Position numbers and translations under genes: made by a program
The notes under the pieces: model-generated
What the model saw: the letters and a program-made list of their open reading frames with translations, nothing else
Databases searched by the model: none
What the model was told of the DNA's origin: nothing
Shown here: positions 1 through 64,000 of the stretch, one piece after another
Layout of the letters: each line of letters starts with the position of its first letter
How positions within the stretch are numbered: the first letter of the stretch is position 1
Assembly: GCA_022563855.1 (NCBI GenBank)
Contig: JADFMN010000001.1
Span: 124,001-188,000 of the forward strand
Length of the DNA: 64,000 nucleotides
Reading direction: 5' to 3'
From: Armatimonadota bacterium
GTDB taxonomy: Bacteria > Armatimonadota > Fimbriimonadia > Fimbriimonadales > Fimbriimonadaceae

Positions 1-755
1 TCTCGACGGCGTTGAACACGGGTCACGCTCTCGGAAGAGGGAAGGAGACGATCATTCTGCCGGTGCTAGCGCGCGACGAAGAACAGCAATCGACGACCCA
101 GGAATCGATGTTCAGCTTCGTGCGGCTGTCCGACGGCGGGCCGCAGCGCCTGCGCGGGCCGCGAAGCGAAGTGTCGGTGATCGCGGACGTCGCAGAGCGG
201 GTCTTTGGCAACACCACGCCCGTCGATTGGACAAGCCTGCGGCAGCATGGGAAGATTCGAGCGGCCATCGCCGCGATCATTCCGGGCTATGAGAAGATAG
301 CCTCTATCGACAAGACCAAGAAGGAGTTCCAGATCGAAGGGAGGACGTTCCACGAGCCGCGTTTCCCCACTGAATCTGGTCGAGCGAAGTTCCACGTCGT
401 CCCATTGCCAAGTGCGCCGGACGGATTGAGAATGATTACAGTGCGCTCAGAGGGGCAGTTCAACACCGTCGTATACGAGGAGGAAGACGCGTATCGCGGC
501 CAGAAGCGGCGCGACGTGGTGATGATGCATCCATCTGATATCGCTCAGCTTGGATTTTCGGTGGGCCAACTGGCCGAGGTCTCGAGTGAGATCGGTTCGA
601 TGACCGCGACTGTTCGGGAGATCGACGTGCGCCCTGGCACGGTGGTCATGTACTACCCGGAGGCGAACGCGATCATCCCGCGCCGCGCCGATCCTGCCTC
701 GCGTACGCCAGCGTTCAAGAGTACGCCCGTCAGCATTGCCCGGGCGGGCGACTAA
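1..755 (+). CDS. FdhF/YdeP-type molybdopterin oxidoreductase, C-terminal part
   Basis: This is the C-terminal end of a molybdopterin-dependent oxidoreductase resembling the FdhF/YdeP family. The frame is open to the left edge, so the catalytic and cofactor-binding N-terminal domains lie outside the window. The first visible residues (GRGKETIILPVLARDE) fit the stretch before the molydopterin dinucleotide-binding domain. The last ~110 residues look like that beta-barrel domain (DVVMMHPSDIAQLGFSVGQLA, then VVMYYPEANAIIPR). The substrate of YdeP-like enzymes is poorly defined. The stop codon overlaps that of the convergent pabB-pabC gene by 4 nt. Confidence 0.8.
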   Translation, partial: STALNTGHALGRGKETIILPVLARDEEQQSTTQESMFSFVRLSDGGPQRLRGPRSEVSVIADVAERVFGNTTPVDWTSLRQHGKIRAAIAAIIPGYEKIASIDKTKKEFQIEGRTFHEPRFPTESGRAKFHVVPLPSAPDGLRMITVRSEGQFNTVVYEEEDAYRGQKRRDVVMMHPSDIAQLGFSVGQLAEVSSEIGSMTATVREIDVRPGTVVMYYPEANAIIPRRADPASRTPAFKSTPVSIARAGD

Positions 756-2548
756 ACTCTGCTGGTTGCGTGGACGAGAACAGCAGTCCGCCTTCCTCGC
801 ACCGAGTTGACGATCTGGACGTGTTCGGCGCGTTCTAGATCCTGCAGGGTCAGAACCCGCTCCTGGATCGCACCCGTGTCTATCAGCTCGCCTCTCAACG
901 TCCCCGGAAGCAGTCCACAGGAAACGGGCGGCGTGTACCAAAAGCCGTCGATCTCGACCAGCACGTTGGTCGTGCAGCCCTCGGTCACCTCGCCCCTTTC
1001 GTTCGTGAGGATCACCTCGTCGCAGTCGGGGAACTTCGCACGCGCGGTTTCGAAGACAGCTCGCCGCGTCGTCTTGTGGCGGAGGAGCGGATCGGAAGAA
1101 TCGACGGAGTTTTCAAGAACCGCGACGCGGGCAGTGCCGCCGGTCTCTTCGATCTTGGAGTTGTGCAGTTCGATCTCTCCACTGGGCGACAAAAGCAGGC
1201 GGACTTTGTACCCCCCGTCGTCCATCTCGCAATCAAGGTCTGACAGAGCGTTGACCACGCTCGCTCTGTCGCAAACGAATCCGAGCGACGCAGAAGACGA
1301 ACTGAGGCGGTCGAGGTGTCGTTCCAGAAGGAAGTAACCATCAGGGCGTTGGTACCGGAGCGTTTCGATGAGCTTCGTCTCTCCGTCCAGCGCGCCGAGC
1401 ACCGCGCCCTTCAGTAAGCTCTCCTCCCACTCGCTGCCGGCGTCCGAGTCCCACACGATACCCGCTCCGACTCCATACTCCGCGGTGCCGCTCGACTTGT
1501 CGATGACAGCCGTGCGAATGGCGACGGAGAACGCACCCTTCCTCCCCGGCCCAAAGACGCCGATGCAGCCGGTATAGACCCCGCGCCGCGACGTCTCCAG
1601 CTCATCGATGATCTCCATCGTCCGCACCTTCGGCGCGCCGGTGATCGAAGCAGGAGGGAAGGTCGCTGCGAAGATCTCCAATAGAGACGCATTAGACCTC
1701 GCACGGACTTCTGAAGTCAGTTGGTGCAGCGTCTTGTACGTCTCTACCGCGAACAAATTCGGCACGTGTACAGAGCCGACCTCGGCGATCCGACCCAAGT
1801 CGTTGCGCGCCATGTCGACGATCATCAGGTTCTCTGCCCGCTCCTTCTCGCTCGTGGTCAGGTCGTGGATGAACGCCTCGTCCGTCTCCTGGGTACGCCC
1901 ACGCGGGCGCGTCCCCTTCATCGGTCGTGTCACGAGATCCTCGCCGTCGATCGTCAGGAAAAGCTCTGGAGAGACGGAGCAGACGACCTGTTCGCCTGTG
2001 TCGAAGTACGCGCCGAACGAATCTGGCTGCGCGTCCACGAGCCGCGCCATCAGTGCCTTGCCATCGCACTCGCAAGAGCGCAGCCTGAAAGTGTAGTTCA
2101 CCTGGTACGTATCTCCGGCCGCCATGTAGCGTTTGATCACCGCGAAGCTCTGGAAGAACTCCTCCTCCGTGACCGAGGACCGCCAGATCCTCGGCGTGCT
2201 CGGATCACAGGCAAATGGATCAGGCACTAGCTCGAACGACCTAAAGCACTGGAACCAGGCCAGCGGGGCGCGAGATGCGCGCGGTGATCGTTGCGCTACG
2301 TCGAGCCCGCCGAAAGCCTCGTAAGTCAGGAATCCGGCGCACGTCAGCCCATCCGTCGCTGCCGCTTCAAGGTCCTCGATAACGCCCGGCACTTCGTCGA
2401 AGGAGTCCGCGCGAAGGGTTTTGACGAGGTCGCGTCCGATGAACCACGATCCAGGCTCGCCGAAAAACCGTCCTTCCAAGTACACGTCGGAGCCCATGCT
2501 TCGCTCAATGGAATTATGACGCCTGTCCAAGTGCGGAAGAGTCCTCAT
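752..2548 (-). CDS. pabB: Fused aminodeoxychorismate synthase component I / aminodeoxychorismate lyase (PabB-PabC)
   Basis: A bifunctional enzyme of p-aminobenzoate (folate) synthesis. Residues ~1-370 are a chorismate-binding PabB domain with the RPMKGTRPRG catalytic-lysine motif, SEKERAENLMIVDMARNDLG, and FPPASITGAPKVRTMEIID. Residues ~390-598 are a class IV PLP fold like PabC, with the lysine in LLRHKTTRRA and EVILTNERGEVTEGCTTNV. The fusion would turn chorismate plus amine into PABA and pyruvate in one chain. No PabA glutaminase is nearby. The extent runs to the first ATG, but the internal ATG at 2497 (MGSDVYLEGRFFGEPG) matches usual PabB starts better and follows a CATAAT box. Confidence 0.93.
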   Translation of the reverse strand: MRTLPHLDRRHNSIERSMGSDVYLEGRFFGEPGSWFIGRDLVKTLRADSFDEVPGVIEDLEAAATDGLTCAGFLTYEAFGGLDVAQRSPRASRAPLAWFQCFRSFELVPDPFACDPSTPRIWRSSVTEEEFFQSFAVIKRYMAAGDTYQVNYTFRLRSCECDGKALMARLVDAQPDSFGAYFDTGEQVVCSVSPELFLTIDGEDLVTRPMKGTRPRGRTQETDEAFIHDLTTSEKERAENLMIVDMARNDLGRIAEVGSVHVPNLFAVETYKTLHQLTSEVRARSNASLLEIFAATFPPASITGAPKVRTMEIIDELETSRRGVYTGCIGVFGPGRKGAFSVAIRTAVIDKSSGTAEYGVGAGIVWDSDAGSEWEESLLKGAVLGALDGETKLIETLRYQRPDGYFLLERHLDRLSSSSASLGFVCDRASVVNALSDLDCEMDDGGYKVRLLLSPSGEIELHNSKIEETGGTARVAVLENSVDSSDPLLRHKTTRRAVFETARAKFPDCDEVILTNERGEVTEGCTTNVLVEIDGFWYTPPVSCGLLPGTLRGELIDTGAIQERVLTLQDLERAEHVQIVNSVRGRRTAVLVHATSRV

Positions 2549-2611
2549 CCTGACGACTTGTGCACCGGCTCAGCGACCCGCCTGTCCCGAAAGCACACTC
2601 CACAAATAGTA

Positions 2612-2638
2612 CGCCCGTCAGGAATTCCCTGACGGGCG
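2612..2638 (-). terminator. Stem-loop, probable terminator of the RRM gene
   Basis: A perfect 11-bp inverted repeat (CGCCCGTCAGG / CCTGACGGGCG) encloses a 5-nt loop. It lies just after the RRM gene stop codon and before pabB on the same strand. The T-tract after the stem is weak. Confidence 0.6.
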
Positions 2639-2671
2639 ATTAGTTTGGTCTCAGATGATGTTTCTGTCGGC

Positions 2672-2941
2672 TTACCAGTCTCGGCGACCGCCGCCGCCGC
2701 CGCCGCCGCCCCGCGGCTCGCGGGGTCTAGCTTCGCTGACGATGATCTTGCGACCGTCAAGCTCGGTTTCATTCATCTCTTCGATGGCTTCTGAAGCCTT
2801 CTCTTCATCGATGTCGACGAACCCGAACCCTCGGCCTTCGACGATCCGAACGTCGGTAGAGCCATACTTTGAAAATGCGTCACGAAGCGTGTTCTCGCTC
2901 GTGCCGTAGGAGAGGTTTCCTATGAACAGTGATTTTGCCAT
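2672..2941 (-). CDS. RRM-domain RNA-binding protein
   Basis: An 89-residue protein consisting of one RNA recognition motif followed by a basic glycine tail. RNP2 is LFIGNL near the N-terminus and RNP1 is GRGFGFVDI near residue 40; their aromatic residues contact RNA. The tail is a run of nine glycines ending RRDW. Bacterial single-RRM proteins of this size are known from cyanobacteria and a few other phyla, often cold-responsive; that role is only inferred here. The loop before RNP1 is short. The gene is monocistronic with a strong stem-loop downstream. An imperfect palindrome (TTTGGGT-N7-ACCCAAA) lies at 3100-3120 in the divergent intergenic region shared with the S41 gene. Confidence 0.93.
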   Translation of the reverse strand: MAKSLFIGNLSYGTSENTLRDAFSKYGSTDVRIVEGRGFGFVDIDEEKASEAIEEMNETELDGRKIIVSEARPREPRGGGGGGGGRRDW

Positions 2942-3195
2942 TGCTAATTGTCCTATTTGACGTTTCGCTCGCGGGCAGCGACGCGGTACAGAATCCAGGA
3001 CATTCGTCAGTGGCTCCTCCGGCCGTTCGCTTTTGCGCCAGTGCGCGTAACCTCGATATTGTAGCAGGAAGTACCGGTATTTAAGCGGGGTTCACGGTTT
3101 TTGGGTCTGGCCAACCCAAACTCGTTGACGGCGCAGCTCTGATTGGTACCCGGTTACCTGAACTCGCGTGCTGTCTGGCCTAGTCGCAAAACCCG

Positions 3196-4905
3196 ATGAG
3201 CGGCAAATACGCATTCAAAGCTGTGAAACGTTGCTTGACCCTATTCACGGCGCTTCTTTTGGCGTCGTTCGCGCTGGCGCAGTCGGATGCCCTGAACTAC
3301 GTCTCGCTGATCGAGACCGGCGATCAAGCCGTGCGGGACCGTGAGTACGAGAAGGCGGCCACCGCTTTCAGACAGGCGACGGAAATCGCCCCGTGGGACG
3401 GCGCCCTGTTCGCCAAGCTCGGACGGGCAGAGGGCCGCTTGGGAAACACTGAAAACGCCGTGGAAGCCTACAAAGAGGCGATCCGGCTTGGGAGCGTCAT
3501 GGCGAAGCACAGGGCCAACTACGAGTATCAGATCGCTCGCATCTACGCTGACGACGAGAACGCCGACGAGTGCTTCAAGTGGCTCGAGCGCTCTGTGAAC
3601 CACGGCCTGCGGCAGATCAGGCAAGCCCAGTCCAGCCGATTCGCCCTCTTGCAAGACCGTGACGACTACAAGAGCCTGATCGGCACAATCGACACAGACG
3701 GCATGACCAGGGTGGAAGGCATGCTGACCGACCTAAGGCACATGGACAGGGAAGTGCGCCGCGTCCACATCGCGCCGTACGGCGTCACGCCAAAGGAGGA
3801 ACTGGACAGGGCGTTCGCGCAGCTGGAGAGCGACATTCCAAACCTGTCAGACGAGCAGTTCTACGTTCGCATGCGCCAGTACATGCGCCTGTTCGGGGAC
3901 GGGCACACGAACGTCCGGCTTGGCAACTGGAAGGAGCTTGCTGACACAGTCAAGCGCCTTCCACTCACTTTCTACTGGTTCAGCGACGGCATCCACGTCC
4001 TCGGTGCCAAGCCCGAATTCGAAGAGTATATCGGCTACAAAGTGCTCAGTATGAACGGGCGTTCGATCGAAGACATAGCCGAGCGAATCGGAACGATCGT
4101 CAACCAGGACAACCCACAAGGAACCAAGTACGCGGTGCCGGTCCTCATGAACAACAGCCTGATCTTGAACGGGCTAGGGATATCGAGCGGCGAGGACGTG
4201 AGCCTGACGCTCCAAGAGCCGGACAACGGAGCAGTCTCCACGTTCACTTTCCAATTAGGTCAGCAAGAGATGACCGGCCTCAGTTACGCCTTTAGCAAGG
4301 AGGGGGTTCGCGTTCCCTTCTATTTCCAGCACGTATTAGACGGTACGTCCTATTGGTACCAAGTCATTCCGGAAGAAAACGCGCTCTACTTGCAGTACAA
4401 CGCCGTCCGCCAAGATTCCAAGTTGCCGATGAAACAGTTCATGGACGAGGTCATGGCGAAGATCGAGGAGCTAGACATACAAAAGCTGATCATCGACGTG
4501 CGGTTCAACGGCGGCGGCAACAGCTTCTTCAACGCGAACATCCTCCATCCCGTCATGCGCAGCGAGCGGATCAACAAGAAAGGCCACCTGTTCGTCATCA
4601 CGGGGCGGCAGACTTTCTCGGCTGCACAGAACTTCGCAAGCGACCTGATGCGCGAGTCGGAAGCGATCTTCGTAGGCGAGCCAACCGGCGGTGCACCTCA
4701 GTTCGTCGGCGAGAACGTCGGGAGCTACCTGCCTTACACGAAAATGCGGATATCCATCTCCGACTTGTTTTGGCAGCGCGGATGGCCCATGGACCACCGG
4801 ATTTGGATCCCGCCCGACCTCCCAGCCCCGCTCAGCGTCAAGGACTACCTGGAGAACCGTGATCCGGCCTTGCAGGCCGCCCTGGATTACCGGGTAAAGG
4901 GCTGA
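3196..4905 (+). CDS. Secreted TPR-containing S41-family peptidase-like protein
   Basis: A 569-residue exported protein. A signal peptide (LTLFTALLLASFALAQ) is followed by TPR-like helices at ~35-130. A PDZ-like segment (YIGYKVLSMNGRSIEDIAERI) sits near 280. A C-terminal S41/tail-specific-protease fold follows, with IIDVRFNGGGNS and the probable nucleophile Ser475 in TFSAAQ. The general-base lysine of classical Ctp proteases (GEKT) is replaced by proline (VGEPTGG), as in many S41B-like members, so the mechanism may differ or activity be lost. It acts in the periplasm; the substrate is unknown. It is a single gene just before the metal efflux operon. Confidence 0.85.
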   Translation: MSGKYAFKAVKRCLTLFTALLLASFALAQSDALNYVSLIETGDQAVRDREYEKAATAFRQATEIAPWDGALFAKLGRAEGRLGNTENAVEAYKEAIRLGSVMAKHRANYEYQIARIYADDENADECFKWLERSVNHGLRQIRQAQSSRFALLQDRDDYKSLIGTIDTDGMTRVEGMLTDLRHMDREVRRVHIAPYGVTPKEELDRAFAQLESDIPNLSDEQFYVRMRQYMRLFGDGHTNVRLGNWKELADTVKRLPLTFYWFSDGIHVLGAKPEFEEYIGYKVLSMNGRSIEDIAERIGTIVNQDNPQGTKYAVPVLMNNSLILNGLGISSGEDVSLTLQEPDNGAVSTFTFQLGQQEMTGLSYAFSKEGVRVPFYFQHVLDGTSYWYQVIPEENALYLQYNAVRQDSKLPMKQFMDEVMAKIEELDIQKLIIDVRFNGGGNSFFNANILHPVMRSERINKKGHLFVITGRQTFSAAQNFASDLMRESEAIFVGEPTGGAPQFVGENVGSYLPYTKMRISISDLFWQRGWPMDHRIWIPPDLPAPLSVKDYLENRDPALQAALDYRVKG

Positions 4906-4941
4906 GATAATCAGCCAAGAGTATAGGTACTGACAGGTCCC

Positions 4942-4974
4942 TTGAAACTATCAAGACACGAAGTTAGTTATAAT
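4942..4974 (+). promoter_or_regulatory. Candidate promoter/operator of the metal efflux operon
   Basis: TTGAAA and TTATAA/TATAAT are separated by ~20-21 bp, too long for a standard promoter but typical of MerR-type activation. An AACTA/TAGTT inverted repeat (4946-4950 and 4965-4969) spans the spacer. The first gene starts 11 nt after the box, so the mRNA would be almost leaderless. No MerR gene is visible in the window. Confidence 0.4.
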
Positions 4975-4985
4975 AGCAACGGCAC

Positions 4986-5396
4986 ATGCAAGTGCGAAGC
5001 ACCAAGCTCCTGGCGGTACTCACCGCAGCGGTTTTGACCCTGGCATCGGGAACGATACAGGCGTACGCTTCGTTCTGTCAGCCCGCTGAAAAGGTCACGC
5101 AGGAGGCTTGTTGCCCGAACGGTGACCATGGTGTTCAAGCTGAAGACTGCGAGATGGACGGTTGTGACTGCTCCTTCGACAGCCAGCCCACAGAGCAGAA
5201 AGACTCTCCCGCCACAGTCTCGGCAAAGGCTCCCTCCTGGGACGTCCCGATGACCGAGGAGAGCGAACGAACACCATCCTTCGACGACGAGGCTCCGATC
5301 TCGGAGATTGTCGTCACCTATCGCGACCGGGCCCCACCAACAGGGCCAGACCTCTCCGGCAACGGCCTTCGGGCCCCTCCGTCCCAGCGCGCCTGA
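4986..5396 (+). CDS. Small exported cysteine-rich protein, first gene of metal efflux operon
   Basis: A 136-residue protein not recognised by family. A signal peptide or membrane anchor (LLAVLTAAVLTLASGTIQAYA) is followed by six cysteines within ~35 residues (FCQ, ACC, EDC, GCDC) mixed with Asp, Glu and His, then an acidic, Pro-rich tail. Exported Cys-rich proteins at the head of heavy-metal RND operons plausibly bind metal or act as periplasmic metal chaperones; here this is inferred from composition and position only. The adaptor gene begins 113 bp downstream in the same direction. No Shine-Dalgarno sequence is evident, consistent with the promoter lying right against the start. Confidence 0.7.
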   Translation: MQVRSTKLLAVLTAAVLTLASGTIQAYASFCQPAEKVTQEACCPNGDHGVQAEDCEMDGCDCSFDSQPTEQKDSPATVSAKAPSWDVPMTEESERTPSFDDEAPISEIVVTYRDRAPPTGPDLSGNGLRAPPSQRA

Positions 5397-5509
5397 GCGT
5401 CGCTGGGGCTTTTCGCGCATCTCCGGTGAACCGTTCTCTGGGCGCATCCTCTCTACCTCCATTAGGTCGTCGCGCGTGGACCTCTTGATGCAAGTTTCCG
5501 GAGAAAGTA

Positions 5510-7423
5510 ATGAAAGTCTTTTTGACAATTCTGAAGAAGCAGGGCGTGGCCCTAGCGATCCTCGTCGGTTCATTCCTCGTCGTGCGATGGGTCGTCGCCG
5601 AGTTCCGTCCGCCTGGCGCGATGACCGTGATCGAAGCGCAGGCCATGGACATGAAGGCGATGAGGGCGCCGATCGGCGTTGTGCCAGTCGGCACAGACTA
5701 TGCGTTGGAACGAACGGTTGGCGGAACCGAGACGTTTCCCGCTACGATCGTCGCGCTCAGCGATGAAGACGTCGTGGCGCGAGTGCCCGGTTTAGTCAGT
5801 GAAGTCTTGGTGTATCCAGGCGACCGTGTGCGAGCCGGAGAGCTAGTCGCAAGAATATCGGCAGATGAGTACGACGCGAAGGCGCAGGCGGGACTGCTCA
5901 GCGCCGCCAGCAAACAGAGCGAAGCAGAAGTAGCCGAACAGCGCTTGGCGCGTGATCGGGCAGCTCTGAAGACCGCTAATATCAAAATCGAAGTGTCGGA
6001 TGCTGGCGTCGAGGCCGCAGAAGCAGAGCTTCGGGCGACCGAAAACCACGTGTCCCACCTACAGGGCGAGGTACAGGAAATCGTGGCAAGACGAGAGGCA
6101 GCGCAAGCGGAACTGGACTATGCGCGTCTTGACTACGACCGCGAGAAGCTGTTGTTCGAGGGCGGAGCGATATCGCGCGACGACCTGGACCAGGCTTACA
6201 AGCGGATCACGTTGGCGCAGGCAATGATCGGTCAGGTTGACGCCCAGCGCATGCAAAAGAACCACGAATTAGAGGCGCGTTACGCCAAGCGAGATGCCGC
6301 AGTCGGATTGCTTCGCCAAGCCAGAGCAGGTGTTAACGCCTCGCGAGCAATGGTGTTGCAGGCGGAAGCGACGGTCACGGCGGCTGAGGGCAGTTTGCGG
6401 GCAAAGGAGAGAGAAGTCCAGGCGTCGCGCGCGATGGCGATGGCATCCGGCGCACTGTCTTCCTACACTGAACTGCGAGCGTCGGACGACGGAGTAGTCA
6501 CCGAGCGACTGGTCAGTCCAGGTACGCCGGTCATGCCCGGCCGGGCGATTCTGCGGATCAAAGTCGATCGCGTTGTGCGCGTGCAGGCGGACCTGCCGCA
6601 ACGGTTGGCCAGTTCTGTCCTGGTTGGTTCAACAGTGCGTATCTCCTTCGAGGACAGATCTATCGACGCGCAGGTCACCAGCGTGTTTCCGTTCGTAGAC
6701 GGCAGGACGCGCACCTTCCGCATCGAGGCTAAGATCTCGAATGAAGACGGCGCGTGGCAGGTCGGTTCGTACGCTAAAATAGAGGTGGCCACGTCGGTTG
6801 CAACAAGGGTCTTGAGCGTGCGCAACGAGGCGGTCAAGACAGGCACCGACGGCTCTCACTACGTCTGGCTCCTAGTCGGCGAGCAGACGCAGATCTCCGA
6901 GGACGCGATCTTCACGTGCACGATGCACCCAGAGGTTGAGCACGTCGGGCCAGGCGACTGCCCGATCTGCAGCATGCCGTTGGTGCCTGTCGATGCGACA
7001 GGCAACGTGCGCGCCGAGAAGCGGCCCGTGTCGATCGGTCCGTCCGACGCGCGATACACCGCGATCTTAGACGGCCTCGCGGAAGGCGACACCGTGACGT
7101 GGGCAGGCGACGAGGAGCTGTTCCCAAGTGCGGCCGTTCAGGCTGTCGAATGGGACGAGAACGGCCCAGTAGAACTTCCTAAAGGCGCCGGGATGGCAGG
7201 CATGGACATGGGAGCCGATGGTGGCATGAACATGGGCGACAGCGAAGCAGACGACAGTAACACGGGTGACAACCAGGCGACGTCCCTAAAGGGCCACGAA
7301 GGCCACGCCCACGGCCCGGACGACAGCTTCACGTGCGAGATGCACCCCGAAGTCCACAAATCAGAGGAAGGCACCTGCCCGATCTGCGAGATGGACCTCG
7401 TGCCGATAGAGGACGGAAACTAG
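5510..7423 (+). CDS. RND efflux periplasmic adaptor with two heavy-metal-binding domains
   Basis: A 637-residue HlyD/CusB-type membrane-fusion protein linking the pump at 7427 to an outer-membrane channel. One N-terminal membrane segment precedes a barrel-sandwich half (LVSEVLVYPGDRVRAGELVARI, ~residue 95), a long alpha-hairpin (~120-310), the returning half-motif (ASDDGVVTERLVSPGTPVMPG) and a beta-barrel. Two separate metal-binding modules of the TCxMHPEV...CPIC.M.LVP type sit at ~468-495 and ~607-634. They are joined by a Met/His-rich linker (GMAGMDMGADGGMNMG). The usual adaptor has none or one. The Cys, His and Met ligands suggest Cu/Ag or similar soft metals. The start has a good GGAGAAAG site. 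Confidence 0.93.
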   Translation: MKVFLTILKKQGVALAILVGSFLVVRWVVAEFRPPGAMTVIEAQAMDMKAMRAPIGVVPVGTDYALERTVGGTETFPATIVALSDEDVVARVPGLVSEVLVYPGDRVRAGELVARISADEYDAKAQAGLLSAASKQSEAEVAEQRLARDRAALKTANIKIEVSDAGVEAAEAELRATENHVSHLQGEVQEIVARREAAQAELDYARLDYDREKLLFEGGAISRDDLDQAYKRITLAQAMIGQVDAQRMQKNHELEARYAKRDAAVGLLRQARAGVNASRAMVLQAEATVTAAEGSLRAKEREVQASRAMAMASGALSSYTELRASDDGVVTERLVSPGTPVMPGRAILRIKVDRVVRVQADLPQRLASSVLVGSTVRISFEDRSIDAQVTSVFPFVDGRTRTFRIEAKISNEDGAWQVGSYAKIEVATSVATRVLSVRNEAVKTGTDGSHYVWLLVGEQTQISEDAIFTCTMHPEVEHVGPGDCPICSMPLVPVDATGNVRAEKRPVSIGPSDARYTAILDGLAEGDTVTWAGDEELFPSAAVQAVEWDENGPVELPKGAGMAGMDMGADGGMNMGDSEADDSNTGDNQATSLKGHEGHAHGPDDSFTCEMHPEVHKSEEGTCPICEMDLVPIEDGN

Positions 7424-7426
7424 ACC

Positions 7427-10400
7427 GTGAGCAACGACGCGCAGACGTCAGCGAGTGGCGCAGGCAAGATCGTCCGCTGGTCGGTCGATCACCCGTATGC
7501 GGTGATCTCGTTCTTCCTGGCGACGATCCTGCTCGGGTACCTGGCGGTCACGACATGGATGCCCCGGCGCTTCATGCCGTACGTCGAGACCCCGATGATT
7601 GGGATCGTCACGCAGCAGCCGGGCCTCTCCGCCGAGGAGATGGAAACGTACTTCAGCTCGCCGATCGAGCAGAAGATGATCGTCATCCAGAACGTCCGGT
7701 TCATCCGGTCCGTCAGCCAGGACGGGTTCAGCATGGTCGTACTCGAGTTTGAGTACGGCTACGACATGCAAAAGGCCTACACGGAGGTGCAGGCGATAAT
7801 GGACGTCGTTCAAGGGGAGCTGCCTAAGGGGGACGCCAACCAAGTGCCGAGCTTCATCGTGAAGGTCGATCCCATGAACCTGCCCATTCTGACCCTGAGT
7901 CTGAGCGGGGATCCAGACATGGGGTGGGACATGGCGAGCCTGCGCGACCTCGCCGACAACAAGCTCATCAACCGGTTCAAGACGGCGCACGGAAACGTGT
8001 ACTCAGTCTCGACGTTCGGCGGCTACCGGCGCCAGTTGCAAATTCGCGTCGACCGGGAGAAGCTGAAGAGCTACGGAATCTCGATCCTCGACGTGCGCAA
8101 CGCGATCGACAAGTACAACGTCGCGAGGTCGGCCGGACACATTACGGAGGACGACTTCGAACCGATCCTGCGGATCGATACGCTCGCCAAGAGCGCCGCA
8201 ATGGTCAGCGAGTACCCGATCCGCGCGGACGGCGACCGTGTCGTCAGGGTCGGCGACGTCGCAGAAGTAGTGGACACCTACGTGGAGGAGAGGTCGGCGT
8301 ACCGCCACATGTCCAACGTGGAAGTCGACGGGGAGATCAAGTCGGAAATCAGGGACGCGATAGCCGTCCACATCCTCCAGAACCCCGACGCCTCCTCGCC
8401 CGTCACGATCGAGGCCGTCAAGGAGATCGTGGCCGACCTCGAGGAGGAGTACCCCGGCATCCATTTCGAGATCGCCTACAACAACGCCAGCTTCGTCGAA
8501 ATCCTGTTCGAGAACATGGTCCACGAACTGATTCTCGCGATCGTGCTGACCGGCCTGCTAGTACTCTTTTTCTTGGGCGACATTCGCGGCACCATGATCG
8601 CGCTGACCGCGATCCCAGTTTCAATGGCGATGACCCTGCTGGCGATGGCGCCGCTCGGCTTCAGCCTCAACTCCAGCACCCTGATCGGCCTGCTGATCGC
8701 CATCGGCCGCCTTGTGGACGACGCGATCATCGGCGTTCACGCTGTCGAGCGGCACATGCGGATGGGCAAGGACCGCAGGACCGCCACGATCGACGGGATT
8801 AGCGAGGTGCTGAGGTCCGTGCTTGCAGGGACCATCGTGCTGGTCATATTGCTGATCCCACTGCTCCTTTCAGGTGGGATCACGCAGCTGATGTTCGTCG
8901 GCCTGGCCTGGCCGATCATCCTCGGCATCAGCTTCAGCTACATCGTCTCGATGACGCTGACGCCCGTGCTCTGCTCGCGCTTCATGCGAGCGCCAGAGGA
9001 GCGCTCTCGCGCATGGTTCAGCAGGGTTGTGCTCGGACGCTGCGACAAATGGCTCGTGGGGCTGGAGTCGGGATACGGAAATCTGATCCGCTGGCTTCTC
9101 AAGCGCAGAGCTTCGAGCCTGATCGTGATCGGATCAACCGTAGTCGTCGGCTTCGGCTTCTACTTCTTCATCGGATCTGAGATGATGCCGCTTGCGGACA
9201 TCGGCCAGGCGAGCATGCAGATGGAGATGAAGCCAGGCACCAGTTTCGAGGGCACGAAGAAAGCGGTGCGCCAACTCGAACAGATCATGTACGAGGAGGG
9301 CGGCAAGCAGGGCTGGATCGAGCACGCGAGCATAGAGATCGGCGAAGAAAAAGGCCCCGGTATGCCTCAAAGGGTCACCTACAGCGGCTACGGCATGCGA
9401 TCGGTCAACGGCGCTTCGGCGATGATCACGCTCACCGACAAGGACACAGGGAGGGACTCCGTATTCGACATCATGGACCGCATCCAACGCCGCGCCCTGG
9501 CCGAGATAGACGGCATCCGCCGCATCCAGCTCAAGGAGATGGGCAGCGACGTGATGGCTACCGCCTTGGCACCGGTTGCCTTGGTGATCTACGGAGACGA
9601 CCTCCAGATCCTCGACAAGCTCGGCAAGCAGGTCCTAGAGATCGCGGAGAACGACGTGCGGGATCCAAGAACGGGAGAGATCGACATCGCGCAGCCGTTC
9701 CTGAGCTGGGAGATGTCGAAGCCGACTTACACGCTCGTCGTCGACAAGGACAAGGCCGCGGCCCACGGGCTTTCGTCGGTGAGCATCGCCGAGCAGGCGT
9801 ACTACGGCCTAAGAGGCGGGCTGACCAAGGAGTTTTACAGACTGCCGAACAAGAGGCCGATGTCCATGCTGGTGCGGTTCGACGAGGATTCGTACGACGA
9901 CCTCAGCGACCTTGAAGGGATGTTCATCACAGGAGCCGGGGGAGAGCAGATCCCGCTCCTGGAGCTCGTCAGCCTCGAAGAGCGCATGGGGCCCAGCATG
10001 ATCGAGCACGACCAGCTCCGCCGGGTCATCAGCTTCGGCGGCTACTACCGCAAGGACGGCCGCCCGAGCATGGACCTCACGATGGACCTTCAGATGAAGG
10101 CCTTTGAGCTCAACTGGCCGCAGGGCTACGGCATCGACGCGCGCGGCGACATGACGCAGATGATGGACTCGTTCCGAGCGATGCTGGTCGGCCTGGTGAT
10201 CGCGCTGATCCTGATGTACTTCATCCTGGCGGCGCAGTTCAACGGGTTCCTGCAACCGCTACAGATGATGTTCTCCCTTCCGCTGGAGCTCTCGGGCGTG
10301 TTCTTCATGCTCTGGATCATGCACCAGGCGTTCAGCACCGTGTCGATCATGGGCATCATCGTCCTGAGCGGCATGGACATCGTCACGGCAATTTTGATGA

Positions 10401-10738
10401 TCGACCTGATCATCGTGTACAGAAAGTCGGGCATGCCCCGCAACCAGGCCGTCATCAAGGCCAGCCCTCAACGGTTGAGGCCGATTCTCATGACGGCGAT
10501 CATCACGATCTTCGTCATGTCGCTGGTCGGCTTCAATCCGAAGACCGGGCTCGACGCCTACCAACCGATGGGCACGGTCATCGTCGGCGGTCTGATCGCT
10601 GGCACTGTGCTGTCGCTGCTCATCATCCCAGTCATGCACACGGTTGTCGACGACTTCGTGCGCTGGATACAAGTTCGGATATTGAAGAGAGATCCCTCGA
10701 CCCTAGACCCGATAGAGGCAGAAAATGAAAACGATTAG
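7427..10738 (+). CDS. RND-family efflux pump, heavy-metal type by context
   Basis: A 1103-residue inner-membrane RND permease. An N-terminal membrane segment is followed by porter domains, and two blocks of membrane helices lie at ~360-530 and ~920-1060. The proton-relay pair is in GRLVDDAIIGVHAVERHM (Asp ~430-431). Sequence style lies between HME and HAE pumps; the metal assignment comes mainly from the adaptor and the Cys-rich neighbour. It would form a tripartite export complex with the adaptor before it and the TolC-like channel after it. The GTG start lies 3 nt after the adaptor stop, and its 3' end overlaps the next gene by 14 nt, so translation is probably coupled. Confidence 0.93.
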   Translation: MSNDAQTSASGAGKIVRWSVDHPYAVISFFLATILLGYLAVTTWMPRRFMPYVETPMIGIVTQQPGLSAEEMETYFSSPIEQKMIVIQNVRFIRSVSQDGFSMVVLEFEYGYDMQKAYTEVQAIMDVVQGELPKGDANQVPSFIVKVDPMNLPILTLSLSGDPDMGWDMASLRDLADNKLINRFKTAHGNVYSVSTFGGYRRQLQIRVDREKLKSYGISILDVRNAIDKYNVARSAGHITEDDFEPILRIDTLAKSAAMVSEYPIRADGDRVVRVGDVAEVVDTYVEERSAYRHMSNVEVDGEIKSEIRDAIAVHILQNPDASSPVTIEAVKEIVADLEEEYPGIHFEIAYNNASFVEILFENMVHELILAIVLTGLLVLFFLGDIRGTMIALTAIPVSMAMTLLAMAPLGFSLNSSTLIGLLIAIGRLVDDAIIGVHAVERHMRMGKDRRTATIDGISEVLRSVLAGTIVLVILLIPLLLSGGITQLMFVGLAWPIILGISFSYIVSMTLTPVLCSRFMRAPEERSRAWFSRVVLGRCDKWLVGLESGYGNLIRWLLKRRASSLIVIGSTVVVGFGFYFFIGSEMMPLADIGQASMQMEMKPGTSFEGTKKAVRQLEQIMYEEGGKQGWIEHASIEIGEEKGPGMPQRVTYSGYGMRSVNGASAMITLTDKDTGRDSVFDIMDRIQRRALAEIDGIRRIQLKEMGSDVMATALAPVALVIYGDDLQILDKLGKQVLEIAENDVRDPRTGEIDIAQPFLSWEMSKPTYTLVVDKDKAAAHGLSSVSIAEQAYYGLRGGLTKEFYRLPNKRPMSMLVRFDEDSYDDLSDLEGMFITGAGGEQIPLLELVSLEERMGPSMIEHDQLRRVISFGGYYRKDGRPSMDLTMDLQMKAFELNWPQGYGIDARGDMTQMMDSFRAMLVGLVIALILMYFILAAQFNGFLQPLQMMFSLPLELSGVFFMLWIMHQAFSTVSIMGIIVLSGMDIVTAILMIDLIIVYRKSGMPRNQAVIKASPQRLRPILMTAIITIFVMSLVGFNPKTGLDAYQPMGTVIVGGLIAGTVLSLLIIPVMHTVVDDFVRWIQVRILKRDPSTLDPIEAENEND

Positions 10739-12104
10739 TGTATTCCTGTTCCTGGCCGTTACCGTGTCGAGCGCGCTCGCCCAAGGGGGCGAGTCGCTCA
10801 ACGCCATCATCGAGCGCGCGCTGGTGATCCACCCGCGGGTGCTTGAAGCGAAGGCCGCCCTCGCTGGCGAACTGGCCAGGCGGGGCGAGACCTTGTCTCC
10901 TTACCGACCGATGCTCAGTCTGAACGGCTACTTCATCGGCGGCGACGGCTCGATGGTGTTCGCCTCTTCGGTGAAGCCGATCAACTGGGCGCACACGCAG
11001 CGCGACGGCGTCGCGATCGGCAACGTCATGCTGATGTGGCGCGTCTGGACGGGCGGGCGCGATGCCACGGCTCGCGACCTCAGCGCCGTGAGGATTGCGG
11101 CCGCGCGGCATATCCTGACGACCGTCGAGCAGGACGTCGCGCTCGGCGTGCGCCTGTCCTATAGCGAGTACGACTATCGCAAGGGCCTTCTCGAATCCGA
11201 GAAGGCGAACGCGAAAGCCGCGCAGGAGACCGAGCGGAACGCAGCGCAGCGCGAGGCGGCAGGGAAGGCGCCCAAGGCGTTCGTGCTACGGGCTGCTGCC
11301 GAAGCTCGCAAGGCGGAGCGGCAGGTCGCTGTGGCAGGAGCATCCGCAGAGACTGCCCTCGCAAAGCTGGTCGAGGCCGCTGGCGGGCACGCAGACGTCA
11401 AAGATACGTCTCTGCAGATGGACCTGGAAGGGCCCCAGAGCCTTGCCGACGCGCTCGTGAGGAGCGGGCAGAGGACGGAGCTGGCGTTCTTTGAAACGAT
11501 GGCCAAGGCGCAGGGGCTGGAGGCCAAGATGGTCCGCCAGTCGTTGCGACCCGAGGTCTCGTTCATGGCGATGGGCAGCGTCCTAGGCTCCTCTTTCATG
11601 GATACGGGCAGCAAGGCAAAGTTCGGGCTCGTCGTGAGCTTTCCGCTTGCTGACGGCGGCTTGAGGAGGGCGAGGGCGAAGAAGTTCGACGCCAATGCCG
11701 AGCGATTCATGGCGCAGATGGAGCAGATGCGCCTGACTGTCCGCCGCGAGGTCGAGAGCGCGTGGGCCGAGTGGGAGAGCTCCGATGCGGTGTTGGAGAG
11801 TTCGCTGGCGGGCCTTGAGTCTGCGGTGGAGTCGTACGACGTCGAGAAGCTTCGCTTCGACAACGGAAAGTCGATCCTCGCCGAACTGCTCGACGCCCAG
11901 TCGATGCTGTCGGAGGCGCGGGCGGAAGTTCTGTCAGCCATGCGGTACCGAGACGCGGCATGGTCGAAGCTCATGCGTGCCATGGGCGAGCCACCAGAGG
12001 TCTTGATGAGTTTGCAGTTGGCAGAGGGCAGTTGGCAGAGGGGGGGTCTAGGGTCGGACAAACCGGAACCCCCGAACTCATGGCTCAAAAGCTCGCCCCA
12101 TTAG
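10725..12104 (+). CDS. TolC-family outer-membrane efflux channel
   Basis: A 459-residue channel protein. Signal peptide MKTISVFLFLAVTVSSALAQ, then two homologous coiled-coil halves (LNAIIERALVIHPRVLEAKAAL; FETMAKAQGLEAKMVRQSLRPEVSF) typical of TolC/CusC. Membrane beta-strands fall at ~55-80 and ~275-310. It completes the tripartite pump and overlaps the pump gene. The last ~30 codons, after MRAMGEPPEVLMSL, do not look like TolC. They coincide with a repeat found twice more in intergenic DNA of the window, so the natural C-terminus was probably overwritten or extended by repeat DNA. Confidence 0.93.
   Translation: MKTISVFLFLAVTVSSALAQGGESLNAIIERALVIHPRVLEAKAALAGELARRGETLSPYRPMLSLNGYFIGGDGSMVFASSVKPINWAHTQRDGVAIGNVMLMWRVWTGGRDATARDLSAVRIAAARHILTTVEQDVALGVRLSYSEYDYRKGLLESEKANAKAAQETERNAAQREAAGKAPKAFVLRAAAEARKAERQVAVAGASAETALAKLVEAAGGHADVKDTSLQMDLEGPQSLADALVRSGQRTELAFFETMAKAQGLEAKMVRQSLRPEVSFMAMGSVLGSSFMDTGSKAKFGLVVSFPLADGGLRRARAKKFDANAERFMAQMEQMRLTVRREVESAWAEWESSDAVLESSLAGLESAVESYDVEKLRFDNGKSILAELLDAQSMLSEARAEVLSAMRYRDAAWSKLMRAMGEPPEVLMSLQLAEGSWQRGGLGSDKPEPPNSWLKSSPH
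12011..12083 (+). repeat. Dispersed intergenic-type repeat, copy A (inside tolC-like 3' end)
   Basis: Contains GCAGTTGGCAG twice and the string AACCCCCGAACTCATG. The same elements recur at 13945-14095 and 58941-59150. Here the repeat is translated in frame as the end of the TolC-like protein. Confidence 0.6.
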
Positions 12105-12307
12105 CTATGGACCATGTCCGGTTTACACAACCCCTATGAGGACTGGACGTGTCCGGAAGCCTCTGGGATTCAACACCTTTTTCGGCACCCGGAAAGTTGG
12201 CAAAAGATCGCTGACGAATAGTCCCGAAATAGTCCCGAAATGGTCGATCTTCCCGCAGGTCATAATGCGAGTGGCGCACGCGAGAGTCGTCGCCGAACAG
12301 GGTGTCC

Positions 12308-12937
12308 ATGTTACTGAAGAGCAAGAAAGACCTGGCGCTATACGAGCTCTTAGAGCGGCAGGCAAACGTCGCCACGCGCTCGGCCGAAGCGTTTTTGGAA
12401 CTAGTCCGAGACTTCGACAACCTACCGAAGCACACGAAGATCCTCGACGACCTGGAGGACGAAGGGGACACCGCTACCCACGAGCTGCAGAACAGGATTG
12501 CGACCACCTTCATCACGCCGCTCGACAAGGACGACCTTCGAGAGCTCAGCTCCGCGCTTGATGACGTCACCGACCTGATCGAGGCCGCTGGCGCCCGAAC
12601 AGAGATATACGGGCTGAAAAAGGCGAGGCCCGACCTCGAAGGACTCGCCGTCCTCCTCGTGACGATCACGAAGCTGACCGAGGAAGCGATCAACGGCATC
12701 CGCCATGGTTTCCGGAAGAACCATCCGCTCAGGGAGATTCTCAAGGAGATCCACACTGCGGAGAACACGAGCGACAAGGCGTTCCGAGCGGCGCTCAAGC
12801 TGCTCTTCGAGGAAGAGGCGGACAACCCGCTGATGGTCATCAAGTGGAAAGAGATGTATGACCGGATAGAAAGGGCTACGGACAAGTGCGAGCACATCGC
12901 GGCGATCGTCGGGATGATCATCGACAAATATGCCTGA
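12308..12937 (+). CDS. DUF47/PhoU-like phosphate transport accessory protein
   Basis: A ~209-residue all-helical protein of the DUF47 (PhoU-related) family. Family features seen are LLERQANVATRSAEAFLELV, LEDEGDTATHELQNRIATTFITPLDKDDL, and ERATDKCEHIAAIVGMIIDKYA at the end. These cytoplasmic proteins are usually paired with PiT-type phosphate transporters and are thought to control them; here the transporter begins 8 nt inside this gene. ATG 12308 is preferred over the GTG six bases earlier because the AGGGTG Shine-Dalgarno sequence covers that GTG. A CATAAT box near 12261 could be its promoter. Confidence 0.92.
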   Translation: MLLKSKKDLALYELLERQANVATRSAEAFLELVRDFDNLPKHTKILDDLEDEGDTATHELQNRIATTFITPLDKDDLRELSSALDDVTDLIEAAGARTEIYGLKKARPDLEGLAVLLVTITKLTEEAINGIRHGFRKNHPLREILKEIHTAENTSDKAFRAALKLLFEEEADNPLMVIKWKEMYDRIERATDKCEHIAAIVGMIIDKYA

Positions 12938-13937
12938 CATCACGCTCCTGTTGATCGTCGTCATCGCAGCTGCGTTGGCGTTCGACTACATCAACGGGTT
13001 CCACGACACGGCCAACGCTATCGCGACAGTCGTTTCGACTCGTGTGCTCTCCCCGACGGCGGCGATCATCATGGCGGCGTCGCTCAACTTTATGGGAGCG
13101 CTCGTCGCGACCCACGTCGCCAAGACGATTGCAAAGGGCATCGTCGTTTTGGATGCGGCCACGGAGACGCTGGTGCTCGCCGCGATCATCGGCGCGATCG
13201 TCTGGAACCTGGTGACTTGGGTTTACGGGATTCCGTCTAGCTCATCGCACGCTCTGGTCGGCGGTCTGATAGGGGCAGCGCTCGCCAAAGGCGGCACGGC
13301 GATCGTCCAGTGGGGCAGCCTGATGGAGAAGGTCGTCTACCCGCTCGTCGGTTCGCCGGTCGCCGGGTTCGTCATCGCTTTCTTCCTGATGAAAGCGATC
13401 GCAAGGTTCTTCAGGCATAGCAACCCGGGCAGGATCGGCAACGTTTTTAGGCGCCTACAGCTCCTGTCGGCGGCTTCTATGGCGTTCTCGCACGGCATGA
13501 ACGACGCCCAGAAGGCGATGGGCATTATCACGTTGGCGCTCATTGCGCACAACGTGCTTCCTGCGGATGCTGACGTGCCGGTCTGGGTCATCTTCGCCGC
13601 CGCTTCTGCGATGGCTGCGGGCACGGCTGCCGGAGGATGGAGGATCATGCGGACCATGGGCCAGAAGATCATCCGGCTCGAGCCGGTTCACGGTTTCGTG
13701 GCGGAAACGGCGGGAGCGGCGGTCATCACGACAGCCAGCGTTTTCGGGATGCCGATCTCGACGACTCACGCGATCACATCGTCGATTTTCGGCGTGGGCA
13801 CGTCGAAGAGGCTTTCGGCAGTTCGCTGGGGCGTGGCGAAGAAGGTGGTCGCCGCCTGGGTCATCACGATCCCGGCCGCCGCCGCTGTCAGCGCAGTTAG
13901 TTATTGGTTGCTCAGCTTCGTCTGGCCGGATGTTTAG
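12930..13937 (+). CDS. pit: PiT-family inorganic phosphate transporter
   Basis: A 335-residue inner-membrane phosphate permease. The two inverted signature halves of the PiT family are present: FDYINGFHDTANAIATVVSTR near the N-terminus and SHGMNDAQKAMGIITLAL near residue 190. Other family strings are GIPSSSSHALVGGLIGAAL and FGMPISTTHAITSSIFGVG. About ten membrane helices are predicted by eye. The substrate is most likely phosphate, or metal-phosphate, moved by ion symport. Its start overlaps the DUF47 gene, forming the usual two-gene unit. An 18-nt palindrome ~70 nt downstream (14008-14025) could end transcription. Confidence 0.94.
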   Translation: MPDITLLLIVVIAAALAFDYINGFHDTANAIATVVSTRVLSPTAAIIMAASLNFMGALVATHVAKTIAKGIVVLDAATETLVLAAIIGAIVWNLVTWVYGIPSSSSHALVGGLIGAALAKGGTAIVQWGSLMEKVVYPLVGSPVAGFVIAFFLMKAIARFFRHSNPGRIGNVFRRLQLLSAASMAFSHGMNDAQKAMGIITLALIAHNVLPADADVPVWVIFAAASAMAAGTAAGGWRIMRTMGQKIIRLEPVHGFVAETAGAAVITTASVFGMPISTTHAITSSIFGVGTSKRLSAVRWGVAKKVVAAWVITIPAAAAVSAVSYWLLSFVWPDV

Positions 13938-13944
13938 GGGCGAG

Positions 13945-14095
13945 TTGGCAGTTCGCACGGCCTGCCTTGTCGGGCCAGACCGTGACACCCGGTTGGGCAT
14001 TACGAGAAGGGTGATGCGTCACCCTCGATCCGCTGAACCCCCGAACCCCCGAACTCATGACTCGGTACTCGGGACTCATGACTCGGGACTACAAC
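13945..14095 (+). repeat. Dispersed intergenic repeat, copy B
   Basis: Holds GAGTTGGCAGTTC, the palindrome AGGGTGATGCGTCACCCT (14008-14025), the doubled heptamer GAACCCCC, and ACTCATGACTCGG repeated about three times. The palindrome matches 15 of 18 bases at 59071-59088, and the GAACCCCCGAACT string recurs in copies A and C. It separates pit from tRNA-Leu. Confidence 0.65.
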
Positions 14096-14097
14096 GG

Positions 14098-14182
<85 letters not shown>

Positions 14183-14244
14183 ACGGTTCGGTGTCAAAGG
14201 ATACCTACCGGATTATGTGCTGATAGGACACAACCAGGAGACGA

Positions 14245-14264
14245 CTTGGCGACTACCAGGCGAC
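14245..14264 (+). repeat. 20-nt repeat shared with leuS
   Basis: CTTGGCGACTACCAGGCGAC matches 19 of 20 bases of 32134-32153 inside leuS. It is followed by another partial unit (ACTAGGCGAC), giving a short tandem array just before galE. Confidence 0.6.
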
Positions 14265-14301
14265 CACTAGGCGACGCCGCCAAAAAGGTATACACACGAT
14301 C

Positions 14302-15285
14302 ATGGTCCTGGTCACGGGCGGCGCTGGCTATATCGGTTCGCACGTTTGCAAAGTTCTGCGCCAGAGCAGAATCGATCACGTCATATTTGACAACGTAGAG
14401 CGGGGACACCAGAGGGCGGCGGGGAAGAGTCCGATCTTCTACGGAGACCTTCGGGATCGAGTGTCGATCGACCGGCTGTTCACTGAGTTCGACATCGACG
14501 TCGTGATGCATTTTGCCGGGTACATCGAGGTCGGAGAGAGCGTTGAGAAACCGAGTCAGTTCTATCGGAACAACGTAGGCGGCTCGCTGAACCTTCTTGA
14601 GGCGATGATGCGAGCAAGCGTCTCTAAAATCGTCTTCAGCTCTACGGCCGCGGTCTACGGCGATCCGAAGAGCGTGCCTATCGAAGAAGATCACGCGAAG
14701 TCGCCAACAAACCCTTACGGCCACTCAAAGCTGATGGTCGAGCAGATGCTCCAAGACTTCTCTCAGTCATACGATTTGAGGTTTATAGCACTGCGGTACT
14801 TCAACGCAGCCGGCTCTGATCCGGATTGCGTCCTCGGTGAGGATCACCGCCCGGAGACGCACCTAATCCCCCGCATTTTGATGGCGGCAGCGGGGAAGAC
14901 GTCCGGCTTCAAGGTGTTCGGCACAGACTACGACACGCCGGACGGCACGTGCGTCCGCGACTTCGTGCACGTCATAGACCTGGCACAGGCGCACGTGCTG
15001 GCGATGGAGTCGCTGCTCGGCGGGTGCGGGTCTACTCAGTACAACCTCGGCAACGGGTCGGGCTTCAGCGTCCGCGACGTGCTGACCGAGGCAGAGCGCG
15101 TCGTCGGCTCGCCGATCCCGTGTACCGATGAGGCGCGCCGCGCCGGAGATCCGGCGCAGCTGGTCGCCAGCAGCGATCGCATCGCGAAACAGCTTGGCTG
15201 GAAGCCTGAGTATCCGCAGGTCGGCACGATGATCGAGCACGCGTGGAAATGGATGCAGGAGTTTCCAGACGGCTATGACAAGTGA
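14302..15285 (+). CDS. galE: UDP-glucose 4-epimerase
   Basis: A 327-residue extended short-chain dehydrogenase/reductase interconverting UDP-glucose and UDP-galactose with bound NAD. Seen: the NAD-binding TGGAGYIGSH at the N-terminus, DVVMHFAGYIEVGESVEKP, the catalytic Ser region SSTAAVYG, the YxxxK pair in NPYGHSKLMVEQ, and RYFNAAGSDPD. Length is normal for GalE. It supplies galactosyl donors for envelope polysaccharides. A TATACA hexamer ends 7 nt before the ATG, so the mRNA is probably leaderless. The 3' end overlaps the convergent gene by 13 nt. Confidence 0.95.
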   Translation: MVLVTGGAGYIGSHVCKVLRQSRIDHVIFDNVERGHQRAAGKSPIFYGDLRDRVSIDRLFTEFDIDVVMHFAGYIEVGESVEKPSQFYRNNVGGSLNLLEAMMRASVSKIVFSSTAAVYGDPKSVPIEEDHAKSPTNPYGHSKLMVEQMLQDFSQSYDLRFIALRYFNAAGSDPDCVLGEDHRPETHLIPRILMAAAGKTSGFKVFGTDYDTPDGTCVRDFVHVIDLAQAHVLAMESLLGGCGSTQYNLGNGSGFSVRDVLTEAERVVGSPIPCTDEARRAGDPAQLVASSDRIAKQLGWKPEYPQVGTMIEHAWKWMQEFPDGYDK

Positions 15286-15797
15286 TCTGGAGGCCGCAAG
15301 TCTCCGGCCAAAAAGATGGTGCCGTTCTCGGCTTTTACTTCGGTCAAAGTGACGGCGATCGGCAACTGAGATACGTCGAAAAGCGGGTTGATGTTCGCGA
15401 GTTGCGCCTCAAGTATCTGTCGCCCAGCGGCAGGAGAGACGTCTAGCAGCTCTAATACCAGTTGAATCTCGTCCGTTATCGAGAGCGAGCAAGTAGCTGC
15501 GACCGGAATAGAGATGATCATTTGCATGACCGCTTGGATATGCACGATGCCGTCCTCGATCCTGACGGAGAATCCGGAAAGACCTCCGGGTTTGAGGTGC
15601 TCTAAGAACGAAGCGATGGATGACTCGGAAACCGAGATTTCTGCCGTGCCGGCCTCCTCGAGTTGGATTTGTAGGGGATCGGACGTGATGTTTGTCTCTT
15701 GAACGTTTATCTCGACGGTATCCAGAACCAGCCCGATCGGAAGGCGCAGGTTCTTGGCGGTCAATGCTAAATCGTTGGCGGCCCACTGTTGCGACAT
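15273..15797 (-). CDS. Hypothetical protein, DUF2993/LmeA-like
   Basis: A 174-residue protein of alternating beta-strand pattern. It weakly resembles DUF2993 (LmeA) lipid-binding domains, for example NLRLPIGLVLDTVEINVQETNI and the internal SFLEHLKPGGLSGFSVRIEDG. No signal peptide is visible, although LmeA-like proteins are usually exported, so it may be cytoplasmic or the start may be misplaced. It stands alone between convergent galE and the divergent glycosidase gene. The function is not known. Confidence 0.5.
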   Translation of the reverse strand: MSQQWAANDLALTAKNLRLPIGLVLDTVEINVQETNITSDPLQIQLEEAGTAEISVSESSIASFLEHLKPGGLSGFSVRIEDGIVHIQAVMQMIISIPVAATCSLSITDEIQLVLELLDVSPAAGRQILEAQLANINPLFDVSQLPIAVTLTEVKAENGTIFLAGDLRPPDHLS

Positions 15798-15836
15798 GAT
15801 ATTGATCGAGCGCCCTTCAGGCGTCTACCTCTGAGG

Positions 15837-15842
15837 TACGGT
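15837..15842 (+). promoter_or_regulatory. TANNNT box, leaderless-type promoter
   Basis: TACGGT ends 6 nt before the ATG at 15849 and supports that start over the TTG 60 nt upstream. Confidence 0.5.
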
Positions 15843-15848
15843 TGCGCC

Positions 15849-17285
15849 ATGCTTTGCGCTGTGATGCAAGTTCTTTTTACCCAGAGTGGGGGCATCGAGA
15901 GCCCTGCCAGTAGGGAGTTTAGAGGCGTTTGGATCGCGACTGTGGCAAACATCGACTGGCCGAGCAGGCCGGGACTGACCAACGCAGAGCTTCGATCAGA
16001 GATGATTACGATCTTGGATCGGTGCGAGAGCAACAACTTCAACGCGATCGTGTTTCAGATTCGCGCGTCCGGCGACGCGTTTTATAAGTCCACATATGAG
16101 CCTTGGTCGTGGTACTTGACGGGCGAGCAGGGAAGGGCGCCCGAAGGCAACTGGGACCCGCTGACTTTCGTGATCGAGGAGGCGCACGACCGGGGACTGG
16201 AGGTTCACTGCTGGTTCAATCCGTACCGAGCGAACCACCCGGCGCAGGACGGCGCGCTGTCTCGTCGGCATCTCGCCATGATCAATCCATCCGTCGTGAA
16301 GACCGTCGGCGACTACTTGTGGATGGACCCTGGCGAGAAGGAGGTGCAGGACCACTCGTTCAACGTTTTCATGGACGTGGTCGAGAGGTACGACGTCGAC
16401 GGAATCCACATCGACGACTACTTTTATCCGTATCCGTCCTATGGCGGCGGAGCTGACTTTCCTGATGATCCGAGTTGGAACCGGTACGTCGAATCGGGAG
16501 GGAAGTTAAGCCGAGCAGACTGGCGAAGGAAGAACGTCAACACTTTCGTCGAGAGGGTCTACAAGGGGATCAAAGAGCGGAAGCCGTGGGTCAAGTTTGG
16601 GATCAGCCCGTTCGGCATCGCTCGGGCAAACACGCCGGACGGTGTCCAGGCTACGTTCGACCAGTACGAGGTGCTCTACGCCGACGCCGTGAAGTGGATC
16701 GAGAACGGGTGGTGCGACTACTTCACGCCCCAGCTCTACTGGCCGATCGAGGGCGACCAGAGCTACCGTCTTCTGCTCGAGTACTGGCAGCGGCACAACC
16801 CGAAGAACATCCACCTTTGGCCCGGGAACATACCGAGCAACCTCAACCGCAGCAGAAACCCGTGGCAAACCAAGGAGGTCACAGACCAGATCCAGATGAC
16901 CCGCGATATGGGCGCTGGCGGCAACGTCCACTTCAGCATGAAGGCTTTCACGCTCGACTACAAGGGGGTGAACGACGCGCTGACGACAGGGGTGTACAAA
17001 GAGAAGGCTCTCGTACCTGCGACGACCTGGCTCGACGACGTTCCGCCGTCTGCCCCCGACTGTTCGCTGAACAGTAATAATGGTCGTCTGACGCTATCCG
17101 GCGCGACCGAGGACGCCCGTTTCTATGCGATCTACGCAGACTTCGGCGACGGCGCAACCCTGATCAAAGTGACGAGCTCAGCCAGGAAATCGATCTCAGG
17201 TCTCCGCCTGAGCAAGGCAGTCGCCGTCTGGGTCTCCCTGCTGGACCTGGTCGGCAACGAAAGCCCGCTGCAGCGAGTGTCCTGA
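15849..17285 (+). CDS. GHL10/DUF187-type secreted glycoside hydrolase
   Basis: A ~478-residue protein with the glycosyl-hydrolase-like 10 (DUF187) TIM barrel. Seen: REFRGVWIATVANIDWPSRPGL, the barrel strand NAIVFQIRASGDAFY, EVHCWFNPYRANHP, DGIHIDDYFYPYPS with acidic barrel residues, and WCDYFTPQLYWPIE. Relatives include YngK, and family members are linked to peptidoglycan or other polysaccharide degradation. The last ~90 residues look like a fibronectin-type module. The N-terminus (MLCAVMQVLFTQSGG) is a poor signal peptide, so export is uncertain. hslV follows 43 nt downstream with its own promoter signal. Confidence 0.88.
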   Translation: MLCAVMQVLFTQSGGIESPASREFRGVWIATVANIDWPSRPGLTNAELRSEMITILDRCESNNFNAIVFQIRASGDAFYKSTYEPWSWYLTGEQGRAPEGNWDPLTFVIEEAHDRGLEVHCWFNPYRANHPAQDGALSRRHLAMINPSVVKTVGDYLWMDPGEKEVQDHSFNVFMDVVERYDVDGIHIDDYFYPYPSYGGGADFPDDPSWNRYVESGGKLSRADWRRKNVNTFVERVYKGIKERKPWVKFGISPFGIARANTPDGVQATFDQYEVLYADAVKWIENGWCDYFTPQLYWPIEGDQSYRLLLEYWQRHNPKNIHLWPGNIPSNLNRSRNPWQTKEVTDQIQMTRDMGAGGNVHFSMKAFTLDYKGVNDALTTGVYKEKALVPATTWLDDVPPSAPDCSLNSNNGRLTLSGATEDARFYAIYADFGDGATLIKVTSSARKSISGLRLSKAVAVWVSLLDLVGNESPLQRVS

Positions 17286-17315
17286 AAGTCGGACTCGCCA
17301 ATCCTTGGCAGGATG

Positions 17316-17321
17316 TAAACT
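17316..17321 (+). promoter_or_regulatory. TANNNT box, leaderless-type promoter of hslV
   Basis: TAAACT ends 7 nt before the hslV ATG. The same hexamer precedes 48163 and the minus-strand gene starting at 26563. Confidence 0.5.
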
Positions 17322-17328
17322 GCAAGCC

Positions 17329-17862
17329 ATGTTTCGTTCGACCACAGTGATCGGCGTCACGAGAGACGGTCAGACTGCAATCGCCGCCGATGGCCAGGTG
17401 ACGATGAGTGAGGCGACGATCGTCAAGAGCACTGCGAGGAAGGTGCATCGCCTGGCGGACGGCAAAGTCGTCTGCGGTTTCGCGGGCTCCGTTGCAGACG
17501 CGCAGGCGTTGCTCGATCGCTTCGAGGCGAAGCTAGAGGCGTACAGCGGCGCCCTGCGCAGGTCGGCGGTTGAATTCGCGAAGGATTGGCGCACGGACAA
17601 GGTTCTTCGGCACTTGAACGCGGTGATCATTGCGGCTGACAAAGACGGCATGTTGCTGATCAGCGGTGACGGCAACGTGATCGAGCCGGATGACGGTGTT
17701 GCTGGAATCGGCTCAGGCGGGCCGCTAGCTCTCGCCTCAGCACGATCGCTCTTGAAGCATACGAGCATGACCGCCGAGGAGGTCGCCCGCGAGGCGCTGC
17801 TGATCGCATCTCAAATCTGTGTATACACCAACGACATCATTCAGGTGGAGCTTGTTGTTTGA
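17329..17862 (+). CDS. hslV: ATP-dependent protease subunit HslV
   Basis: A 177-residue peptidase ring subunit of the HslUV (ClpYQ) protease, related to proteasome beta subunits. A 4-residue propeptide (MFRS) precedes the catalytic N-terminal Thr in TTVIGVTRDGQTAIAADGQVT. GFAGSVADAQALLDRFEAKLE, IISGDG-like and GIGSGGPLALASARSLL follow, all HslV landmarks. The partner ATPase HslU is usually adjacent but is absent here; it would have to be elsewhere in the genome. The glycosidase gene upstream seems unrelated in function. Confidence 0.94.
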   Translation: MFRSTTVIGVTRDGQTAIAADGQVTMSEATIVKSTARKVHRLADGKVVCGFAGSVADAQALLDRFEAKLEAYSGALRRSAVEFAKDWRTDKVLRHLNAVIIAADKDGMLLISGDGNVIEPDDGVAGIGSGGPLALASARSLLKHTSMTAEEVAREALLIASQICVYTNDIIQVELVV

Positions 17863-17874
17863 CCCCGTCCTAGG

Positions 17875-17880
17875 TAAATT
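17875..17880 (+). promoter_or_regulatory. TANNNT box, leaderless-type promoter of glnB
   Basis: TAAATT ends 8 nt before the glnB ATG. A weak TTGTTG lies 17 nt upstream inside the end of hslV. Confidence 0.5.
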
Positions 17881-17888
17881 GATTTTCG

Positions 17889-18230
17889 ATGAAGCGAATT
17901 GAGGCATACATACGCGTAAACCGGCTGGAGGAAGTCAAGATGAGCTTGGAGGAGATCGGTGTGCGCGGCATGAGCGTTGAGCAGGTTCGCGGATACGGCC
18001 GCCAGCAGGGGCAGACGGAGCAGTTTCGCGGCAGTACGTACGCCTTGAACCTCGTGCCAAAGATGAAGCTGGAAATCGTTGTGTGCGACGAGCAGCTTGA
18101 AGAGAGCTTGAGCGCGATCATCTCTGCGGCGCAGACTGGAGAGCTTGGAGACGGCAAGATCTTCGTGACGAACGTGCTGGAAGCGGTGCGGATTAGAACA
18201 GGGGAGCGCGGCGACGCGGCTCTGAGTTGA
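17889..18230 (+). CDS. glnB: PII nitrogen regulatory protein
   Basis: A 113-residue PII signal protein that senses ATP/ADP and 2-oxoglutarate and controls nitrogen assimilation partners. MKRIEAYIRVNRLEEVKMSL starts the ferredoxin-like fold. The T-loop YGRQQGQTEQFRGSTYALN keeps Tyr51, the residue uridylylated in proteobacteria. GDGKIFVTNVLEAVRIRTGERGDAAL is the C-terminal nucleotide-binding signature. There is no amtB, glnA or glnD nearby; the only co-directional neighbour is the RAYT-like gene 9 nt downstream. Confidence 0.96.
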   Translation: MKRIEAYIRVNRLEEVKMSLEEIGVRGMSVEQVRGYGRQQGQTEQFRGSTYALNLVPKMKLEIVVCDEQLEESLSAIISAAQTGELGDGKIFVTNVLEAVRIRTGERGDAALS

Positions 18231-18239
18231 CTTCACGCG

Positions 18240-18710
18240 ATGGCAGCTTGGAAGAACTTCTCGATTTGGCGGGGCCGGCTTCCGCACTGGCGGGCGGAGA
18301 ACGTCACTTACTACGTGACCTTCCGGCACAAGCGGTCGCTGGAGGATTCAGAGCGAACAGCGCTCGTCTCAAGACTGCTGAAGTGCGACGGGCGGAAGCT
18401 CGACTACGCGATCCTGTGCGTTCTTCCAGAAAAGACTGAGATGGTCTTCACCGTTATGGACGCGGCGTCAGGCGGCAAGTACGAGCTGAGCGATGCCGTC
18501 GAAAAGGCGAAAGCGAAGGCGGGCAAAGACATCATCAAGAAGTCGAAGGAGCGATGGCCTCCGTTCTATTTCGAAAGTTACGACAGAATAATCCGCGATG
18601 ATGAAGAGTACGAACAGACCTGGACTTTGATTCTGGACGGCGCGGCGGAAGCAGGTATGTGCGACGATCCTAGCGAGTACGAGCATCTGCACGTTAAGGG
18701 CGCTCCGTAG
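18240..18710 (+). CDS. RAYT/IS200-like (Y1 transposase fold) protein lacking the HUH motif
   Basis: A 156-residue protein whose ends match REP-associated tyrosine transposases. GRLPHWRAENVTYYVTFR opens the chain, as in RAYTs. FYFESYDRIIRDDEEYEQT and AAEAGMCDDPSEYEH parallel their FWQ.E.YDHIIRDEEE and KAGLVDDPEEW segments. At the place of the catalytic MPNHVHLL strand it has VLPEKTEMVFTV, so both metal-binding histidines are gone, and the middle is shortened. It cannot be an active HUH nuclease of the usual kind and may be a domesticated nucleic-acid-binding protein. It sits 9 nt after glnB, probably co-transcribed. Confidence 0.7.
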   Translation: MAAWKNFSIWRGRLPHWRAENVTYYVTFRHKRSLEDSERTALVSRLLKCDGRKLDYAILCVLPEKTEMVFTVMDAASGGKYELSDAVEKAKAKAGKDIIKKSKERWPPFYFESYDRIIRDDEEYEQTWTLILDGAAEAGMCDDPSEYEHLHVKGAP

Positions 18711-18744
18711 CCGTCTCCCCGCTGGCCGCAGAGCGAGAAGTCGC

Positions 18745-18750
18745 TATACT
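18745..18750 (+). promoter_or_regulatory. TANNNT box, leaderless-type promoter
   Basis: TATACT ends 6 nt before the ATG of the lipoprotein gene. Confidence 0.5.
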
Positions 18751-18756
18751 TAGTGT

Positions 18757-19155
18757 ATGAAGTGGTTCGTCTTAACGGTACTGATTCTGCTGATACCGGT
18801 CTTGATGATCACTTGCAAGAAGCCGGACATTACCGGTACCTGGATTGATTACGTTGGAGTCGAGCAGAGGGTGCTCAGAGCGGGCTCAGGAATTACGCTC
18901 CGCAAGGACGGCGCGATCCTGCACTCCTATCACCGCACGAGCGGCCAAAGATCCGAAATGAAGGGGCGTTATAGGTTTGAGGACGGTCGGCTCAAGGTGA
19001 TTGAAGAGGAGAAGTACACGATCGACGCCGACGGCAACCGGACTGACCATCTTCTTGAAAACTGGGTGGCAGAAATCGAGTTTGTAACGCCAAACGAAAT
19101 TGTGATGAAGCACCCCACGCAGGGGAATGTCCTGTTTCGCCGCGAAGCCCGCTGA
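18757..19155 (+). CDS. Putative small lipoprotein
   Basis: A 132-residue protein with a short hydrophobic leader ending in a lipobox-like LMITC (Cys20), followed by PDITGTWIDYVGVEQRVLRAG. The mature part alternates strands (ITLRKDGAILHSY, MKGRYRFEDGRLKVIEEE, IVMKHPTQGNVLFRR) and looks like a small lipocalin-type barrel. It would be anchored to an envelope membrane. No family or substrate is recognised. It has its own TATACT box and is separate from the glnB unit. Confidence 0.75.
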   Translation: MKWFVLTVLILLIPVLMITCKKPDITGTWIDYVGVEQRVLRAGSGITLRKDGAILHSYHRTSGQRSEMKGRYRFEDGRLKVIEEEKYTIDADGNRTDHLLENWVAEIEFVTPNEIVMKHPTQGNVLFRREAR

Positions 19156-19272
19156 ACCGGGCAAACGGTCCCGATTTTGGCTCAAGAGCATAACGTGAGG
19201 GGTATTATCTCCGTATACATGAGTGTGGGGCGCTCAACTTTAGTGAGTGTCTAAACATTAACGAGGAAATTG

Positions 19273-21189
19273 ATGGGCAGAGTAGTAGGAATCGACTTAG
19301 GAACGACGAATTCGGTTGTCGCAGTAATGGAAGGCGGGGAGCCGCAGGTAATACCGTCGGCTGAGGGCAGCCGTACCCTTCCGAGCGTGGTCGCGTTCAA
19401 GGCGAACGGCGAGCGCTTGGTGGGGGAGACAGCAAAGCGGCAGGCCGTGACAAACCCTGGCAATACCGTTTCGAGCATCAAGCGGTTCATGGGCCACAAG
19501 ATTTCAGAGGTGAAGACCGAGTGCGAGCGGATGACGTATGAGGTTCGGAAGGACTCGAAGGGCAACGCCGTGGTCCACATTCCCGCAGTCGACAAGGACT
19601 TCACGCCTGAAGAGATCAGCGCGATGATCCTGCAAAAGCTGAAGGCTGACGCAGAGGCGTACCTCGGTGAAACCGTCGATCAGGCCGTGATCACGGTTCC
19701 GGCGTACTTCAACGACAGCCAGCGAAAGGCGACGAAGGACGCTGGCGAGATCGCAGGGCTCAAAGTTCTCAGAATCATCAACGAGCCGACCGCGGCGGCG
19801 CTGGCGTACGGGTTGGACAAGAAGGAGAACGAGACCATTCTTGTCTTCGATCTTGGTGGCGGGACGTTCGACGTCTCCATCCTCGACGTGGGCGAGGGGG
19901 TGTTCGAAGTGAAGTCGACGGCCGGCGATAGCCACCTCGGAGGCGACGACTTCGACCAGAAGATCATCGACTACGTTTCAACGGAGTTCATGAAGGAGCA
20001 CGGCACTGATCTCAGGAAGGACACAAAGGCTCTGCAGCGGATGCGAGAAGCTGCCGAAAAGGCGAAAGTCGAGCTGTCCAGCGCTGTCTCCACCGAGATC
20101 AACCTGGCGTATATCACCGCGATCGATAACGAGCCCGTCCACCTAGAAATGACGTTGACGCGCTCGAAGTTCGAGGATCTCTGCAAAGGCCTGCTGACTC
20201 GAATCAAGAAGCCGCTGGAGCAGGCTCTGGCGGATTCGAAGAACAAGATCGACGAAATCCAAGAGGTAATCCTGGTCGGCGGAGCGACGAGAATGCCTAT
20301 GATTCAAGAGCTTGTCAAGAAAATGACGAAGAAGGAGCCGAATCGCACTGTAAACCCGGACGAGGTCGTGGCGGTCGGAGCAGCCATTCAGGCTGGAGTG
20401 CTCGGCGGGGATGTTCGCGACATCCTGTTGCTCGACGTTACTCCCCTCTCCTTGGGCGTTGAGACGCAAGGCGGAATCTGCGACAAGCTGATCGAACGGA
20501 ACACGACGATCCCGACGAAAAAGACGCGCGTCTATACGACAGCGGTCGACAACCAAACGGAGGTCACGATTCACGTTCTGCAGGGTGAACGAACGTTGGC
20601 GAAGGACAACAAGAGCCTAGGCCAGTTCAATCTGACCGGAATCCCTTCGGCGCCGGCGAGGTTGCCGCAAGTCGAAGTGACGTTCGATATCGATGCGAAC
20701 GGGATCTTGAACATCAGCGCCAAGGACAAGGCGACAGGGAACGAACAGAAGATCACGATCTCTGGTTCTGGCAGCCTTGACAGCGAAGAGATCGACCGCA
20801 TGGTGAAGGAAGCAGAAGCCAACGCTGAGAGGGATCAAGAACTTCGCAAGATCGCGGAGATGAAGAACGACGCGGACAAGTTGACGTCGAGCATGACGAC
20901 GATGCTCAAAGACCTTGGTGACAAGATCGACGAGGACGAGCGCGGTCGCATCGAAGAGCACCTTGACTTGCTCAAGGTCGCGCTTGAAGCCGACAACCAC
21001 GACAAGATCAAAGAACAGATGGAGCTTCTGGAGGCAGAGAGCCACAAGCTAGCGGAGCGGCTGTACCAGGACCAAGGCGAGCCTGAGGCGGCCAGTGAGG
21101 AAGAGACCGTTGGCGCCGGGGTGGCTGCTGGCGGCGACGACGCTTCTGGCGAAGACGTGATCGACGCGGAGTTCAACGAGGAGAAGTAG
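19273..21189 (+). CDS. dnaK: Molecular chaperone DnaK (Hsp70)
   Basis: A ~638-residue Hsp70. [21 protein letters not shown] opens the ATPase domain; phosphate and adenosine motifs [18 protein letters not shown] and [17 protein letters not shown] follow. The substrate-binding domain starts near [17 protein letters not shown], and the chain ends in an acidic tail ([15 protein letters not shown]). ATG 19273 is chosen over the preceding TTG because GAGG lies 6-9 nt upstream; this gene is Shine-Dalgarno-led. A degenerate CIRCE-like half-palindrome (GCGCTC-N9-GAGTGT, 19230-19250) precedes it. No grpE, dnaJ or hrcA is adjacent. Confidence 0.97.
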
Positions 21190-21206
21190 CACAAGGCCCG
21201 TGGCGC

Positions 21207-22265
21207 TTAGAGTACGGTAGCATCTCGGGCCATCTCTGCCTGCTGCTTCTTTTCGAGAAAGAACTCTGTGACCCAGATCGCCCTGGTCGACATCGTCACT
21301 GCGATCTCTTCCAGTATCCCAACTTGGTACAGTACATTCGGTATGAAAAGGCGGAACGCGAGGCTGTCATAGTGGCTGCACCAGGAGCCGAGCATGTGGG
21401 ACGTGTGCCAATTGGCTCGCTCGTTCTCGTTCAGCTCGAGGGCCATTTGAGCGATGTGCTGAGCCGATGCCCTTAGCGGGATCATCAGTGTGAAATGGAG
21501 TCCGTTGCCGAGCAATTCGTGCGGCTCGTCCGTACTGATCGCCAAGTCAATTGACTGAGACTCGTCCGCAGCCCAAAAGAAGCGTGCGGCGAGTTGGCGG
21601 CCCGGAGTCATTTCATAATCCAACGCCTGGCGCTCCATGGCCCAGTCGACCTGCTTCCACTCGTCTACGTCGATCCATCGACAGTCTTGTGCTCCGCCGG
21701 TTGTGAAGAGCCCCAGCGCGGTACTGAGCAGCTTGTCCGGTTCTTCACGCAGGCCTGCCGTCGGGTGTCCGCTAATGGCCGGAGCAGCCCGGTTGCTCTT
21801 CGCAAGGTGCGCGGCGATCGCTTTAGCTTCAACTACTTGCAACGTCACTGCAGCACTGAAGAGCTTTGAGATCCAGTGGATGTTGTCCTCCTCTGCAAAA
21901 ACGCTGCTATGAAGTCGATAGGTGTCGCTAGGCTGATCGTACACCAGGGCTGACAGGTTACACTGATCCATCTCGTGCTCGAGCGCGATGTTCAACTTGG
22001 CGCTTTGTCCACGACCGCGAACAAGGTCGATTTCGGTGTGAAGCCTGTAAATAGACCGGCTGTTGCGAAACACCCCTTCGTCGGTCCAGACCGATTGGGC
22101 GAATTGGTGCGGCCACCAAGTGAAGCCCTCCGCATTGATCACCGACCAATCCGGCGGTACTTGCAACTGGCCGTGAACATCCGCTACGGCCTGTTGTCCA
22201 ACTGTCTCCCTATCTTGCCAAGACACTCCTATGAACCTCTGCGCTCGCATTGCGCGAGCGCACAC
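21207..22265 (-). CDS. Hypothetical protein
   Basis: A protein of up to 352 residues that I do not recognise. It is soluble and rich in Trp, His and acidic residues, with no signal peptide or membrane segment. Two regions (about 40-180 and 200-340) have similar strand-helix rhythm and might be two copies of one fold, but this is uncertain. The start is unclear: GTG at 22265 and ATG at 22250 lie within a 9-bp hairpin (22240-22262, TGCGCTCGC / GCGAGCGCA), and later starts are possible. It is convergent with dnaK, 17 bp away. Confidence 0.6.
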   Translation of the reverse strand: MCARAMRAQRFIGVSWQDRETVGQQAVADVHGQLQVPPDWSVINAEGFTWWPHQFAQSVWTDEGVFRNSRSIYRLHTEIDLVRGRGQSAKLNIALEHEMDQCNLSALVYDQPSDTYRLHSSVFAEEDNIHWISKLFSAAVTLQVVEAKAIAAHLAKSNRAAPAISGHPTAGLREEPDKLLSTALGLFTTGGAQDCRWIDVDEWKQVDWAMERQALDYEMTPGRQLAARFFWAADESQSIDLAISTDEPHELLGNGLHFTLMIPLRASAQHIAQMALELNENERANWHTSHMLGSWCSHYDSLAFRLFIPNVLYQVGILEEIAVTMSTRAIWVTEFFLEKKQQAEMARDATVL

Positions 22266-22352
22266 CTTATTCTATGACATAAACGCAGATTCGGCAAGCG
22301 AATCTCGAATTATCGGTCGAGACGAACTGGATTCTCGACCGTGATCGACAGA

Positions 22353-22387
22353 AAGCGGGCCTGAGGCAGATCGCCCCGGGCCCGCTT
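22353..22387 (-). terminator. Probable terminator of the outer-membrane protein gene
   Basis: AAGCGGGCC and GGCCCGCTT pair over 9 bp around a 17-nt loop containing CCCCGGG, 20 nt past the stop codon. Confidence 0.5.
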
Positions 22388-22407
22388 AGTCGCGATCCGA
22401 AAGGAAC

Positions 22408-23154
22408 CTAGAATTCTAGGCCTATAGATACTCCTATGTATACGTTTTGGCGATTCGGCGCGCCGGCAAGCAGATCGTCGCTCGCTAGCGTTGCGTACGT
22501 GACGCTCGGCGTCAACGTGAAGTTGCCTCCGATAGGAATGCCCGTCGACAGTCTGACCCCGGCGTCGGTGATCCCCGATGTCGCAGATCCGTAGTAGAAG
22601 AAGTTGTGAGCCTCGTTGGCAAATCCAACCCAAAGCCGCACGTCGAGAGGTTGCGACTGACCGCTGAACGCAAAGACATTTGCGAGGCTCGTCGAAAACG
22701 ACCCCATGATGTAGAACCCTTCGACGACATCGACGTCTTGGAACGCCGTTATAGTCGGATTGCCAGCAGTCTTGAACGTGATCGACGCGACTACCTCGGC
22801 CGTGTCTGCCATAGCCGTATTCGGGTAGGTGTATCGTAAGTAGCCGACCCACATATCCGCATGCGCGGTCTGGAACATGTACCGAACGCCAATCCTGGTT
22901 TCGGTAATCTCACCCTCGAGTCCGTTTGCATCGGTCAGATCCATATTGCCCCAGACCATAACACTGAGCCCGCTGTCGTGCTCGAAGTACAGGGCCGGTT
23001 GGAATACCGAGCCGTCAACGATGTTAATCCCACGCCAGACGTACATTGACTGGAGTTCACCGCTGAAGTTCAGGCGGTAGTTGTTGCCGGACTGCGCAAA
23101 AGCTGTTGCAGCGACGAATCCTAATAGGGAAGCAGTAATCAGCCGTTTCATCAT
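22408..23154 (-). CDS. Predicted outer-membrane beta-barrel protein
   Basis: A ~248-residue exported protein. The signal peptide MMKRLITASLLGFVAATAFAQ is followed by strands of alternating aromatic and polar residues. It resembles small barrels of the Gcw_chp/TorF type (SMYVWRGINIVDGSVFQPAL; RIGVRYMF; ADMWVGYLRYTYP) and ends in a terminal phenylalanine (VSIGLEF), the usual barrel-assembly signal. The start at 23154 rather than 23217 puts the signal peptide at the N-terminus and has GAGG 9 nt upstream. The leader holds a hairpin (GCACCTA / TAGGTGC, 23174-23191). Function may be a pore or structural; unknown. Confidence 0.75.
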   Translation of the reverse strand: MMKRLITASLLGFVAATAFAQSGNNYRLNFSGELQSMYVWRGINIVDGSVFQPALYFEHDSGLSVMVWGNMDLTDANGLEGEITETRIGVRYMFQTAHADMWVGYLRYTYPNTAMADTAEVVASITFKTAGNPTITAFQDVDVVEGFYIMGSFSTSLANVFAFSGQSQPLDVRLWVGFANEAHNFFYYGSATSGITDAGVRLSTGIPIGGNFTLTPSVTYATLASDDLLAGAPNRQNVYIGVSIGLEF

Positions 23155-23389
23155 ATTTGTGTGCCTCGCACCAGCACCTATCCGTAGGTGCCGCTGGCTA
23201 GGATACCCGTGATTCACCTGGTAATAGTGTCAGGCTCCAGGTAGGACTTCGGTTCAAAAGGCTCGCGCCTGAAGGGACGCGATGCAAAAGCGGCCCGACA
23301 GAGTGCTGAATTACGGTTGATCTATGCCCAGCTGATTCGAGCAAGGTGTGTTGCGAAGGCTGGCTGCAATCGCCAGCAACCCGACGCTC

Positions 23390-23421
23390 TCAGGGCCGAT
23401 CCTAGACAGGATCAGCCCTGA
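23390..23421 (-). terminator. Probable groEL terminator
   Basis: TCAGGGCcGATCCT and AGGATCaGCCCTGA form a 13-bp stem with one mismatch and a 4-nt loop, 28 nt beyond the groEL stop. Confidence 0.6.
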
Positions 23422-23448
23422 AAGTCGCATTCCGAAGGTTCTGATTGC

Positions 23449-25364
<1,916 letters not shown>

Positions 25365-25393
25365 TGCAGTGTGGATTTGTCTCCCAAATCGTA

Positions 25394-25420
25394 CTGGCAG
25401 TGTACCAGCGAGAGTGCCAA
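25394..25420 (-). promoter_or_regulatory. CIRCE-like operator upstream of groES
   Basis: On the plus strand CTGGCAGTG-N9-GAGTGCCAA. The right arm matches the CIRCE consensus GAGTGCTAA at 8 of 9 bases and the spacer is exactly 9; the left arm is degenerate. It lies 30-56 nt before the groES ATG and suggests HrcA-type heat-shock control, although hrcA is not in the window. Confidence 0.5.
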
Positions 25421-25435
25421 TGAGCGGGCCTTTCG

Positions 25436-25441
25436 TATACT
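25436..25441 (+). promoter_or_regulatory. TANNNT box, leaderless-type promoter
   Basis: TATACT ends 6 nt before the GTG start at 25448, divergent from groES. Confidence 0.5.
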
Positions 25442-25447
25442 AGAGGG

Positions 25448-26119
25448 GTGAGTGGCGAGAATAGCAGGCCGAACCGGGGTTGGATCATAGAGCAGGCAGT
25501 CCTTTCCGTACTGCTGATCCCGATGAGCCTCGGAGCCTACTGCTACTGGCACAGCCTTGCGTTTCAGCCAGGCTCGGAACGATCGGGAAGCGTTCTACTC
25601 TTCCTGATGGGCATTTCGCAATTAGTTGCCCTCGGTCAGATACTGGCGTTCCTTCCGGTCATCATCGTCCTCTGGGTCAGGGCAGTAAAGAAGAAAAACT
25701 ACGGGAATCTAGTCCGGTGGTCACCGACGCTGGTCGTGATTGCAGTGTTCAACTTCGCTCTCCCATTTAAGATTGCTAGGAGTGACTATTTCGACATGGG
25801 TGTCGAGCGGTTGATCGCCAACGGCGAGCCTGTAGTCAGTGCCATCGAGGGGTATCGATCCGAACACGGACGTTATCCGGAGAGTCTGGAAGACGTCTTT
25901 GGTGGTCGTAGCATTCCAAAGACAGGAAGTCGCCTGTATCGACCCTGGGAGTACTCTACGGACCGAGACGGCACAGGTGGATACGAACTTTTGGTTGAGA
26001 CGACCATGGGCGGTGCAAATTGGGACCGGCTCATCTACTGGCCGGCCAACGACTATCCGAAGCGAATGTACGGAGGCTCCGTCCAACGTTTCAGCGGGTG
26101 GGCGTACGTCCACGAGTAA
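25448..26119 (+). CDS. Membrane protein with pilin-like C-terminal domain
   Basis: A 223-residue protein starting at GTG. Three hydrophobic segments (about 13-33, 47-75 and 91-105) are separated by short loops, including basic RAVKKKNYGNLVRW. The remaining ~115 residues are extracytoplasmic or cytoplasmic and contain VVSAIEGYRSEHGRYPESLEDV, a motif typical of type II secretion pseudopilin C-terminal domains, which often occurs in otherwise unclassified proteins. No partner genes are adjacent. Function unknown. Confidence 0.65.
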   Translation: MSGENSRPNRGWIIEQAVLSVLLIPMSLGAYCYWHSLAFQPGSERSGSVLLFLMGISQLVALGQILAFLPVIIVLWVRAVKKKNYGNLVRWSPTLVVIAVFNFALPFKIARSDYFDMGVERLIANGEPVVSAIEGYRSEHGRYPESLEDVFGGRSIPKTGSRLYRPWEYSTDRDGTGGYELLVETTMGGANWDRLIYWPANDYPKRMYGGSVQRFSGWAYVHE

Positions 26120-26563
26120 TCACGTCTTCGACTTTCGCAAGACGCGCTTGATCAGCGTGATCTGGCCGATGTGATACGAGTCGTGGATCGCTAACTGCAC
26201 CAGCGTCTTGACGGCGGCGTCCTTCGACTTCATCTTGTGCCGGAACGGCTTGGCAGACGCGATCGCGTGCGCCTTTTCAATGTTGGCTAGAAAGCTCGCT
26301 CGCACGTCCGGCCACTCGTCTGGATGTGGCGTGCGCCAGTTCTTCTCCCAAATTCCCTCTTGCCTGCGCCCCTCGAGCTTGTCGACCCAGATGATTTGCC
26401 ACACGTCGGCGTGCCACAGGTTTTCTAGAATTGAATACGGGAACGCCGGCATTCGCAACGCCGCCTTTTCTTTGGTGATGTTGCGGAGGAGCGACTTCGG
26501 CGCGGTGATATCGACACCCTCGATGATCTGTCGCAGCATCTCTGAGGCTGTACTCTGATCCAT
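26120..26563 (-). CDS. DinB/YfiT-family protein
   Basis: A 147-residue four-helix DinB-fold protein. The three metal-binding histidines are visible: His51 in ENLWHADVW, and His127 and His131 in IHDSYHIGQ. The family includes damage-inducible proteins and thiol-dependent transferases using bacillithiol, mycothiol or similar; the substrate cannot be told from sequence. A TAAACT box (26570-26575) ends 6 nt before the ATG. The stop abuts that of the convergent membrane protein gene. Confidence 0.88.
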   Translation of the reverse strand: MDQSTASEMLRQIIEGVDITAPKSLLRNITKEKAALRMPAFPYSILENLWHADVWQIIWVDKLEGRRQEGIWEKNWRTPHPDEWPDVRASFLANIEKAHAIASAKPFRHKMKSKDAAVKTLVQLAIHDSYHIGQITLIKRVLRKSKT

Positions 26564-26569
26564 GCCGTC

Positions 26570-26575
26570 AGTTTA
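26570..26575 (-). promoter_or_regulatory. TANNNT box, leaderless-type promoter of dinB-like gene
   Basis: TAAACT on the minus strand ends 6 nt before the ATG. Confidence 0.5.
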
Positions 26576-26684
26576 GCGGTGTATGTGTAGTGAGACGGCC
26601 CCGAACGGAACCTTCGTCCTTGTGTTGAAAGCTTGAACAGGGCCTGGGAGTCCAAAGAGGCCTTTTACACGTCTGCACTGGTAG

Positions 26685-28487
26685 ATGGGAACGATCTTGG
26701 CGTTGTTAGCGCTCGCCGTGAGTCCAAGCGCACGGACGATCGACGCAACGTCCAACGGGGCTACGGTCATCGTAAACGGCCTCCCGATCCATGAGGTCTT
26801 GACACCCGCTGGCGGGCTGTCACCCGTACAACGAGCCGAAAGAATCGTCGAGATCCTGCTGAGCGTTGACGATGAGGCGGCGTTCACAGAACAGCAAGGA
26901 GAGTACTGGTTGGTCAAAATGGACGACCAGGTCGTCCTTACGGTGACGGTCGCCGAGGCGCTCGCGTCGGAGACCACCCGGCTGGACCTGGCGACCGCTG
27001 TCGCTTCTAGCATCAATCGCGCAGCCGCCCTCGGACCGCTCGACATCGATCCTAACCGAATCGAGCTGTCGCCCGGAGCCTCCGCAGGCGTGAGTTTGAT
27101 AGGCTATGCAGCTCGCAAGGCGGTTGTTACAGTGACGCCGCAGACGGTGTGCGACGTTGTGCAGCGTGACTGGTCCTTGCGCATAACGGGAAGGGTTACA
27201 GGTGAGGCGGTCGTGACGGTGAAGACCGGTTCAGTCACGAGAATCCTGGCAGTTCGCGTTGCACCGCCAGCTGGTGAGCTGCCGGATTCCGTGGAGGCGA
27301 TCGTGCTTGGCCGCCCTGCCGATGCCAGCTTGGTTGCGGCCACGATCCGATCGGCGGTAATGGCTAAAATCAGAGCAGGTGCGGACGCTAACGTACAGTT
27401 CATCCGCGAGAGCGGCACGCCACAGCTGGTTCCCAGTCAGCGGGCGACGATGAATCCGCTGGTGATGGTCTCAGCTCCTGGCCACCTGACGACCAGCCGC
27501 GAAGTGGCGGTCAACGTCAAGAACGTCGGCGCTGAGGCGTTTGCTGAAGCAGAGCTTTGGTACAGCAACCACCCGGAGCAAGTAACGGCGCCTCAGCGGC
27601 TGTACTGGGCAAAGCTGGAACCGGGTTCTGGCGCAAGGCTGCTCTACCATCACCGAAACAGGTCGTCTCGGCCGATGATCATGCAGTTCGTGCTGGCCAA
27701 CACCGGCGATGAACCCGTTCGCGTGGCGATCAGCATGGGCGAGTCCGATCCGGTTGAAAACCCAACCCTGGCCGGATACCAGGCTGGCGAAATGTATTTG
27801 AAGCGATGGGCGAAGAGCAGTGCGGCGGTTGCGACAGTACCAGCGCACAGCATGGTTCCGCTCAGCATTCGTCGACTAGGCCCAACTCAGACGATGAGCG
27901 GATTGTGTACGCTGCGACTCATGGGGAACAGTGGCAACTTGCTGTTGATCGGGGACGCGTTCTGGGCGACCGACGTGGACCAGCAGTGGAAGGATGCAGC
28001 CAAAGAACCACACACCTGGGCGTCGATACTGCCGCGAAAACTGCACGAGTTTCCGATGAATCTGACTGGTCAAAGATCGCACACGTACCCCGATCCCACC
28101 AAGAGGATCCACGTTACGTATGAGACTGGCGGGCAGTTCGGTTTCGTCCGCTTTGGTGAAGATGCGATCGGCCGCAGCGACGGTCAAGGGAGCCTGTCTG
28201 GCAATTTCGGCGTCGTCTACAACGTCACGGTACGGATGGTGAACACCACATCGGCGCCTGTCGAGATCGTGATCGAGTACGAGGCGAGCGCGGGGTACGG
28301 CGGCGCTGTTTTCAGGATTGACGGGCTGGCCAAACGGACAAGAATGCTGCAGCCAAAGGAGAGCGAGATCGTCGCACGGTACGTCGTGCAGCCAGGACAG
28401 GAGAAGGTTGTGACGCTCGAGACGATCCCCCTTTCCGGCGGGAGCTATCCGACGACGCTCACGATTCGGCCGGCTGGCTCCCGTTAG
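26685..28487 (+). CDS. Large secreted protein of unknown function
   Basis: A 600-residue protein with a short signal peptide (MGTILALLALAVSPSAR). The N-terminal ~100 residues (VNGLPIHEVLTPAGGLSPVQRAERIVEILLSV; VTVAEALASETTRLDLATAVASSI) resemble a helical, SH3-like or LysM-like accessory region. The rest is beta-sandwich material with Ig-like stretches (HLTTSREVAVNVKNVGAEAFAEAELWY; TVRMVNTTSAPVEIVIEYEAS). It probably works in the periplasm or at the surface. No enzyme motif is recognised. It is flanked by its own intergenic region and converges with a small membrane protein gene. Confidence 0.6.
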   Translation: MGTILALLALAVSPSARTIDATSNGATVIVNGLPIHEVLTPAGGLSPVQRAERIVEILLSVDDEAAFTEQQGEYWLVKMDDQVVLTVTVAEALASETTRLDLATAVASSINRAAALGPLDIDPNRIELSPGASAGVSLIGYAARKAVVTVTPQTVCDVVQRDWSLRITGRVTGEAVVTVKTGSVTRILAVRVAPPAGELPDSVEAIVLGRPADASLVAATIRSAVMAKIRAGADANVQFIRESGTPQLVPSQRATMNPLVMVSAPGHLTTSREVAVNVKNVGAEAFAEAELWYSNHPEQVTAPQRLYWAKLEPGSGARLLYHHRNRSSRPMIMQFVLANTGDEPVRVAISMGESDPVENPTLAGYQAGEMYLKRWAKSSAAVATVPAHSMVPLSIRRLGPTQTMSGLCTLRLMGNSGNLLLIGDAFWATDVDQQWKDAAKEPHTWASILPRKLHEFPMNLTGQRSHTYPDPTKRIHVTYETGGQFGFVRFGEDAIGRSDGQGSLSGNFGVVYNVTVRMVNTTSAPVEIVIEYEASAGYGGAVFRIDGLAKRTRMLQPKESEIVARYVVQPGQEKVVTLETIPLSGGSYPTTLTIRPAGSR

Positions 28488-28490
28488 TCG

Positions 28491-28769
28491 TCAAGCGCCG
28501 TTCGCAATCTGTACGATTTGGCCGATCACGACTGCGGCGAACGCGAGGCGAACGAACCGTAAGCGCATCATCTTTCGCTTCTTCTCCTCTGTCGGTGGCG
28601 ACATCACGATGAGAAAGGAACCTGGCAGATAGACGAACGCCCCGCAGAACAACAGCACCATCGGCGCGATCGGTGAGATTCGCCCTGCCGCGAGACCACA
28701 GGCCGCGATAGCAAGTCCAGAGATCGCGATCGGCAGACCGTAACGCAATGCGTTGGACGGCAGGCGCAT
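28491..28769 (-). CDS. Small membrane protein
   Basis: A 92-residue protein with three hydrophobic segments (LPIAISGLAIAACGLAAG; PMVLLFCGAFVYLPGSFLIV; FVRLAFAAVVIGQIVQI) and a basic cytoplasmic loop (EEKKRKMMRLR). No family is recognised. The TACACT box ends 7 nt before the ATG. It is divergent from rsmG, whose upstream signals share the same 40 nt. Confidence 0.7.
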   Translation of the reverse strand: MRLPSNALRYGLPIAISGLAIAACGLAAGRISPIAPMVLLFCGAFVYLPGSFLIVMSPPTEEKKRKMMRLRFVRLAFAAVVIGQIVQIANGA

Positions 28770-28776
28770 GGCACGC

Positions 28777-28782
28777 AGTGTA
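28777..28782 (-). promoter_or_regulatory. TANNNT box, leaderless-type promoter
   Basis: TACACT on the minus strand ends 7 nt before the ATG of the small membrane protein gene. Confidence 0.5.
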
Positions 28783-28809
28783 TCCGAAGGTAATCTTGCC
28801 CCCGCTCCG

Positions 28810-29490
28810 ATGGACCTTCAGCCTGTCATTGAATACTGCAAGTCGATCGGCTTGCCGCTTGACGACGGGCAGATATCGCGCTTTGAACAGTTTGGGCGGG
28901 CGCTGTACGAGCTGAATCGATCCGTGAATCTCACTCGCGTGCCGGAAGAGGAGTGCCCGGTGCGTCACTTTGTCGAATCCCTGCTCGTCTCGCCGCTGAT
29001 CCCTAGCGGATCTACAGTTCTCGACATCGGTTCGGGCGCAGGGTTTCCGGCGTGGCCGCTGGCCTGTGTGCGATCCGATATCCGTGTGACTGCGCTTGAT
29101 GGTACGAGCAAAATGCTGCTCGTTCTACGTGACCAGCCGCTCGAAAACCTGAGTGTCGTCAATGAGCGAGCAGAGAGTTGGGGCGTTCGCGAAGAGTTCG
29201 ATATCGTCACAGGGCGTGCAGTTGCACCTTTGCCTGCACAGCTGGAGATTTCTGCTGCACCGCTGAAAGTCGGTGGACTTCTGATCCCGTTCAGAACGCC
29301 GTCTGAGCGAGAGCTTTTCCGTGATAGCGATTTCGCGAAGCTCGGGCTGGCTCTTTCGAAGGTCGTCGACGTCACGCTTCCGACGACTGACGTCGTGCGA
29401 TGCTTTCCGATCTATGAAAAGACGAGTCGCACACCGAAGCGATTCCCAAGATCCTGGGCCGAGATTCGCAAGGCTCCCCTGGGCGGCTAG
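28810..29490 (+). CDS. rsmG: 16S rRNA (guanine-N7)-methyltransferase RsmG (GidB)
   Basis: A 226-residue S-adenosylmethionine-dependent enzyme that methylates G527 of 16S rRNA. Seen: FGRALYELNRSVNLTRV and the SAM-binding motif VLDIGSGAGFPAWPLACV, then VTALDGTSKMLLVLRD and FDIVTGRAVAPLPAQLEI. ATG 28810 is preferred because it gives the usual RsmG N-terminus and avoids overlap with the divergent gene. TAATCT (28791-28796) lies 13 nt before it, so the leader would be very short. Unlike many genomes, no mnmG, parA or parB is nearby. Confidence 0.93.
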   Translation: MDLQPVIEYCKSIGLPLDDGQISRFEQFGRALYELNRSVNLTRVPEEECPVRHFVESLLVSPLIPSGSTVLDIGSGAGFPAWPLACVRSDIRVTALDGTSKMLLVLRDQPLENLSVVNERAESWGVREEFDIVTGRAVAPLPAQLEISAAPLKVGGLLIPFRTPSERELFRDSDFAKLGLALSKVVDVTLPTTDVVRCFPIYEKTSRTPKRFPRSWAEIRKAPLGG

Positions 29491-29498
29491 CCTGAGTT

Positions 29499-29903
29499 CT
29501 ATAGCGACTCAAGCAATTCTTGAGCAGGCTGATAGTTTGGATTGGATGCAAGCGCTTGCTCGAGAGCGGCCTTCGCATCGTCGATTCTGCCAAGCGCCCG
29601 GAGGGTCTCCGCCATCGAGACGGCTGCTGACGGCTCGTTTGGATCAAGCTCGATCATTCGTCGCAGATCGATGAGGGACTCCTCGAGGATACTCCGTTCG
29701 GATTCAAGCAGATCGACCCCGTTTTTGAACTTCTCAAGAGGGCCGGAAATCATTTCCTCCGCTTTCATCTTGAGCTCCTCGTACTCTTGTTTGGCGGCAG
29801 TAATGGCTGGCGACCGGTCGGCAACATCACGGTTCTTGAACGCGAAGTAGATCACAGCGCAAAGACCGACGAGAACCGCAAGAGCCAAGAGCCGACGGAA
29901 CAT
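29499..29903 (-). CDS. Membrane-anchored TPR protein
   Basis: A 134-residue protein. One N-terminal membrane anchor (LLALAVLVGLCAVIYFAF) is followed by a coiled-coil stretch (ITAAKQEYEELKMKAEEMI) and about two TPR repeats (LRRMIELDPNEPSAAVSMAETLRALG; AKAALEQALASNPNYQPAQELL). It probably scaffolds protein contacts at the membrane. It starts 5 nt after the leuS stop and is likely co-transcribed with it, though no functional link is evident. Confidence 0.8.
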   Translation of the reverse strand: MFRRLLALAVLVGLCAVIYFAFKNRDVADRSPAITAAKQEYEELKMKAEEMISGPLEKFKNGVDLLESERSILEESLIDLRRMIELDPNEPSAAVSMAETLRALGRIDDAKAALEQALASNPNYQPAQELLESL

Positions 29904-29908
29904 ATCCC

Positions 29909-32896
29909 TCAGTCCGCCACGATGTTGACTAGACGTCCGGGCACAACGATCACCTTTCGCACGGTTTTTCCTTCGAGGTGTTTCTGAACGGTCGCAGATG
30001 CCTTGGCGCTGCTTTCGAGCTCCTCGTCGGACGCATCTGCCGGCATCGTGATCGTGTCCCTGAGTTTTCCATTTACTTGCACCGCAATCGTGATTTCTTC
30101 TGGCTTCGCGAGGTACTCGTTCGCGATCGGCCAGCTAGCCTCGTAGACGAACTCGCGATGTCCTATGTCGCTCCAGATTTCGTCGGCCGTATGCGGCGCG
30201 GCGGGCGACAGCACGAGGATCATGCTGTCCAGAGTTTCGCTTAGCGCGAGTTTCTCGTCGTCGCTAGGCTTTGTTGCACGTTTAAGAAGGGCGTTGATCG
30301 TATTGACGTGAGTCATGAGCTTCGCAATGTAGGTGTTGAAGCTAAACGACTCTATGTCCTTCGTTGCTCCTGCGATCAACTGGTGCGTTGCGCGTCGCAC
30401 ATCGCGTATGATGCCGTCCTTGCCGACAGAGTCGATCTCGCTGTGCCAGTCCGAGACGTAATGTTTCGCTAGTTCCGCTGCTAATTTGAAGACGCGAGAC
30501 AGGAACCGGGTCGAGCCTTGAATAGCTTCTTCCGACCACGTGAACGACTGCTCGAACGGAGCGACGAACAGTTCGAACACTCGGAGGCCATCGGCACCGT
30601 GTCTCTCGACCGCTTGTTCCGGAGTGACGACGTTCCCCTTTGACTTGGACATCTTTGCGTCTCGCCAAAACACCTCGTCCTCTGGTAGCTGGCGTGCTTC
30701 TTCTGCCGTTATTTGGATGCCATCTTCGCCGACCTTCAGCTGTTCACCTTCGCGCGGTCTTCGGTACGGAGTCGGTGCGAGCACCATGCCTTGGTTCATC
30801 AGGCGCGCGAACGGCTCTTTGACCTTCACATACCCCGCGTCGTACAGCACCTTGGTCCAAAACCTGGCGTACAGCAGGTGCATCACAGCGTGCTCCGCGC
30901 CGCCGACGTAGCAGTCCACCGGCATCCAGTGCTCGGCTGCATCGTTGCTCCACGCCTCGTCGTAGTTGTGCGGATCGCAGAAGCGAAGGAAGTACCACGA
31001 AGAGCAGGCGAATCCGCCCATCGTGTCGGTCTCGCGGCGACCCAGCCGACCGTCCGGATCGGTGACGTTGACGAAATCTGGGATGAGCGCGAGCGGGCCG
31101 GTCCCGTCATCGGGCGGCTCGTAGTTTTCGACGTCCGGAAGTTCGATCGGCAAGAGGTCGTCTTGCACCGCGTGCATCTCGCCGTCCTTGTCGTGGATGA
31201 TCGGGATCGGGCAGCCCCAGTACCGCTGCCGGCTGATGAGCCAGTCACGGAGCTTGTAGTTAGTCTTTGCCTCGCCAAAGCCGTTTGCGATGATCCAGTC
31301 TGAGAGGCTCTTCTGTCCGTCTTTGACGGTCATGCCGGTGTACTCGCCGGAGTTGATCATCACGCCGTCTTCGGTGGAGAACGGAAGGGATACGCTGAAA
31401 GCGGATTCAAACGCTTCTTCCGAAGTGTCCCCTCCCCCTTGGGGGAGGGTTAGGGAGGGGGTTTCACCGGTATCTGCCGCCGCCCCCTCTCCAGCTCTCC
31501 CCCAAGGGGGAGAGAGTCCCTCCGCGCCAACAGGTGCTATGACCGGCACGACGTCGAGCCGGTACTTCTTCGCGAACTCGTAGTCGCGCGCGTCGTGCCC
31601 TGGCACGGCCATGATCGCGCCGGTGCCGTAGCCCATCATTACGTAGTCGGCGATCCAGATCGGCACGCGCTTCCCGTTTGCTGGGTTGATGGCGTCGACT
31701 CCCGTGTAGACGCCGGTCTTCTCACGGTTCGTCGCCTGCCGGTCGATGTCGCTGAGCCCTTTCGCCTTCTCGCAGTACCCATAGATCGCCGCACTGTGCT
31801 CGGCGTCCGTGACCCCTATGATCACATTTACTAGAGGGTGCTCCGGCGCGAGCACACAGAACGTCATGCCGAAGATCGTGTCGATACGGGTCGTAAAAAC
31901 TCTGAAGGAGTGCTTCTTGATCGGCAATTTGGCTTCGAGCGCACCCAACGTTCCGCCGATCGCGGCAGCGGCTCGCTCAAACTCCGCTTGTCCCGCAGCA
32001 GCTTCAGCAGCCTTGTCGTCGAGCTTCGTCTTGATCTCTTCGATCTTCTCAGTGACGGCAGGATCGGCTGTCGCACCCTCAGCAGCGACCTCTGCTTTGA
32101 GCGCTTCGAGCTCTGGATCTGACCCTTCGTCCACTTGGCGACTGCCAGGCGACGGCGAAGTGGCCGACGCTCCAGCAGGCGACACAGCCAATGACATCTC
32201 GAACTCAAGCCCCACCGACCGACCGATCCAGTTGCGCTGCTGATTCTTGATCCCCTCCGGCCAGTCGAGATCGTCCAGATCATCGATTAGCCGGTCGGCG
32301 TACTCGGTGATCTTGAAGAACCACTGCGGGATGTTCTTCTTCTCGACAGGGTTGTCGCACCGCCAGCACAGGCCGCCGACGACCTCCTCGTCGGCAAGCA
32401 CCGTCTTATCGTATGCGCACCAGTTCACCGCCGCGTCTTTGCGGTAAGCGAGACCGCGCTCGAACAGCAGCTTGAAAATCCACTGCGTCCACCTGTAGTA
32501 CTGCGGATCGGAGGACTTGAACGACCGCGACCAGTCGAAGCCGATCCCGATCAGTTCCATTTGCCTCTTATAATTAGCGGCGTACTCGTCGATCATCGGC
32601 GCGGGGTGAACGCCCCTATTGAGCGCTTCGACCTCGGCGGGCAGGCCGAACGCGTCGAACCCCATGGGGTGCAGCACGTTGAACCCCTGCATGTACTTCA
32701 TGCGGCAAAGAACGTCGGTCGGGATGTAGTTGCGACAGTGCCCGACGCTCAGTCCGGCGCCGCTCGGATAAGGGAAGTAGTCGAGCGCGTAGAACTTCGG
32801 GCGGCCGTCCTCGTCGCGGGTGCGAAAGAGGTCTGCGTCTCGCCAGCGCTCACGCCAACGGGCCTCGAACTGATCAGGTTCATACCGCCTCCGCAT
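29909..32896 (-). CDS. leuS: Leucyl-tRNA synthetase with two in-frame insertions
   Basis: A 995-residue class Ia synthetase charging tRNA-Leu; usual bacterial length is ~800-880. The HIGH-type motif is in GLSVGHCRNYIPTDVL and KMSKS in DAKMSKSKGNVVTP. Editing domain landmarks VFTTRIDTIFGMTFCVLAPEHPLV and MGYGTGAIMAVPGHDARD are intact. Two insertions sit in or beside the editing domain. One, at residues ~232-325, is an Ala/Glu-rich coiled coil. The other, at ~460-489, is encoded by a palindromic repeat (EGLSPPWGRAGEG...PSLTLPQGGGD). Catalytic motifs being intact, the protein should be functional. A TAGAAT box ends 7 nt before the ATG. Confidence 0.97.
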   Translation of the reverse strand: MRRRYEPDQFEARWRERWRDADLFRTRDEDGRPKFYALDYFPYPSGAGLSVGHCRNYIPTDVLCRMKYMQGFNVLHPMGFDAFGLPAEVEALNRGVHPAPMIDEYAANYKRQMELIGIGFDWSRSFKSSDPQYYRWTQWIFKLLFERGLAYRKDAAVNWCAYDKTVLADEEVVGGLCWRCDNPVEKKNIPQWFFKITEYADRLIDDLDDLDWPEGIKNQQRNWIGRSVGLEFEMSLAVSPAGASATSPSPGSRQVDEGSDPELEALKAEVAAEGATADPAVTEKIEEIKTKLDDKAAEAAAGQAEFERAAAAIGGTLGALEAKLPIKKHSFRVFTTRIDTIFGMTFCVLAPEHPLVNVIIGVTDAEHSAAIYGYCEKAKGLSDIDRQATNREKTGVYTGVDAINPANGKRVPIWIADYVMMGYGTGAIMAVPGHDARDYEFAKKYRLDVVPVIAPVGAEGLSPPWGRAGEGAAADTGETPSLTLPQGGGDTSEEAFESAFSVSLPFSTEDGVMINSGEYTGMTVKDGQKSLSDWIIANGFGEAKTNYKLRDWLISRQRYWGCPIPIIHDKDGEMHAVQDDLLPIELPDVENYEPPDDGTGPLALIPDFVNVTDPDGRLGRRETDTMGGFACSSWYFLRFCDPHNYDEAWSNDAAEHWMPVDCYVGGAEHAVMHLLYARFWTKVLYDAGYVKVKEPFARLMNQGMVLAPTPYRRPREGEQLKVGEDGIQITAEEARQLPEDEVFWRDAKMSKSKGNVVTPEQAVERHGADGLRVFELFVAPFEQSFTWSEEAIQGSTRFLSRVFKLAAELAKHYVSDWHSEIDSVGKDGIIRDVRRATHQLIAGATKDIESFSFNTYIAKLMTHVNTINALLKRATKPSDDEKLALSETLDSMILVLSPAAPHTADEIWSDIGHREFVYEASWPIANEYLAKPEEITIAVQVNGKLRDTITMPADASDEELESSAKASATVQKHLEGKTVRKVIVVPGRLVNIVAD
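31429..31520. repeat. Palindromic repeat element inserted in frame in leuS
   Basis: Two local palindromes (CCTCCCCCTTGGGGGAGG at 31431-31448 and CTCTCCCCCAAGGGGGAGAG at 31495-31514) are also inverted copies of each other, together with AGGGAGGGGG and CCCCCTCTCC. The ~92 nt can fold into one long hairpin. Removing it would leave about 30 codons fewer in the editing domain. Confidence 0.8.
32134..32153 (+). repeat. 20-nt repeat shared with the region upstream of galE
   Basis: CTTGGCGACTGCCAGGCGAC differs at one base from 14245-14264. It lies within the first leuS insertion and is followed by further GGCGAC units (32151-32185). Confidence 0.6.
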
Positions 32897-32903
32897 GGCG
32901 CTG

Positions 32904-32909
32904 ATTCTA
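32904..32909 (-). promoter_or_regulatory. TANNNT box, leaderless-type promoter of leuS
   Basis: TAGAAT on the minus strand ends 7 nt before the leuS ATG. Confidence 0.5.
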
Positions 32910-32942
32910 TCTGAGTGCCAGCGCCAAACGGATCAATAGAGC

Positions 32943-34985
32943 CTAATTCTGCGGCGGTGGAATCCGTCGCCTGCTCACTGGCCTCTTCGCACCAGCTTGT
33001 TGCGCCCTTTGGATTTTGGCGATCGACCCTCGGTAAGCGACTTCGTACTGGTCGGCGTAACTTTGACCAAGTGCGTCGAAAGCCCGCCAGCCAATCTTGA
33101 AGTCTGGCTCGATCCAGCTGACCAACGTCGTCGCCGTGAGGCCATCCGCGAACCGGTAAGTGATCGTCCAGTACCTCTGTTTCACCGGCATGAACTCGTT
33201 GCAGACGAGGATTCCATCCCACCGCGCGTTCGATTTGCCGATCTCTGCGATCGCATTGGCGTAGGCCAATTCACCGACGGTCGATCTTTGAATGAACCGG
33301 CGTTCTTCGTTGCGACCTTGGAGCATGTCTTTCGACGCCGGCGCTATCGTTACTGCAAGTTCCGAGAACCTGTGTTGGAGTAGGTCGGTGACCTCGATTG
33401 GCGGACTTACTCTCGCCTGCCCTGGCAGGGCAGAGCGAATCTGCCCCTGACTGCCAATGGTTAACGTGTTGCTCCACGCGATGTTCGTTGTTCTCGTAAC
33501 TGGCAATCGACGAGTGAAAATATCCTGCCTGACCGAGTTGATAGCCGAGCCCGAAAGCTGGGTTTCCGTCACATCGCTTCCAGCAAGCGCGGTCAGCAAC
33601 ATCGACCTGGGCAGCGTAGAAAGCGCTTTGAAAGTTGAAAACTGTCTGGAGAACGCATTGATCGCGTTTCCCGCCACGCTCATGTCAAAGTAGCCCAGGT
33701 ACCCAGGCAGGAGCTCGGTCGAGCCCATAGCCTTGCGAGGAAGGTTGTTGATAAGTTCTAGCGGATTCAGATCCCCGGAGGCGCGCACGTTCTGCACCAA
33801 TTCGCCGAGTCTGCGCCTGTCCATCCTGTCCGATCTAGCCTGCGACGGCTGTATCGGCGAGAGGATCGTCCAGTCACCATCGCGCTGGGTGCGAAGGACT
33901 GATTTGTCGAGACTTTGCAACGCTGCCAGAGATCGGATGGTCGCGGCTCCAAAAACGTAGTTCCCGAGTGACATCGCTCTGTCGGGCAGGAGTGCGACCA
34001 GGTCACGGCCTTCGAGCCTTGCTGCTTCATTCAGTACCGGAGAGACGAATACTGACAGCGGCTCGACGGTTGCTGCGCTCATGATGAACTGCTCGACGCC
34101 CGCCTTGAGATTCGGATCTATCGCGAGGTATTTTGCTACGAACTGGGGGACGTCGGACGTCGGCGATTGCGTGAGCGAGGTCCAGAGCTTTGCAAACTCG
34201 CGACGGACGGGATCGAGAGCGATGACCACGCCTTCGCCGCCGCCATCAGGCGTAGCCGCTCGAGAAAACCTCTCGGTTTGAATAAGGGTGAACGAAGTGC
34301 CGGCGATGATGGCGCCGTTGGCGTCAGTCGCATTGATCGTGATCTGCACGTTGTTCCCGTTGTATCGACTGACGACATGCAGGTCCTGATAGGAACCGAT
34401 CTCAATCTGACTGTTCCTGTTGCGGCGTTGCCGATTTTGCAGCCAGTTCGTTCCTAACATTCCTGGCAGGCGACTGTCCAATCGTTTCTGTGCAGCCGTC
34501 GGAGAGACCGCGAATACCTTTACGGTCCAGACCGGCTGTGCAGCGATCTTGTCCAGGGGCAACAAATCCTTCATGCCAGGATCGATTCCCATGCGCTGCC
34601 AGGATCGCTCATAGCTCTTCAGCTGCCGCTCGAAAGACTCGCGCTTCGAACTGACCTCGGCCTTCAATTCCTCGGCGCGAAAAACCCTAGACGGTTCGAG
34701 CGTCAGTGCCCGGGCTCGCTGAATCCAATGAGAGGCCGTGACCTCCGCAATCTTTTCAAGAAGATCGGATAGGCGAACATCTGTGACCTGGACGCAGACG
34801 ATATCGCTCTTGAGAGCTGTGTCGGCGGCGTATTCGGTGTTGAACTCGCGATTGATCGCCGCGATCAGGTCGGGCACAGTCTGGGCCTCGGCTCTGAACG
34901 AGACGATCCTCTCTTGAGCTAGAGAGAGCGTGGGAAGCAGCAGAACCCCAAGAAGGATCACGCGTACAAACGGGCAACGTATCAT
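32943..34985 (-). CDS. Large exported protein with STN-like N-terminal domain
   Basis: A ~680-residue exported protein. The signal peptide MIRCPFVRVILLGVLLLPTLSLAQ is followed by an STN/secretin-type short domain at ~25-90 (RIVSFRAEAQTVPDLIAAINREF; VCVQVTDVRLSDLLEKIAEVT), as found in secretins and TonB receptors. The remaining ~590 residues show neither a secretin ring nor a beta-barrel that I recognise. They include a helical segment (SKRESFERQLKSYERSWQRM) and a basic Pro-rich tail (RPVSRRRIPPPQN). The start at 34985, not 35057, places the signal peptide correctly and avoids overlap with the divergent synthase gene. Function unknown. Confidence 0.7.
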   Translation of the reverse strand: MIRCPFVRVILLGVLLLPTLSLAQERIVSFRAEAQTVPDLIAAINREFNTEYAADTALKSDIVCVQVTDVRLSDLLEKIAEVTASHWIQRARALTLEPSRVFRAEELKAEVSSKRESFERQLKSYERSWQRMGIDPGMKDLLPLDKIAAQPVWTVKVFAVSPTAAQKRLDSRLPGMLGTNWLQNRQRRNRNSQIEIGSYQDLHVVSRYNGNNVQITINATDANGAIIAGTSFTLIQTERFSRAATPDGGGEGVVIALDPVRREFAKLWTSLTQSPTSDVPQFVAKYLAIDPNLKAGVEQFIMSAATVEPLSVFVSPVLNEAARLEGRDLVALLPDRAMSLGNYVFGAATIRSLAALQSLDKSVLRTQRDGDWTILSPIQPSQARSDRMDRRRLGELVQNVRASGDLNPLELINNLPRKAMGSTELLPGYLGYFDMSVAGNAINAFSRQFSTFKALSTLPRSMLLTALAGSDVTETQLSGSAINSVRQDIFTRRLPVTRTTNIAWSNTLTIGSQGQIRSALPGQARVSPPIEVTDLLQHRFSELAVTIAPASKDMLQGRNEERRFIQRSTVGELAYANAIAEIGKSNARWDGILVCNEFMPVKQRYWTITYRFADGLTATTLVSWIEPDFKIGWRAFDALGQSYADQYEVAYRGSIAKIQRAQQAGAKRPVSRRRIPPPQN

Positions 34986-35050
34986 GATGACGCCTATTAG
35001 GATAGACGCCGCGCGCGTATTCGGGTTCAGAGATAGCGCAGAATAAACGT

Positions 35051-35959
35051 ATGCCACTGATCGCCGAGGGTAAGGAGCGCTTGGACCGGTTCGTGGCCCG
35101 GATGATGCCCGACTACAGCCGGACTCGAATTGTCCGGGCGATCAAGGGCGGGGAAGTGACCGTCGAGGGGGAAGTGGCGACCATGCCCTCGCTCGAGCTG
35201 AAGACCGGCCAGGTCGTCGAAGTCGGTGAGATTCCGGAGCCGGAGCCGCTCAACCTGGAGCCGGCCGACATCCCGCTAGACGTGCGGTACGAGGACGACG
35301 ACATGCTGGTCGTCAACAAGCCTCGCGGTATGGCATCGCACCCTGCGCCGGGGCTCGGGCCGACGACGCTCGTCAACGCTCTGCTCGCTCGCTCTCACGA
35401 TCTGAGCGATGAAGGAGGTGGGTTTCGGCCAGGTATCGTGCATCGGCTAGACAAGGACACCACAGGCCTGATGCTAGTTGCTAAGAACAACTTTGCGCAC
35501 GTTGCTTTGGCGGATCAAATCCGGGACCGTACGGCTGGGCGGTGCTATGCGGCGGTCGTTGCAGGCGAGACGGACAAGGAGGAGTTCAGCATCGACGCGC
35601 CGATCGGCAGGCATCAAGGGATTCCGACGTTGATGACGGTCAAGCAGACGGGGAAGCCGGCGGTCACGCACGTTAGAAAGTTGTGCAGCGTCGAAGCTGG
35701 CTGGCTCGCCGCGTGCAAGCTCGAAACCGGGCGCACGCACCAGATTCGCGTGCATCTGTCGGTGTTCGGCTGGCCCATCAGAGGGGACGTCCTGTACGCA
35801 AAGCCGCCGTGGTCGAAGGGGCCGCTGCAGCTTCACGCCGGGCTGCTATCGTTCGAACATCCGCGGACGAAGAAGGCCTGCGAAGTGTACGTCGAGCCGC
35901 CGGCAGACTTCATTCATCGTGATATGATCGGAATTGAGGGGTTTAAACAATGGAAATAG
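35051..35959 (+). CDS. rluD: RluA/RluD-family 23S rRNA pseudouridine synthase
   Basis: A 302-residue enzyme converting uridines to pseudouridine in large-subunit rRNA. An N-terminal S4 domain (RLDRFVARMMPDYSRTRIVRAIKGGEVTVEG) precedes the catalytic domain with the invariant aspartate in GIVHRLDKDTTGLMLVAKN and the later LETGRTHQIRVHLSVFGWPI. The RluD assignment within the family is likely but not certain. It overlaps radC by 10 nt and leads a three-gene unit with radC and the translin-like gene. Confidence 0.93.
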   Translation: MPLIAEGKERLDRFVARMMPDYSRTRIVRAIKGGEVTVEGEVATMPSLELKTGQVVEVGEIPEPEPLNLEPADIPLDVRYEDDDMLVVNKPRGMASHPAPGLGPTTLVNALLARSHDLSDEGGGFRPGIVHRLDKDTTGLMLVAKNNFAHVALADQIRDRTAGRCYAAVVAGETDKEEFSIDAPIGRHQGIPTLMTVKQTGKPAVTHVRKLCSVEAGWLAACKLETGRTHQIRVHLSVFGWPIRGDVLYAKPPWSKGPLQLHAGLLSFEHPRTKKACEVYVEPPADFIHRDMIGIEGFKQWK

Positions 35960-36609
35960 AAAGAGACGGGGCGATCCATCGCGTCCAGAGCCGAGGCGTC
36001 GGTGGGGCTGGGCTCATCGATCTCTTGGCCGTTGTCCTAGCTCGCGAACCTGCCGACGTTGCAGCTTGCGAGGCCGACGCCCGTCGCCTGCTCCAACGGT
36101 TGGGGCCATCGCGCCTGCTGGAAATCAGCTCCGACGATCTTCGCGATTCATCAGGCCTCGAGCCGTTCGAAGCGCTGCAGCGGTTGGCTGCGATCGAGTT
36201 GGGCCGTCGGTCCTCAGAGGCCAGCAGCGGCAAGGCCGTCATCTTGGATTCCGGAGAGGCGGTGGCTGAAATGTTCAAGTGGCTGGAGCGAGAAAAGCAA
36301 GAACACTTCTGCGCGGCGTTTCTAGATTCTAAGGGTGTGCTTATCTCCACGCGGACGGTACACATCGGGACGGTCAACATGAGCGTCGTCGGGCCGCGCG
36401 AGGTGTTCCGCGACGCGATTCGCGAGAGCGCAGCGAGCTTGATCGTCGTTCATAATCATCCGAGCGGCGATCCGGAGCCGAGCCCGGAGGACATCTCCGT
36501 GACGAAGCGCCTGGCCGAGGTCGGCAAGATGCTGGATATCCCGTTGCTGGATCACGTAATCATCGGGCATGATAAGTTCGTCAGCCTGCAGGAGCGAGGA
36601 CACTTATGA
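35950..36609 (+). CDS. radC: RadC-family JAB/MPN protein
   Basis: A 219-residue protein. An N-terminal helix-hairpin-helix-like region (GVGGAGLIDLLAVVLAREP) is followed by the JAB1/MPN fold with the metal motif VVHNHPSGDPEPSPEDISVT (H-x-H...D). Long called a DNA repair protein, RadC's true role is unsettled. It overlaps the synthase gene by 10 nt and the translin-like gene by 4 nt (ATGA type), so the three are translationally coupled. Confidence 0.92.
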   Translation: MEIERDGAIHRVQSRGVGGAGLIDLLAVVLAREPADVAACEADARRLLQRLGPSRLLEISSDDLRDSSGLEPFEALQRLAAIELGRRSSEASSGKAVILDSGEAVAEMFKWLEREKQEHFCAAFLDSKGVLISTRTVHIGTVNMSVVGPREVFRDAIRESAASLIVVHNHPSGDPEPSPEDISVTKRLAEVGKMLDIPLLDHVIIGHDKFVSLQERGHL

Positions 36610-37238
36610 GCTTTCAAGAGCGTTGGAGCGCGATAGTTTCAAGCATCAAACCGGAGATGGACGGAAGGCACGAGGCTCGGGAGGCGGGGCTGCAGGCGTG
36701 CCGCAAACTGATCCAGGTTTCGTCGAGGTGCATTCGTCACATCCACCGACGCCAGTTCGACGAAGCAGAGGCCTTGCTGACCGAGGCAAGGGGAATTTCA
36801 AAGTCGGCAAGGGCGTCGATGCATCCTCACCCGGAGATCTTTTACGCCCCCTACCTGAAGGACGCCGAGAAGGAGATGGTCGAGGCAGCGGCGGTGCTGG
36901 CTCTCGTCCGCAAACAGCCGCTGCCGTCTCCAGATGATCTCGGGGTCGGCGCGGTCGCTTACCTGAACGGCATGGGAGAGGCGGCGAGCGAATGCAGGCG
37001 GTACGTGCTGGACGAGATGCGAATGGGCAGCCTCTCAGAGGCAGAGCGGCTCTTGGACCAGATGGACAGCATCTATTCGGAGCTCATCACGTTGGACTAC
37101 CCCGACCAACTCACTGGCGGATTGAGAAGGACTTGCGACGCTCTTCGCGCTGTGATCGAGCGAACGAGGAGCGACCTGACGATGACGCAGGTGCAGAGAG
37201 AGTTGATTGACGAACTGCGCGCGGCGAAGGGCGACTAA
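36606..37238 (+). CDS. Translin-family-like nucleic-acid-binding protein
   Basis: A 210-residue all-helical protein with translin family features. AREAGLQACRKLIQVSSRCI resembles the first helices. AVAYLNGMGEAASECRRYVLDEMRMGSL and LDQMDSIYSELITLDYPD, then TGGLRRTCDALRAVIERTRSDLTM, are the conserved C-terminal half, including the TGGLRR-type signature. Translins bind and in some cases cleave RNA or single-stranded DNA as octameric shells. Bacterial members are rare compared with archaeal and eukaryotic ones. Coupling to radC and a pseudouridine synthase hints at a nucleic-acid role. The nuclease acidic triad is not obvious by eye. Confidence 0.8.
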   Translation: MSFQERWSAIVSSIKPEMDGRHEAREAGLQACRKLIQVSSRCIRHIHRRQFDEAEALLTEARGISKSARASMHPHPEIFYAPYLKDAEKEMVEAAAVLALVRKQPLPSPDDLGVGAVAYLNGMGEAASECRRYVLDEMRMGSLSEAERLLDQMDSIYSELITLDYPDQLTGGLRRTCDALRAVIERTRSDLTMTQVQRELIDELRAAKGD

Positions 37239-37963
37239 AGCTCGAAGTCGCCTTCGCCCGGCGGTATGGGGCGGTCGATCGACCTCTTCGAACTGCCCTT
37301 TGCTTGGCCGCTGGCCGAAACTATGGATGTCAGCCAAGAGACGATGATCATTGCTGCAGGGATCAGCATCAAGGAGTTGCCCGGTGTTGCGCTGATGCCT
37401 GCAAGTCCCACGAGGCCTGAAATACCGTCGCTCGTCCCGAACAGCCACCCCAGTCCGAGGAGCCAGATCGCCATCAAAACTCCGCCCTGTGCACGCCTTC
37501 CAGAAACGATCTGACCGAGCCCGCAAAAGAACACCGAGAGGATGACCGCGGACTTTGCGCTTGCGTACTGCTCGGCCAATGAGTTGCTGATGGCTAGCGA
37601 GGACATGGATGATCCTCCGAGGATCGACTCGGCATACTTCGTTTCGTACGCGACTTCGTCCGGCTTCAGTTGATGCGCCAAGTAGTACGCTTTGCGAGCC
37701 TTGCTGTACTGCCCGCGGGCTTGAAACTCGTCACCGATGGCTGCCTGAACAGCAGCGGATCCGGGCGCGATTTCCGCAGCTTCCTTCAACAGGCGTTCGG
37801 CGGCGAGGTTTTGGTTGCGGATTTGAGCCAGGGAGGACTCTTGCAACAATCGCTCAGCTTTGGCCAAGTCTTCCTCCGACGGTGGATCGGGGAGCTGTGC
37901 CTCCTCCTTCACAACGCCTGCGGCCTCGTCAGGCTTCGGTTCTTGCATGTCGTCTGCGGTCAT
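37235..37963 (-). CDS. TPR and membrane-domain protein
   Basis: A ~242-residue protein. An acidic N-terminus precedes two TPR units (LAAERLLKEAAEIAPGSAAVQAAIG; SKARKAYYLAHQLKPDEVAYE) and three hydrophobic segments (SAVILSVFFCGLGQIVSG; GVLMAIWLLGLGWLFG; SLMLIPAAMIIVSWLTSIV). The SVFFCGLGQ...GRRAQGG pattern resembles TM2-like domains. ATG 37963 is chosen because the upstream ATG would overlap rsfS. Last gene of the ffh-to-rsfS unit; convergent 4-nt overlap with the translin-like gene. Confidence 0.72.
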   Translation of the reverse strand: MTADDMQEPKPDEAAGVVKEEAQLPDPPSEEDLAKAERLLQESSLAQIRNQNLAAERLLKEAAEIAPGSAAVQAAIGDEFQARGQYSKARKAYYLAHQLKPDEVAYETKYAESILGGSSMSSLAISNSLAEQYASAKSAVILSVFFCGLGQIVSGRRAQGGVLMAIWLLGLGWLFGTSDGISGLVGLAGISATPGNSLMLIPAAMIIVSWLTSIVSASGQAKGSSKRSIDRPIPPGEGDFEL

Positions 37964-37974
37964 CGCGCGCCTCA

Positions 37975-38316
37975 CTACTGGAGCGAAGGATCGACTCTCA
38001 TGGTACTCCATAAGGTCTCAAGATCATAGAACTGCCGCCTCTCCTCAAGCATGACGTGGAGGATCACGTCGCCGTAGTCCAACAGGAGCCATCCGCCGGT
38101 GGTCGCATCTCTGCGAGATGGACGAACGCCCTCCTCGCGCATCTTCTCTCGGACGCGCTCGATGATGGCGTTTGCATGGGTGTCGCTGGTGCCGGTACAA
38201 ACCACCATGTAACTCGTGATCGAGGTCTTCTCGTGTACGTCGAGGCTCTCGATATCCACTGCCTTCATGTCGTCCGCGTACTCGACGATTTTCGCCGCTT
38301 TTTCTCCAGCTGTCAT
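37975..38316 (-). CDS. rsfS: Ribosomal silencing factor RsfS
   Basis: A ~113-residue RsfS/Iojap protein that binds ribosomal protein L14 and blocks subunit joining under starvation. Seen: AKIVEYADDMKAVDIESLDVH, TSYMVVCTGTSDTHANAI, and the C-terminal WLLLDYGDVILHVMLEERRQFYDLETLW, all diagnostic. ATG 38316 lies 7 nt past the nadD stop with AGAGAG upstream; a TTG 36 nt earlier would lie inside nadD. nadD-rsfS is a common bacterial gene pair. Confidence 0.95.
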   Translation of the reverse strand: MTAGEKAAKIVEYADDMKAVDIESLDVHEKTSITSYMVVCTGTSDTHANAIIERVREKMREEGVRPSRRDATTGGWLLLDYGDVILHVMLEERRQFYDLETLWSTMRVDPSLQ

Positions 38317-38323
38317 GTTTGTA

Positions 38324-38914
38324 TTACTCTCTGTAGAGCTGTTGTTCTTCAATGTATTTTGCCACTTCTTTTGTCACGAGATGGTCGAAGTCCGACCCGT
38401 CGGGTATTGCGTCACGAATCATCGTAGACGAAATATCTTTGATTCGCTCGTCAACGACGTCTATCGACGATTGTACGTACTTCGGCAGCTGGTCTAGGAC
38501 GTTCCCTAGCTCCGTGCCGAAGCGTGCGACAACGAGCAGCCGGCAGATCTCCAAGAGCTTTTCCGGCTGCTTCCAAGACGTCATCGTGCTAAGGGCGTCG
38601 GATCCGAGGACGAACCAGTATTTCCCTGGCCTCACCTTTCTGAGCTCCTTGATCGTGTCGATGGCGAAGCTATCGCCGCCGCGAGTGATCTCGATGTCGC
38701 TAACGGACATTCTGGGCTCGCTTTCGACCATCGACAGCACCATCGCCAGCCTGCTCTGGGGACTCGTGTTCGACCACCTCTTGATCGGGTTCTTCGCGGC
38801 AGGAATCCAGATCAATTCATCGATGTCGAGAGCCTCAAGAGCCGCCTTTGCGATCGCCAGGTGACCGGTATGTGGCGGATCGAACGTGCCTCCGAAGACA
38901 GCGTACTTCATCAT
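38324..38914 (-). CDS. nadD: Nicotinate-nucleotide adenylyltransferase
   Basis: A ~196-residue enzyme joining ATP and nicotinate mononucleotide to deamido-NAD. Motifs: YAVFGGTFDPPHTGHLAIAK (nucleotidyltransferase HxGH), GDSFAIDTIKEL, WFVLGSDAL and the C-terminal ISSTMIRDAI (ISSTxIR). The start overlaps the obgE stop as TGATG, with a second ATG directly after it; translation is coupled to obgE. Confidence 0.95.
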   Translation of the reverse strand: MMKYAVFGGTFDPPHTGHLAIAKAALEALDIDELIWIPAAKNPIKRWSNTSPQSRLAMVLSMVESEPRMSVSDIEITRGGDSFAIDTIKELRKVRPGKYWFVLGSDALSTMTSWKQPEKLLEICRLLVVARFGTELGNVLDQLPKYVQSSIDVVDERIKDISSTMIRDAIPDGSDFDHLVTKEVAKYIEEQQLYRE

Positions 38915-40185
38915 CAGTCCCTGTACTCGAACTCCCACTCCCCGATCTTTACAGTGTCGCCGGCCTCGACGCCCAACTCTTGCAATTTGGATATCACGCC
39001 GATCTCCTGCAGGCGCCTGTGCAAGTACTCGAGCGACTCGGAGCTGTCCAGCTGCGTCATTGCGACCAACCTGGTCAGCCGGTCGCCCTTCACGATGTAA
39101 CAGCCGTCGTATGCACGAGCTACAGACCAGCTCGGATCGCGCCGCCGAGCGAACTCTGGCGAAAGGACGCTCGGCAGCTCCTCGCTGACGGCCTGTTCGA
39201 CTAGCTTCAGCATCGCGAAAATCAACTCCTGAGTGCCTTTACCCGTGACTGCGCTGATCGGGAAGATCTCGTTGTCGGACACCTTCTTTAGGCTGGCCAA
39301 AACACCCTCCCAATGCTCGCGCTCACAGACGTCGATCTTGTTGAGGGCGATCAGTATGGGGCGCTCCGATACTTCTGCCGAGTACAGCACGATCTCCGAG
39401 GTGACGAGTTCGAAGTTCTTGACCGGTTCTGAGCCGTCGATAGGGAAGCAGTCGACGACGTGCACCAAGACCTTCGTTCTCTCAACGTGCTTCAGAAACT
39501 GTATGCCCAGCCCATGCCCCTCGCTTGCGCCTTCGATCAGGCCGGGCATATCTGCCATCACGAACGATTTGCCTCCTGCCTGAAGGACGCCAAGATTGGG
39601 CGTGATCGTCGTGAACGGATAGTCGGCGATCTTAGGCTTTGCCGCCGTCAGGCTGCTGAGCAGAGTGCTCTTGCCGGCGTTTGGGAGACCAACGAGACCT
39701 ACGTCTGCTATGAGCTTCAGCTCAAGTCGCGCGATCCGCACTTCGCCAGGAGCGCCGTTCTGCGCGATCTTCGGGGCTTGGCGTACGCTGGTCGTAAAGT
39801 GCAAGTTGCCTCGACCGCCCTTACCGCCCTTGCAGACTGTGTAACGCATCCCGTCCACGCTTAGATCGACGAGCTGCTCGCCGGTCTCCTCGTCAGTCAT
39901 GACAGTCCCAACCGGCACGCGTATCGTGATCGACTCACCGTTGCGGCCCGACTTCGCACCGACTGCTTTCACGCCTGCACTTGCCGCGTATCTCTTTCTG
40001 AACCGCAGATCGAAGAGCGTGCGCAGGTGTCGGTCTGCGACGAGCACGACGTCGCCTCCTCGCCCTCCGTCTGCGCCATTCGGACCGCCCCTGGGCATAT
40101 GTTTCTCACGAAGGAACGACGCTGCGCCCTTGCCACCGCTGCCAGATTCAAACTCCAGTTTGAGCTCGTCGATGAACTGGCTCAA
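38914..40185 (-). CDS. obgE: Obg-family GTPase
   Basis: A 423-residue ribosome-assembly GTPase. The glycine-rich Obg fold (GSGGKGAASFLREKHMPRGGP; VSKGGKGGRGN-like) covers ~1-155. The G domain has GLPNAGKSTLLSSL (G1), the DMPGLIEGA switch (G3) and NKIDVCE (G4). A C-terminal OCT domain ends VKIGEWEFEYRD. Start overlaps the rimM stop by 4 nt. It usually follows rplU-rpmA; here it follows rimM. Confidence 0.96.
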   Translation of the reverse strand: MSQFIDELKLEFESGSGGKGAASFLREKHMPRGGPNGADGGRGGDVVLVADRHLRTLFDLRFRKRYAASAGVKAVGAKSGRNGESITIRVPVGTVMTDEETGEQLVDLSVDGMRYTVCKGGKGGRGNLHFTTSVRQAPKIAQNGAPGEVRIARLELKLIADVGLVGLPNAGKSTLLSSLTAAKPKIADYPFTTITPNLGVLQAGGKSFVMADMPGLIEGASEGHGLGIQFLKHVERTKVLVHVVDCFPIDGSEPVKNFELVTSEIVLYSAEVSERPILIALNKIDVCEREHWEGVLASLKKVSDNEIFPISAVTGKGTQELIFAMLKLVEQAVSEELPSVLSPEFARRRDPSWSVARAYDGCYIVKGDRLTRLVAMTQLDSSESLEYLHRRLQEIGVISKLQELGVEAGDTVKIGEWEFEYRD

Positions 40186-40712
40186 TCTACTTTCTCCTGT
40201 GCGGAGTCGGTCGGTCGGAGGCCAGGGATCAAGCTCACTTCGATCACGCCGCGCTCTAGGTCAACGTGTTTGATGAACGCCTTGACGGCCGGGATCAACG
40301 TCGCGCCGATCCGCAGAAGATCATGTGCCGGAGTGCGAACGACCTCGTCGACGACTCCGAGTTCGACGCCGTCCTCGACAACGGTAAGGCCGACGAGGTC
40401 CGCCGACAAGAACTCGTCTGATTCAAGGATGGGAGCGTCTTTGGCCGGAACATCCACGTACTTCCACTTTAGATTCTCAGCCGCCTCGCGCGTCGACACC
40501 CCTTCCAGTTTCATCCTCCCCTTCCCCCTGTACCAAGAGCAAGACTGGATCACGTAGGGGCGAGAATCGATCAATACCGTGCGACCTGCTTCAAACCGCT
40601 CAAGGAAATCTGTGAGCGGGTTCACCTTCACCGCCCCTTCCATCGAAAACGGTCCAACTATTCGCCCGATTGAAATCGTCTCTTCGTCTTCTGCCGGGCT
40701 CCGGCCGCTCAT
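40182..40712 (-). CDS. rimM: Ribosome maturation factor RimM
   Basis: A 176-residue 30S maturation factor that binds S19. The N-terminal RimM barrel has ISIGRIVGPFSMEGAVKVNPLTDF; the PRC-barrel follows with LVGLTVVEDGVELGVVDEVV and LLIPAVKAFIKHVDLE-like sequence. Length is normal. In most genomes trmD and rplS follow; here obgE does. It begins 4 nt after the khpA stop. Confidence 0.93.
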   Translation of the reverse strand: MSGRSPAEDEETISIGRIVGPFSMEGAVKVNPLTDFLERFEAGRTVLIDSRPYVIQSCSWYRGKGRMKLEGVSTREAAENLKWKYVDVPAKDAPILESDEFLSADLVGLTVVEDGVELGVVDEVVRTPAHDLLRIGATLIPAVKAFIKHVDLERGVIEVSLIPGLRPTDSAQEKVD

Positions 40713-40716
40713 TTTC

Positions 40717-40959
40717 CTAATCGTCTGTGATCACTTTGACGACAGCCCGAGTCTGCTCTTTTGCACCGGCTGCGCCAACAAGCTGCCGCACGCACGTGAT
40801 CACGCGACCCTCCTTGCCAATGACCCTTCCGACGTCGGGCGGCGCAACGCGGACTTCGAAAACCTTCGTTCCGCGATCGTCTGACTCTTCGACCGTCACT
40901 GCGTCCGGTTCTTCGACCAACATCTGGACGGCGGTCTCTACGAGGTTCTTCAAGCTCAT
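40717..40959 (-). CDS. khpA: KH-domain RNA-binding protein KhpA
   Basis: An 80-residue single-KH protein. LKNLVETAVQMLVEEPDAVTV opens the fold and the KH loop is DVGRVIGKEGRVITCVRQL (GxxG is GKEG). KhpA-type proteins bind RNA broadly and pair with KhpB in other bacteria. It lies in the conserved place between rpsP and rimM. TAATG overlap with rpsP couples translation. Confidence 0.94.
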   Translation of the reverse strand: MSLKNLVETAVQMLVEEPDAVTVEESDDRGTKVFEVRVAPPDVGRVIGKEGRVITCVRQLVGAAGAKEQTRAVVKVITDD

Positions 40960-41507
40960 TATTCGGACTTCTCACTCGATGGTTCGTCAGCGACAGGCGG
41001 CTCGACAGAGTTTTCCTCTGACGGCGCTGTCTCGGTTGGTTCTACAGGCTTCTCCGCCTCGGCGCGGGGTGCAGCCGGCGCTTCGGCCTCTGGAGGTGCC
41101 TCGGTTGGTGCTGCGGATGGCTCTGCTGGAGCGGCTTCGACGGGAGATTCCGCAGGAACGGCTGCTGCAGGTGCTTCCTGGACGACCGATTTCTTGCTCA
41201 TGGTCGCCGTCCGCTTATCGAGAAACTTGTACCCGCGCTCAGCTTTTGGCCTCTTGCCGAAGAACTCCTGCAACACGCCTTCTCTCTTGAGAAGGTAAGC
41301 AACGGTCTCTGTCGGCCGAGCGCCGGTCATCAACCAGTACAGCGCACGCTCCTTGTTGATTTTCACCTCTGAGGGCGTCTTTAGCGGGTCGTAAGTTCCT
41401 AGCAGCTCCTTGAACTTGCCGTTCCGCGGTGCCGTGCTCGGAGCAACCACGATCCTGTAGAACGGCCGGTGTCGGCAGCCCATTCTTCTCAGTCGAATCT
41501 TTACCAA
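40959..41507 (-). CDS. rpsP: 30S ribosomal protein S16 with long C-terminal tail
   Basis: A 182-residue S16. Residues 1-~85 are standard ([59 protein letters not shown]). The remaining ~95 residues are an Ala/Pro/Glu-rich low-complexity extension ([20 protein letters not shown]) with no recognised fold, about doubling the usual ~80-90 residues. The tail is strongly acidic and probably disordered, projecting from the 30S body. Operon: ffh upstream, khpA downstream. Confidence 0.96.
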
Positions 41508-41542
41508 GTGTTTTTCTTAAGCTCCTGTGCGTTTGCTGGCGG

Positions 41543-42868
41543 CTAGCGACGACGTCGCGTCTTCATGCGCTTTTCCATTTTTGAAAACTGCTTCATCTGC
41601 TTGCGCATCATGCCAAGCTGGCTGATCAAGCGGTTGATCTCCTCGGGGCTCGTTCCAGAGCCGGAGGCGATGCGCCGCTTCCGCGAGCCATTCAGTATAT
41701 CAGGATTCGACCTCTCGGCGGGCGTCATGCTCAGGATAATGGCCTCGACACGGGCCATTTGCCCTTCGTCTACCTGGTCTAGAGCCTCCTCCGGAATTGC
41801 CCCTGCCATACCAGGGATCATCTTCATCACGTTTTTCAGCGGCCCCATTTTCTTGATCATTCTGAACTGTTGAAGCATGTCGTGGAAGTCCAGCCTTCCG
41901 GATTTCAACTTCCTCTGCATGTCCAGGGCTTCTTCGACATCGACTGCCTGCTCTGCCTTTTCGATGATCCCCATGACGTCGCCCATGCCGATGATTCTCT
42001 CGGCTGTGCGGGTCGGGTGGAATTGTGCCAGCTCTTCTAGCTGTTCGCCTTCGCCGACGTACCGGACGGGAACTCCCGTCGCCGCTCTGACGCTGAGCAA
42101 TGCGCCGCCGCGAGCGTCACCGTCCATCTTGGTGAATATGGTGCCGGTGAGGTTGATGCTTTTGTGAAACGCGTCGGCGACGTTCACGGCCTCCTGCCCG
42201 GTCGAGGCGTCCACGACGAGGAAAACTTCGTGAGGGGAGATGGCGCCAGAGATCGACTTTAGTTGGCTCATCATGGCGTCGTCGATCGTGAGTCGTCCTG
42301 CCGTGTCGACGATGACCACGTCCTTGAAAAGTCGCTTCGCTTCTTTGATCGCTCCGCGCGCGATCGCTGTTGGGTTGCCGTTCTCCTCGCTGTAAACCGG
42401 AACGTCGATCTGCTCGCCCAACACCTGCAGTTGTTTGATCGCAGCCGGCCGCTGAACGTCGCAGGCGACCATGATCGGCTTCTTGCCTTTTTCCGCGAGG
42501 TGCTTGGCCAGCTTGGCCGCGGTCGTGGTCTTGCCCGAGCCTTGCAGGCCGCACATCAGGATCACGGTCGGCGGGGAAGGGGACCAGTTCATCGGCGTAT
42601 CCGACGTGCCCAGAAGCCTCACGAGCTCGTCTCGAACGATTCTGATCAGCGTTTGATCCGCGTCCAGCCCAGTGAAGACGCCCTCGCCGACCGCTTGCTC
42701 CTGAACGTCGGCGATGAACTTCTTGGCGACTGTGAAGTTGACGTCGGCCTCGAGCAGCGCAACGCGGATATCCCGCAGCATGGCCTTGACGTCGTCCTCG
42801 GAGAGGCGACCTTTTCGCCTTAAGCCTGCGAAAACGGAGGTCAGCCTGCTAGTCAGATTGTCGAACAT
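41543..42868 (-). CDS. ffh: Signal recognition particle protein Ffh
   Basis: A 441-residue SRP54 GTPase that targets nascent membrane proteins with 4.5S RNA. The N domain is followed by the G domain (GLQGSGKTTTAAKLAKHL; VDTAGRLTIDDAMM; TKMDGDARGGALLS) and a Met-rich M domain (FHDMLQQFRMIKKMGPLKNVMKMIPGMAG) with the RNA-binding SRKRRIASGSGTS loop. TACACT ends 10 nt before the ATG, implying a leader of only a few bases. First gene of the eight-gene minus-strand unit. Confidence 0.97.
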   Translation of the reverse strand: MFDNLTSRLTSVFAGLRRKGRLSEDDVKAMLRDIRVALLEADVNFTVAKKFIADVQEQAVGEGVFTGLDADQTLIRIVRDELVRLLGTSDTPMNWSPSPPTVILMCGLQGSGKTTTAAKLAKHLAEKGKKPIMVACDVQRPAAIKQLQVLGEQIDVPVYSEENGNPTAIARGAIKEAKRLFKDVVIVDTAGRLTIDDAMMSQLKSISGAISPHEVFLVVDASTGQEAVNVADAFHKSINLTGTIFTKMDGDARGGALLSVRAATGVPVRYVGEGEQLEELAQFHPTRTAERIIGMGDVMGIIEKAEQAVDVEEALDMQRKLKSGRLDFHDMLQQFRMIKKMGPLKNVMKMIPGMAGAIPEEALDQVDEGQMARVEAIILSMTPAERSNPDILNGSRKRRIASGSGTSPEEINRLISQLGMMRKQMKQFSKMEKRMKTRRRR

Positions 42869-42980
42869 TCGATCGCCGAGTGTACCGTTCGATAGGACAG
42901 ACGACCGGTCTAACGGAACGTACTTGAACGCCCGACGTTAAAGTAGGCGTAGTAAAGATATCTACGGGGGCAATAGTGCG

Positions 42981-43205
42981 ATGAGCGAACAGGAAAACAG
43001 CGCGGAACAGGTTGAAAACAGCGGACGTGGGCCGTGGGTTGCAATCTTGGCCCTGGCCGGTATTGTTGCTGGCGCGTACCTGTTTGTCCGGTGGAACGCC
43101 GCGCGCAACGCACAGCTCGGAGCGCAGGATCTGCTGGACGCCTGTGATAAGGCTGTCAGCAACCTAGAGAAGATCCTACAGGCCGAATCCCTCGCGGCAA
43201 GCTAG
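42981..43205 (+). CDS. Small single-pass membrane protein sharing an anchor module with the NHL protein
   Basis: A 74-residue protein. A hydrophilic N-terminus (MSEQENSAEQVENSGRG) precedes one membrane helix (WVAILALAGIVAGAYLFV), a basic stop-transfer (RWNAARNAQ) and a short amphipathic tail. The helix with its flanks is nearly the same as the C-terminal anchor of the NHL protein at 46981-48075, and the DNA matches over 91 nt (about 80% by eye). GGGGG lies ~15 nt before the ATG. Function unknown. Confidence 0.65.
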   Translation: MSEQENSAEQVENSGRGPWVAILALAGIVAGAYLFVRWNAARNAQLGAQDLLDACDKAVSNLEKILQAESLAAS

Positions 43206-43299
43206 AAGCCCTATCTTCTGATAAGATATATTATGACAAACTAGCCATTCCCGTTGGCTACCCTGCCGCCCGGCACTCCTCCAAAATCCCGCTTTAGGT

Positions 43300-43935
43300 T
43301 CAGAACTCCAAACGGCGTGGTAGGCCGTAGATAGGTGTCTCTGGAAAGAGCGCTACGTAATTCTCCGGGTATTCCTTCCTTCTGTATTCGTCAAGATCAT
43401 GCGGGTACAAGTCTCTTGCGCAGCCCGGAGGATGGCCATTACTCATTAGTTGCTGGCCGATGGCCTGCTCAAGCTTCATCCTAGCTGTCCGATTCTCCTT
43501 ATTGATTCTCTTATTCTTCGATGCTGACCAGCCAGGCAGAGGGATGATGAAGACTCGGAGCCGTGAAATCGAATCCTGAATGGACGCTTCGTAGGTTTCG
43601 CGCACAGCCTCAAACTCGGCACGAAGTTCCTTCGTATACTTGCGATAATAGGACTGCTTGATCCTCTCGAGCCGGCCATCCTGCCAGGCGTTCCAGTTGT
43701 ACAGCCCAAACTCACCGGTTCGGTACATACGCAAGTGGCTCTTCATTCGCTCGCTGAACGACTTTCCCGATTCTCCGATGTACCAGTGTACAAGCCACCC
43801 CCTGAAATCGACAGTTTGGATGTAGACGCATGGCAGTTCAGCATATTTGCACTCCAAGGCCTCGTTCGCAGAATACGGACCGTGTACTTCTAGAGAGAAC
43901 TCGTGCCCATCTCGGTAGGTGTTCAGCGGCTTCAA
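43300..43935 (-). CDS. GIY-YIG-like nuclease-domain protein
   Basis: A 211-residue protein starting at TTG. VYIQTVDFRGWLVHWYIGESGKSFSERMKSHLR matches the GIY-YIG layout in pieces: VYI for the first triad, WYIGESG for the second, and the helix ERMKSHLR with its arginine. A charged helical region follows (RKYTKELRAEFEAVRETYEASI). The C-terminal part ends PRRLEF. The catalytic Glu is not assigned, so nuclease activity is inferred. The start lies 5 nt after the DUF7662 gene stop, with AGAGGAGAA inside that gene, so the two are coupled. Base composition seems less GC-rich than its neighbours. Confidence 0.6.
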   Translation of the reverse strand: MKPLNTYRDGHEFSLEVHGPYSANEALECKYAELPCVYIQTVDFRGWLVHWYIGESGKSFSERMKSHLRMYRTGEFGLYNWNAWQDGRLERIKQSYYRKYTKELRAEFEAVRETYEASIQDSISRLRVFIIPLPGWSASKNKRINKENRTARMKLEQAIGQQLMSNGHPPGCARDLYPHDLDEYRRKEYPENYVALFPETPIYGLPRRLEF

Positions 43936-43940
43936 TTCGG

Positions 43941-44129
43941 TCAGGATGATTCTCCTCTGACGAATAATACGTACTTTGCTAGATCGACTTCACTGACCAA
44001 GAACCCTGCTCCCATCCAGGCATGGGCCTGTACGTGCGATCCAGATCGTTCGTTCTCCCACCAAGCACGATACTTGTACGCTGACTGGGGGAGGCCGCCA
44101 ACAAGATCGGACACTTGTTCGAATGTCAT
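43941..44129 (-). CDS. DUF7662-like small protein
   Basis: A 62-residue protein matching from memory the DUF7662 pattern: MTFEQVSDLVGGLPQSAYKYRAWWENE, then HVQAHAWMGAGFLVSEVDLAKYVLFVR. Such domains occur alone or joined to nucleases and other proteins in accessory regions; biochemical function is unknown. It is the first gene of a two-gene unit with the GIY-YIG-like protein. Unlike most genes here it has a clear Shine-Dalgarno sequence (AGAGG) instead of an adjacent TANNNT box, which fits acquisition from elsewhere. Confidence 0.7.
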   Translation of the reverse strand: MTFEQVSDLVGGLPQSAYKYRAWWENERSGSHVQAHAWMGAGFLVSEVDLAKYVLFVRGESS

Positions 44130-44197
44130 TCGAACCTCTTCAGGTAAATCGGGTCGTACTTCGCCAATATCTTCCTCCTGAACGGCATTCTACGACA

Positions 44198-44263
44198 GTT
44201 GTTCTCCCTTCTTGCTTCGACTCCGCTCTCCCGCTGCGAGCTTCGTCTCGCAAGGAGAACAAC
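44198..44263. repeat. Long imperfect hairpin
   Basis: A perfect 10-bp outer stem (GTTGTTCTCC / GGAGAACAAC) encloses an inner 6-bp hairpin (TGCGAG-CTTCGT-CTCGCA) with a 27-nt left bulge. It lies in the 224-bp gap between the DUF7662 gene and the end of the BNR protein gene. It could terminate the latter or be a mobile-element remnant. Confidence 0.5.
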
Positions 44264-44353
44264 ATGACCGCAAGCATTCAACACACGATTGACACTTCAC
44301 CCAAGTACTGATCTGACGCCCGGCCGCAGGACGGTCGAAGGAGCAATTGGCAG

Positions 44354-46927
44354 TCAATTCTGCAGGCTGACGCTCTCCACTCGGATGGACGTCGTTCTCT
44401 CTAGATCGCCGACGGTCAGCACGACTTTGTACATTCCCTCGACGATTCTGCGGCGGCGGCGCGGAACCCATCTGACTTTGTTGAGCCCTGCGTCGCCACT
44501 GCCTTCGAGTTCGGCTACCGGCTCTCCTGCTGCGTCGAGGATCGTGATCGTCACATCCTCTTCGGTCGCGTCGGCCAAGAAGTAGTAGATGCTTGCCGAC
44601 GGCTGGGAGTTAGGCGACACGAACGTTCGGTTGCCGCTCCAGCTCCGTCTGGTCGTATAGCCAAGGAGAAGGACGGACTGCGGTTCGCACAGGAACACGT
44701 CCTCGCTGAGGTTGTCGTTCGTCAGCTGCTCGAGCGCATCCACCGGCACGATCCAGAGCGCACGACCGTGGGTGCCGATTACGAGGTCGAGGTTTCGGGG
44801 GTGGATCACCAAGTCGTCGACCCGTACCGTCGGCCAGTTCCCTGTCTCGTAACGGTGCCAAATGATCCCTCGATCGAGCGACATGAACAGCCCAAACTCC
44901 GTGCCTACCGCGAGGAAGTTCTCGTTCTGCTCGCCCTCTACAATGACGTAGACGGAGTTGCCGTCCGGGATCGTGCTCGTGATGTTCTCCCAGTTTTCGC
45001 CGAAGTCGTCTGTGACATAAACATAGGGAGTGTAATCGTCGTTGCGATGTCCGTCGAACGTCACGTAGCACCGGCCTTCGTTGAACTTGCTGGCTCGTAC
45101 GCGGCTGACCCAGGTGTTCGCCGGGAGGCCGGGGATGCTGGCCGTGAGATCGGTCCAGGTGTGTCCGCCGTCCCTGCTCATCTGCAGGTTTCCGTCATCG
45201 GTGCCAACCCAGAGAAGCCCCGGCGTGATCGGCGATTCGCTGATCGACGTAATCGTGCAGTGCCGCTCTGCGCCGGTGTCTTCTGGCGTGACTCCTGCGC
45301 GTGGGCTCTGCTTGTCTTCGTCGTCAGTCGTTAGGTCGGGACTGATCGTCTGCCAGACGTCGCCTTGATCAAGGCTCCGGTGCAAGTACTGGCTGCCGAC
45401 GTAGATGATCTTGCTGTTGTGCGGGGAGATGTGGATCGGCGTGCTCCAGTTGAAGCGCAATCTCGGCTCACCTTGCGCTACGCGCGGGCGGATGGAGCGC
45501 CGCTCACCGGTCTGCTGATTCAGTCGGTTGACCCGGCCGCCCTGGCTCTCTGAATACACGAATCGCCAATCGTTAGGATCGACCTGTACATAGAACCCGT
45601 CGCCGCCCCCGACGCGATAGAAGTCGCTCGAGACCACGCCACCCTGCATCGTCTGCGTCGGTCCGGCCCATGAGCCGTTGTCCTGCAGCCCTCCGTACAC
45701 CCAGTACGGCTTTCGCATGTCGACTCCGATCGCATAGAACTGCGCCGCTCTCAGGTTGTTCAGGTGGTCCCACGTCACGCCGCGATCGCGCGTTTGCGCT
45801 ACGCCGCCGTCGTTGCCGATGATCATGTGATTACTGTCCGTCGGGTTGATCCAAATCGCGTGGTGATCGACATGGATCGGCATGCTCATTGTCTTGAACG
45901 TCTCGCCGCCGTCTTCACTGAAATGGAAGCTCGTCGCGATAACGTAGATGCGATCTTCGTCCAGCGGATCCTGCATCGGCATGCTGAAATAGAACGGCCT
46001 TGGATTGATGTCGTTGATCTTCTCCCAGCTGTTGCCACCATTCGTACTCTTGAAGAGGCCGCCGATCTGCTTCCGGTCCCGGCCTGTTCCCTCGCGCGCC
46101 TTTTCGACGGTTGCGATCACGATGCTCGGCTTGCTGTGCATGATGCTAATGCCGATGCGGCCGGTGTCGCCGCCGGGAATACCGTCCATCACCTTCTTCC
46201 AAGTATCGCCTCCGTCGGTCGACTTGTATATGTAGCTGCTCTCGCCGCCGCTGGCCCACTTGTACGCCCATCGCATGCGCTCCCAACTCACGGCGAGCAG
46301 CGTGTCAGGGTCGGAAGGGCTCATGTCGAGGTCGATGAAGCCAGATCGCGGCCCCTCGTAAAGGATCTTCTCCCAAGTCTGGCCGCCGTCCTCCGTTCTG
46401 TAGATTCCCCGCTCTTCGTTCTCGCCCCATAGGTGGCCGAGCGCAGCGATGAATACGATGTCCGAGTTCTCCGGGTGAATGATGATCTCTGAGATGTGCT
46501 TCGTCTCGGCCAGCCCCATGTTCGTCCAGGTGGCGCCGCCGTCCGTCGACTTGTACACGCCGTCGCCCCACGACGATGAGTTGCGGCTGTTCTGCTCGCC
46601 TGTTCCGACCCAGACGAGATCGGGATTGTTCTGGTCGATGGCCACTGCGCCAGTTGCAGAACTTCCCTCCTTCTCAAAAACCGGGGAGAACGACACGCCT
46701 GCGCTCGTCGTCTTCCAAACTCCGCCGGACGCGGTCGCAACGAAGAAGATGCGCGGATCCTTTTCGTACACCGCCAGATCGCTGACGCGTCCGCCCATCG
46801 TCGTCGGCCCCAGCTCGCGCGGCGAAAGCTCCGTTAGAAACTGACTAAGGCCGGTTGCTCGAGCAACAGGACCTTGGGCGAACGAAATGGTGGAAAGCGA
46901 AAGAGCGAGAACAACGAGCCATCTCAT
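44354..46927 (-). CDS. Secreted BNR/Asp-box beta-propeller protein (sortilin/VPS10-like)
   Basis: An ~857-residue exported protein. The signal peptide MRWLVVLALSLSTISFAQG is followed by many Asp-box repeats (YKSTDGGATWTNMG; YRTEDGGQTWEKI; MSRDGGHTWTDL; FHFSEDGGETF), forming one or two sialidase-like propellers as in glycosyl-hydrolase BNR and VPS10 proteins. A C-terminal ~130-residue beta-sandwich follows (ASIYYFLADATEEDVTITIL...VTLTVGDLERTTSIRVES region). Substrate unknown. The start at 46927 is backed by the signal peptide and a TATTCT box 8 nt upstream. Confidence 0.88.
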   Translation of the reverse strand: MRWLVVLALSLSTISFAQGPVARATGLSQFLTELSPRELGPTTMGGRVSDLAVYEKDPRIFFVATASGGVWKTTSAGVSFSPVFEKEGSSATGAVAIDQNNPDLVWVGTGEQNSRNSSSWGDGVYKSTDGGATWTNMGLAETKHISEIIIHPENSDIVFIAALGHLWGENEERGIYRTEDGGQTWEKILYEGPRSGFIDLDMSPSDPDTLLAVSWERMRWAYKWASGGESSYIYKSTDGGDTWKKVMDGIPGGDTGRIGISIMHSKPSIVIATVEKAREGTGRDRKQIGGLFKSTNGGNSWEKINDINPRPFYFSMPMQDPLDEDRIYVIATSFHFSEDGGETFKTMSMPIHVDHHAIWINPTDSNHMIIGNDGGVAQTRDRGVTWDHLNNLRAAQFYAIGVDMRKPYWVYGGLQDNGSWAGPTQTMQGGVVSSDFYRVGGGDGFYVQVDPNDWRFVYSESQGGRVNRLNQQTGERRSIRPRVAQGEPRLRFNWSTPIHISPHNSKIIYVGSQYLHRSLDQGDVWQTISPDLTTDDEDKQSPRAGVTPEDTGAERHCTITSISESPITPGLLWVGTDDGNLQMSRDGGHTWTDLTASIPGLPANTWVSRVRASKFNEGRCYVTFDGHRNDDYTPYVYVTDDFGENWENITSTIPDGNSVYVIVEGEQNENFLAVGTEFGLFMSLDRGIIWHRYETGNWPTVRVDDLVIHPRNLDLVIGTHGRALWIVPVDALEQLTNDNLSEDVFLCEPQSVLLLGYTTRRSWSGNRTFVSPNSQPSASIYYFLADATEEDVTITILDAAGEPVAELEGSGDAGLNKVRWVPRRRRRIVEGMYKVVLTVGDLERTTSIRVESVSLQN

Positions 46928-46935
46928 AGCGACTG

Positions 46936-46941
46936 AGAATA
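46936..46941 (-). promoter_or_regulatory. TANNNT box, leaderless-type promoter
   Basis: TATTCT on the minus strand ends 8 nt before the ATG of the BNR protein gene. Confidence 0.5.
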
Positions 46942-46980
46942 CACCCGAATCAACTGTTACGTTTCGGAAGAGCGGATATT

Positions 46981-48075
46981 TTAGGGGACAACGGTGGGCC
47001 GATGGTCGATTTGTAGTGCGTTGCGCGCTGCGTTCCGGCGGACGAACAGGTACCCGCCGACGGCAATGCCGGCCAGCCCCAAGATTGCAAGCCACGGTCC
47101 ACCGCCGGTTGCAGCGGGAATGAAAACGACGGTTTCGACCTTCCCTGCCTTCGTAATTCTTCTGATCCGAGGTCTGTCGCGATCCCCCATCTCGTATGTG
47201 TAGACGGTTCCGTCAGGGCCGACCGCAACCCCCGAAAGGTCTTGGAACGACGCCTGAAGCGCGGGGCCATCCTTCGTTCCATAATCTCCGCTCCCTGCGA
47301 CCGTCGAGACGTTTCCGTCAGGAGTTATCTTCCTGATTCGCCTGTTTCCGTACTCGGCGACGTAGATCGTCCCGTCCTTTAAGACCGTCAGACCGACTGC
47401 GCCTCGAAAACGCGCATCGCTTCCCTTCCCGTCCTTATATCCCTGCTCGGTGGAGCCGGCGATAGTCGTTACGTTTCCCTCGACGTCGACTTTGCGCACC
47501 ATCGTGCCGCTGTCGGTCATGTAGAGCGCTCCGTCGGGGCCGAACGTCATCCCGGAAAAGTGAAGGCTGCCAAAGCGCGCGTCCGCTCCGCGACCATCGG
47601 CGTGTCCCTTGGCCCCTCCTGCCAAGAAGCTCTCCGTCCCGTCGGGGGAAAGCCGGAACAGTTTCGAGGATGTAAATTGATCGGCTCGAATGAACACGAG
47701 CGAACCGTCAGGGGCGAGTGCGATCGGGTCGCCGCCCAGACCCAGCTTAGGCTGCTTCCGCATGATGGACGGAAAGTAAGGCGTCGCCCTTCCCTGCTTC
47801 GTGATCTGCATGACAGCTTGACTGTTGTCGCCGACCGTGACGAAGTCACCACCCTTCGTCATAAAGAGGTGGTGCGGATACCTGAGCTTTTCGCCCGAAG
47901 GATCGACGAACACAACGCTCAACTCCCCGTCCTTGAACTTCATAATTCGATTGCGGACGCTGTCGACGAAGTAGATCGTCCCGTCTTTGTCGATGACGAG
48001 ACCGGTTCCAGGGTGGGCGGTCGCACTCAGGCTCCCCGCCAGCGCCAACAGGCACAACATCACTCTTCGTCCCAT
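46981..48075 (-). CDS. Exported NHL-repeat propeller protein with C-terminal membrane anchor
   Basis: A ~364-residue protein. Signal peptide MGRRVMLCLLALAGSLSATAH, then NHL-type repeats (GLVIDKDGTIYFVDSVRNRIMKF; LTVLKDGTIYVAEYGNRRIRKI; VAVGPDGTVYTYEMGDR) forming a six-bladed propeller. The C-terminal helix PWLAILGLAGIAVGGYLFV and basic RRNAARNA anchor it, so the propeller should face the periplasm. This anchor is duplicated in the small protein at 42981. The start at 48075 rather than 48168 is supported by the signal peptide and TATTGT 8 nt upstream. Confidence 0.85.
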   Translation of the reverse strand: MGRRVMLCLLALAGSLSATAHPGTGLVIDKDGTIYFVDSVRNRIMKFKDGELSVVFVDPSGEKLRYPHHLFMTKGGDFVTVGDNSQAVMQITKQGRATPYFPSIMRKQPKLGLGGDPIALAPDGSLVFIRADQFTSSKLFRLSPDGTESFLAGGAKGHADGRGADARFGSLHFSGMTFGPDGALYMTDSGTMVRKVDVEGNVTTIAGSTEQGYKDGKGSDARFRGAVGLTVLKDGTIYVAEYGNRRIRKITPDGNVSTVAGSGDYGTKDGPALQASFQDLSGVAVGPDGTVYTYEMGDRDRPRIRRITKAGKVETVVFIPAATGGGPWLAILGLAGIAVGGYLFVRRNAARNALQIDHRPTVVP

Positions 48076-48083
48076 CTCATCTG

Positions 48084-48089
48084 ACAATA
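48084..48089 (-). promoter_or_regulatory. TANNNT box, leaderless-type promoter
   Basis: TATTGT on the minus strand ends 8 nt before the ATG of the NHL protein gene. Confidence 0.45.
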
Positions 48090-48150
48090 CTCCCTTTGTC
48101 GCCAAAATCGTTTCCGATCCATGAGTACCGGGGCGTTTCGGCTGGCGGTC

Positions 48151-48156
48151 TAAACT
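48151..48156 (+). promoter_or_regulatory. TANNNT box, leaderless-type promoter
   Basis: TAAACT ends 6 nt before the ATG of the acyl-CoA dehydrogenase gene. Confidence 0.5.
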
Positions 48157-48162
48157 AGCCGT

Positions 48163-49359
48163 ATGCACTTCGCAGAGTCAAGCGAGCACCGTCTCGTGCG
48201 CGAATCCACCGCCAAGTTCGCAGCGCAGGAGATCACGCCGGGGATCGCAGAGCTGGACCGCAAACAGGAGTCCGACCCGGACGCGCTGAAGAAGATGGGC
48301 GATGCCGGGCTGCTCGGCATGAGCGTTCCTGCCAAGTACGGCGGGCAGGACACGGACTACATCTCGCTCGGCATCGTCTGCGAAGAGCTGGAGCGCGCTG
48401 ACACCTCTGCGCGGGTGGTGATGTCGGTGCACAGCGGGTTGCACTGTCTGACGCTGATGCAGTGGGGGTCTGAGGAGCAGAAGCAGCGGTGGCTTCCCTC
48501 TCTGGCCAAGGGCTCACTGGTTGGTGGTTTTGCCTTGACTGAGCCGTCGGCCGGTTCCGACGCGGTGAACATCAAGACCCGCGCTGTTCGCGATGGAGAC
48601 TCTTATGTTCTGAACGGCGAGAAGACTTGGATTTCACTTTCGGACTATGCGGATCAGTTCTTGGTGATGGCGGTGACTAATCCTGAGGCGTCCTCTCCGG
48701 CGCGCGGGATGAGCGCTTTTATTGTTCGGCGTGATTTGGACGGGTTTTCGAGCAAGCCGATCAAGGGGAAACTCGGCGTGCGCGCGGGAAACACCGGGCA
48801 GATATTCTTCGATGATGTGCGCGTTCCGCTTGAGAATCGCGTCGGCGACGAGGGCGAGGGTTTCAAGATCGCGATGTCGGCTTTGGACCATGGCCGGTAC
48901 ACGGTTGCAGCGGGCGCTGTCGGGATTATCCAGGCGTGCCTTGACGCGTGCGTGCCGTATGCGAATGATCGGAAGGTTGACGGCGAGCCGATCGCTTCGA
49001 AACAGCTGGTGCAGCAGATGATCGCGTCGATGGCTCAGGGGCGCGAGATCGGACGGCTGCTGTACTACAAGGTCGGCTGGATGAAGAACACCGGCCAACG
49101 CCACACGCGGGAAGTCTCCCTAGCGAAGTGGACGAACTGCGCGGCGGCGTTCGACGCCGCGCACAAGGCGGTCGAGATACACGGCGCGTACGGCTACTGC
49201 GACGAGTTCCCCGTCGAGCGGTACCTGCGGAACTCGCGCGGGGCGATGATCTATGAGGGCACCCACGAGATCCACACGATCCTACAGGCCGAGTACGAGC
49301 TGGGCATGCGCAAGGACAAACCGCTGAACAAGAACATCCCCACCTGGCCGTTCGAGTAG
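48163..49359 (+). CDS. Acyl-CoA dehydrogenase
   Basis: A 398-residue FAD enzyme catalysing alpha,beta-dehydrogenation of an acyl-CoA. Seen: GLLGMSVPAKYGGQDTDYISL, FAD-binding ALTEPSAGSDAVNIKT and NGEKTWIS, QMIASMAQGREIGRLLYY, and the C-terminal AMIYEGTHEIHTIL with the catalytic glutamate in YEGT. Chain specificity (short or branched) cannot be set. It stands alone, with no electron-transfer flavoprotein or thiolase nearby. Confidence 0.95.
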   Translation: MHFAESSEHRLVRESTAKFAAQEITPGIAELDRKQESDPDALKKMGDAGLLGMSVPAKYGGQDTDYISLGIVCEELERADTSARVVMSVHSGLHCLTLMQWGSEEQKQRWLPSLAKGSLVGGFALTEPSAGSDAVNIKTRAVRDGDSYVLNGEKTWISLSDYADQFLVMAVTNPEASSPARGMSAFIVRRDLDGFSSKPIKGKLGVRAGNTGQIFFDDVRVPLENRVGDEGEGFKIAMSALDHGRYTVAAGAVGIIQACLDACVPYANDRKVDGEPIASKQLVQQMIASMAQGREIGRLLYYKVGWMKNTGQRHTREVSLAKWTNCAAAFDAAHKAVEIHGAYGYCDEFPVERYLRNSRGAMIYEGTHEIHTILQAEYELGMRKDKPLNKNIPTWPFE

Positions 49360-49424
49360 ACAAGAACCCCGACAAGCCCGAACCCTTCATACGCCCAGGT
49401 AGTCTTAGAGTTGAGAGGGGCACA

Positions 49425-52127
49425 ATGCGGAGACTACATAGGATTCTTGGGAAATGGGTAGGGGTAGCGGGAGCGCTGTTGGCGACCGCGGGTTCCGGCC
49501 AGACTCAGCAGGACGAGCAGGACGACCTGTACAAGTGGTTCGACACGCTGGGCTACGACGTCGTGCTCACCGGCGAATTCGTCAGGATCGACGAGACGAC
49601 GCACAACGACTGGGATCCAAAACCGCGCGTCTACTCCAGATATGGCTTTCTGATCAAAAGCAGTGCCGCTGGGGGCGAGATTCTCGAAATGGACCTCAGC
49701 CGCTCCAAGTGGCCGAGATCGCGCAGCTATACAGACAGCTCGACTTACGAAGTGGTCCCGATCAACATCGAGCAGTGGGCGAGGGCCCGGCTGACAGCTC
49801 TGAACACAAGGTACATCGACGGATTCGGATACCATAGCGTATATCCTCGGACGTTCGATGCCGCGGTGTTCGTTCTCTCCCGTGCGTTGCGCGCGCGATC
49901 CAAGTCCGAGCTTGCGACTAGATTTTTCCAGCACATCCTGACTGAGGACATGCATTCATGGTCGTGGCAGAGCCAAACTCCGGAGCAATGGATTAAAGAC
50001 GTAATAGCAGAGTCCGCCCTGAGGACCATCGTCTTTAGTGCCGACGACCTGTCGGTCACTCGCCATCATCTGGCAGAGCGGTTTGCGTGGTTCGTCGATA
50101 ACTTCAACGACAGCGAAGATATTGAGTTCGCAAAGGAGGCTGGCGCGACCTACGCGATGATGGCTGCAGAGGACAAAGAGCACGCGGCAACCCCCCAGAT
50201 CACGCTCGAAGACCTTACGCAGGAAGAGCGGATATCAGAACTCATCTTCAGGCTTCGCGACTCTTACGGGTGGGTGATGTTTTCAAAGGGAATGCCCCAG
50301 TTCTTCAATTGGAACTTTGATCCAGACGCCGTCGCCGTGACTCCCCAGGAAAAGCTTGTCGAGATCGGCTTCGACGCCGTGCCGCAACTGATCGACTCCA
50401 TGGACGACCAACGGTTCGTCCGCGGCAATGCGAGCATGAGGATCATATCTGCAACGACAGCGCGTGTCAGAGACGTTGTGAAGGCCGTTCTGTGGAAGAT
50501 CGCGAACAGATGGTTCTACGTGGAGTACACGATGGGCGGAGACGGTACTTATGACGCTGAGGCGCACGCCCGCGCAGAGCGTGACCTCGTCAAAGCGTGG
50601 TGGGCCGACGTCCAGCTGAAAGGCGAGCGCCAGGTCCTCATCGATGGAGTCAAGAACGGAGGTCGGGATGCTATCGCGCAGGCCGAGCGACTCGCTCGGG
50701 CGTATCCAGACGTCGCCGTGAGCGCGATAGAAGCCGGCATTGCAAACGTGATCGAAAGCGCCGACGGAGACGAGGGCAACCTTTACTCAGCCAGCCGGCT
50801 CGTGAAAGTTCTCGGCCTCATAGCATCAGATGAATCCTTCGCTCTCGCAAGAAAGTACATGATAACTGGCGCAAACAAGGAGATTCGGCTTGCGGCGGCG
50901 GAGCTGGTCGCTGTGCGAGACGCCGACTCGGCGACGCAAGCGATGATCGCGGAGTGGGAGAGAGTAATCGCAGATGAAGACCTCGATTGGGGCCAGAGCG
51001 ACCTGGTCGACTTTCTCCTCGAAACGGGTCGCATCGACGCGCTCGAATTGCTGGCCAAAGCTCGGCCACTCATGTCCGTTGATGCCCGGATTCAGTTTAT
51101 CGACGCGCTCGGCTGGATCGCCCCACCCTACCGAACGCAGACTGACGAAGCTCCGAATCTCGACCCAGGTTTCGAGGCGTTGACCGAGAAGGTTATTGTC
51201 GAGCTCCTAAGGGACGAAGAGCGCGATATCGGCACCCTGTCCGGTTATAACCTGCACGGCCGGGAAGTTTCGCTGCGCGACGCAAGGGTCAGCGAGTATG
51301 CGGCAGTAAGGCTCGCGATAATCTGGCCAGAAAAGTATCCGTACTCGGACGCGCCTTCGCAGTTCGCAAAGCGCTCTCAGGCGATTCGCTTCAGAAATAC
51401 GTGGCGGGAGTCCGTCGGCTTGCCTCAGTTACCGTTGCCGCAAAAACCCGACGTCGGCACGTTGGCTTACGACGTCGTCAGGCCGTTGATCGATCGCGCG
51501 TTGAACGGTAAGACTTCTGCGTCGAGGTCGGCGGCACTGAACGCCCTGAGAGCCAAAGGGCTGCCAGCCCTCGGCGCCGTGCTGGACCAACTGGACAATG
51601 GCGACTCGTATGCCGAACGCAGAAACGAGATCTACGATCTAGCGAAGAGGCTCTCTTGCTCAGTCCGTTCAGTGAGCGTAACGGGCGGCGGCGAGGAAGG
51701 ACGGAGCATCGCGAGTCGGATCATGGCGCTGGAAGGCAGGACGTTGACGTCGACGGCTCTGGTCGCGGCGATCAATCACGCCATAGCCGATCAGAAGAAG
51801 GAGACTCTCCGGTTCCGAATCGAACTGTCGCGCGATGGCGACGGCACGGGCATCGACATTTCCGTGACGTTCTACTCCTCGCATTGGTACCGAAGCGATT
51901 CGTTGCCCAGCGTATCGTCGACCGTCATCATTGGAAGCACCAGCATCCACGGCTCTTATGGTAGCGGGACTTCGAATCTCATCACCGACGAGTACGGTCC
52001 CTCAGAATTCAAAGCCGCAGTGCACGAAGCGTTTGACTCAGACCCGCGCAGCGTGTTCTGGATTCTATTCATCTCAAGAATCGAAGACCCGGGGGCGGAA
52101 ACACCGCCGTCAAGAGCTTACGCATGA
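49425..52127 (+). CDS. Very large exported protein of unknown function
   Basis: A 900-residue protein. A signal peptide (KWVGVAGALLATAGSGQ) precedes an N-terminal beta-rich region, then a long alpha-helical stretch (~170-780) with HEAT-like rhythm (EKLVEIGFDAVPQLIDSMDD; SASRLVKVLGLIASDESFALA; AALNALRAKGLPALGAVLDQL). The C-terminal ~110 residues return to beta structure. No catalytic motif is recognised. GAGAGGGG ahead of the ATG is a good Shine-Dalgarno sequence. The propeller gene starts 47 nt downstream and may be co-transcribed. Confidence 0.65.
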   Translation: MRRLHRILGKWVGVAGALLATAGSGQTQQDEQDDLYKWFDTLGYDVVLTGEFVRIDETTHNDWDPKPRVYSRYGFLIKSSAAGGEILEMDLSRSKWPRSRSYTDSSTYEVVPINIEQWARARLTALNTRYIDGFGYHSVYPRTFDAAVFVLSRALRARSKSELATRFFQHILTEDMHSWSWQSQTPEQWIKDVIAESALRTIVFSADDLSVTRHHLAERFAWFVDNFNDSEDIEFAKEAGATYAMMAAEDKEHAATPQITLEDLTQEERISELIFRLRDSYGWVMFSKGMPQFFNWNFDPDAVAVTPQEKLVEIGFDAVPQLIDSMDDQRFVRGNASMRIISATTARVRDVVKAVLWKIANRWFYVEYTMGGDGTYDAEAHARAERDLVKAWWADVQLKGERQVLIDGVKNGGRDAIAQAERLARAYPDVAVSAIEAGIANVIESADGDEGNLYSASRLVKVLGLIASDESFALARKYMITGANKEIRLAAAELVAVRDADSATQAMIAEWERVIADEDLDWGQSDLVDFLLETGRIDALELLAKARPLMSVDARIQFIDALGWIAPPYRTQTDEAPNLDPGFEALTEKVIVELLRDEERDIGTLSGYNLHGREVSLRDARVSEYAAVRLAIIWPEKYPYSDAPSQFAKRSQAIRFRNTWRESVGLPQLPLPQKPDVGTLAYDVVRPLIDRALNGKTSASRSAALNALRAKGLPALGAVLDQLDNGDSYAERRNEIYDLAKRLSCSVRSVSVTGGGEEGRSIASRIMALEGRTLTSTALVAAINHAIADQKKETLRFRIELSRDGDGTGIDISVTFYSSHWYRSDSLPSVSSTVIIGSTSIHGSYGSGTSNLITDEYGPSEFKAAVHEAFDSDPRSVFWILFISRIEDPGAETPPSRAYA

Positions 52128-52174
52128 TCGGAGAAGCGATCTGAGGATGGGGACGTTCTAGACTTGAGGAAACC

Positions 52175-53119
52175 GTGCTGGCAATCCTGATTCTACTCTT
52201 CGTCAAAGCGCAAACTGCACCGGAGATCGTGTGGAATCAGGACGGGTCTTGGGGGGCGTACACGATCGAGGCGACCTCGCAAGTCACGGGTAGATCATCC
52301 GGATATGGATCAGACGTCAGCCTCTATGCGATCAGTAGAGATCGCAAGACGACGATACATCTCTTCACCGGCGAGTATCCCCATTTGACGAAGTCGAGCA
52401 CTATCTCTGAAGAGTACGTCTACCCCTCGATCGTACGGTGGGCCCCGCACGGTGTGCACGTCCTCTTCTTCAAAGGTCATTTCGAAAGGAGCGCCTCAAT
52501 CGATGCGAGCGGCAGTCCGCTCTTTGATGTAAGTGTCGTCACCGGAGAAATCCGGAAGCTGTCCAAGTCATTCGCAAGACCTGACGGTTATGCGGAGGAT
52601 CGAATAATTTACGACCAAAGCATCGCGTTCTCGCCAGACGGTAAGCAGTTGCTGCTAGTGATGGGCAGTGGGAAGCACTCTATCTCTAACAAGAGAATCG
52701 CGCTCTTCGATTACTCCAGTCTCGAGAAAACGTGGCTTACGACGCCCGATTATTCGTGCTTTGCGCCGTCCTGGTCACCGGACGGCAGGCAAATAGTTTT
52801 CTCGGCCAATCCTGAAGAGTTGCCCGCCGTAGATCCGGCAAAAGGCGACATTTATCAAGAGCTTCCTGCTCTGTACATGTCACAGCGCATCTGGATCATG
52901 AACACCGACGGAACAGGTAAGAGACTATTGTCACACCCGGACAAACAAGCCCATTATCCCAAATGGGTGACGAACGGCCAAATCCAGTTCCTTCGCGAAC
53001 CGGAAAGAGGGGTATTGCGGGAGGTATGGGAAATCCGGGTTGACGGTACGGACGAACGGTTCATAAAGACGATCGAAGCGAGGGAGTCAAATCTCTGGCG
53101 GTACGACGTCCCCGGCTAG
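52175..53119 (+). CDS. TolB-like beta-propeller protein
   Basis: A 314-residue protein starting at GTG with TTGAGGA upstream. A hydrophobic N-terminus (MLAILILLFVKAQTA) suggests export. Repeats of the TolB/WD40-like (PD40) kind follow: IVWNQDGSWGAYTI, SIAFSPDGKQLLLVMGSG, APSWSPDGRQIVFSANPE and IWIMNTDGTGKRLLSHP. The propeller may bind peptide or protein. TolB itself works with Pal, but no tol genes are here, so it is not TolB proper. Confidence 0.8.
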   Translation: MLAILILLFVKAQTAPEIVWNQDGSWGAYTIEATSQVTGRSSGYGSDVSLYAISRDRKTTIHLFTGEYPHLTKSSTISEEYVYPSIVRWAPHGVHVLFFKGHFERSASIDASGSPLFDVSVVTGEIRKLSKSFARPDGYAEDRIIYDQSIAFSPDGKQLLLVMGSGKHSISNKRIALFDYSSLEKTWLTTPDYSCFAPSWSPDGRQIVFSANPEELPAVDPAKGDIYQELPALYMSQRIWIMNTDGTGKRLLSHPDKQAHYPKWVTNGQIQFLREPERGVLREVWEIRVDGTDERFIKTIEARESNLWRYDVPG

Positions 53120-53152
53120 AAGTTGCTGATCGACAGCGCGTCAACGAGTTGA

Positions 53153-53533
53153 TCAGGCGTCCGACTTCCGACTTCCGGCCAGGAACAGGACAAACGCTGG
53201 GAGCCAGACGACGTCGTTGAACAGGATCATCCAGCCCATATTCCACGGCAGCACGCCAGAGAAGGCGTAAAACAGGAACCCGCTGATTCCGAACAGCTTC
53301 CCCGCCAGGCCGATCCAGATGAAATCGGCGTAGCGAACAGGATCGCGCGCGACGAGCCAGTAGCCGTACGCGAACACCCCGACCATCATCCCGAGCACTT
53401 GCAAGAACGGCACCGACACGAACTCTTGCAAGGACCACATCGAGATTGCCTGCTGCGCGAACACGATGACCCCGAGACCCCAAAGCAAGTTGTACGCCGC
53501 AGCGGCGTAAAACCAAGGCCGAAACTTATCCAC
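53153..53533 (-). CDS. Four-helix membrane protein
   Basis: A ~126-residue membrane protein beginning at GTG (53533 or 53539), overlapping the stop of the gene before it. Four hydrophobic segments: FYAAAAYNLLWGLGVIVF, PFLQVLGMMVGVFAYGYWLV, IWIGLAGKLFGISGFLFYAF and GWMILFNDVVWLPAFVLFLA. No charged catalytic residues stand out. It is the last of three coupled minus-strand genes that begin with the DUF4166 gene. Function unknown. Confidence 0.72.
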   Translation of the reverse strand: MDKFRPWFYAAAAYNLLWGLGVIVFAQQAISMWSLQEFVSVPFLQVLGMMVGVFAYGYWLVARDPVRYADFIWIGLAGKLFGISGFLFYAFSGVLPWNMGWMILFNDVVWLPAFVLFLAGSRKSDA

Positions 53534-54029
53534 TCGCACCCCGAGGACGCAGGCTCGCAACCAGGTCGCGGACGCCGGATGCGAAAACGCCACCCGCGAT
53601 CAGGGAGAGAATCCACGCCGGGATTCCGTGGTACGCCTCGCCGAACCCGAGCGGCTCGTGCGACCACGCCCACATCTCTGGCAGCAGGAACGCTAGGAAC
53701 CCGCCGTAGACGATTCCCATGATCGTGTGCGTGATCCTCTCGCCGGGCGGCAGCTTGCGAATCTTGTCTTCCTCGACGAAGTCCCACATCGTGATGACGA
53801 TCTCGGCGATCAGAAGCGCGAACAGAACGTACGTCCATGCGCCGTGCCAGGTCACCCATCCGAGAGTTCCGATGATGATGGCGTACGCGAAGTCCCGCGC
53901 GGCGTGGAGGCGGAGCTCGATCCCTGTGTGGTCGGCGTGCGCAAGTTTGAGCTTGTACTCGTGGTAGTACAGCGTGTCGAACGTCCCGAGCGACGCCTGC
54001 ACCAGCAGTATCCAAATCGCGACGTTCAT
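53526..54029 (-). CDS. Multi-pass membrane protein
   Basis: A 167-residue protein with about five hydrophobic segments (MNVAIWILLVQASLGTFDTLYYH; FAYAIIIGTLGWVTWHGAWTYVLFALLIAEIVI; TIMGIVYGGFLAFLLP; IPAWILSLIAGGVFASGV). Histidines and acids near the segments (YYHEYKLKLAH, HAARDF, WDFVEED) could bind metal or heme, but this is a guess. It overlaps the DUF4166 gene by 4 nt (ATGA) and the next gene by ~8 nt. Confidence 0.75.
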   Translation of the reverse strand: MNVAIWILLVQASLGTFDTLYYHEYKLKLAHADHTGIELRLHAARDFAYAIIIGTLGWVTWHGAWTYVLFALLIAEIVITMWDFVEEDKIRKLPPGERITHTIMGIVYGGFLAFLLPEMWAWSHEPLGFGEAYHGIPAWILSLIAGGVFASGVRDLVASLRPRGASG

Positions 54030-54628
54030 CTCTTCTCAGTTTGCGCTACGTACTCGCACAACAGCCCGACCAATGGCGCTGTTACCGACACCTTCACTTG
54101 CCATCCTTTGCCTGCGGGCTGCAATGTAGCGGTTGAGACCGGCCTTACCGCACGAGGTAGAGCGATGCCAAAAACTGTGACACGGTCTGATTTGAAGATC
54201 ACTTTCGATCCGTCGGTCTCGACTACGAACTCTAATTGTGAGAACCGCACCGACTCAGTCACGCGCCCTGCTGTGATGAGCTGTTTGGAAAGAAACGCTC
54301 GACCGTTGAAGACACGCCGCCAGACCATCCTGTCGCCGTCCCAAGAAGTCTCCAGGGTCAGCGTTTGGCTCTTCCCTTCTCTCGGCAAACCGCACAAGCG
54401 CGCCAGCCACCGGGAGACCCATGACGCGCCGTTGACGACGTCCGCCTTCCCTTCCGCCCGCATGGGGCACGACAGCGCGTCACGCACGGCCTCGGGCAGG
54501 CCGGACCAAGCGTCAGGCCCAAGACATTCCTGATAAGTACACCGCGGTTCTTTGACAGTCAGAACGATCCTCGCCTCGATCGGTTCAAAGGTTACCATCG
54601 CGCAATGGGCGCAGTGGTCTTGAGACAA
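54026..54628 (-). CDS. DUF4166-domain protein
   Basis: A protein of up to 200 residues matching DUF4166. LGPDAWSGLPEAVRDALSC, ADVVNGASWVSRWLARLCGLPREG, and DRVTVFGIALPRAVRPVS are the family's landmarks, ending VSVTAPLVGLLCEYVAQ. The function of DUF4166 is unknown. The long form starts at TTG with a CxxC (DHCAHCAM); ATG 54598 gives a shorter form without it. It heads a three-gene unit with two membrane proteins and is divergent from the DUF2330 gene. Confidence 0.78.
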   Translation of the reverse strand: MSQDHCAHCAMVTFEPIEARIVLTVKEPRCTYQECLGPDAWSGLPEAVRDALSCPMRAEGKADVVNGASWVSRWLARLCGLPREGKSQTLTLETSWDGDRMVWRRVFNGRAFLSKQLITAGRVTESVRFSQLEFVVETDGSKVIFKSDRVTVFGIALPRAVRPVSTATLQPAGKGWQVKVSVTAPLVGLLCEYVAQTEKR

Positions 54629-54640
54629 TGATTAGAGGTC

Positions 54641-54668
54641 TTGGAACAGCCTTGGATTGTGATATGCT
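54641..54668 (+). promoter_or_regulatory. Promoter with TTGGAA-N16-TATGCT, leaderless-type
   Basis: TATGCT (54663-54668) ends 7 nt before the ATG at 54676 and has a good -35-like TTGGAA 16 bp upstream, which makes this one of the clearest promoters in the window. Confidence 0.6.
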
Positions 54669-54675
54669 CAAAGTT

Positions 54676-55656
54676 ATGAGGGTAACGGTTAGAGCGATTG
54701 CGGCTGCTTCACTTGTTCTTGCAATGACGGTCGGCTACGCGTGCTGCATGGCGTACGCAACTGCCCAACCGGTCACTCTGGTCGATGAGAAGGCGATCAT
54801 CATCTGGAACGCCGAGCAGAAACGGGAACACTTCATCCGACAAGCGTCGTTCGACGGTGAAGCCGAGCATTTTGGATTCATCGTGCCGCTGCCATCGCAC
54901 CCGGAGGTCGCAGAGGCAGATGTCGCGGCATTTGATCTCCTCGAGTCGTTGATTCCGAGAGACCCGGAAGCGGACAGCGCTGAAAGCGAGGGCACTGATT
55001 CTGACGATGATGCAGATGGAGTCGAGGTTATCGAACAGTACGTAGTCGGCGACTACGAGGTCACGATCCTCACCGCTACGGACGGCAAGTCGATGCTCGC
55101 ATGGCTCGAAGAGAACGAGTACGACTCGCGCCCGGCGATGGAAGAGTGGCTCGACCATTACTCCAAGATGGACTGGTTTTTCGCGGCGTTGAAGTTCATC
55201 CGAGAGTCGGACGCCAATGAACCGAAGACGGAGGCTCTGCGGATCTCGTTCGACACCGATGCGCCGTTCTACCCCTACAAGATGCCGACGGATACTTGGC
55301 CGGACCCGCACTACCGCCCACTGGCGCTCTACTTTATCGCGAGCGGCAAAGCAAGTGCGCAGTATCAGGACAACAGCGCCGAATGGGAAGCTGAGATCCT
55401 GTGGTCAGGCCGGCTGCCGGGTGAGACACAAGAGCGCTTGGAAGAACAGCTCGGACTCGCAGATACGGATTTTCCGTCGAACGCGATGGTCACGGTCTTC
55501 CATAACAATCGTACCGAGCGAGGATATGACAGCGATCTTGCGTTCCATGTATTCAAGCCGTTACTGTCGATGTGGGCCTCATTCGCTCTGTTGGCAGGGA
55601 TAGTAGCGGTAGTCATTATCGTCGCCTGGCGCCGCAGCAAAGCTAATGCAAGATGA
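54676..55656 (+). CDS. DUF2330-domain membrane-anchored protein
   Basis: A ~326-residue protein. Signal peptide MRVTVRAIAAASLVLAMTVGYA, then the DUF2330 pattern ACCMAYATAQPVTLVDEKAI, IWNAEQKREHFIRQASFDGEAE and FGFIVPLPSHPEVAEAD. A double Cys follows the signal peptide. It ends with one membrane helix (MWASFALLAGIVAVVIIVAW) and a basic tail, so the body faces the periplasm. The family function is unknown. An acidic, low-complexity stretch (DPEADSAESEGTDSDDDADG) lies near residue 100. Confidence 0.85.
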   Translation: MRVTVRAIAAASLVLAMTVGYACCMAYATAQPVTLVDEKAIIIWNAEQKREHFIRQASFDGEAEHFGFIVPLPSHPEVAEADVAAFDLLESLIPRDPEADSAESEGTDSDDDADGVEVIEQYVVGDYEVTILTATDGKSMLAWLEENEYDSRPAMEEWLDHYSKMDWFFAALKFIRESDANEPKTEALRISFDTDAPFYPYKMPTDTWPDPHYRPLALYFIASGKASAQYQDNSAEWEAEILWSGRLPGETQERLEEQLGLADTDFPSNAMVTVFHNNRTERGYDSDLAFHVFKPLLSMWASFALLAGIVAVVIIVAWRRSKANAR

Positions 55657-55726
55657 TCCCACTTGGTCAGGAACGGAACCTGCGGTCGCAGTGCGGTGCC
55701 AGCCGTTTTGTCAAGAGAAACTCTTG

Positions 55727-56443
55727 CTACCCGCCCAGCATTCGGCTGAGCGTTCGCTCGATCGCCTGCGCCCAGATCTCGTAGCCGTTCACGTTTGGGT
55801 GGAGCCTGTCGGGCATCATTGTCGTGCGGATTTCGCCGCTCGGGCGCAGGAAGTACTTGCCGATGTCGAGGAACTCGACGTTCTTGCGCTCGCCGAGCGG
55901 GCTGAAGAGCCGCGTCGCCTCGGCGACGTCTTTGCGAATCTTGTCCCCCGCGTTCAAACTTCTCGGAAACACGCCGAGCAGCAGGATTTTCACGCCGTTG
56001 ATCTCGTTCTGGAGCTTGTTCACGATCGCCCGGACTCCGTCGGCGGTCATTTGTGGAGTCGATGAGCCGTGGCCCATGTTGTTCGTCCCGATCATGATGA
56101 CGACGACCTTCGGCTGGAGGCTGATCAACTCGCCGTTGTCGAGCCGCCAGAGGACGTGCTCCGTGCGGTCGCCGCTGAATCCGAAGTTCGCCGCCTTTCT
56201 GTGGGAGTAGTACCTATCCCATATCGGCTTGCCGCCGTTCTCCCAACTGTGGGTGATCGAATCGCCGAGGAACGCCAGCTCAACGCCGCCAGCCTTGGTC
56301 ACTTCTACCTTCTGCGCATGGCGATCTTTCCACGACTGCTGTTCGAGCCGGTTGGCCTGCGTCGTCACGACGTGCTTGGGAACGTCTTGCGCGACGGGTG
56401 CGGCGACAAGAGCGACACTGAAGATCAAACTGGTTGCCAGCAC
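55727..56443 (-). CDS. Exported SGNH/GDSL-family hydrolase
   Basis: A 238-residue esterase-like enzyme beginning at GTG. The signal peptide (SLIFSVALVAAPVAQ) is followed by block I FLGDSITHSW (nucleophile Ser), block II NFGFSGDRTEHVLWRL, block III VIMIGTNNMGH (Asn), and block V MPDRLHPNVNGYEIWA (Asp/His). This closely follows platelet-activating-factor acetylhydrolase-like members; sugar-acetyl esterase activity is plausible. TAGAAT ends 7 nt before the start. Confidence 0.92.
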   Translation of the reverse strand: MLATSLIFSVALVAAPVAQDVPKHVVTTQANRLEQQSWKDRHAQKVEVTKAGGVELAFLGDSITHSWENGGKPIWDRYYSHRKAANFGFSGDRTEHVLWRLDNGELISLQPKVVVIMIGTNNMGHGSSTPQMTADGVRAIVNKLQNEINGVKILLLGVFPRSLNAGDKIRKDVAEATRLFSPLGERKNVEFLDIGKYFLRPSGEIRTTMMPDRLHPNVNGYEIWAQAIERTLSRMLGG

Positions 56444-56450
56444 GGGCGTG

Positions 56451-56456
56451 ATTCTA
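56451..56456 (-). promoter_or_regulatory. TANNNT box, leaderless-type promoter
   Basis: TAGAAT on the minus strand ends 7 nt before the GTG of the GDSL hydrolase gene. Confidence 0.5.
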
Positions 56457-56466
56457 TTCGAGGAAA

Positions 56467-56940
56467 CTACTCAACAGGCTGCGGCTCATCTTGTTTCTTG
56501 AAGTCTCCAGAATTCAGTCCACCAATCGCGAAACCTGCGAGCATCAACAAAAGAGTCACGATTCCGAACCAAGTCGGCGAATTCAGACTGGCGTATTGGA
56601 CAGCTGCGAACCAAGAATCACCCAACGTTTCGAGCTGTTCAAGCTGTGCGGGATTCGGTTCATTGAACACCTGATACAGCGCAACGATCGTCAAGAGGCC
56701 TGCAACCACGTATACGGCAATCGGCGACTTGCTGATCGCTCGGGTGATGGCTCCGGCCAAATACGCCGCTAATGCTGTGACCACTGCGAGAACGGCGAGG
56801 AACGCCGATGTCGGGGCTTTCGTCTCCGTGTCGATAACACCCTCGGCAGACAAGATGAACGCGATCGCAAGAACGATAATGCTACTGATAAGGAAGTACG
56901 CCAAGCAGCCAACGCAGCCCCCGCCGATATTTCGTCCCAT
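56467..56940 (-). CDS. Four-helix membrane protein
   Basis: A 157-residue protein starting MGRNIGGGCVGCLAYFLISSIIV. Four hydrophobic segments follow (AYFLISSIIVLAIAFIL; AFLAVLAVVTALAAYLAGAI; IAVYVVAGLLTIVALYQVF; WFGIVTLLLMLAGFAIGGL), with a hydrophilic C-terminus. No family is recognised. An ATAGAT box lies ~6 nt before the ATG, so this too may be leaderless. It is 23 bp upstream of the GDSL gene on the same strand. Confidence 0.72.
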   Translation of the reverse strand: MGRNIGGGCVGCLAYFLISSIIVLAIAFILSAEGVIDTETKAPTSAFLAVLAVVTALAAYLAGAITRAISKSPIAVYVVAGLLTIVALYQVFNEPNPAQLEQLETLGDSWFAAVQYASLNSPTWFGIVTLLLMLAGFAIGGLNSGDFKKQDEPQPVE

Positions 56941-57254
56941 GGACGAATCTATACCAGGCTCCCTCGCACGGTTGCAAGCGCAGGGTCACATTCCTGCGCC
57001 AATAACGGCGATGTCGTCCGGGCTGTCCTCCGCCCAACACGGCGAGCTGCTGTCTAGTCGAGGCAAAGATCGAGCAGCCAGGGCAGCGCCTAGTTCTTCC
57101 TCACGTCCGCTGAACCGAAGCCGTCGTCCTCGGCGAAGCTTCCTCAACGGTAATCACAGCGCCCAGCGCGCTCTGCCTGATACTCGTAAATCTGGAACTC
57201 TTGTGCGTGGATTGGGTTCCAGCAGTAGAATAGCTTCGCACCCGGAGACCAACC

Positions 57255-58940
57255 ATGCCGACAGAAACCAGATTCACGCGCAAGCAAGTCCTCAAAGGCA
57301 TTCTCATAGCGGCGGTTGCACCGGCGGTGCCAGGCGTCGCTTCGGCCCAGCAGCCCGAGCAGCAGACCAGCGACATCACGCTCGACGACCTCAAGACCCT
57401 GGAGAAGATGGTCGGGATCGAGTTCACCGATGAAGAGCGCGGCGAGGTGCTGCGAAGCGTACAGCGGTATCGCGACGGCTATGAGGCGATACGGGAGATG
57501 CAGATCGACAACTCTGTTCCACCGCCTACCCCGTTCGTGCCAGTCGGCAAGCAGCCGTCCCCGTCGCGGGCAATGTCGTGTCAACACCGCGCCATGCCGG
57601 ATCTAGAACGGCCAGCTACGGACGAAGACCTCGCCTTCATGACGGTCGCCGAACTGAGTCAGCTGATCAAGCAGAGGAAGATGTCGCCCGTCGAGCTGAC
57701 CGAGGTTTACATCAAACGGCTCGATGCATACGGCGTGAAACTGCTGAACGTCATCACGCCGTTGCCCGAGCACGCTCGAAAGCAGGCAAAGCAGGCAGAA
57801 AAGGAGATCATGGCCGGCGATTACCGCGGTCCGCTCCACGGCATTCCGTACGGGATCAAGGACCTCTTTTCCGTCGCTGGCTATTCAACGACCTGGGGAT
57901 CGGAGCCGCACGTTTCGCAGGTCTTCGATTACGATGCAGCGGTCGTCGAGAAGCTGTCCGAAGCAGGCGCGATCTGTTGCGCGAAGCTCAGCATGGGCGC
58001 CCTGGCGATGAACGACCACTGGCATAAAGGACGGACGAAGAACCCTTGGAACCCGAGCCAGGGTTCGAGCGGTTCGTCCGCTGGGCCGGGGTCTGCAATG
58101 GCCGCTGGACTGGTTGCGTTTACAATCGGCACGGAGACCCAGGGCTCGATCATATCGCCGTCCCACCGCTGTCGGGTCACCGGTCTAAGGCCTACGTTCG
58201 GCCGCGTCAGCCGCTACGGCGCGATGGTGCTGAGTTGGAGCATGGACAAGGCAGGCCCGATGTGCCGAACCGCAGAAGACTGCATGCTCGTCCTCAGCGC
58301 GATCCAAGGCGGCGACCCCAGAGACACAGGATCTGTCGACCGTCCGTTCCATTGGCACTGCGACGTTGATCTCAGCCAGTTGAAGATCGGCCTTCTATCC
58401 GATGGCGATGCGCTCGGCGAGCTCGACGGAGATGTCGAGTACGAAGACTACATCGAGCTGCTGAAGAGCATGGGGGCGAAGCCCGAATACGTGGAGTTCA
58501 CCAATCTGCCTGAGGGAATCATGATCGATCTGTCGGTCGAGTGCGCGGCCGCGTTTGACGACTTTACGCTAGGCGACGACATCGACGACCTGAAGAACAG
58601 CCGCTGGCCACAGATATTCCGCGCACATCGGTACGTCACTGCCGTCGAGTACATGCAAGTGATGCGAGCGCGGACCGTGGTGATGCGGAAGTTCGAGGAA
58701 GAGCTGGGCGACTTGGACGTGCTCATCGCGCCAGGCCGAGGCAGCTATCCGCTGCTCATCACGAACCGCACAGGGCATCCGCAGCTGCTTGTGCCTTACG
58801 GCGAGGACGATCGTGGCCGGGCAAGGAGCGTGTCGTTGTTCGGGCGCCTGTACGACGAAGCCACGATGTGCAAAGTCGCGTGGCGAATGCAGCAAGAGAC
58901 CGGGTTCTATAAACTGCGCCCAGATTTGTCCGGCCTGTAG
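57255..58940 (+). CDS. Exported amidase-signature enzyme
   Basis: A 561-residue amidase-family hydrolase related to GatA. The N-terminus TRKQVLKGILIAAVAPAVPGVASA resembles a Tat signal with an RK variant. A ~90-residue spacer precedes the amidase domain. Catalytic Lys202 is in GIPYGIKDLF, the Ser-rich loop is GSSGSSAGPGSAMAAG, and the nucleophile Ser298 is in TETQGSI (usually TDTGGSI). GatB and GatC are not nearby, so this is probably a stand-alone amidase and not part of the tRNA amidotransferase. GGAG lies 10 nt before the ATG. Confidence 0.92.
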   Translation: MPTETRFTRKQVLKGILIAAVAPAVPGVASAQQPEQQTSDITLDDLKTLEKMVGIEFTDEERGEVLRSVQRYRDGYEAIREMQIDNSVPPPTPFVPVGKQPSPSRAMSCQHRAMPDLERPATDEDLAFMTVAELSQLIKQRKMSPVELTEVYIKRLDAYGVKLLNVITPLPEHARKQAKQAEKEIMAGDYRGPLHGIPYGIKDLFSVAGYSTTWGSEPHVSQVFDYDAAVVEKLSEAGAICCAKLSMGALAMNDHWHKGRTKNPWNPSQGSSGSSAGPGSAMAAGLVAFTIGTETQGSIISPSHRCRVTGLRPTFGRVSRYGAMVLSWSMDKAGPMCRTAEDCMLVLSAIQGGDPRDTGSVDRPFHWHCDVDLSQLKIGLLSDGDALGELDGDVEYEDYIELLKSMGAKPEYVEFTNLPEGIMIDLSVECAAAFDDFTLGDDIDDLKNSRWPQIFRAHRYVTAVEYMQVMRARTVVMRKFEEELGDLDVLIAPGRGSYPLLITNRTGHPQLLVPYGEDDRGRARSVSLFGRLYDEATMCKVAWRMQQETGFYKLRPDLSGL

Positions 58941-59263
58941 CGCCTTGGAGGGGAGTTTGCAGTTGGCAGTTGGTAGCTTGCAGTTGGTAGTTTCCCGAAC
59001 AAACCCGAACAAATCCGAACCCCCGAACTTCCGAACTTCCGAACTTCCGAACCCCCGAACCCACAAATGGAGGGTGGCGCGTCATCCTGAGCGAGCCCGT
59101 CCTGAGCTTGACGAAGGAAAGGATCCTGCGACACCGGGCTAGGCCAAAAATATCGTATCTGCGGTGTTGTTCACGGGCTATCGCGCCGTTCGCCTCATTC
59201 ACATCGTAGCTCTATGGCTGGGGATGAATGGTGCATCAGCCCGTGAGTTTGCGACGTAGCCAG
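58941..59263 (+). repeat. Gene-free repeat-rich region, copy C
   Basis: Between amidase and ion channel genes. It starts with GCAGTTGGCAGTTGG units. A heptameric array follows: GAACAAACC, GAACAAATCC, GAACCCCC, then three GAACTTCC and GAACCCCC (about 58995-59062). Next come the degenerate palindrome AGGGTGGCGCGTCATCCT (59071-59088) and a REP-like GTCCTGAGCTTGACGAAGGA (59099-59118). The remaining bases show no gene. Confidence 0.7.
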
Positions 59264-60031
59264 CTAGTCGGACTGCCCGGCGAAGCGCAGGTTGACCAGC
59301 CTCGCGATCAGGATCGGCGGATACAGGATGCCGAACAGGCCGTGCAGGATCACTAAGTTGCGGGCGAGCTGCGACACCGGGATGATGTCGCCAAATCCGA
59401 CTGACATCTGCGTCACGAAGCTGAAGTAGATGAGGTCGGGCCGCGAGCCCATCCCCGTCTCGAAGAACTCGGAAAACGCCTCCGGATTGATCTGTGCAAG
59501 TATCCCGTACACGTAGCTGAAGGAGACGCCCACGATCAAGTAAAGCGCGATGCTCCCCCAAACTTCCCGTGCCCTGACAACGGTTGTTTTTACCAAGTCG
59601 AACCCGATCGCGTAGGCGCTGACAAACCCCATGCCGATGAAACCGAGGTCGCCTATGATTTCGTGCACCTTGGCGTAACTTTCACCGAATCCGAACGAGC
59701 CAGGCACGAAACTAGCTATCGCAATGATCGCCGAAACCGTCGCGATCCGAATAGGCCATCGTCCCGCGTGCCCCGAGCGCTGAAACGTCCGAGCGATGAA
59801 GAAGTTGACGAAGTAGTAGCTCGCGGTGACGATGATTACCGTGCTCACAAACAACCAACGGCCAACCCCCTCATTCAGATCGAGGGATGGCGCCTTGATG
59901 ATTTCGCCGACGATCGCCGGCGCAAGCATCATAAGTGCGGCCAAAAGCGTCAACCGCTCGTAGCTCAGCCGCTGCATGTCTTCCTCGCCCCTCAGAAGCG
60001 TTTTGAAGTGCGATCGGCGTTCCGCTGCCAT
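59264..60031 (-). CDS. Two-pore-domain-type ion channel protein
   Basis: A 255-residue membrane protein. Several hydrophobic segments precede a C-terminal pore module: pore helix and filter LIYFSFVTQMSVGFGDIIPVS (SVGFGD for TVGYGD), flanked by IALYLIVGVSFSYVYGIL and NLVILHGLFGILYPPILIA. This is the Ion_trans_2 potassium-channel layout. The filter change Y to F still permits K+ selectivity in some channels. There is no RCK/TrkA domain. ATG 59977 is an alternative start; the first ATG has GGGAAGAG before it. Confidence 0.85.
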   Translation of the reverse strand: MAAERRSHFKTLLRGEEDMQRLSYERLTLLAALMMLAPAIVGEIIKAPSLDLNEGVGRWLFVSTVIIVTASYYFVNFFIARTFQRSGHAGRWPIRIATVSAIIAIASFVPGSFGFGESYAKVHEIIGDLGFIGMGFVSAYAIGFDLVKTTVVRAREVWGSIALYLIVGVSFSYVYGILAQINPEAFSEFFETGMGSRPDLIYFSFVTQMSVGFGDIIPVSQLARNLVILHGLFGILYPPILIARLVNLRFAGQSD

Positions 60032-60083
60032 CTCTTCCCTATCGTGGCATACCGGCGCACGCTGGTATCCTCCGGCTCGCGCA

Positions 60084-60746
60084 ATGAGCTACTCTCCCAT
60101 TCCTTATCGACCCGAACGGATACCTGTTGAACGAGGAATTGCCACGCTACAGGCGGAGTTCAAGATCGCGGACAACCGACGCAGCGTACGGCAGTTCTCA
60201 CCGGATCACGTGCCGCGAGAGATGATCGAAACGGCGATCAAGATTGCCAGTACGGCGCCGAGCGGAGCACACAAACAGCCATGGCACTTTGTGGCGATCC
60301 AAGACAAGGACGTGCGTGCAAGGGTCAAAGTGGAAGCAGAGCGGGCCGAACGAAAGTTCTACGACAAGCTTGCTCCCAAAGAGTGGCTTGAGGCGCTCGA
60401 ACCGCTGGGAACCGATTTCAACAAGAACTACCTGACAGTGGCCCCTTGGCTAGTTGTTGTGTTTCGGCGCGATTACGACGTTCTGCCCGACGGCACGAGA
60501 GCGAAGAACTACTACATGACCGAATCTGTCGGCATCGCGGTCGGGTTCTTCATTCAGGCCCTGCACAAGGCGGGGCTGGCGACGCTGACCCACACGCCAG
60601 CGCCGATGACGTTTCTGCGCGAGGTCTGCAACCGGCCGAAGAACGAAAAGCCGTTCGTGTTGATGCCGGTTGGCTACCCTGCAGACGACTGCGTTGTGCC
60701 GGATCTCGCACGCAAGCCGCTCTCGGAAGTCGCTGAGTTTGTTTAG
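60084..60746 (+). CDS. Nitroreductase-family flavoprotein
   Basis: A 220-residue FMN-dependent oxidoreductase. NRRSVRQFSPDHVPREMIETAI and TAPSGAHKQPWHFVAIQD form the FMN-binding N-terminus; GIAVGFFIQALHKAGLATLTH and FVLMPVGYPADD complete the fold. The overall pattern is close to iodotyrosine deiodinase/BluB-like members, and the DR-rich middle fits a lid. Substrate unknown. The start at 60084 is chosen because conservation begins there; TATCCT lies 12 nt upstream. Confidence 0.9.
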   Translation: MSYSPIPYRPERIPVERGIATLQAEFKIADNRRSVRQFSPDHVPREMIETAIKIASTAPSGAHKQPWHFVAIQDKDVRARVKVEAERAERKFYDKLAPKEWLEALEPLGTDFNKNYLTVAPWLVVVFRRDYDVLPDGTRAKNYYMTESVGIAVGFFIQALHKAGLATLTHTPAPMTFLREVCNRPKNEKPFVLMPVGYPADDCVVPDLARKPLSEVAEFV

Positions 60747-60749
60747 TCG

Positions 60750-61640
60750 CTACTCGTAATCCTGCCACTCTATGCTGCCGTCGTCCAGACCCAGCACGAC
60801 TTGGCGCTGGTCGGGCACAAACTTCGCAGTGATGATCCGGTTTTCTGAGGCAGTGAACGTCATCACATAATTTAGACCGCCGTCGAGCAGAACGGCATCC
60901 CTTCCCTCTCCATGGACGATTCGATCTCCGTCGCTGGTTACGTCGACGTACGGCAATCCGGGGAGGATGTGGACGTCGTTCCGCAACCGCTCCGCGAACA
61001 CATCGAACGTGGCCAGACGACCAGGCAGGCGCAGCAGCACTTTGTCACTGTTCTTGTATGTCGCAAGGCCGTAAACCTTCATATCTGTGTGCGTTGCCAA
61101 GATTCGCGCGCGATCCGCCACGTCCCATATGGAGAGCCCGTAGCCGTCCGACCCGACGAACCGGTTCCCGTCGGGGAGCCCCGCCAGCATCATCGGCGAG
61201 TCGTTGGCTCGCCAGCGAGCGCGCTGTCGACCGTCGGGCGTCCACACTTCGAGCGTGCCGCTGTCGAACGACACGAGTATTTCGCCTTCCTTGTTGATTG
61301 CGAGGGCACGCGGCGCCGTGCGGATGAAACCGAACATGTTCGGGGCACGGTACTGCCAGGAGAGGTACCCGAATTCGAGGTCGATGCACCGTATCTTGAG
61401 TCCAGCCGCGACGAAAGCATACCGACCATCTGGAGTTACGTTGATTGCGTGGACGCGGCTGTAGGCGCTGCTCTTGGTGTCGTCATCGGCGAACTCGTAG
61501 GTCCTGACCTTGACGCCATCCTCCCAAACCGAAACGCCCATTCTCAGGTCGGCAGACAAAAAACGGCGGCAGTCCGGTGAAAACTCAATCAGTCGGATGC
61601 CGCCGAGGTGTCCAGGGAAGCTCGTGTGAGCTTCTGACAT
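60750..61640 (-). CDS. WD40-like beta-propeller protein
   Basis: A 296-residue protein. Propeller repeats are seen: GGIRLIEFSPDCRRFLSADL then GVSVWEDGVKVRTYEF, VNVTPDGRYAFVAAG-like, LEVWTPDGRQRARW, and LSIWDVADRARILATH. There is no signal peptide, so it is likely cytoplasmic. The start at 61640 (MSEAHTSFPGHLGG) is chosen because the open frame upstream is antisense to the M24 peptidase gene and has no propeller sequence. Role unknown; it may scaffold other proteins. Confidence 0.78.
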   Translation of the reverse strand: MSEAHTSFPGHLGGIRLIEFSPDCRRFLSADLRMGVSVWEDGVKVRTYEFADDDTKSSAYSRVHAINVTPDGRYAFVAAGLKIRCIDLEFGYLSWQYRAPNMFGFIRTAPRALAINKEGEILVSFDSGTLEVWTPDGRQRARWRANDSPMMLAGLPDGNRFVGSDGYGLSIWDVADRARILATHTDMKVYGLATYKNSDKVLLRLPGRLATFDVFAERLRNDVHILPGLPYVDVTSDGDRIVHGEGRDAVLLDGGLNYVMTFTASENRIITAKFVPDQRQVVLGLDDGSIEWQDYE

Positions 61641-61764
61641 GAGAAGACCGCTCTTATCTCTCTCACTGCTGTTGACGTGATCTGTTTTCACTTTCGTTCT
61701 TTTTGCCCCGAAATTGCCGCTTGCTGCAACGAAAAACGGCTCGCAGCGATAAGACGCTACAGTT

Positions 61765-61923
61765 ATGATACGAGCGTTCTTCCAGTTTCTGCTGACACTG
61801 GCGAAGCTTTTCACGTCGTTCGAGGCGCTGATCAGGTTGGTCAAGTTCGCATGGGCGCTGTTGTTGAAGCTGTTCCGGCGCGGGGCTGTAGCATCGCTGG
61901 TTCTCTTCCCTCTTCGGGCCTGA
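61765..61923 (+). CDS. Possible 52-residue hydrophobic peptide
   Basis: A short open frame, MIRAFFQFLLTLAKLFTSFE then LIRLVKFAWALLLKLFRR, rich in Leu, Phe and basic residues, lying in the 304-bp gap between the propeller and M24 genes. It could be a small membrane peptide. There is no clear ribosome site and the base pattern does not prove coding. Nothing else is seen in this gap. Confidence 0.25.
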   Translation: MIRAFFQFLLTLAKLFTSFEALIRLVKFAWALLLKLFRRGAVASLVLFPLRA

Positions 61924-61944
61924 GTAGGTACGCTTGCCGACGGC

Positions 61945-63132
61945 ATGGCGACTTCGCTGACCGCTGAAAAACTCTCGCAGGCCGTTCGATTGGTGCGAGA
62001 TTCGGGCTTCGACGCCTGGATGGTGTTCGACCGCGAGACCGCGTTAGGAGGAGATCCCGTTCTTCCCCTGATCCTCGCCGGCGGGCTGACCTGGCAGAGC
62101 GCGCTGATCATTACTCGAGACGGGCGTAAGATCGCGGTAGTCGGCAACTACGACGCCGATCCGATCAAGGCCTCAGGCGATTGGGACGAGGTCGTGCCGT
62201 ATGTGCAGAGCATCCGCGAGCCGCTGCTGGAGGTCTTGGACCGAGTCTGCGGTCCGGAGCCGAAGATCGCGGTCAACTTCTCTACGAACGACGTGAAGGC
62301 CGACGGGCTTTCTCACGGGATGTACCTTCTGCTTGTCGATTACTTGGCAGGTACTTCTTTCCAGGGATCTTTGGTCAGCGCCGAGAAGATCGTCATGTCT
62401 TTGCGCGGACAGAAAACGCCCGCGGAGATCGAGCGACTCCAGCTTGCGATCAAGTGCGGCGACCTGGTGTTCGGTCTGATCGAGTCGTTTGCTTCGGTAG
62501 GGGTTTCAGAGGTTGCAATATACGAACAGGCACAAGCGTACATCGACGACAAGGGCTGGGGTTACGGATGGGATCGCGCCGGCAACCCGATCGTCAACAG
62601 CGGCCCCGACTCGATGGTCGGGCACGGCAAGCCTTCGCCGGACATCACGCTTCAGCCGGGGCACGTGTTCCACATCGACCTCGGCGTGATCGTGGACGGG
62701 TATTCGAGCGACATCCAGCGGTGCTGGTTCGTCGGTGACTCAGTTCCAGATGATGTTGTGCAGGCGTGCGATGCCGTCAACCTGGCGATCACGACTGCTG
62801 CAGATGTTTTGCGCCCTGGAGTCGAGGGATGGATGGTCGACGCCGCTGCGCGCAAGTCGATCGTCGAGAGCGGTTACGACGAGTACATGCACGCGCTCGG
62901 CCACCAGGTCGGCCGCGTCGCGCACGACGGCGGCGCGATCCTCGGCCCGAAGTGGCAGCGGTACGGCGACACACCGATGATCCCGATCCAGAAGGACGAG
63001 GTGTACACGCTGGAGCTAGGCGTGATGCTCCCCGAACGCGGATACCTCGGGCTGGAAGAGATCGTCGTGGTCACCGACGACGGTTGCGAGTTCATGAGCG
63101 AACGACAGATCACGATCGATACGATAATCTGA
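61945..63132 (+). CDS. M24-family Xaa-Pro aminopeptidase-like protein
   Basis: A 395-residue protein. The N-terminal creatinase-like domain (LVRDSGFDAWMVFDRETALGG) is followed by a pita-bread domain at ~170-395. Metal ligands are visible: the two Asp in HIDLGVIVDGYSSDIQRCW, His in HALGHQVGRVAHDGG, Glu in YTLELGVMLPERGYLGLEE, and the last Glu in LEEIVVV. It should remove N-terminal residues before proline or act as a dipeptidase. TACGCT ends 10 nt before the ATG. Confidence 0.93.
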   Translation: MATSLTAEKLSQAVRLVRDSGFDAWMVFDRETALGGDPVLPLILAGGLTWQSALIITRDGRKIAVVGNYDADPIKASGDWDEVVPYVQSIREPLLEVLDRVCGPEPKIAVNFSTNDVKADGLSHGMYLLLVDYLAGTSFQGSLVSAEKIVMSLRGQKTPAEIERLQLAIKCGDLVFGLIESFASVGVSEVAIYEQAQAYIDDKGWGYGWDRAGNPIVNSGPDSMVGHGKPSPDITLQPGHVFHIDLGVIVDGYSSDIQRCWFVGDSVPDDVVQACDAVNLAITTAADVLRPGVEGWMVDAAARKSIVESGYDEYMHALGHQVGRVAHDGGAILGPKWQRYGDTPMIPIQKDEVYTLELGVMLPERGYLGLEEIVVVTDDGCEFMSERQITIDTII

Positions 63133-63210
63133 GGGCTGTGTCGGGGACGAGAGCGCGGCTCGCGGGGACGCTCGCCCTCCCTGTCAGCACAAACGTTCCG
63201 ATACCTCCAG

Positions 63211-63216
63211 TAAAAT
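63211..63216 (+). promoter_or_regulatory. TANNNT box, leaderless-type promoter
   Basis: TAAAAT ends 6 nt before the ATG of the VOC protein gene. Confidence 0.5.
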
Positions 63217-63222
63217 GGGCGG

Positions 63223-63543
63223 ATGAGGTTTCGGACTAGCGATTGCATCGCCATTGGGGTCAGCGACATGACAGCCGCTGAGAAGTTCTACGTCGATGTG
63301 CTCGGTTTTGAGGTCGGCGAAAGGTGGGACGAATACGTCGAGCTGAAGACCGGCGCGCTCAAGCTGTATTTGTGCGAAGACGACGCTCCGATCTGCTTCG
63401 AAGTCTTGGTCGACGGCGTCCCGGCTGCGACCGACTACTTGGTCGAACATGGATGCAAGAAAGATGACGAAGAGGGAGACGAGGTGTTCGTGACCGACCC
63501 GTACGGCCTTAGGTTCTGCGTGTCTCAGTCTAAGGAGGGCTAG
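63223..63543 (+). CDS. VOC-superfamily (glyoxalase-like) protein
   Basis: A 106-residue single vicinal-oxygen-chelate module. RTSDCIAIGVSDMTAAEKFYVDVLGFEVGERWDEYVELK is the typical first beta-alpha-beta unit (shown by its pieces SDMTAAEKFY and LGFEVG), and the last is EVFVTDPYGLRFCVSQSK. Several metal ligands of glyoxalase I are not clearly kept, so the activity is unassigned. Its last ~20 codons reappear in a decayed copy ~200 bp downstream. Confidence 0.88.
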   Translation: MRFRTSDCIAIGVSDMTAAEKFYVDVLGFEVGERWDEYVELKTGALKLYLCEDDAPICFEVLVDGVPAATDYLVEHGCKKDDEEGDEVFVTDPYGLRFCVSQSKEG

Positions 63544-63748
63544 TCGGCCGACAATCGCTCTGAAATCTTACGGCAAGAGGCGCCACCGCTCTGGCTTCGT
63601 CCCTCAATTCGTGTCGTATGGAGGGTTCACATTCTGGGACTCGTACCCTCCACACTGCGAGTGCGGAGGGATGAATGCCGACGAACAGGCGTTCGTCACG
63701 GACCCGTACGGCCTCAGATTCTGCGTCTCTCAGTCCAAGGATAGTTAG
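63542..63748 (+). pseudogene. Remnant with duplicated VOC tail
   Basis: An open frame with no good start codon. Its end reads DEQAFVTDPYGLRFCVSQSKDS, matching the VOC protein end DEVFVTDPYGLRFCVSQSKEG at 18 of about 20 positions. Most base differences are at third codon positions, so both copies were once under selection. Upstream of the tail the frame encodes GFVPQFVSYGGFTFWDSYPP and a Cys-rich HCECGG, unlike VOC sequence. It is probably the end of a second gene that lost its start or was recombined. Its stop overlaps that of the convergent methyltransferase. Confidence 0.55.
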
Positions 63749-64000
63749 CCCGTCGAGGTCGTTTCCTTCTCCTTCGCCTCATGCGAGCGAGGTTTGACGA
63801 CCGCATTCGTGACCGGCTCGGATGGTTGCTGCCCGCGGCGAAACGGAAAGACCTTGGGCGTCGATTTCTTGTACTCCCGGTATGTGTCGCCGTACTGATC
63901 GGTCAGGTCCTTCTCTTCGAACACGATCGCTACGAAAATGTACGCCGTCGTCAGGACTGAGAACAGCATGTGGCCTACCGTCATCGCGGGTGCGGCCCAG
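63745..64000 (-). CDS. NnrU/MddA-like membrane methyltransferase, C-terminal part
   Basis: The frame is open through the right edge, so only the last ~84 residues are seen (about 5 residues before the visible MTVGH). MTVGHMLFSVLTTAYIFVAIVFEEKDLTDQYGDTYREYKKSTPKVFPF matches in pieces the C-terminus of isoprenylcysteine-methyltransferase-like NnrU or methanethiol S-methyltransferase (MddA) proteins, including the EEKDL and YREY cofactor region. The last ~30 residues are a hydrophilic tail. It cannot be decided which substrate is used. Confidence 0.72.
   Translation of the reverse strand, partial: WAAPAMTVGHMLFSVLTTAYIFVAIVFEEKDLTDQYGDTYREYKKSTPKVFPFRRGQQPSEPVTNAVVKPRSHEAKEKETTSTG

Follow-up and report, generated by a model that had tools for sequence, protein, structure and literature searches.

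Inverted REP-like repeat units carried in frame within the leucyl-tRNA synthetase gene of an Armatimonadota bacterium

Results

The leucyl-tRNA synthetase gene (leuS) of a Fimbriimonadaceae bacterium contains an insert that is very probably an inverted pair of REP-like selfish units, belonging to a family amplified within the genus, kept in frame in flexible loops and most likely neutral. The gene lies on the (-) strand at positions 29909..32896 of the window, the 64-kb stretch of DNA analysed here, and encodes a protein of 995 aa (leuS_bact, 959 bits). As had been claimed in an earlier note on this DNA, the insert keeps the frame, which remained open over 995 codons without a stop.

The same note had described a single element of about 92 bp made up of two mutually inverted palindromes. 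These palindromes were present where it had placed them, with arms at 31432-31461 and 31483-31512 that were 87% complementary; however, they did not form one element but a pair of inverted 36-bp units, together spanning 31427-31517. Unit A (31427..31462; 36 bp, hairpin plus tail) is on the (+) strand, antisense to leuS, scored 60.2 bits with the covariance model described below, and codes for residues 479-490 (TPSLTLPQGGGD); its sequence is also present at many other sites in the genome. Unit B (31482..31517; 36 bp), inverted relative to unit A and thus on the (-) strand, sense to leuS, scored 48.5 bits and codes for residues 460-472 (LSPPWGRAGEG). The sequence between the two model matches is a spacer of 19 nt (31463..31481). 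The exact borders of both units were set by comparison with dispersed copies.

A second dispersed repeat, unrelated to the 36-bp unit, was observed in leuS at 32129..32174 on the (+) strand. This repeat, with the core CTTGGCGACGACCAGGCGACGGCGAAGCGGCCGACG, is in frame, corresponds to residues 241-256 in the other variable loop, and was found at 5 other places in the genome with 87-93% identity. An intein in leuS was also considered and ruled out, as the hits obtained did not include any intein or splicing family.

The 36-bp unit was characterized by a hairpin of 9 bp closed by a 2-nt loop and, next to it, a tail, TTAGGGAGGGGGT, which repeats the hairpin arm. The unit ends in RTCC and GGGGGT, and its flanks are variable. 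Relative to shuffled sequences, the leuS insert had a single-strand fold z of -4.1, versus 1.0 to -1.6 for four comparison stretches taken from leuS loops. An Rfam scan of the repeat reached no gathering score, the weak matches reflecting the hairpin alone.

The LeuRS loop in relatives and in structures

The insert lies in a loop between the HDxRDFEFA...VI.P and NSGEY motifs, whose length ranged from a few to about 140 residues among 14 aligned relatives. The inserted segment was found in 0 of these 14 relatives, in which the site was either empty or filled differently; close relatives sharing the segment without palindromic DNA, a situation that the earlier note had held against its own reading, were therefore not encountered among them. 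Mapping onto the LeuRS of Thermus thermophilus (1h3n) gave flanking alignments that stopped at residue 377 and resumed at 379, so that nothing in this enzyme corresponds to the insert. By established knowledge of LeuRS, the break falls within the CP1 editing domain, at a loop that differs in length between relatives, in agreement with the editing-domain position first proposed. In the congener leuS (L056, L112), this loop holds an insertion that is unrelated and about 140 residues long.

In an AlphaFold2 model of LeuRS (mean pLDDT 85.8), values below 50 were obtained for residues 243-258, 316-327, 460-479, and 484-490. The first of these segments coincides with the second dispersed repeat, and the leuS insert is predicted by the model to be disordered.

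Dispersal of the unit in the genome and the family

A BLAST search of the 3.18-Mb genome with the leuS insert gave 39 matches, including a few self-matches. The covariance model, built from 35 copies, identified 59 copies at E<=1e-3, chiefly outside recognised genes, which bears out the suggestion of a dispersed repeat and disposes of the objection that the element might have no other copy in the genome. Most copies were single or variably spaced rather than arranged as fixed pairs. The unit family is one that multiplied inside this Fimbriimonadaceae genus: among 85 genomes of the family, exact palindromes were numerous only in the two members of the genus (32 and 18), with 0-7 in the others.

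In-frame copies in other genes

Besides leuS, four genes of this genome held in-frame units: alaS had one, and argS, trmFO, and fucI had two each. NCBIfam and Pfam served to identify the host genes, and alignments with PDB chains and relatives showed which residues were extra; long spanning open reading frames lacking family support (e.g. L017, L213, L214, L224) were excluded from the gene counts. In all five genes (leuS, alaS, argS, trmFO, and fucI) the in-frame units lie in a conserved gene that they do not interrupt, and are absent from relatives, as in Rickettsia palindromic elements (RPEs).

The congener had in-frame units in alaS, at the site occupied in this genome, as well as in a gene of the phzF family and a carboxyltransferase gene of the methylmalonyl-CoA type. 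Because the alaS insert is absent in the remaining aligned relatives, it most likely entered the gene before the split of the two species and has since been kept, to judge from these alignments. In the congener trmFO, the corresponding position holds a shorter insert, which may be a degraded copy of the unit.

In the present genome, the carboxyltransferase gene is divided between the ends of two contigs (L305 start, G000:C9; L307 start, G000:C18), and a different palindrome occupies the site of the congener unit. The C18 end resembles the start of pdxA joined to the carboxyltransferase gene, and is possibly a misassembly.

Loss of the built-in stop codon

A stop, TAG (TAA when the opposite strand is read), is built into the consensus tail and shuts two of the six reading frames. 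The stop motif was intact in 32 of the 35 other copies versus 4 of the 12 in-gene copies; it was thus lost in 3 and 8 copies, respectively (Fisher p = 2e-4), the in-gene sample being small and including one orthologous pair, and the 35 other copies possibly including coding ones. In alaS, the codon at the place of the tail stop was AGG or AAG, depending on the species, and the fucI and trmFO units exhibited indels or substitutions there. In-gene copies appear to have been selected for an open frame.

Hairpin units in leuS of other lineages

Similar units were observed in leuS outside the genus. In G035, from another family of the same order, the same loop contained four consecutive hairpin units, all in frame, and related copies occurred elsewhere in a 103-kb sample of the genome. 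In G010, a one-contig genome, leuS carried inserts, all in frame, in the two variable loops as well as at two additional places, one of the inserts matching a segment inserted in uvrA of the same genome. In G017, a hairpin unit was present in the other variable loop. The fold z of the inserts in these three genomes ranged from -2.3 to -5.7. In-frame hairpin units were located in L057 (2319-2460), L085, L344 (2609-2677), and L341 (503-637), from leuS of G035 and G010, uvrA of G010, and a glcE-like gene of G035.

Stem length as the sole marker proved unspecific among 37 leuS genes, and the covariance model was therefore used in its place. Across the 37 leuS loci, its hits at E<=0.05 were confined to this genome, G035, G010, and L355, where the hit lay outside the leuS match. 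Because the lineages are scattered and their unit sequences differ, the simplest reading would be that the leuS-loop units were gained separately.

RAYT transposases

Nine Y1_Tnp (Y1 transposase) genes were identified in the genome. All seven of those that were scanned matched NF047646 (REP-associated tyrosine transposase, RAYT), four of them above the cut-off. The carB gene (L095 595-3180; G000:C1 near 285.7 kb; (-) strand) encodes an entire RAYT in frame between the CPSase_L_D2 and D3 domains, and a RAYT-type element can therefore persist in frame within a gene in this genome. This RAYT is flanked on both sides by REP-like hairpins of the type CATGGGC...GCCCATG, unlike the leuS unit. No copy of the 36-bp unit was found within 1.5 kb of any of the nine Y1 genes. 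Since the carB hairpins differ from the unit and the units are not near Y1 genes, we can only infer that a RAYT mobilised the leuS unit.

Discussion

The observations are consistent with the following course. The units would be mobilised through single-stranded DNA, putatively by a RAYT, and those that land in genes would persist only if the frame is kept, no stop is introduced, and a flexible loop is extended. In leuS, they would have landed in the CP1 editing domain, at the loop that varies in length. If the insert is translated, LeuRS would then be longer by about 30 disordered residues, an addition that is most likely neutral.

Alternatively, the repeat-encoded segment may have been co-opted, changing LeuRS editing or tRNA handling, with the uptake of units by tRNA enzymes reflecting selection. 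Such enzymes account for four of the five genes hit in this genome (leuS, alaS, argS, trmFO), the alaS insert has been retained in two species, and the same leuS loop is occupied in other lineages; nevertheless, we regard co-option as improbable, as the insert is predicted to be disordered, the inserted sequences vary between lineages and frames, and most relatives lack the inserts altogether. Still less probable is a repeat misjoined into leuS during assembly. The genome is a draft of 22 contigs, one of which ends at the palindrome in the carboxyltransferase gene, but five separate genes preserve the frame, an independently assembled congener shares the alaS insert, and comparable in-frame inserts occur in the one-contig relative G010. 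Ordinary variation in loop length, with GC-rich codons that look palindromic by chance, would suit the differences in loop length seen throughout the family, but it is scarcely credible: unit A agrees with the consensus along its whole length and near-perfect copies exist elsewhere in the genome, shuffles of the 64-kb window gave a chance expectation of zero matches to the unit core, and the palindrome pattern occurred 32 times in the genome versus 0 for a reversed-pattern control.

Under the preferred reading of a selfish, REP-like pair, in-frame palindromic insertions would not be peculiar to Rickettsia or to tagged REPs but would occur in another phylum too, and would recur at a single loop in an essential enzyme. 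Species of the order in which this loop is empty or differently filled would then constitute a natural experiment on protein segments derived from selfish DNA, neutral or not. A more speculative proposal, which we consider unlikely, is that hairpin repeats spread through single-stranded DNA land preferentially in LeuRS and other tRNA enzymes of Fimbriimonadales, and that some of the encoded loops are now functional.

Comparison with known systems

A REPIN is an inverted pair of REPs mobilised by a RAYT. The leuS insert resembles it in being an inverted pair of hairpin units in a genome that has RAYT genes, but differs in that the copies here are mostly single or variably spaced and a RAYT never lies beside the unit. 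As for the target-site duplication that would mark a MITE, the relatives with empty sites are too diverged for duplicated bases to show.

The best-known palindromes translated within conserved genes are the RPEs of Rickettsia (Ogata and colleagues), for which the review in PMC2229807 gives lengths of 105-146 bp. Both systems consist of dispersed palindromes, intergenic as well as in frame in conserved genes, whose enzymes tolerate them; the present unit, however, measures 36 bp, is single or paired, and belongs to Armatimonadota. The parallel with Rickettsia drawn in the earlier note holds for the manner of insertion, in frame in conserved genes and missing from relatives; the two systems were compared by description, from which the unit differs in length and host.

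REPs have also been listed within uvrA and within genes for tRNA synthetases and tRNA pseudouridine synthases, where many form dimers that code for 20-30 residues (PMC3733652). These intragenic REPs, of the GTAG and CGTC superfamilies, share with the present unit hairpins of 20-40 bp, inverted dimers, and a location in enzyme genes, and the unit, at 36 bp with its 59 copies, has the size and copy number of a REP (a palindrome of 20-40 bp in many copies). In contrast, it comes from another phylum, and its ends lack the GTAG or CGTC tag; it was therefore not filed as a REP of either superfamily. The literature searched, mostly other than subscription papers, contained no report of such repeats in Armatimonadota. 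Compared with these systems, the phylum, the repeat itself, the alaS copy shared by two species, the loss of a built-in stop, and the repeated use of one LeuRS loop are new.

Follow-up and report, generated by a model that had tools for sequence, protein, structure and literature searches.

The 64,000-nt stretch of an Armatimonadota genome analysed here (hereafter the window) encodes a protein of the translin superfamily that resembles TRAX, the catalytic subunit of C3PO, an RNA-degrading complex of animals and archaea, and not translin. Its gene (36606..37238, + strand) starts with ATG and specifies 210 aa, and it is recognised by homology to AfTrax of Archaeoglobus fulgidus, by the predicted fold and by the glutamates E90, E93, E125 and E129. 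On balance, we favour the view that the protein is a TRAX-type RNase that forms homo-oligomers, depends on metal and acts on short RNA, with fragments from tRNA processing as a possible substrate, and that it would need neither RadC nor, in this phylum, Argonaute. An earlier reading of the DNA from its sequence alone had described a bacterial translin-like gene tied to radC and to a gene for a pseudouridine synthase. Membership of the protein in a known family is well supported; the bacterial range of that family is wider, its active site stricter and its link to radC weaker than this sequence-only reading assumed.

The open reading frame and the two motifs that had suggested a translin, YLNGMGEAASECRRYVLDEM and TGGLRR, are all present in the translated sequence. 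In phmmer searches of PDB sequences, AfTrax matches residues 19-198 of the window protein with an E value of 2.7e-23, and NEQ131 of Nanoarchaeum equitans matches with 3.8e-10. It had been proposed that the C-terminal half fits translin; the superfamily match is real, but the match to AfTrax spans nearly the whole protein. A profile made from 36 Armatimonadota members (the phylum profile) finds AfTrax (E value 4e-42), NEQ131 (4e-17), human TRAX (4e-7) and fly TRAX (3e-5); none of the 8 sequences found at E <= 0.01 is a translin chain. Since the profile finds TRAX chains and no translin chain, the window protein is TRAX-like. Membership in the translin superfamily is thus borne out by profile comparison with AfTrax as well as by the predicted fold, and the term translin-like, correct for the superfamily, can be refined to the TRAX (catalytic) type.

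The NCBIfam model NF011160 (PRK14562.1-5) matches the window protein with an E value of 2.7e-73 and 245.9 bits, which is under the curated cut-off of 291 bits for membership in this equivalog, and no match over the cut-off was found among the 61 genomes searched. The score for Pfam Translin (PF01997) is 13.3 bits, below the gathering cut-off of 25.9, which is a detection threshold and not a biological feature. At E <= 0.1 PF01997 matches 71 of 98 phylum relatives, the best of them with 2e-7. Pfam Translin alone would have missed the window protein. Moreover, the six NCBIfam models that match it (NF011156-NF011161) bear the name "haloacid dehalogenase superfamily protein", which is probably a naming error. 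Haloacid dehalogenases were considered and rejected as a family for this protein, because its model has helices only, in contrast to their alpha/beta fold, and because no such family is among its Pfam matches. The bacterial TRAX-like family is therefore hidden in the databases: the Pfam cut-off misses it and the NCBIfam name misleads.

The AlphaFold2 model of the window protein, computed as a single chain, consists of helices only (pLDDT 97.5, pTM 0.91), and its top Foldseek matches are AfC3PO and NeC3PO. In VIA-align, the model superposes on AfC3PO with a Z of 24.8 (1.5 A over 190 residues), on NeC3PO with a Z of ~21 and on chain J of human C3PO, named TRAX, with a Z of 20.4. Full-length translins give 15.9-17.6, and unrelated helical structures give 11 or less. 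Structure prediction, which had been suggested as a check, thus returns the all-helical translin/TRAX fold and not an unrelated helical one.

AfTrax (AfC3PO; 3zc0, 3zc1) has the fold of the window protein and a similar length, is identical at about one third of the residues and shares all 12 residues that never vary among the 98 phylum members aligned: R25, R33, H47, D86, E90, E93, E129, R131, R132, D178, R181 and E185. It differs in carrying D at the site of E125 and comes from another group of organisms. NEQ131 (NeC3PO; 5jr9, 5jrc, 5jre) also has this fold, with the carboxylates E/E/D/E, but it is only ~20 percent identical, and several of the residues fixed throughout the bacterial family are absent from it. 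By analogy with archaeal and eukaryotic C3PO, we infer that the bacterial protein would have RNase activity and would assemble with itself.

According to an excerpt of PMC9753400, E126, E129, D193 and E197 of TRAX are needed for nuclease activity. E90, E93, position 125 and E129 of the window protein map onto these four residues, an assignment to human TRAX numbering that relies on how the motifs are spaced and on the alignment with AfTrax rather than on a residue-level alignment with human TRAX. All four catalytic positions are acidic, and E at the position of D193 is a conservative change. Of the 98 phylum relatives, 93 have E at position 125 and 5 have D. Forty loci of two other phylum-level groups were compared as well, 20 fetched from 82 Chloroflexota hits and 20 from 84 Actinomycetota-group hits; in them E is present at positions 90, 93, 125 and 129 throughout, and D86, R181 and E185 each differ in one locus. 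These loci were obtained by profile search and are therefore unbiased at position 125, whereas 80 loci found by a sequence pattern were not used for judging this position because the pattern demands E there. From these alignments, the bacterial family tends to have E where AfTrax and NEQ131 carry D. The AfTrax chains of 3zc1 and 3zc0 differ from D to A at the site of E125, which suggests that the depositors thought this site matters.

The preference for E is a counterpoint to the catalytic reading. It is possible, if rather improbable, that the protein only binds nucleic acid and has no nuclease activity, as is the case for eukaryotic translin by itself; it would then hold short RNA or ssDNA in the role of a chaperone or regulator. 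Translins do have the same fold, and most members carry E, not D, as the fourth carboxylate. However, the conservation of the carboxylates is as a catalytic site predicts, with three of them kept in all 98 phylum relatives, the fourth always E or D, and all four being E in the 40 loci of the other two groups. The phylum profile, which picks up chains of TRAX but none of translin, also argues for the nuclease.

The TRAX-like gene is widespread in bacteria. In a survey it was found in 128 of 151 Armatimonadota genomes and in 108 of the 116 good ones, a few of the matches being fragments. As a rule there is one copy per genome; the genome of the window has one match and no translin paralogue. In Chloroflexota, the phylum of the cultured carrier Herpetosiphon giganteus DSM 589 (locus L159), 82 of 151 genomes carry the gene, and in a group sampled around an Actinomycetota MAG (the Actinomycetota group) 84 of 198 do; a second survey of the latter gave 43/100 in a largely overlapping sample. 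One locus, L208, is from a MAG titled Acidobacteria, and this title is probably wrong, since the genomes sampled for its phylum are for the most part those sampled for the Actinomycetota MAG. A pattern scan confirmed at least 555 of at least 596 stretches, and the best 80 of the confirmed loci were kept. Loci of Chloroflexota and Actinomycetota are among the matches listed, as are Fimbriimonadia and Fimbriimonadaceae bacteria among the nearest relatives. Among 14 well-known control genomes, NF011160 has matches in three archaea only. The statement that translins are mainly eukaryotic and archaeal therefore needs refinement, as at least three bacterial groups widely carry proteins of the TRAX type. 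In the gene tree, the branches are too long for rooting the bacterial against the archaeal sequences.

A viral or plasmid origin of the gene was also considered. No match was found in 72,556 plasmid records, and none of the 40 pattern stretches in viral contigs is a relative, so this possibility was rejected. The family is chromosomal.

Previous work on such bacterial proteins reportedly concerned Chloroflexi. Translin-superfamily proteins of eubacteria are already in print (Gupta, Kale and Kumar 2012, J Mol Evol 75:155), and the Chloroflexi proteins reportedly treated there belong to the same family as the Chloroflexota relatives in our survey. The present data add Armatimonadota and the Actinomycetota group to this range and supply gene contexts as well as counts.

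In the window, radC (35950..36609, +; 219 aa; PF04002 at 5.2e-42, TIGR00608 over its cut-off) lies directly upstream of the TRAX-like gene, and before it lies a gene for an RluA-family pseudouridine synthase (RluD-like; 35051..35959, +; 302 aa), a clear family member by Pfam and NCBIfam. The HNHPSGD stretch, which is intact in this radC, is presumably the JAB-type motif. The overlaps that had been noted are real: the TRAX-like gene and radC share 4 nt (ATGA), and radC and the rluD-like gene share 10 nt. All three genes look coding, since GC content by codon position follows one common pattern. A convergent ORF (37235..38011, −; 258 aa; weak TPR matches in Pfam) overlaps the TRAX-like gene by 4 nt at the 3′ ends and is outside the system. 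Further upstream, an ORF of 704 aa (32943-35057, −) has no Pfam match at E <= 1. An Rfam scan of positions 30000-44000 around the TRAX-like gene detected no RNA over threshold. The window has two tRNA genes, both distant from the TRAX-like gene: one lies at 14 kb, the other at 17 kb.

The 4-nt overlap could mean that the protein and RadC act together, in repair or in RNA processing, as a module encoded by a functional operon, which we regard as unlikely. The arrangement does recur in relatives: co-directional radC is directly upstream in 20 of 151 Armatimonadota genomes, namely in 13 of 20 from the same family (f1) and 7 of 9 from family f24. In one f1 genome radC is 3.1 kb from the TRAX-like gene, and contig breaks in draft genomes may conceal a few adjacencies. 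Among the f1 loci fetched (n=17), radC is adjacent in 10, TPR-like and RsfS-like genes are present in 6 each, and an rluD-like gene stands directly before radC in 2. Among the f24 loci fetched (n=7), radC is adjacent in 5, and tblastn found no TPR-like, RsfS-like or rluD-like gene; the neighbour counts in both families depend on the reach of tblastn. Since the radC pair outlasts the other neighbours, a functional tie is possible within the clade, but not in general. The coupling to the rluD-like gene, for which the 10-nt overlap with radC speaks here, is rarer among relatives than the radC adjacency.

Other observations argue against such a module. Apart from the two families, a third one (f13, in which 11 genomes carry the TRAX-like gene) has the two genes tail to tail in 4 genomes. 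Families f1, f24, f8 and f33 form one clade of the gene tree with 98 percent support, and because both f1 and f24 belong to it, a single origin followed by several losses suffices to explain the pairing. Among the 151 genomes, radC is present in 105 and both genes in 93, while 35 have only the TRAX-like gene and 12 only radC. The two genes are weakly associated across these genomes (odds ratio 2.4, p 0.08, without correction for relatedness). In the control genomes, radC is found in 8 of 14, and of these only Methanosarcina acetivorans also matches the translin-type model. Finally, no radC match was found near the TRAX-like gene in the 40 loci from the two other phylum-level groups. RadC as an obligate partner is rejected on account of these loci and of the 35 genomes without radC. 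The sequence-only reading had seen in the overlap a possible general clue to the role of RadC and proposed a survey of the adjacency. The coupling in the window holds, but it is lineage-specific and confined to two families, and as a general clue it is not supported. The radC neighbourhood is probably a local arrangement, and the overlap in the window is most likely due to an operon that was passed down from an ancestor of its own clade.

Other gene contexts were found elsewhere. A gene for a PolyA_pol/CCA-adding-type enzyme is directly downstream and co-directional in 11 of 101 loci, which belong to families f17, f34, f35 and f36, with 17-161 nt between the matched parts; the type rests on one protein of the group matched to Pfam. 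These loci (L062, L067, L069, L071, L072, L074, L082, L089, L092, L095 and L100) are from one Armatimonadota clade, and a CCA enzyme query matched 0/40 loci in the two other phylum-level groups. Other clades have unrelated neighbours, for example 2-oxoacid oxidoreductase-like genes and glycosyltransferases. In 10 loci of five other families (L109, L111, L117, L120, L121, L123, L124, L125, L126 and L128), the three genes directly upstream are, as we take it, 2-oxoacid oxidoreductase subunit-like, and in 7 of the 10 a RecN-type gene (type checked for one protein) is found further upstream. Chloroflexota loci such as L156, L161, L163 and L172 show a conserved gene order around the TRAX-like gene. 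Upstream are presumably rnhB-, yraN- and thiamine-phosphate synthase-like genes, and downstream a membrane pyrophosphatase gene.

As a TRAX-type RNase, the protein would assemble with itself into a hollow oligomer, like archaeal C3PO. The carboxylates E90, E93, E125 and E129 would bind a divalent metal, and the oligomer may then cut short single-stranded or duplex RNA. A hypothetical substrate is the short RNA that remains when RNAs mature, chiefly fragments from tRNA processing. This hypothesis draws on the CCA context together with two reports, each known from a part of its text: TRAX genes are present in archaeal SepRS loci (PMC5424206), and translin-TRAX of Neurospora removes 5′ pre-tRNA fragments (PMC3834833). 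On the other side, the CCA context is confined to one clade. Excerpts of two further papers say that archaea have one paralogue, thought to be closer to Trax (PMC9246224), and that in N. equitans Trax alone degrades RNA (PMC9051087).

A role in Argonaute-dependent silencing, as for C3PO in animals, would agree with the kinship to human and fly C3PO subunits, but it is very improbable and is disfavoured as a general role because Piwi-domain genes were found in only 2 of 151 phylum genomes and none in the genome of the window, which with its single paralogue has neither the two paralogues nor the Argonaute partner of eukaryotic RNAi C3PO. Eukaryotic C3PO (TRAX plus translin; 3pja, 3axj) shares the TRAX-like catalytic positions and the fold with the window protein; in contrast, the genome of the window has no translin paralogue and the phylum in general no Argonaute.

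In the literature examined, TRAX has been studied mainly in eukaryotes, and no paper on what a bacterial member does, or on radC with translin, was found in the literature searched, which mostly excluded subscription papers. The bacterial form, mostly single-copy and strictly conserved, with no translin and usually no Argonaute beside it, is a simple system for finding the ancestral role. Tentatively, and with more doubt than confidence, we suggest that this one-component C3PO is ancient and has been passed on mostly by vertical descent in lineages of Armatimonadota, Chloroflexota and Actinomycetota, where it would act as an RNase that removes by-products of tRNA processing. If this is true, animal C3PO would have acquired its RNAi role on the basis of an older enzyme of tRNA maturation, one that bacteria share.
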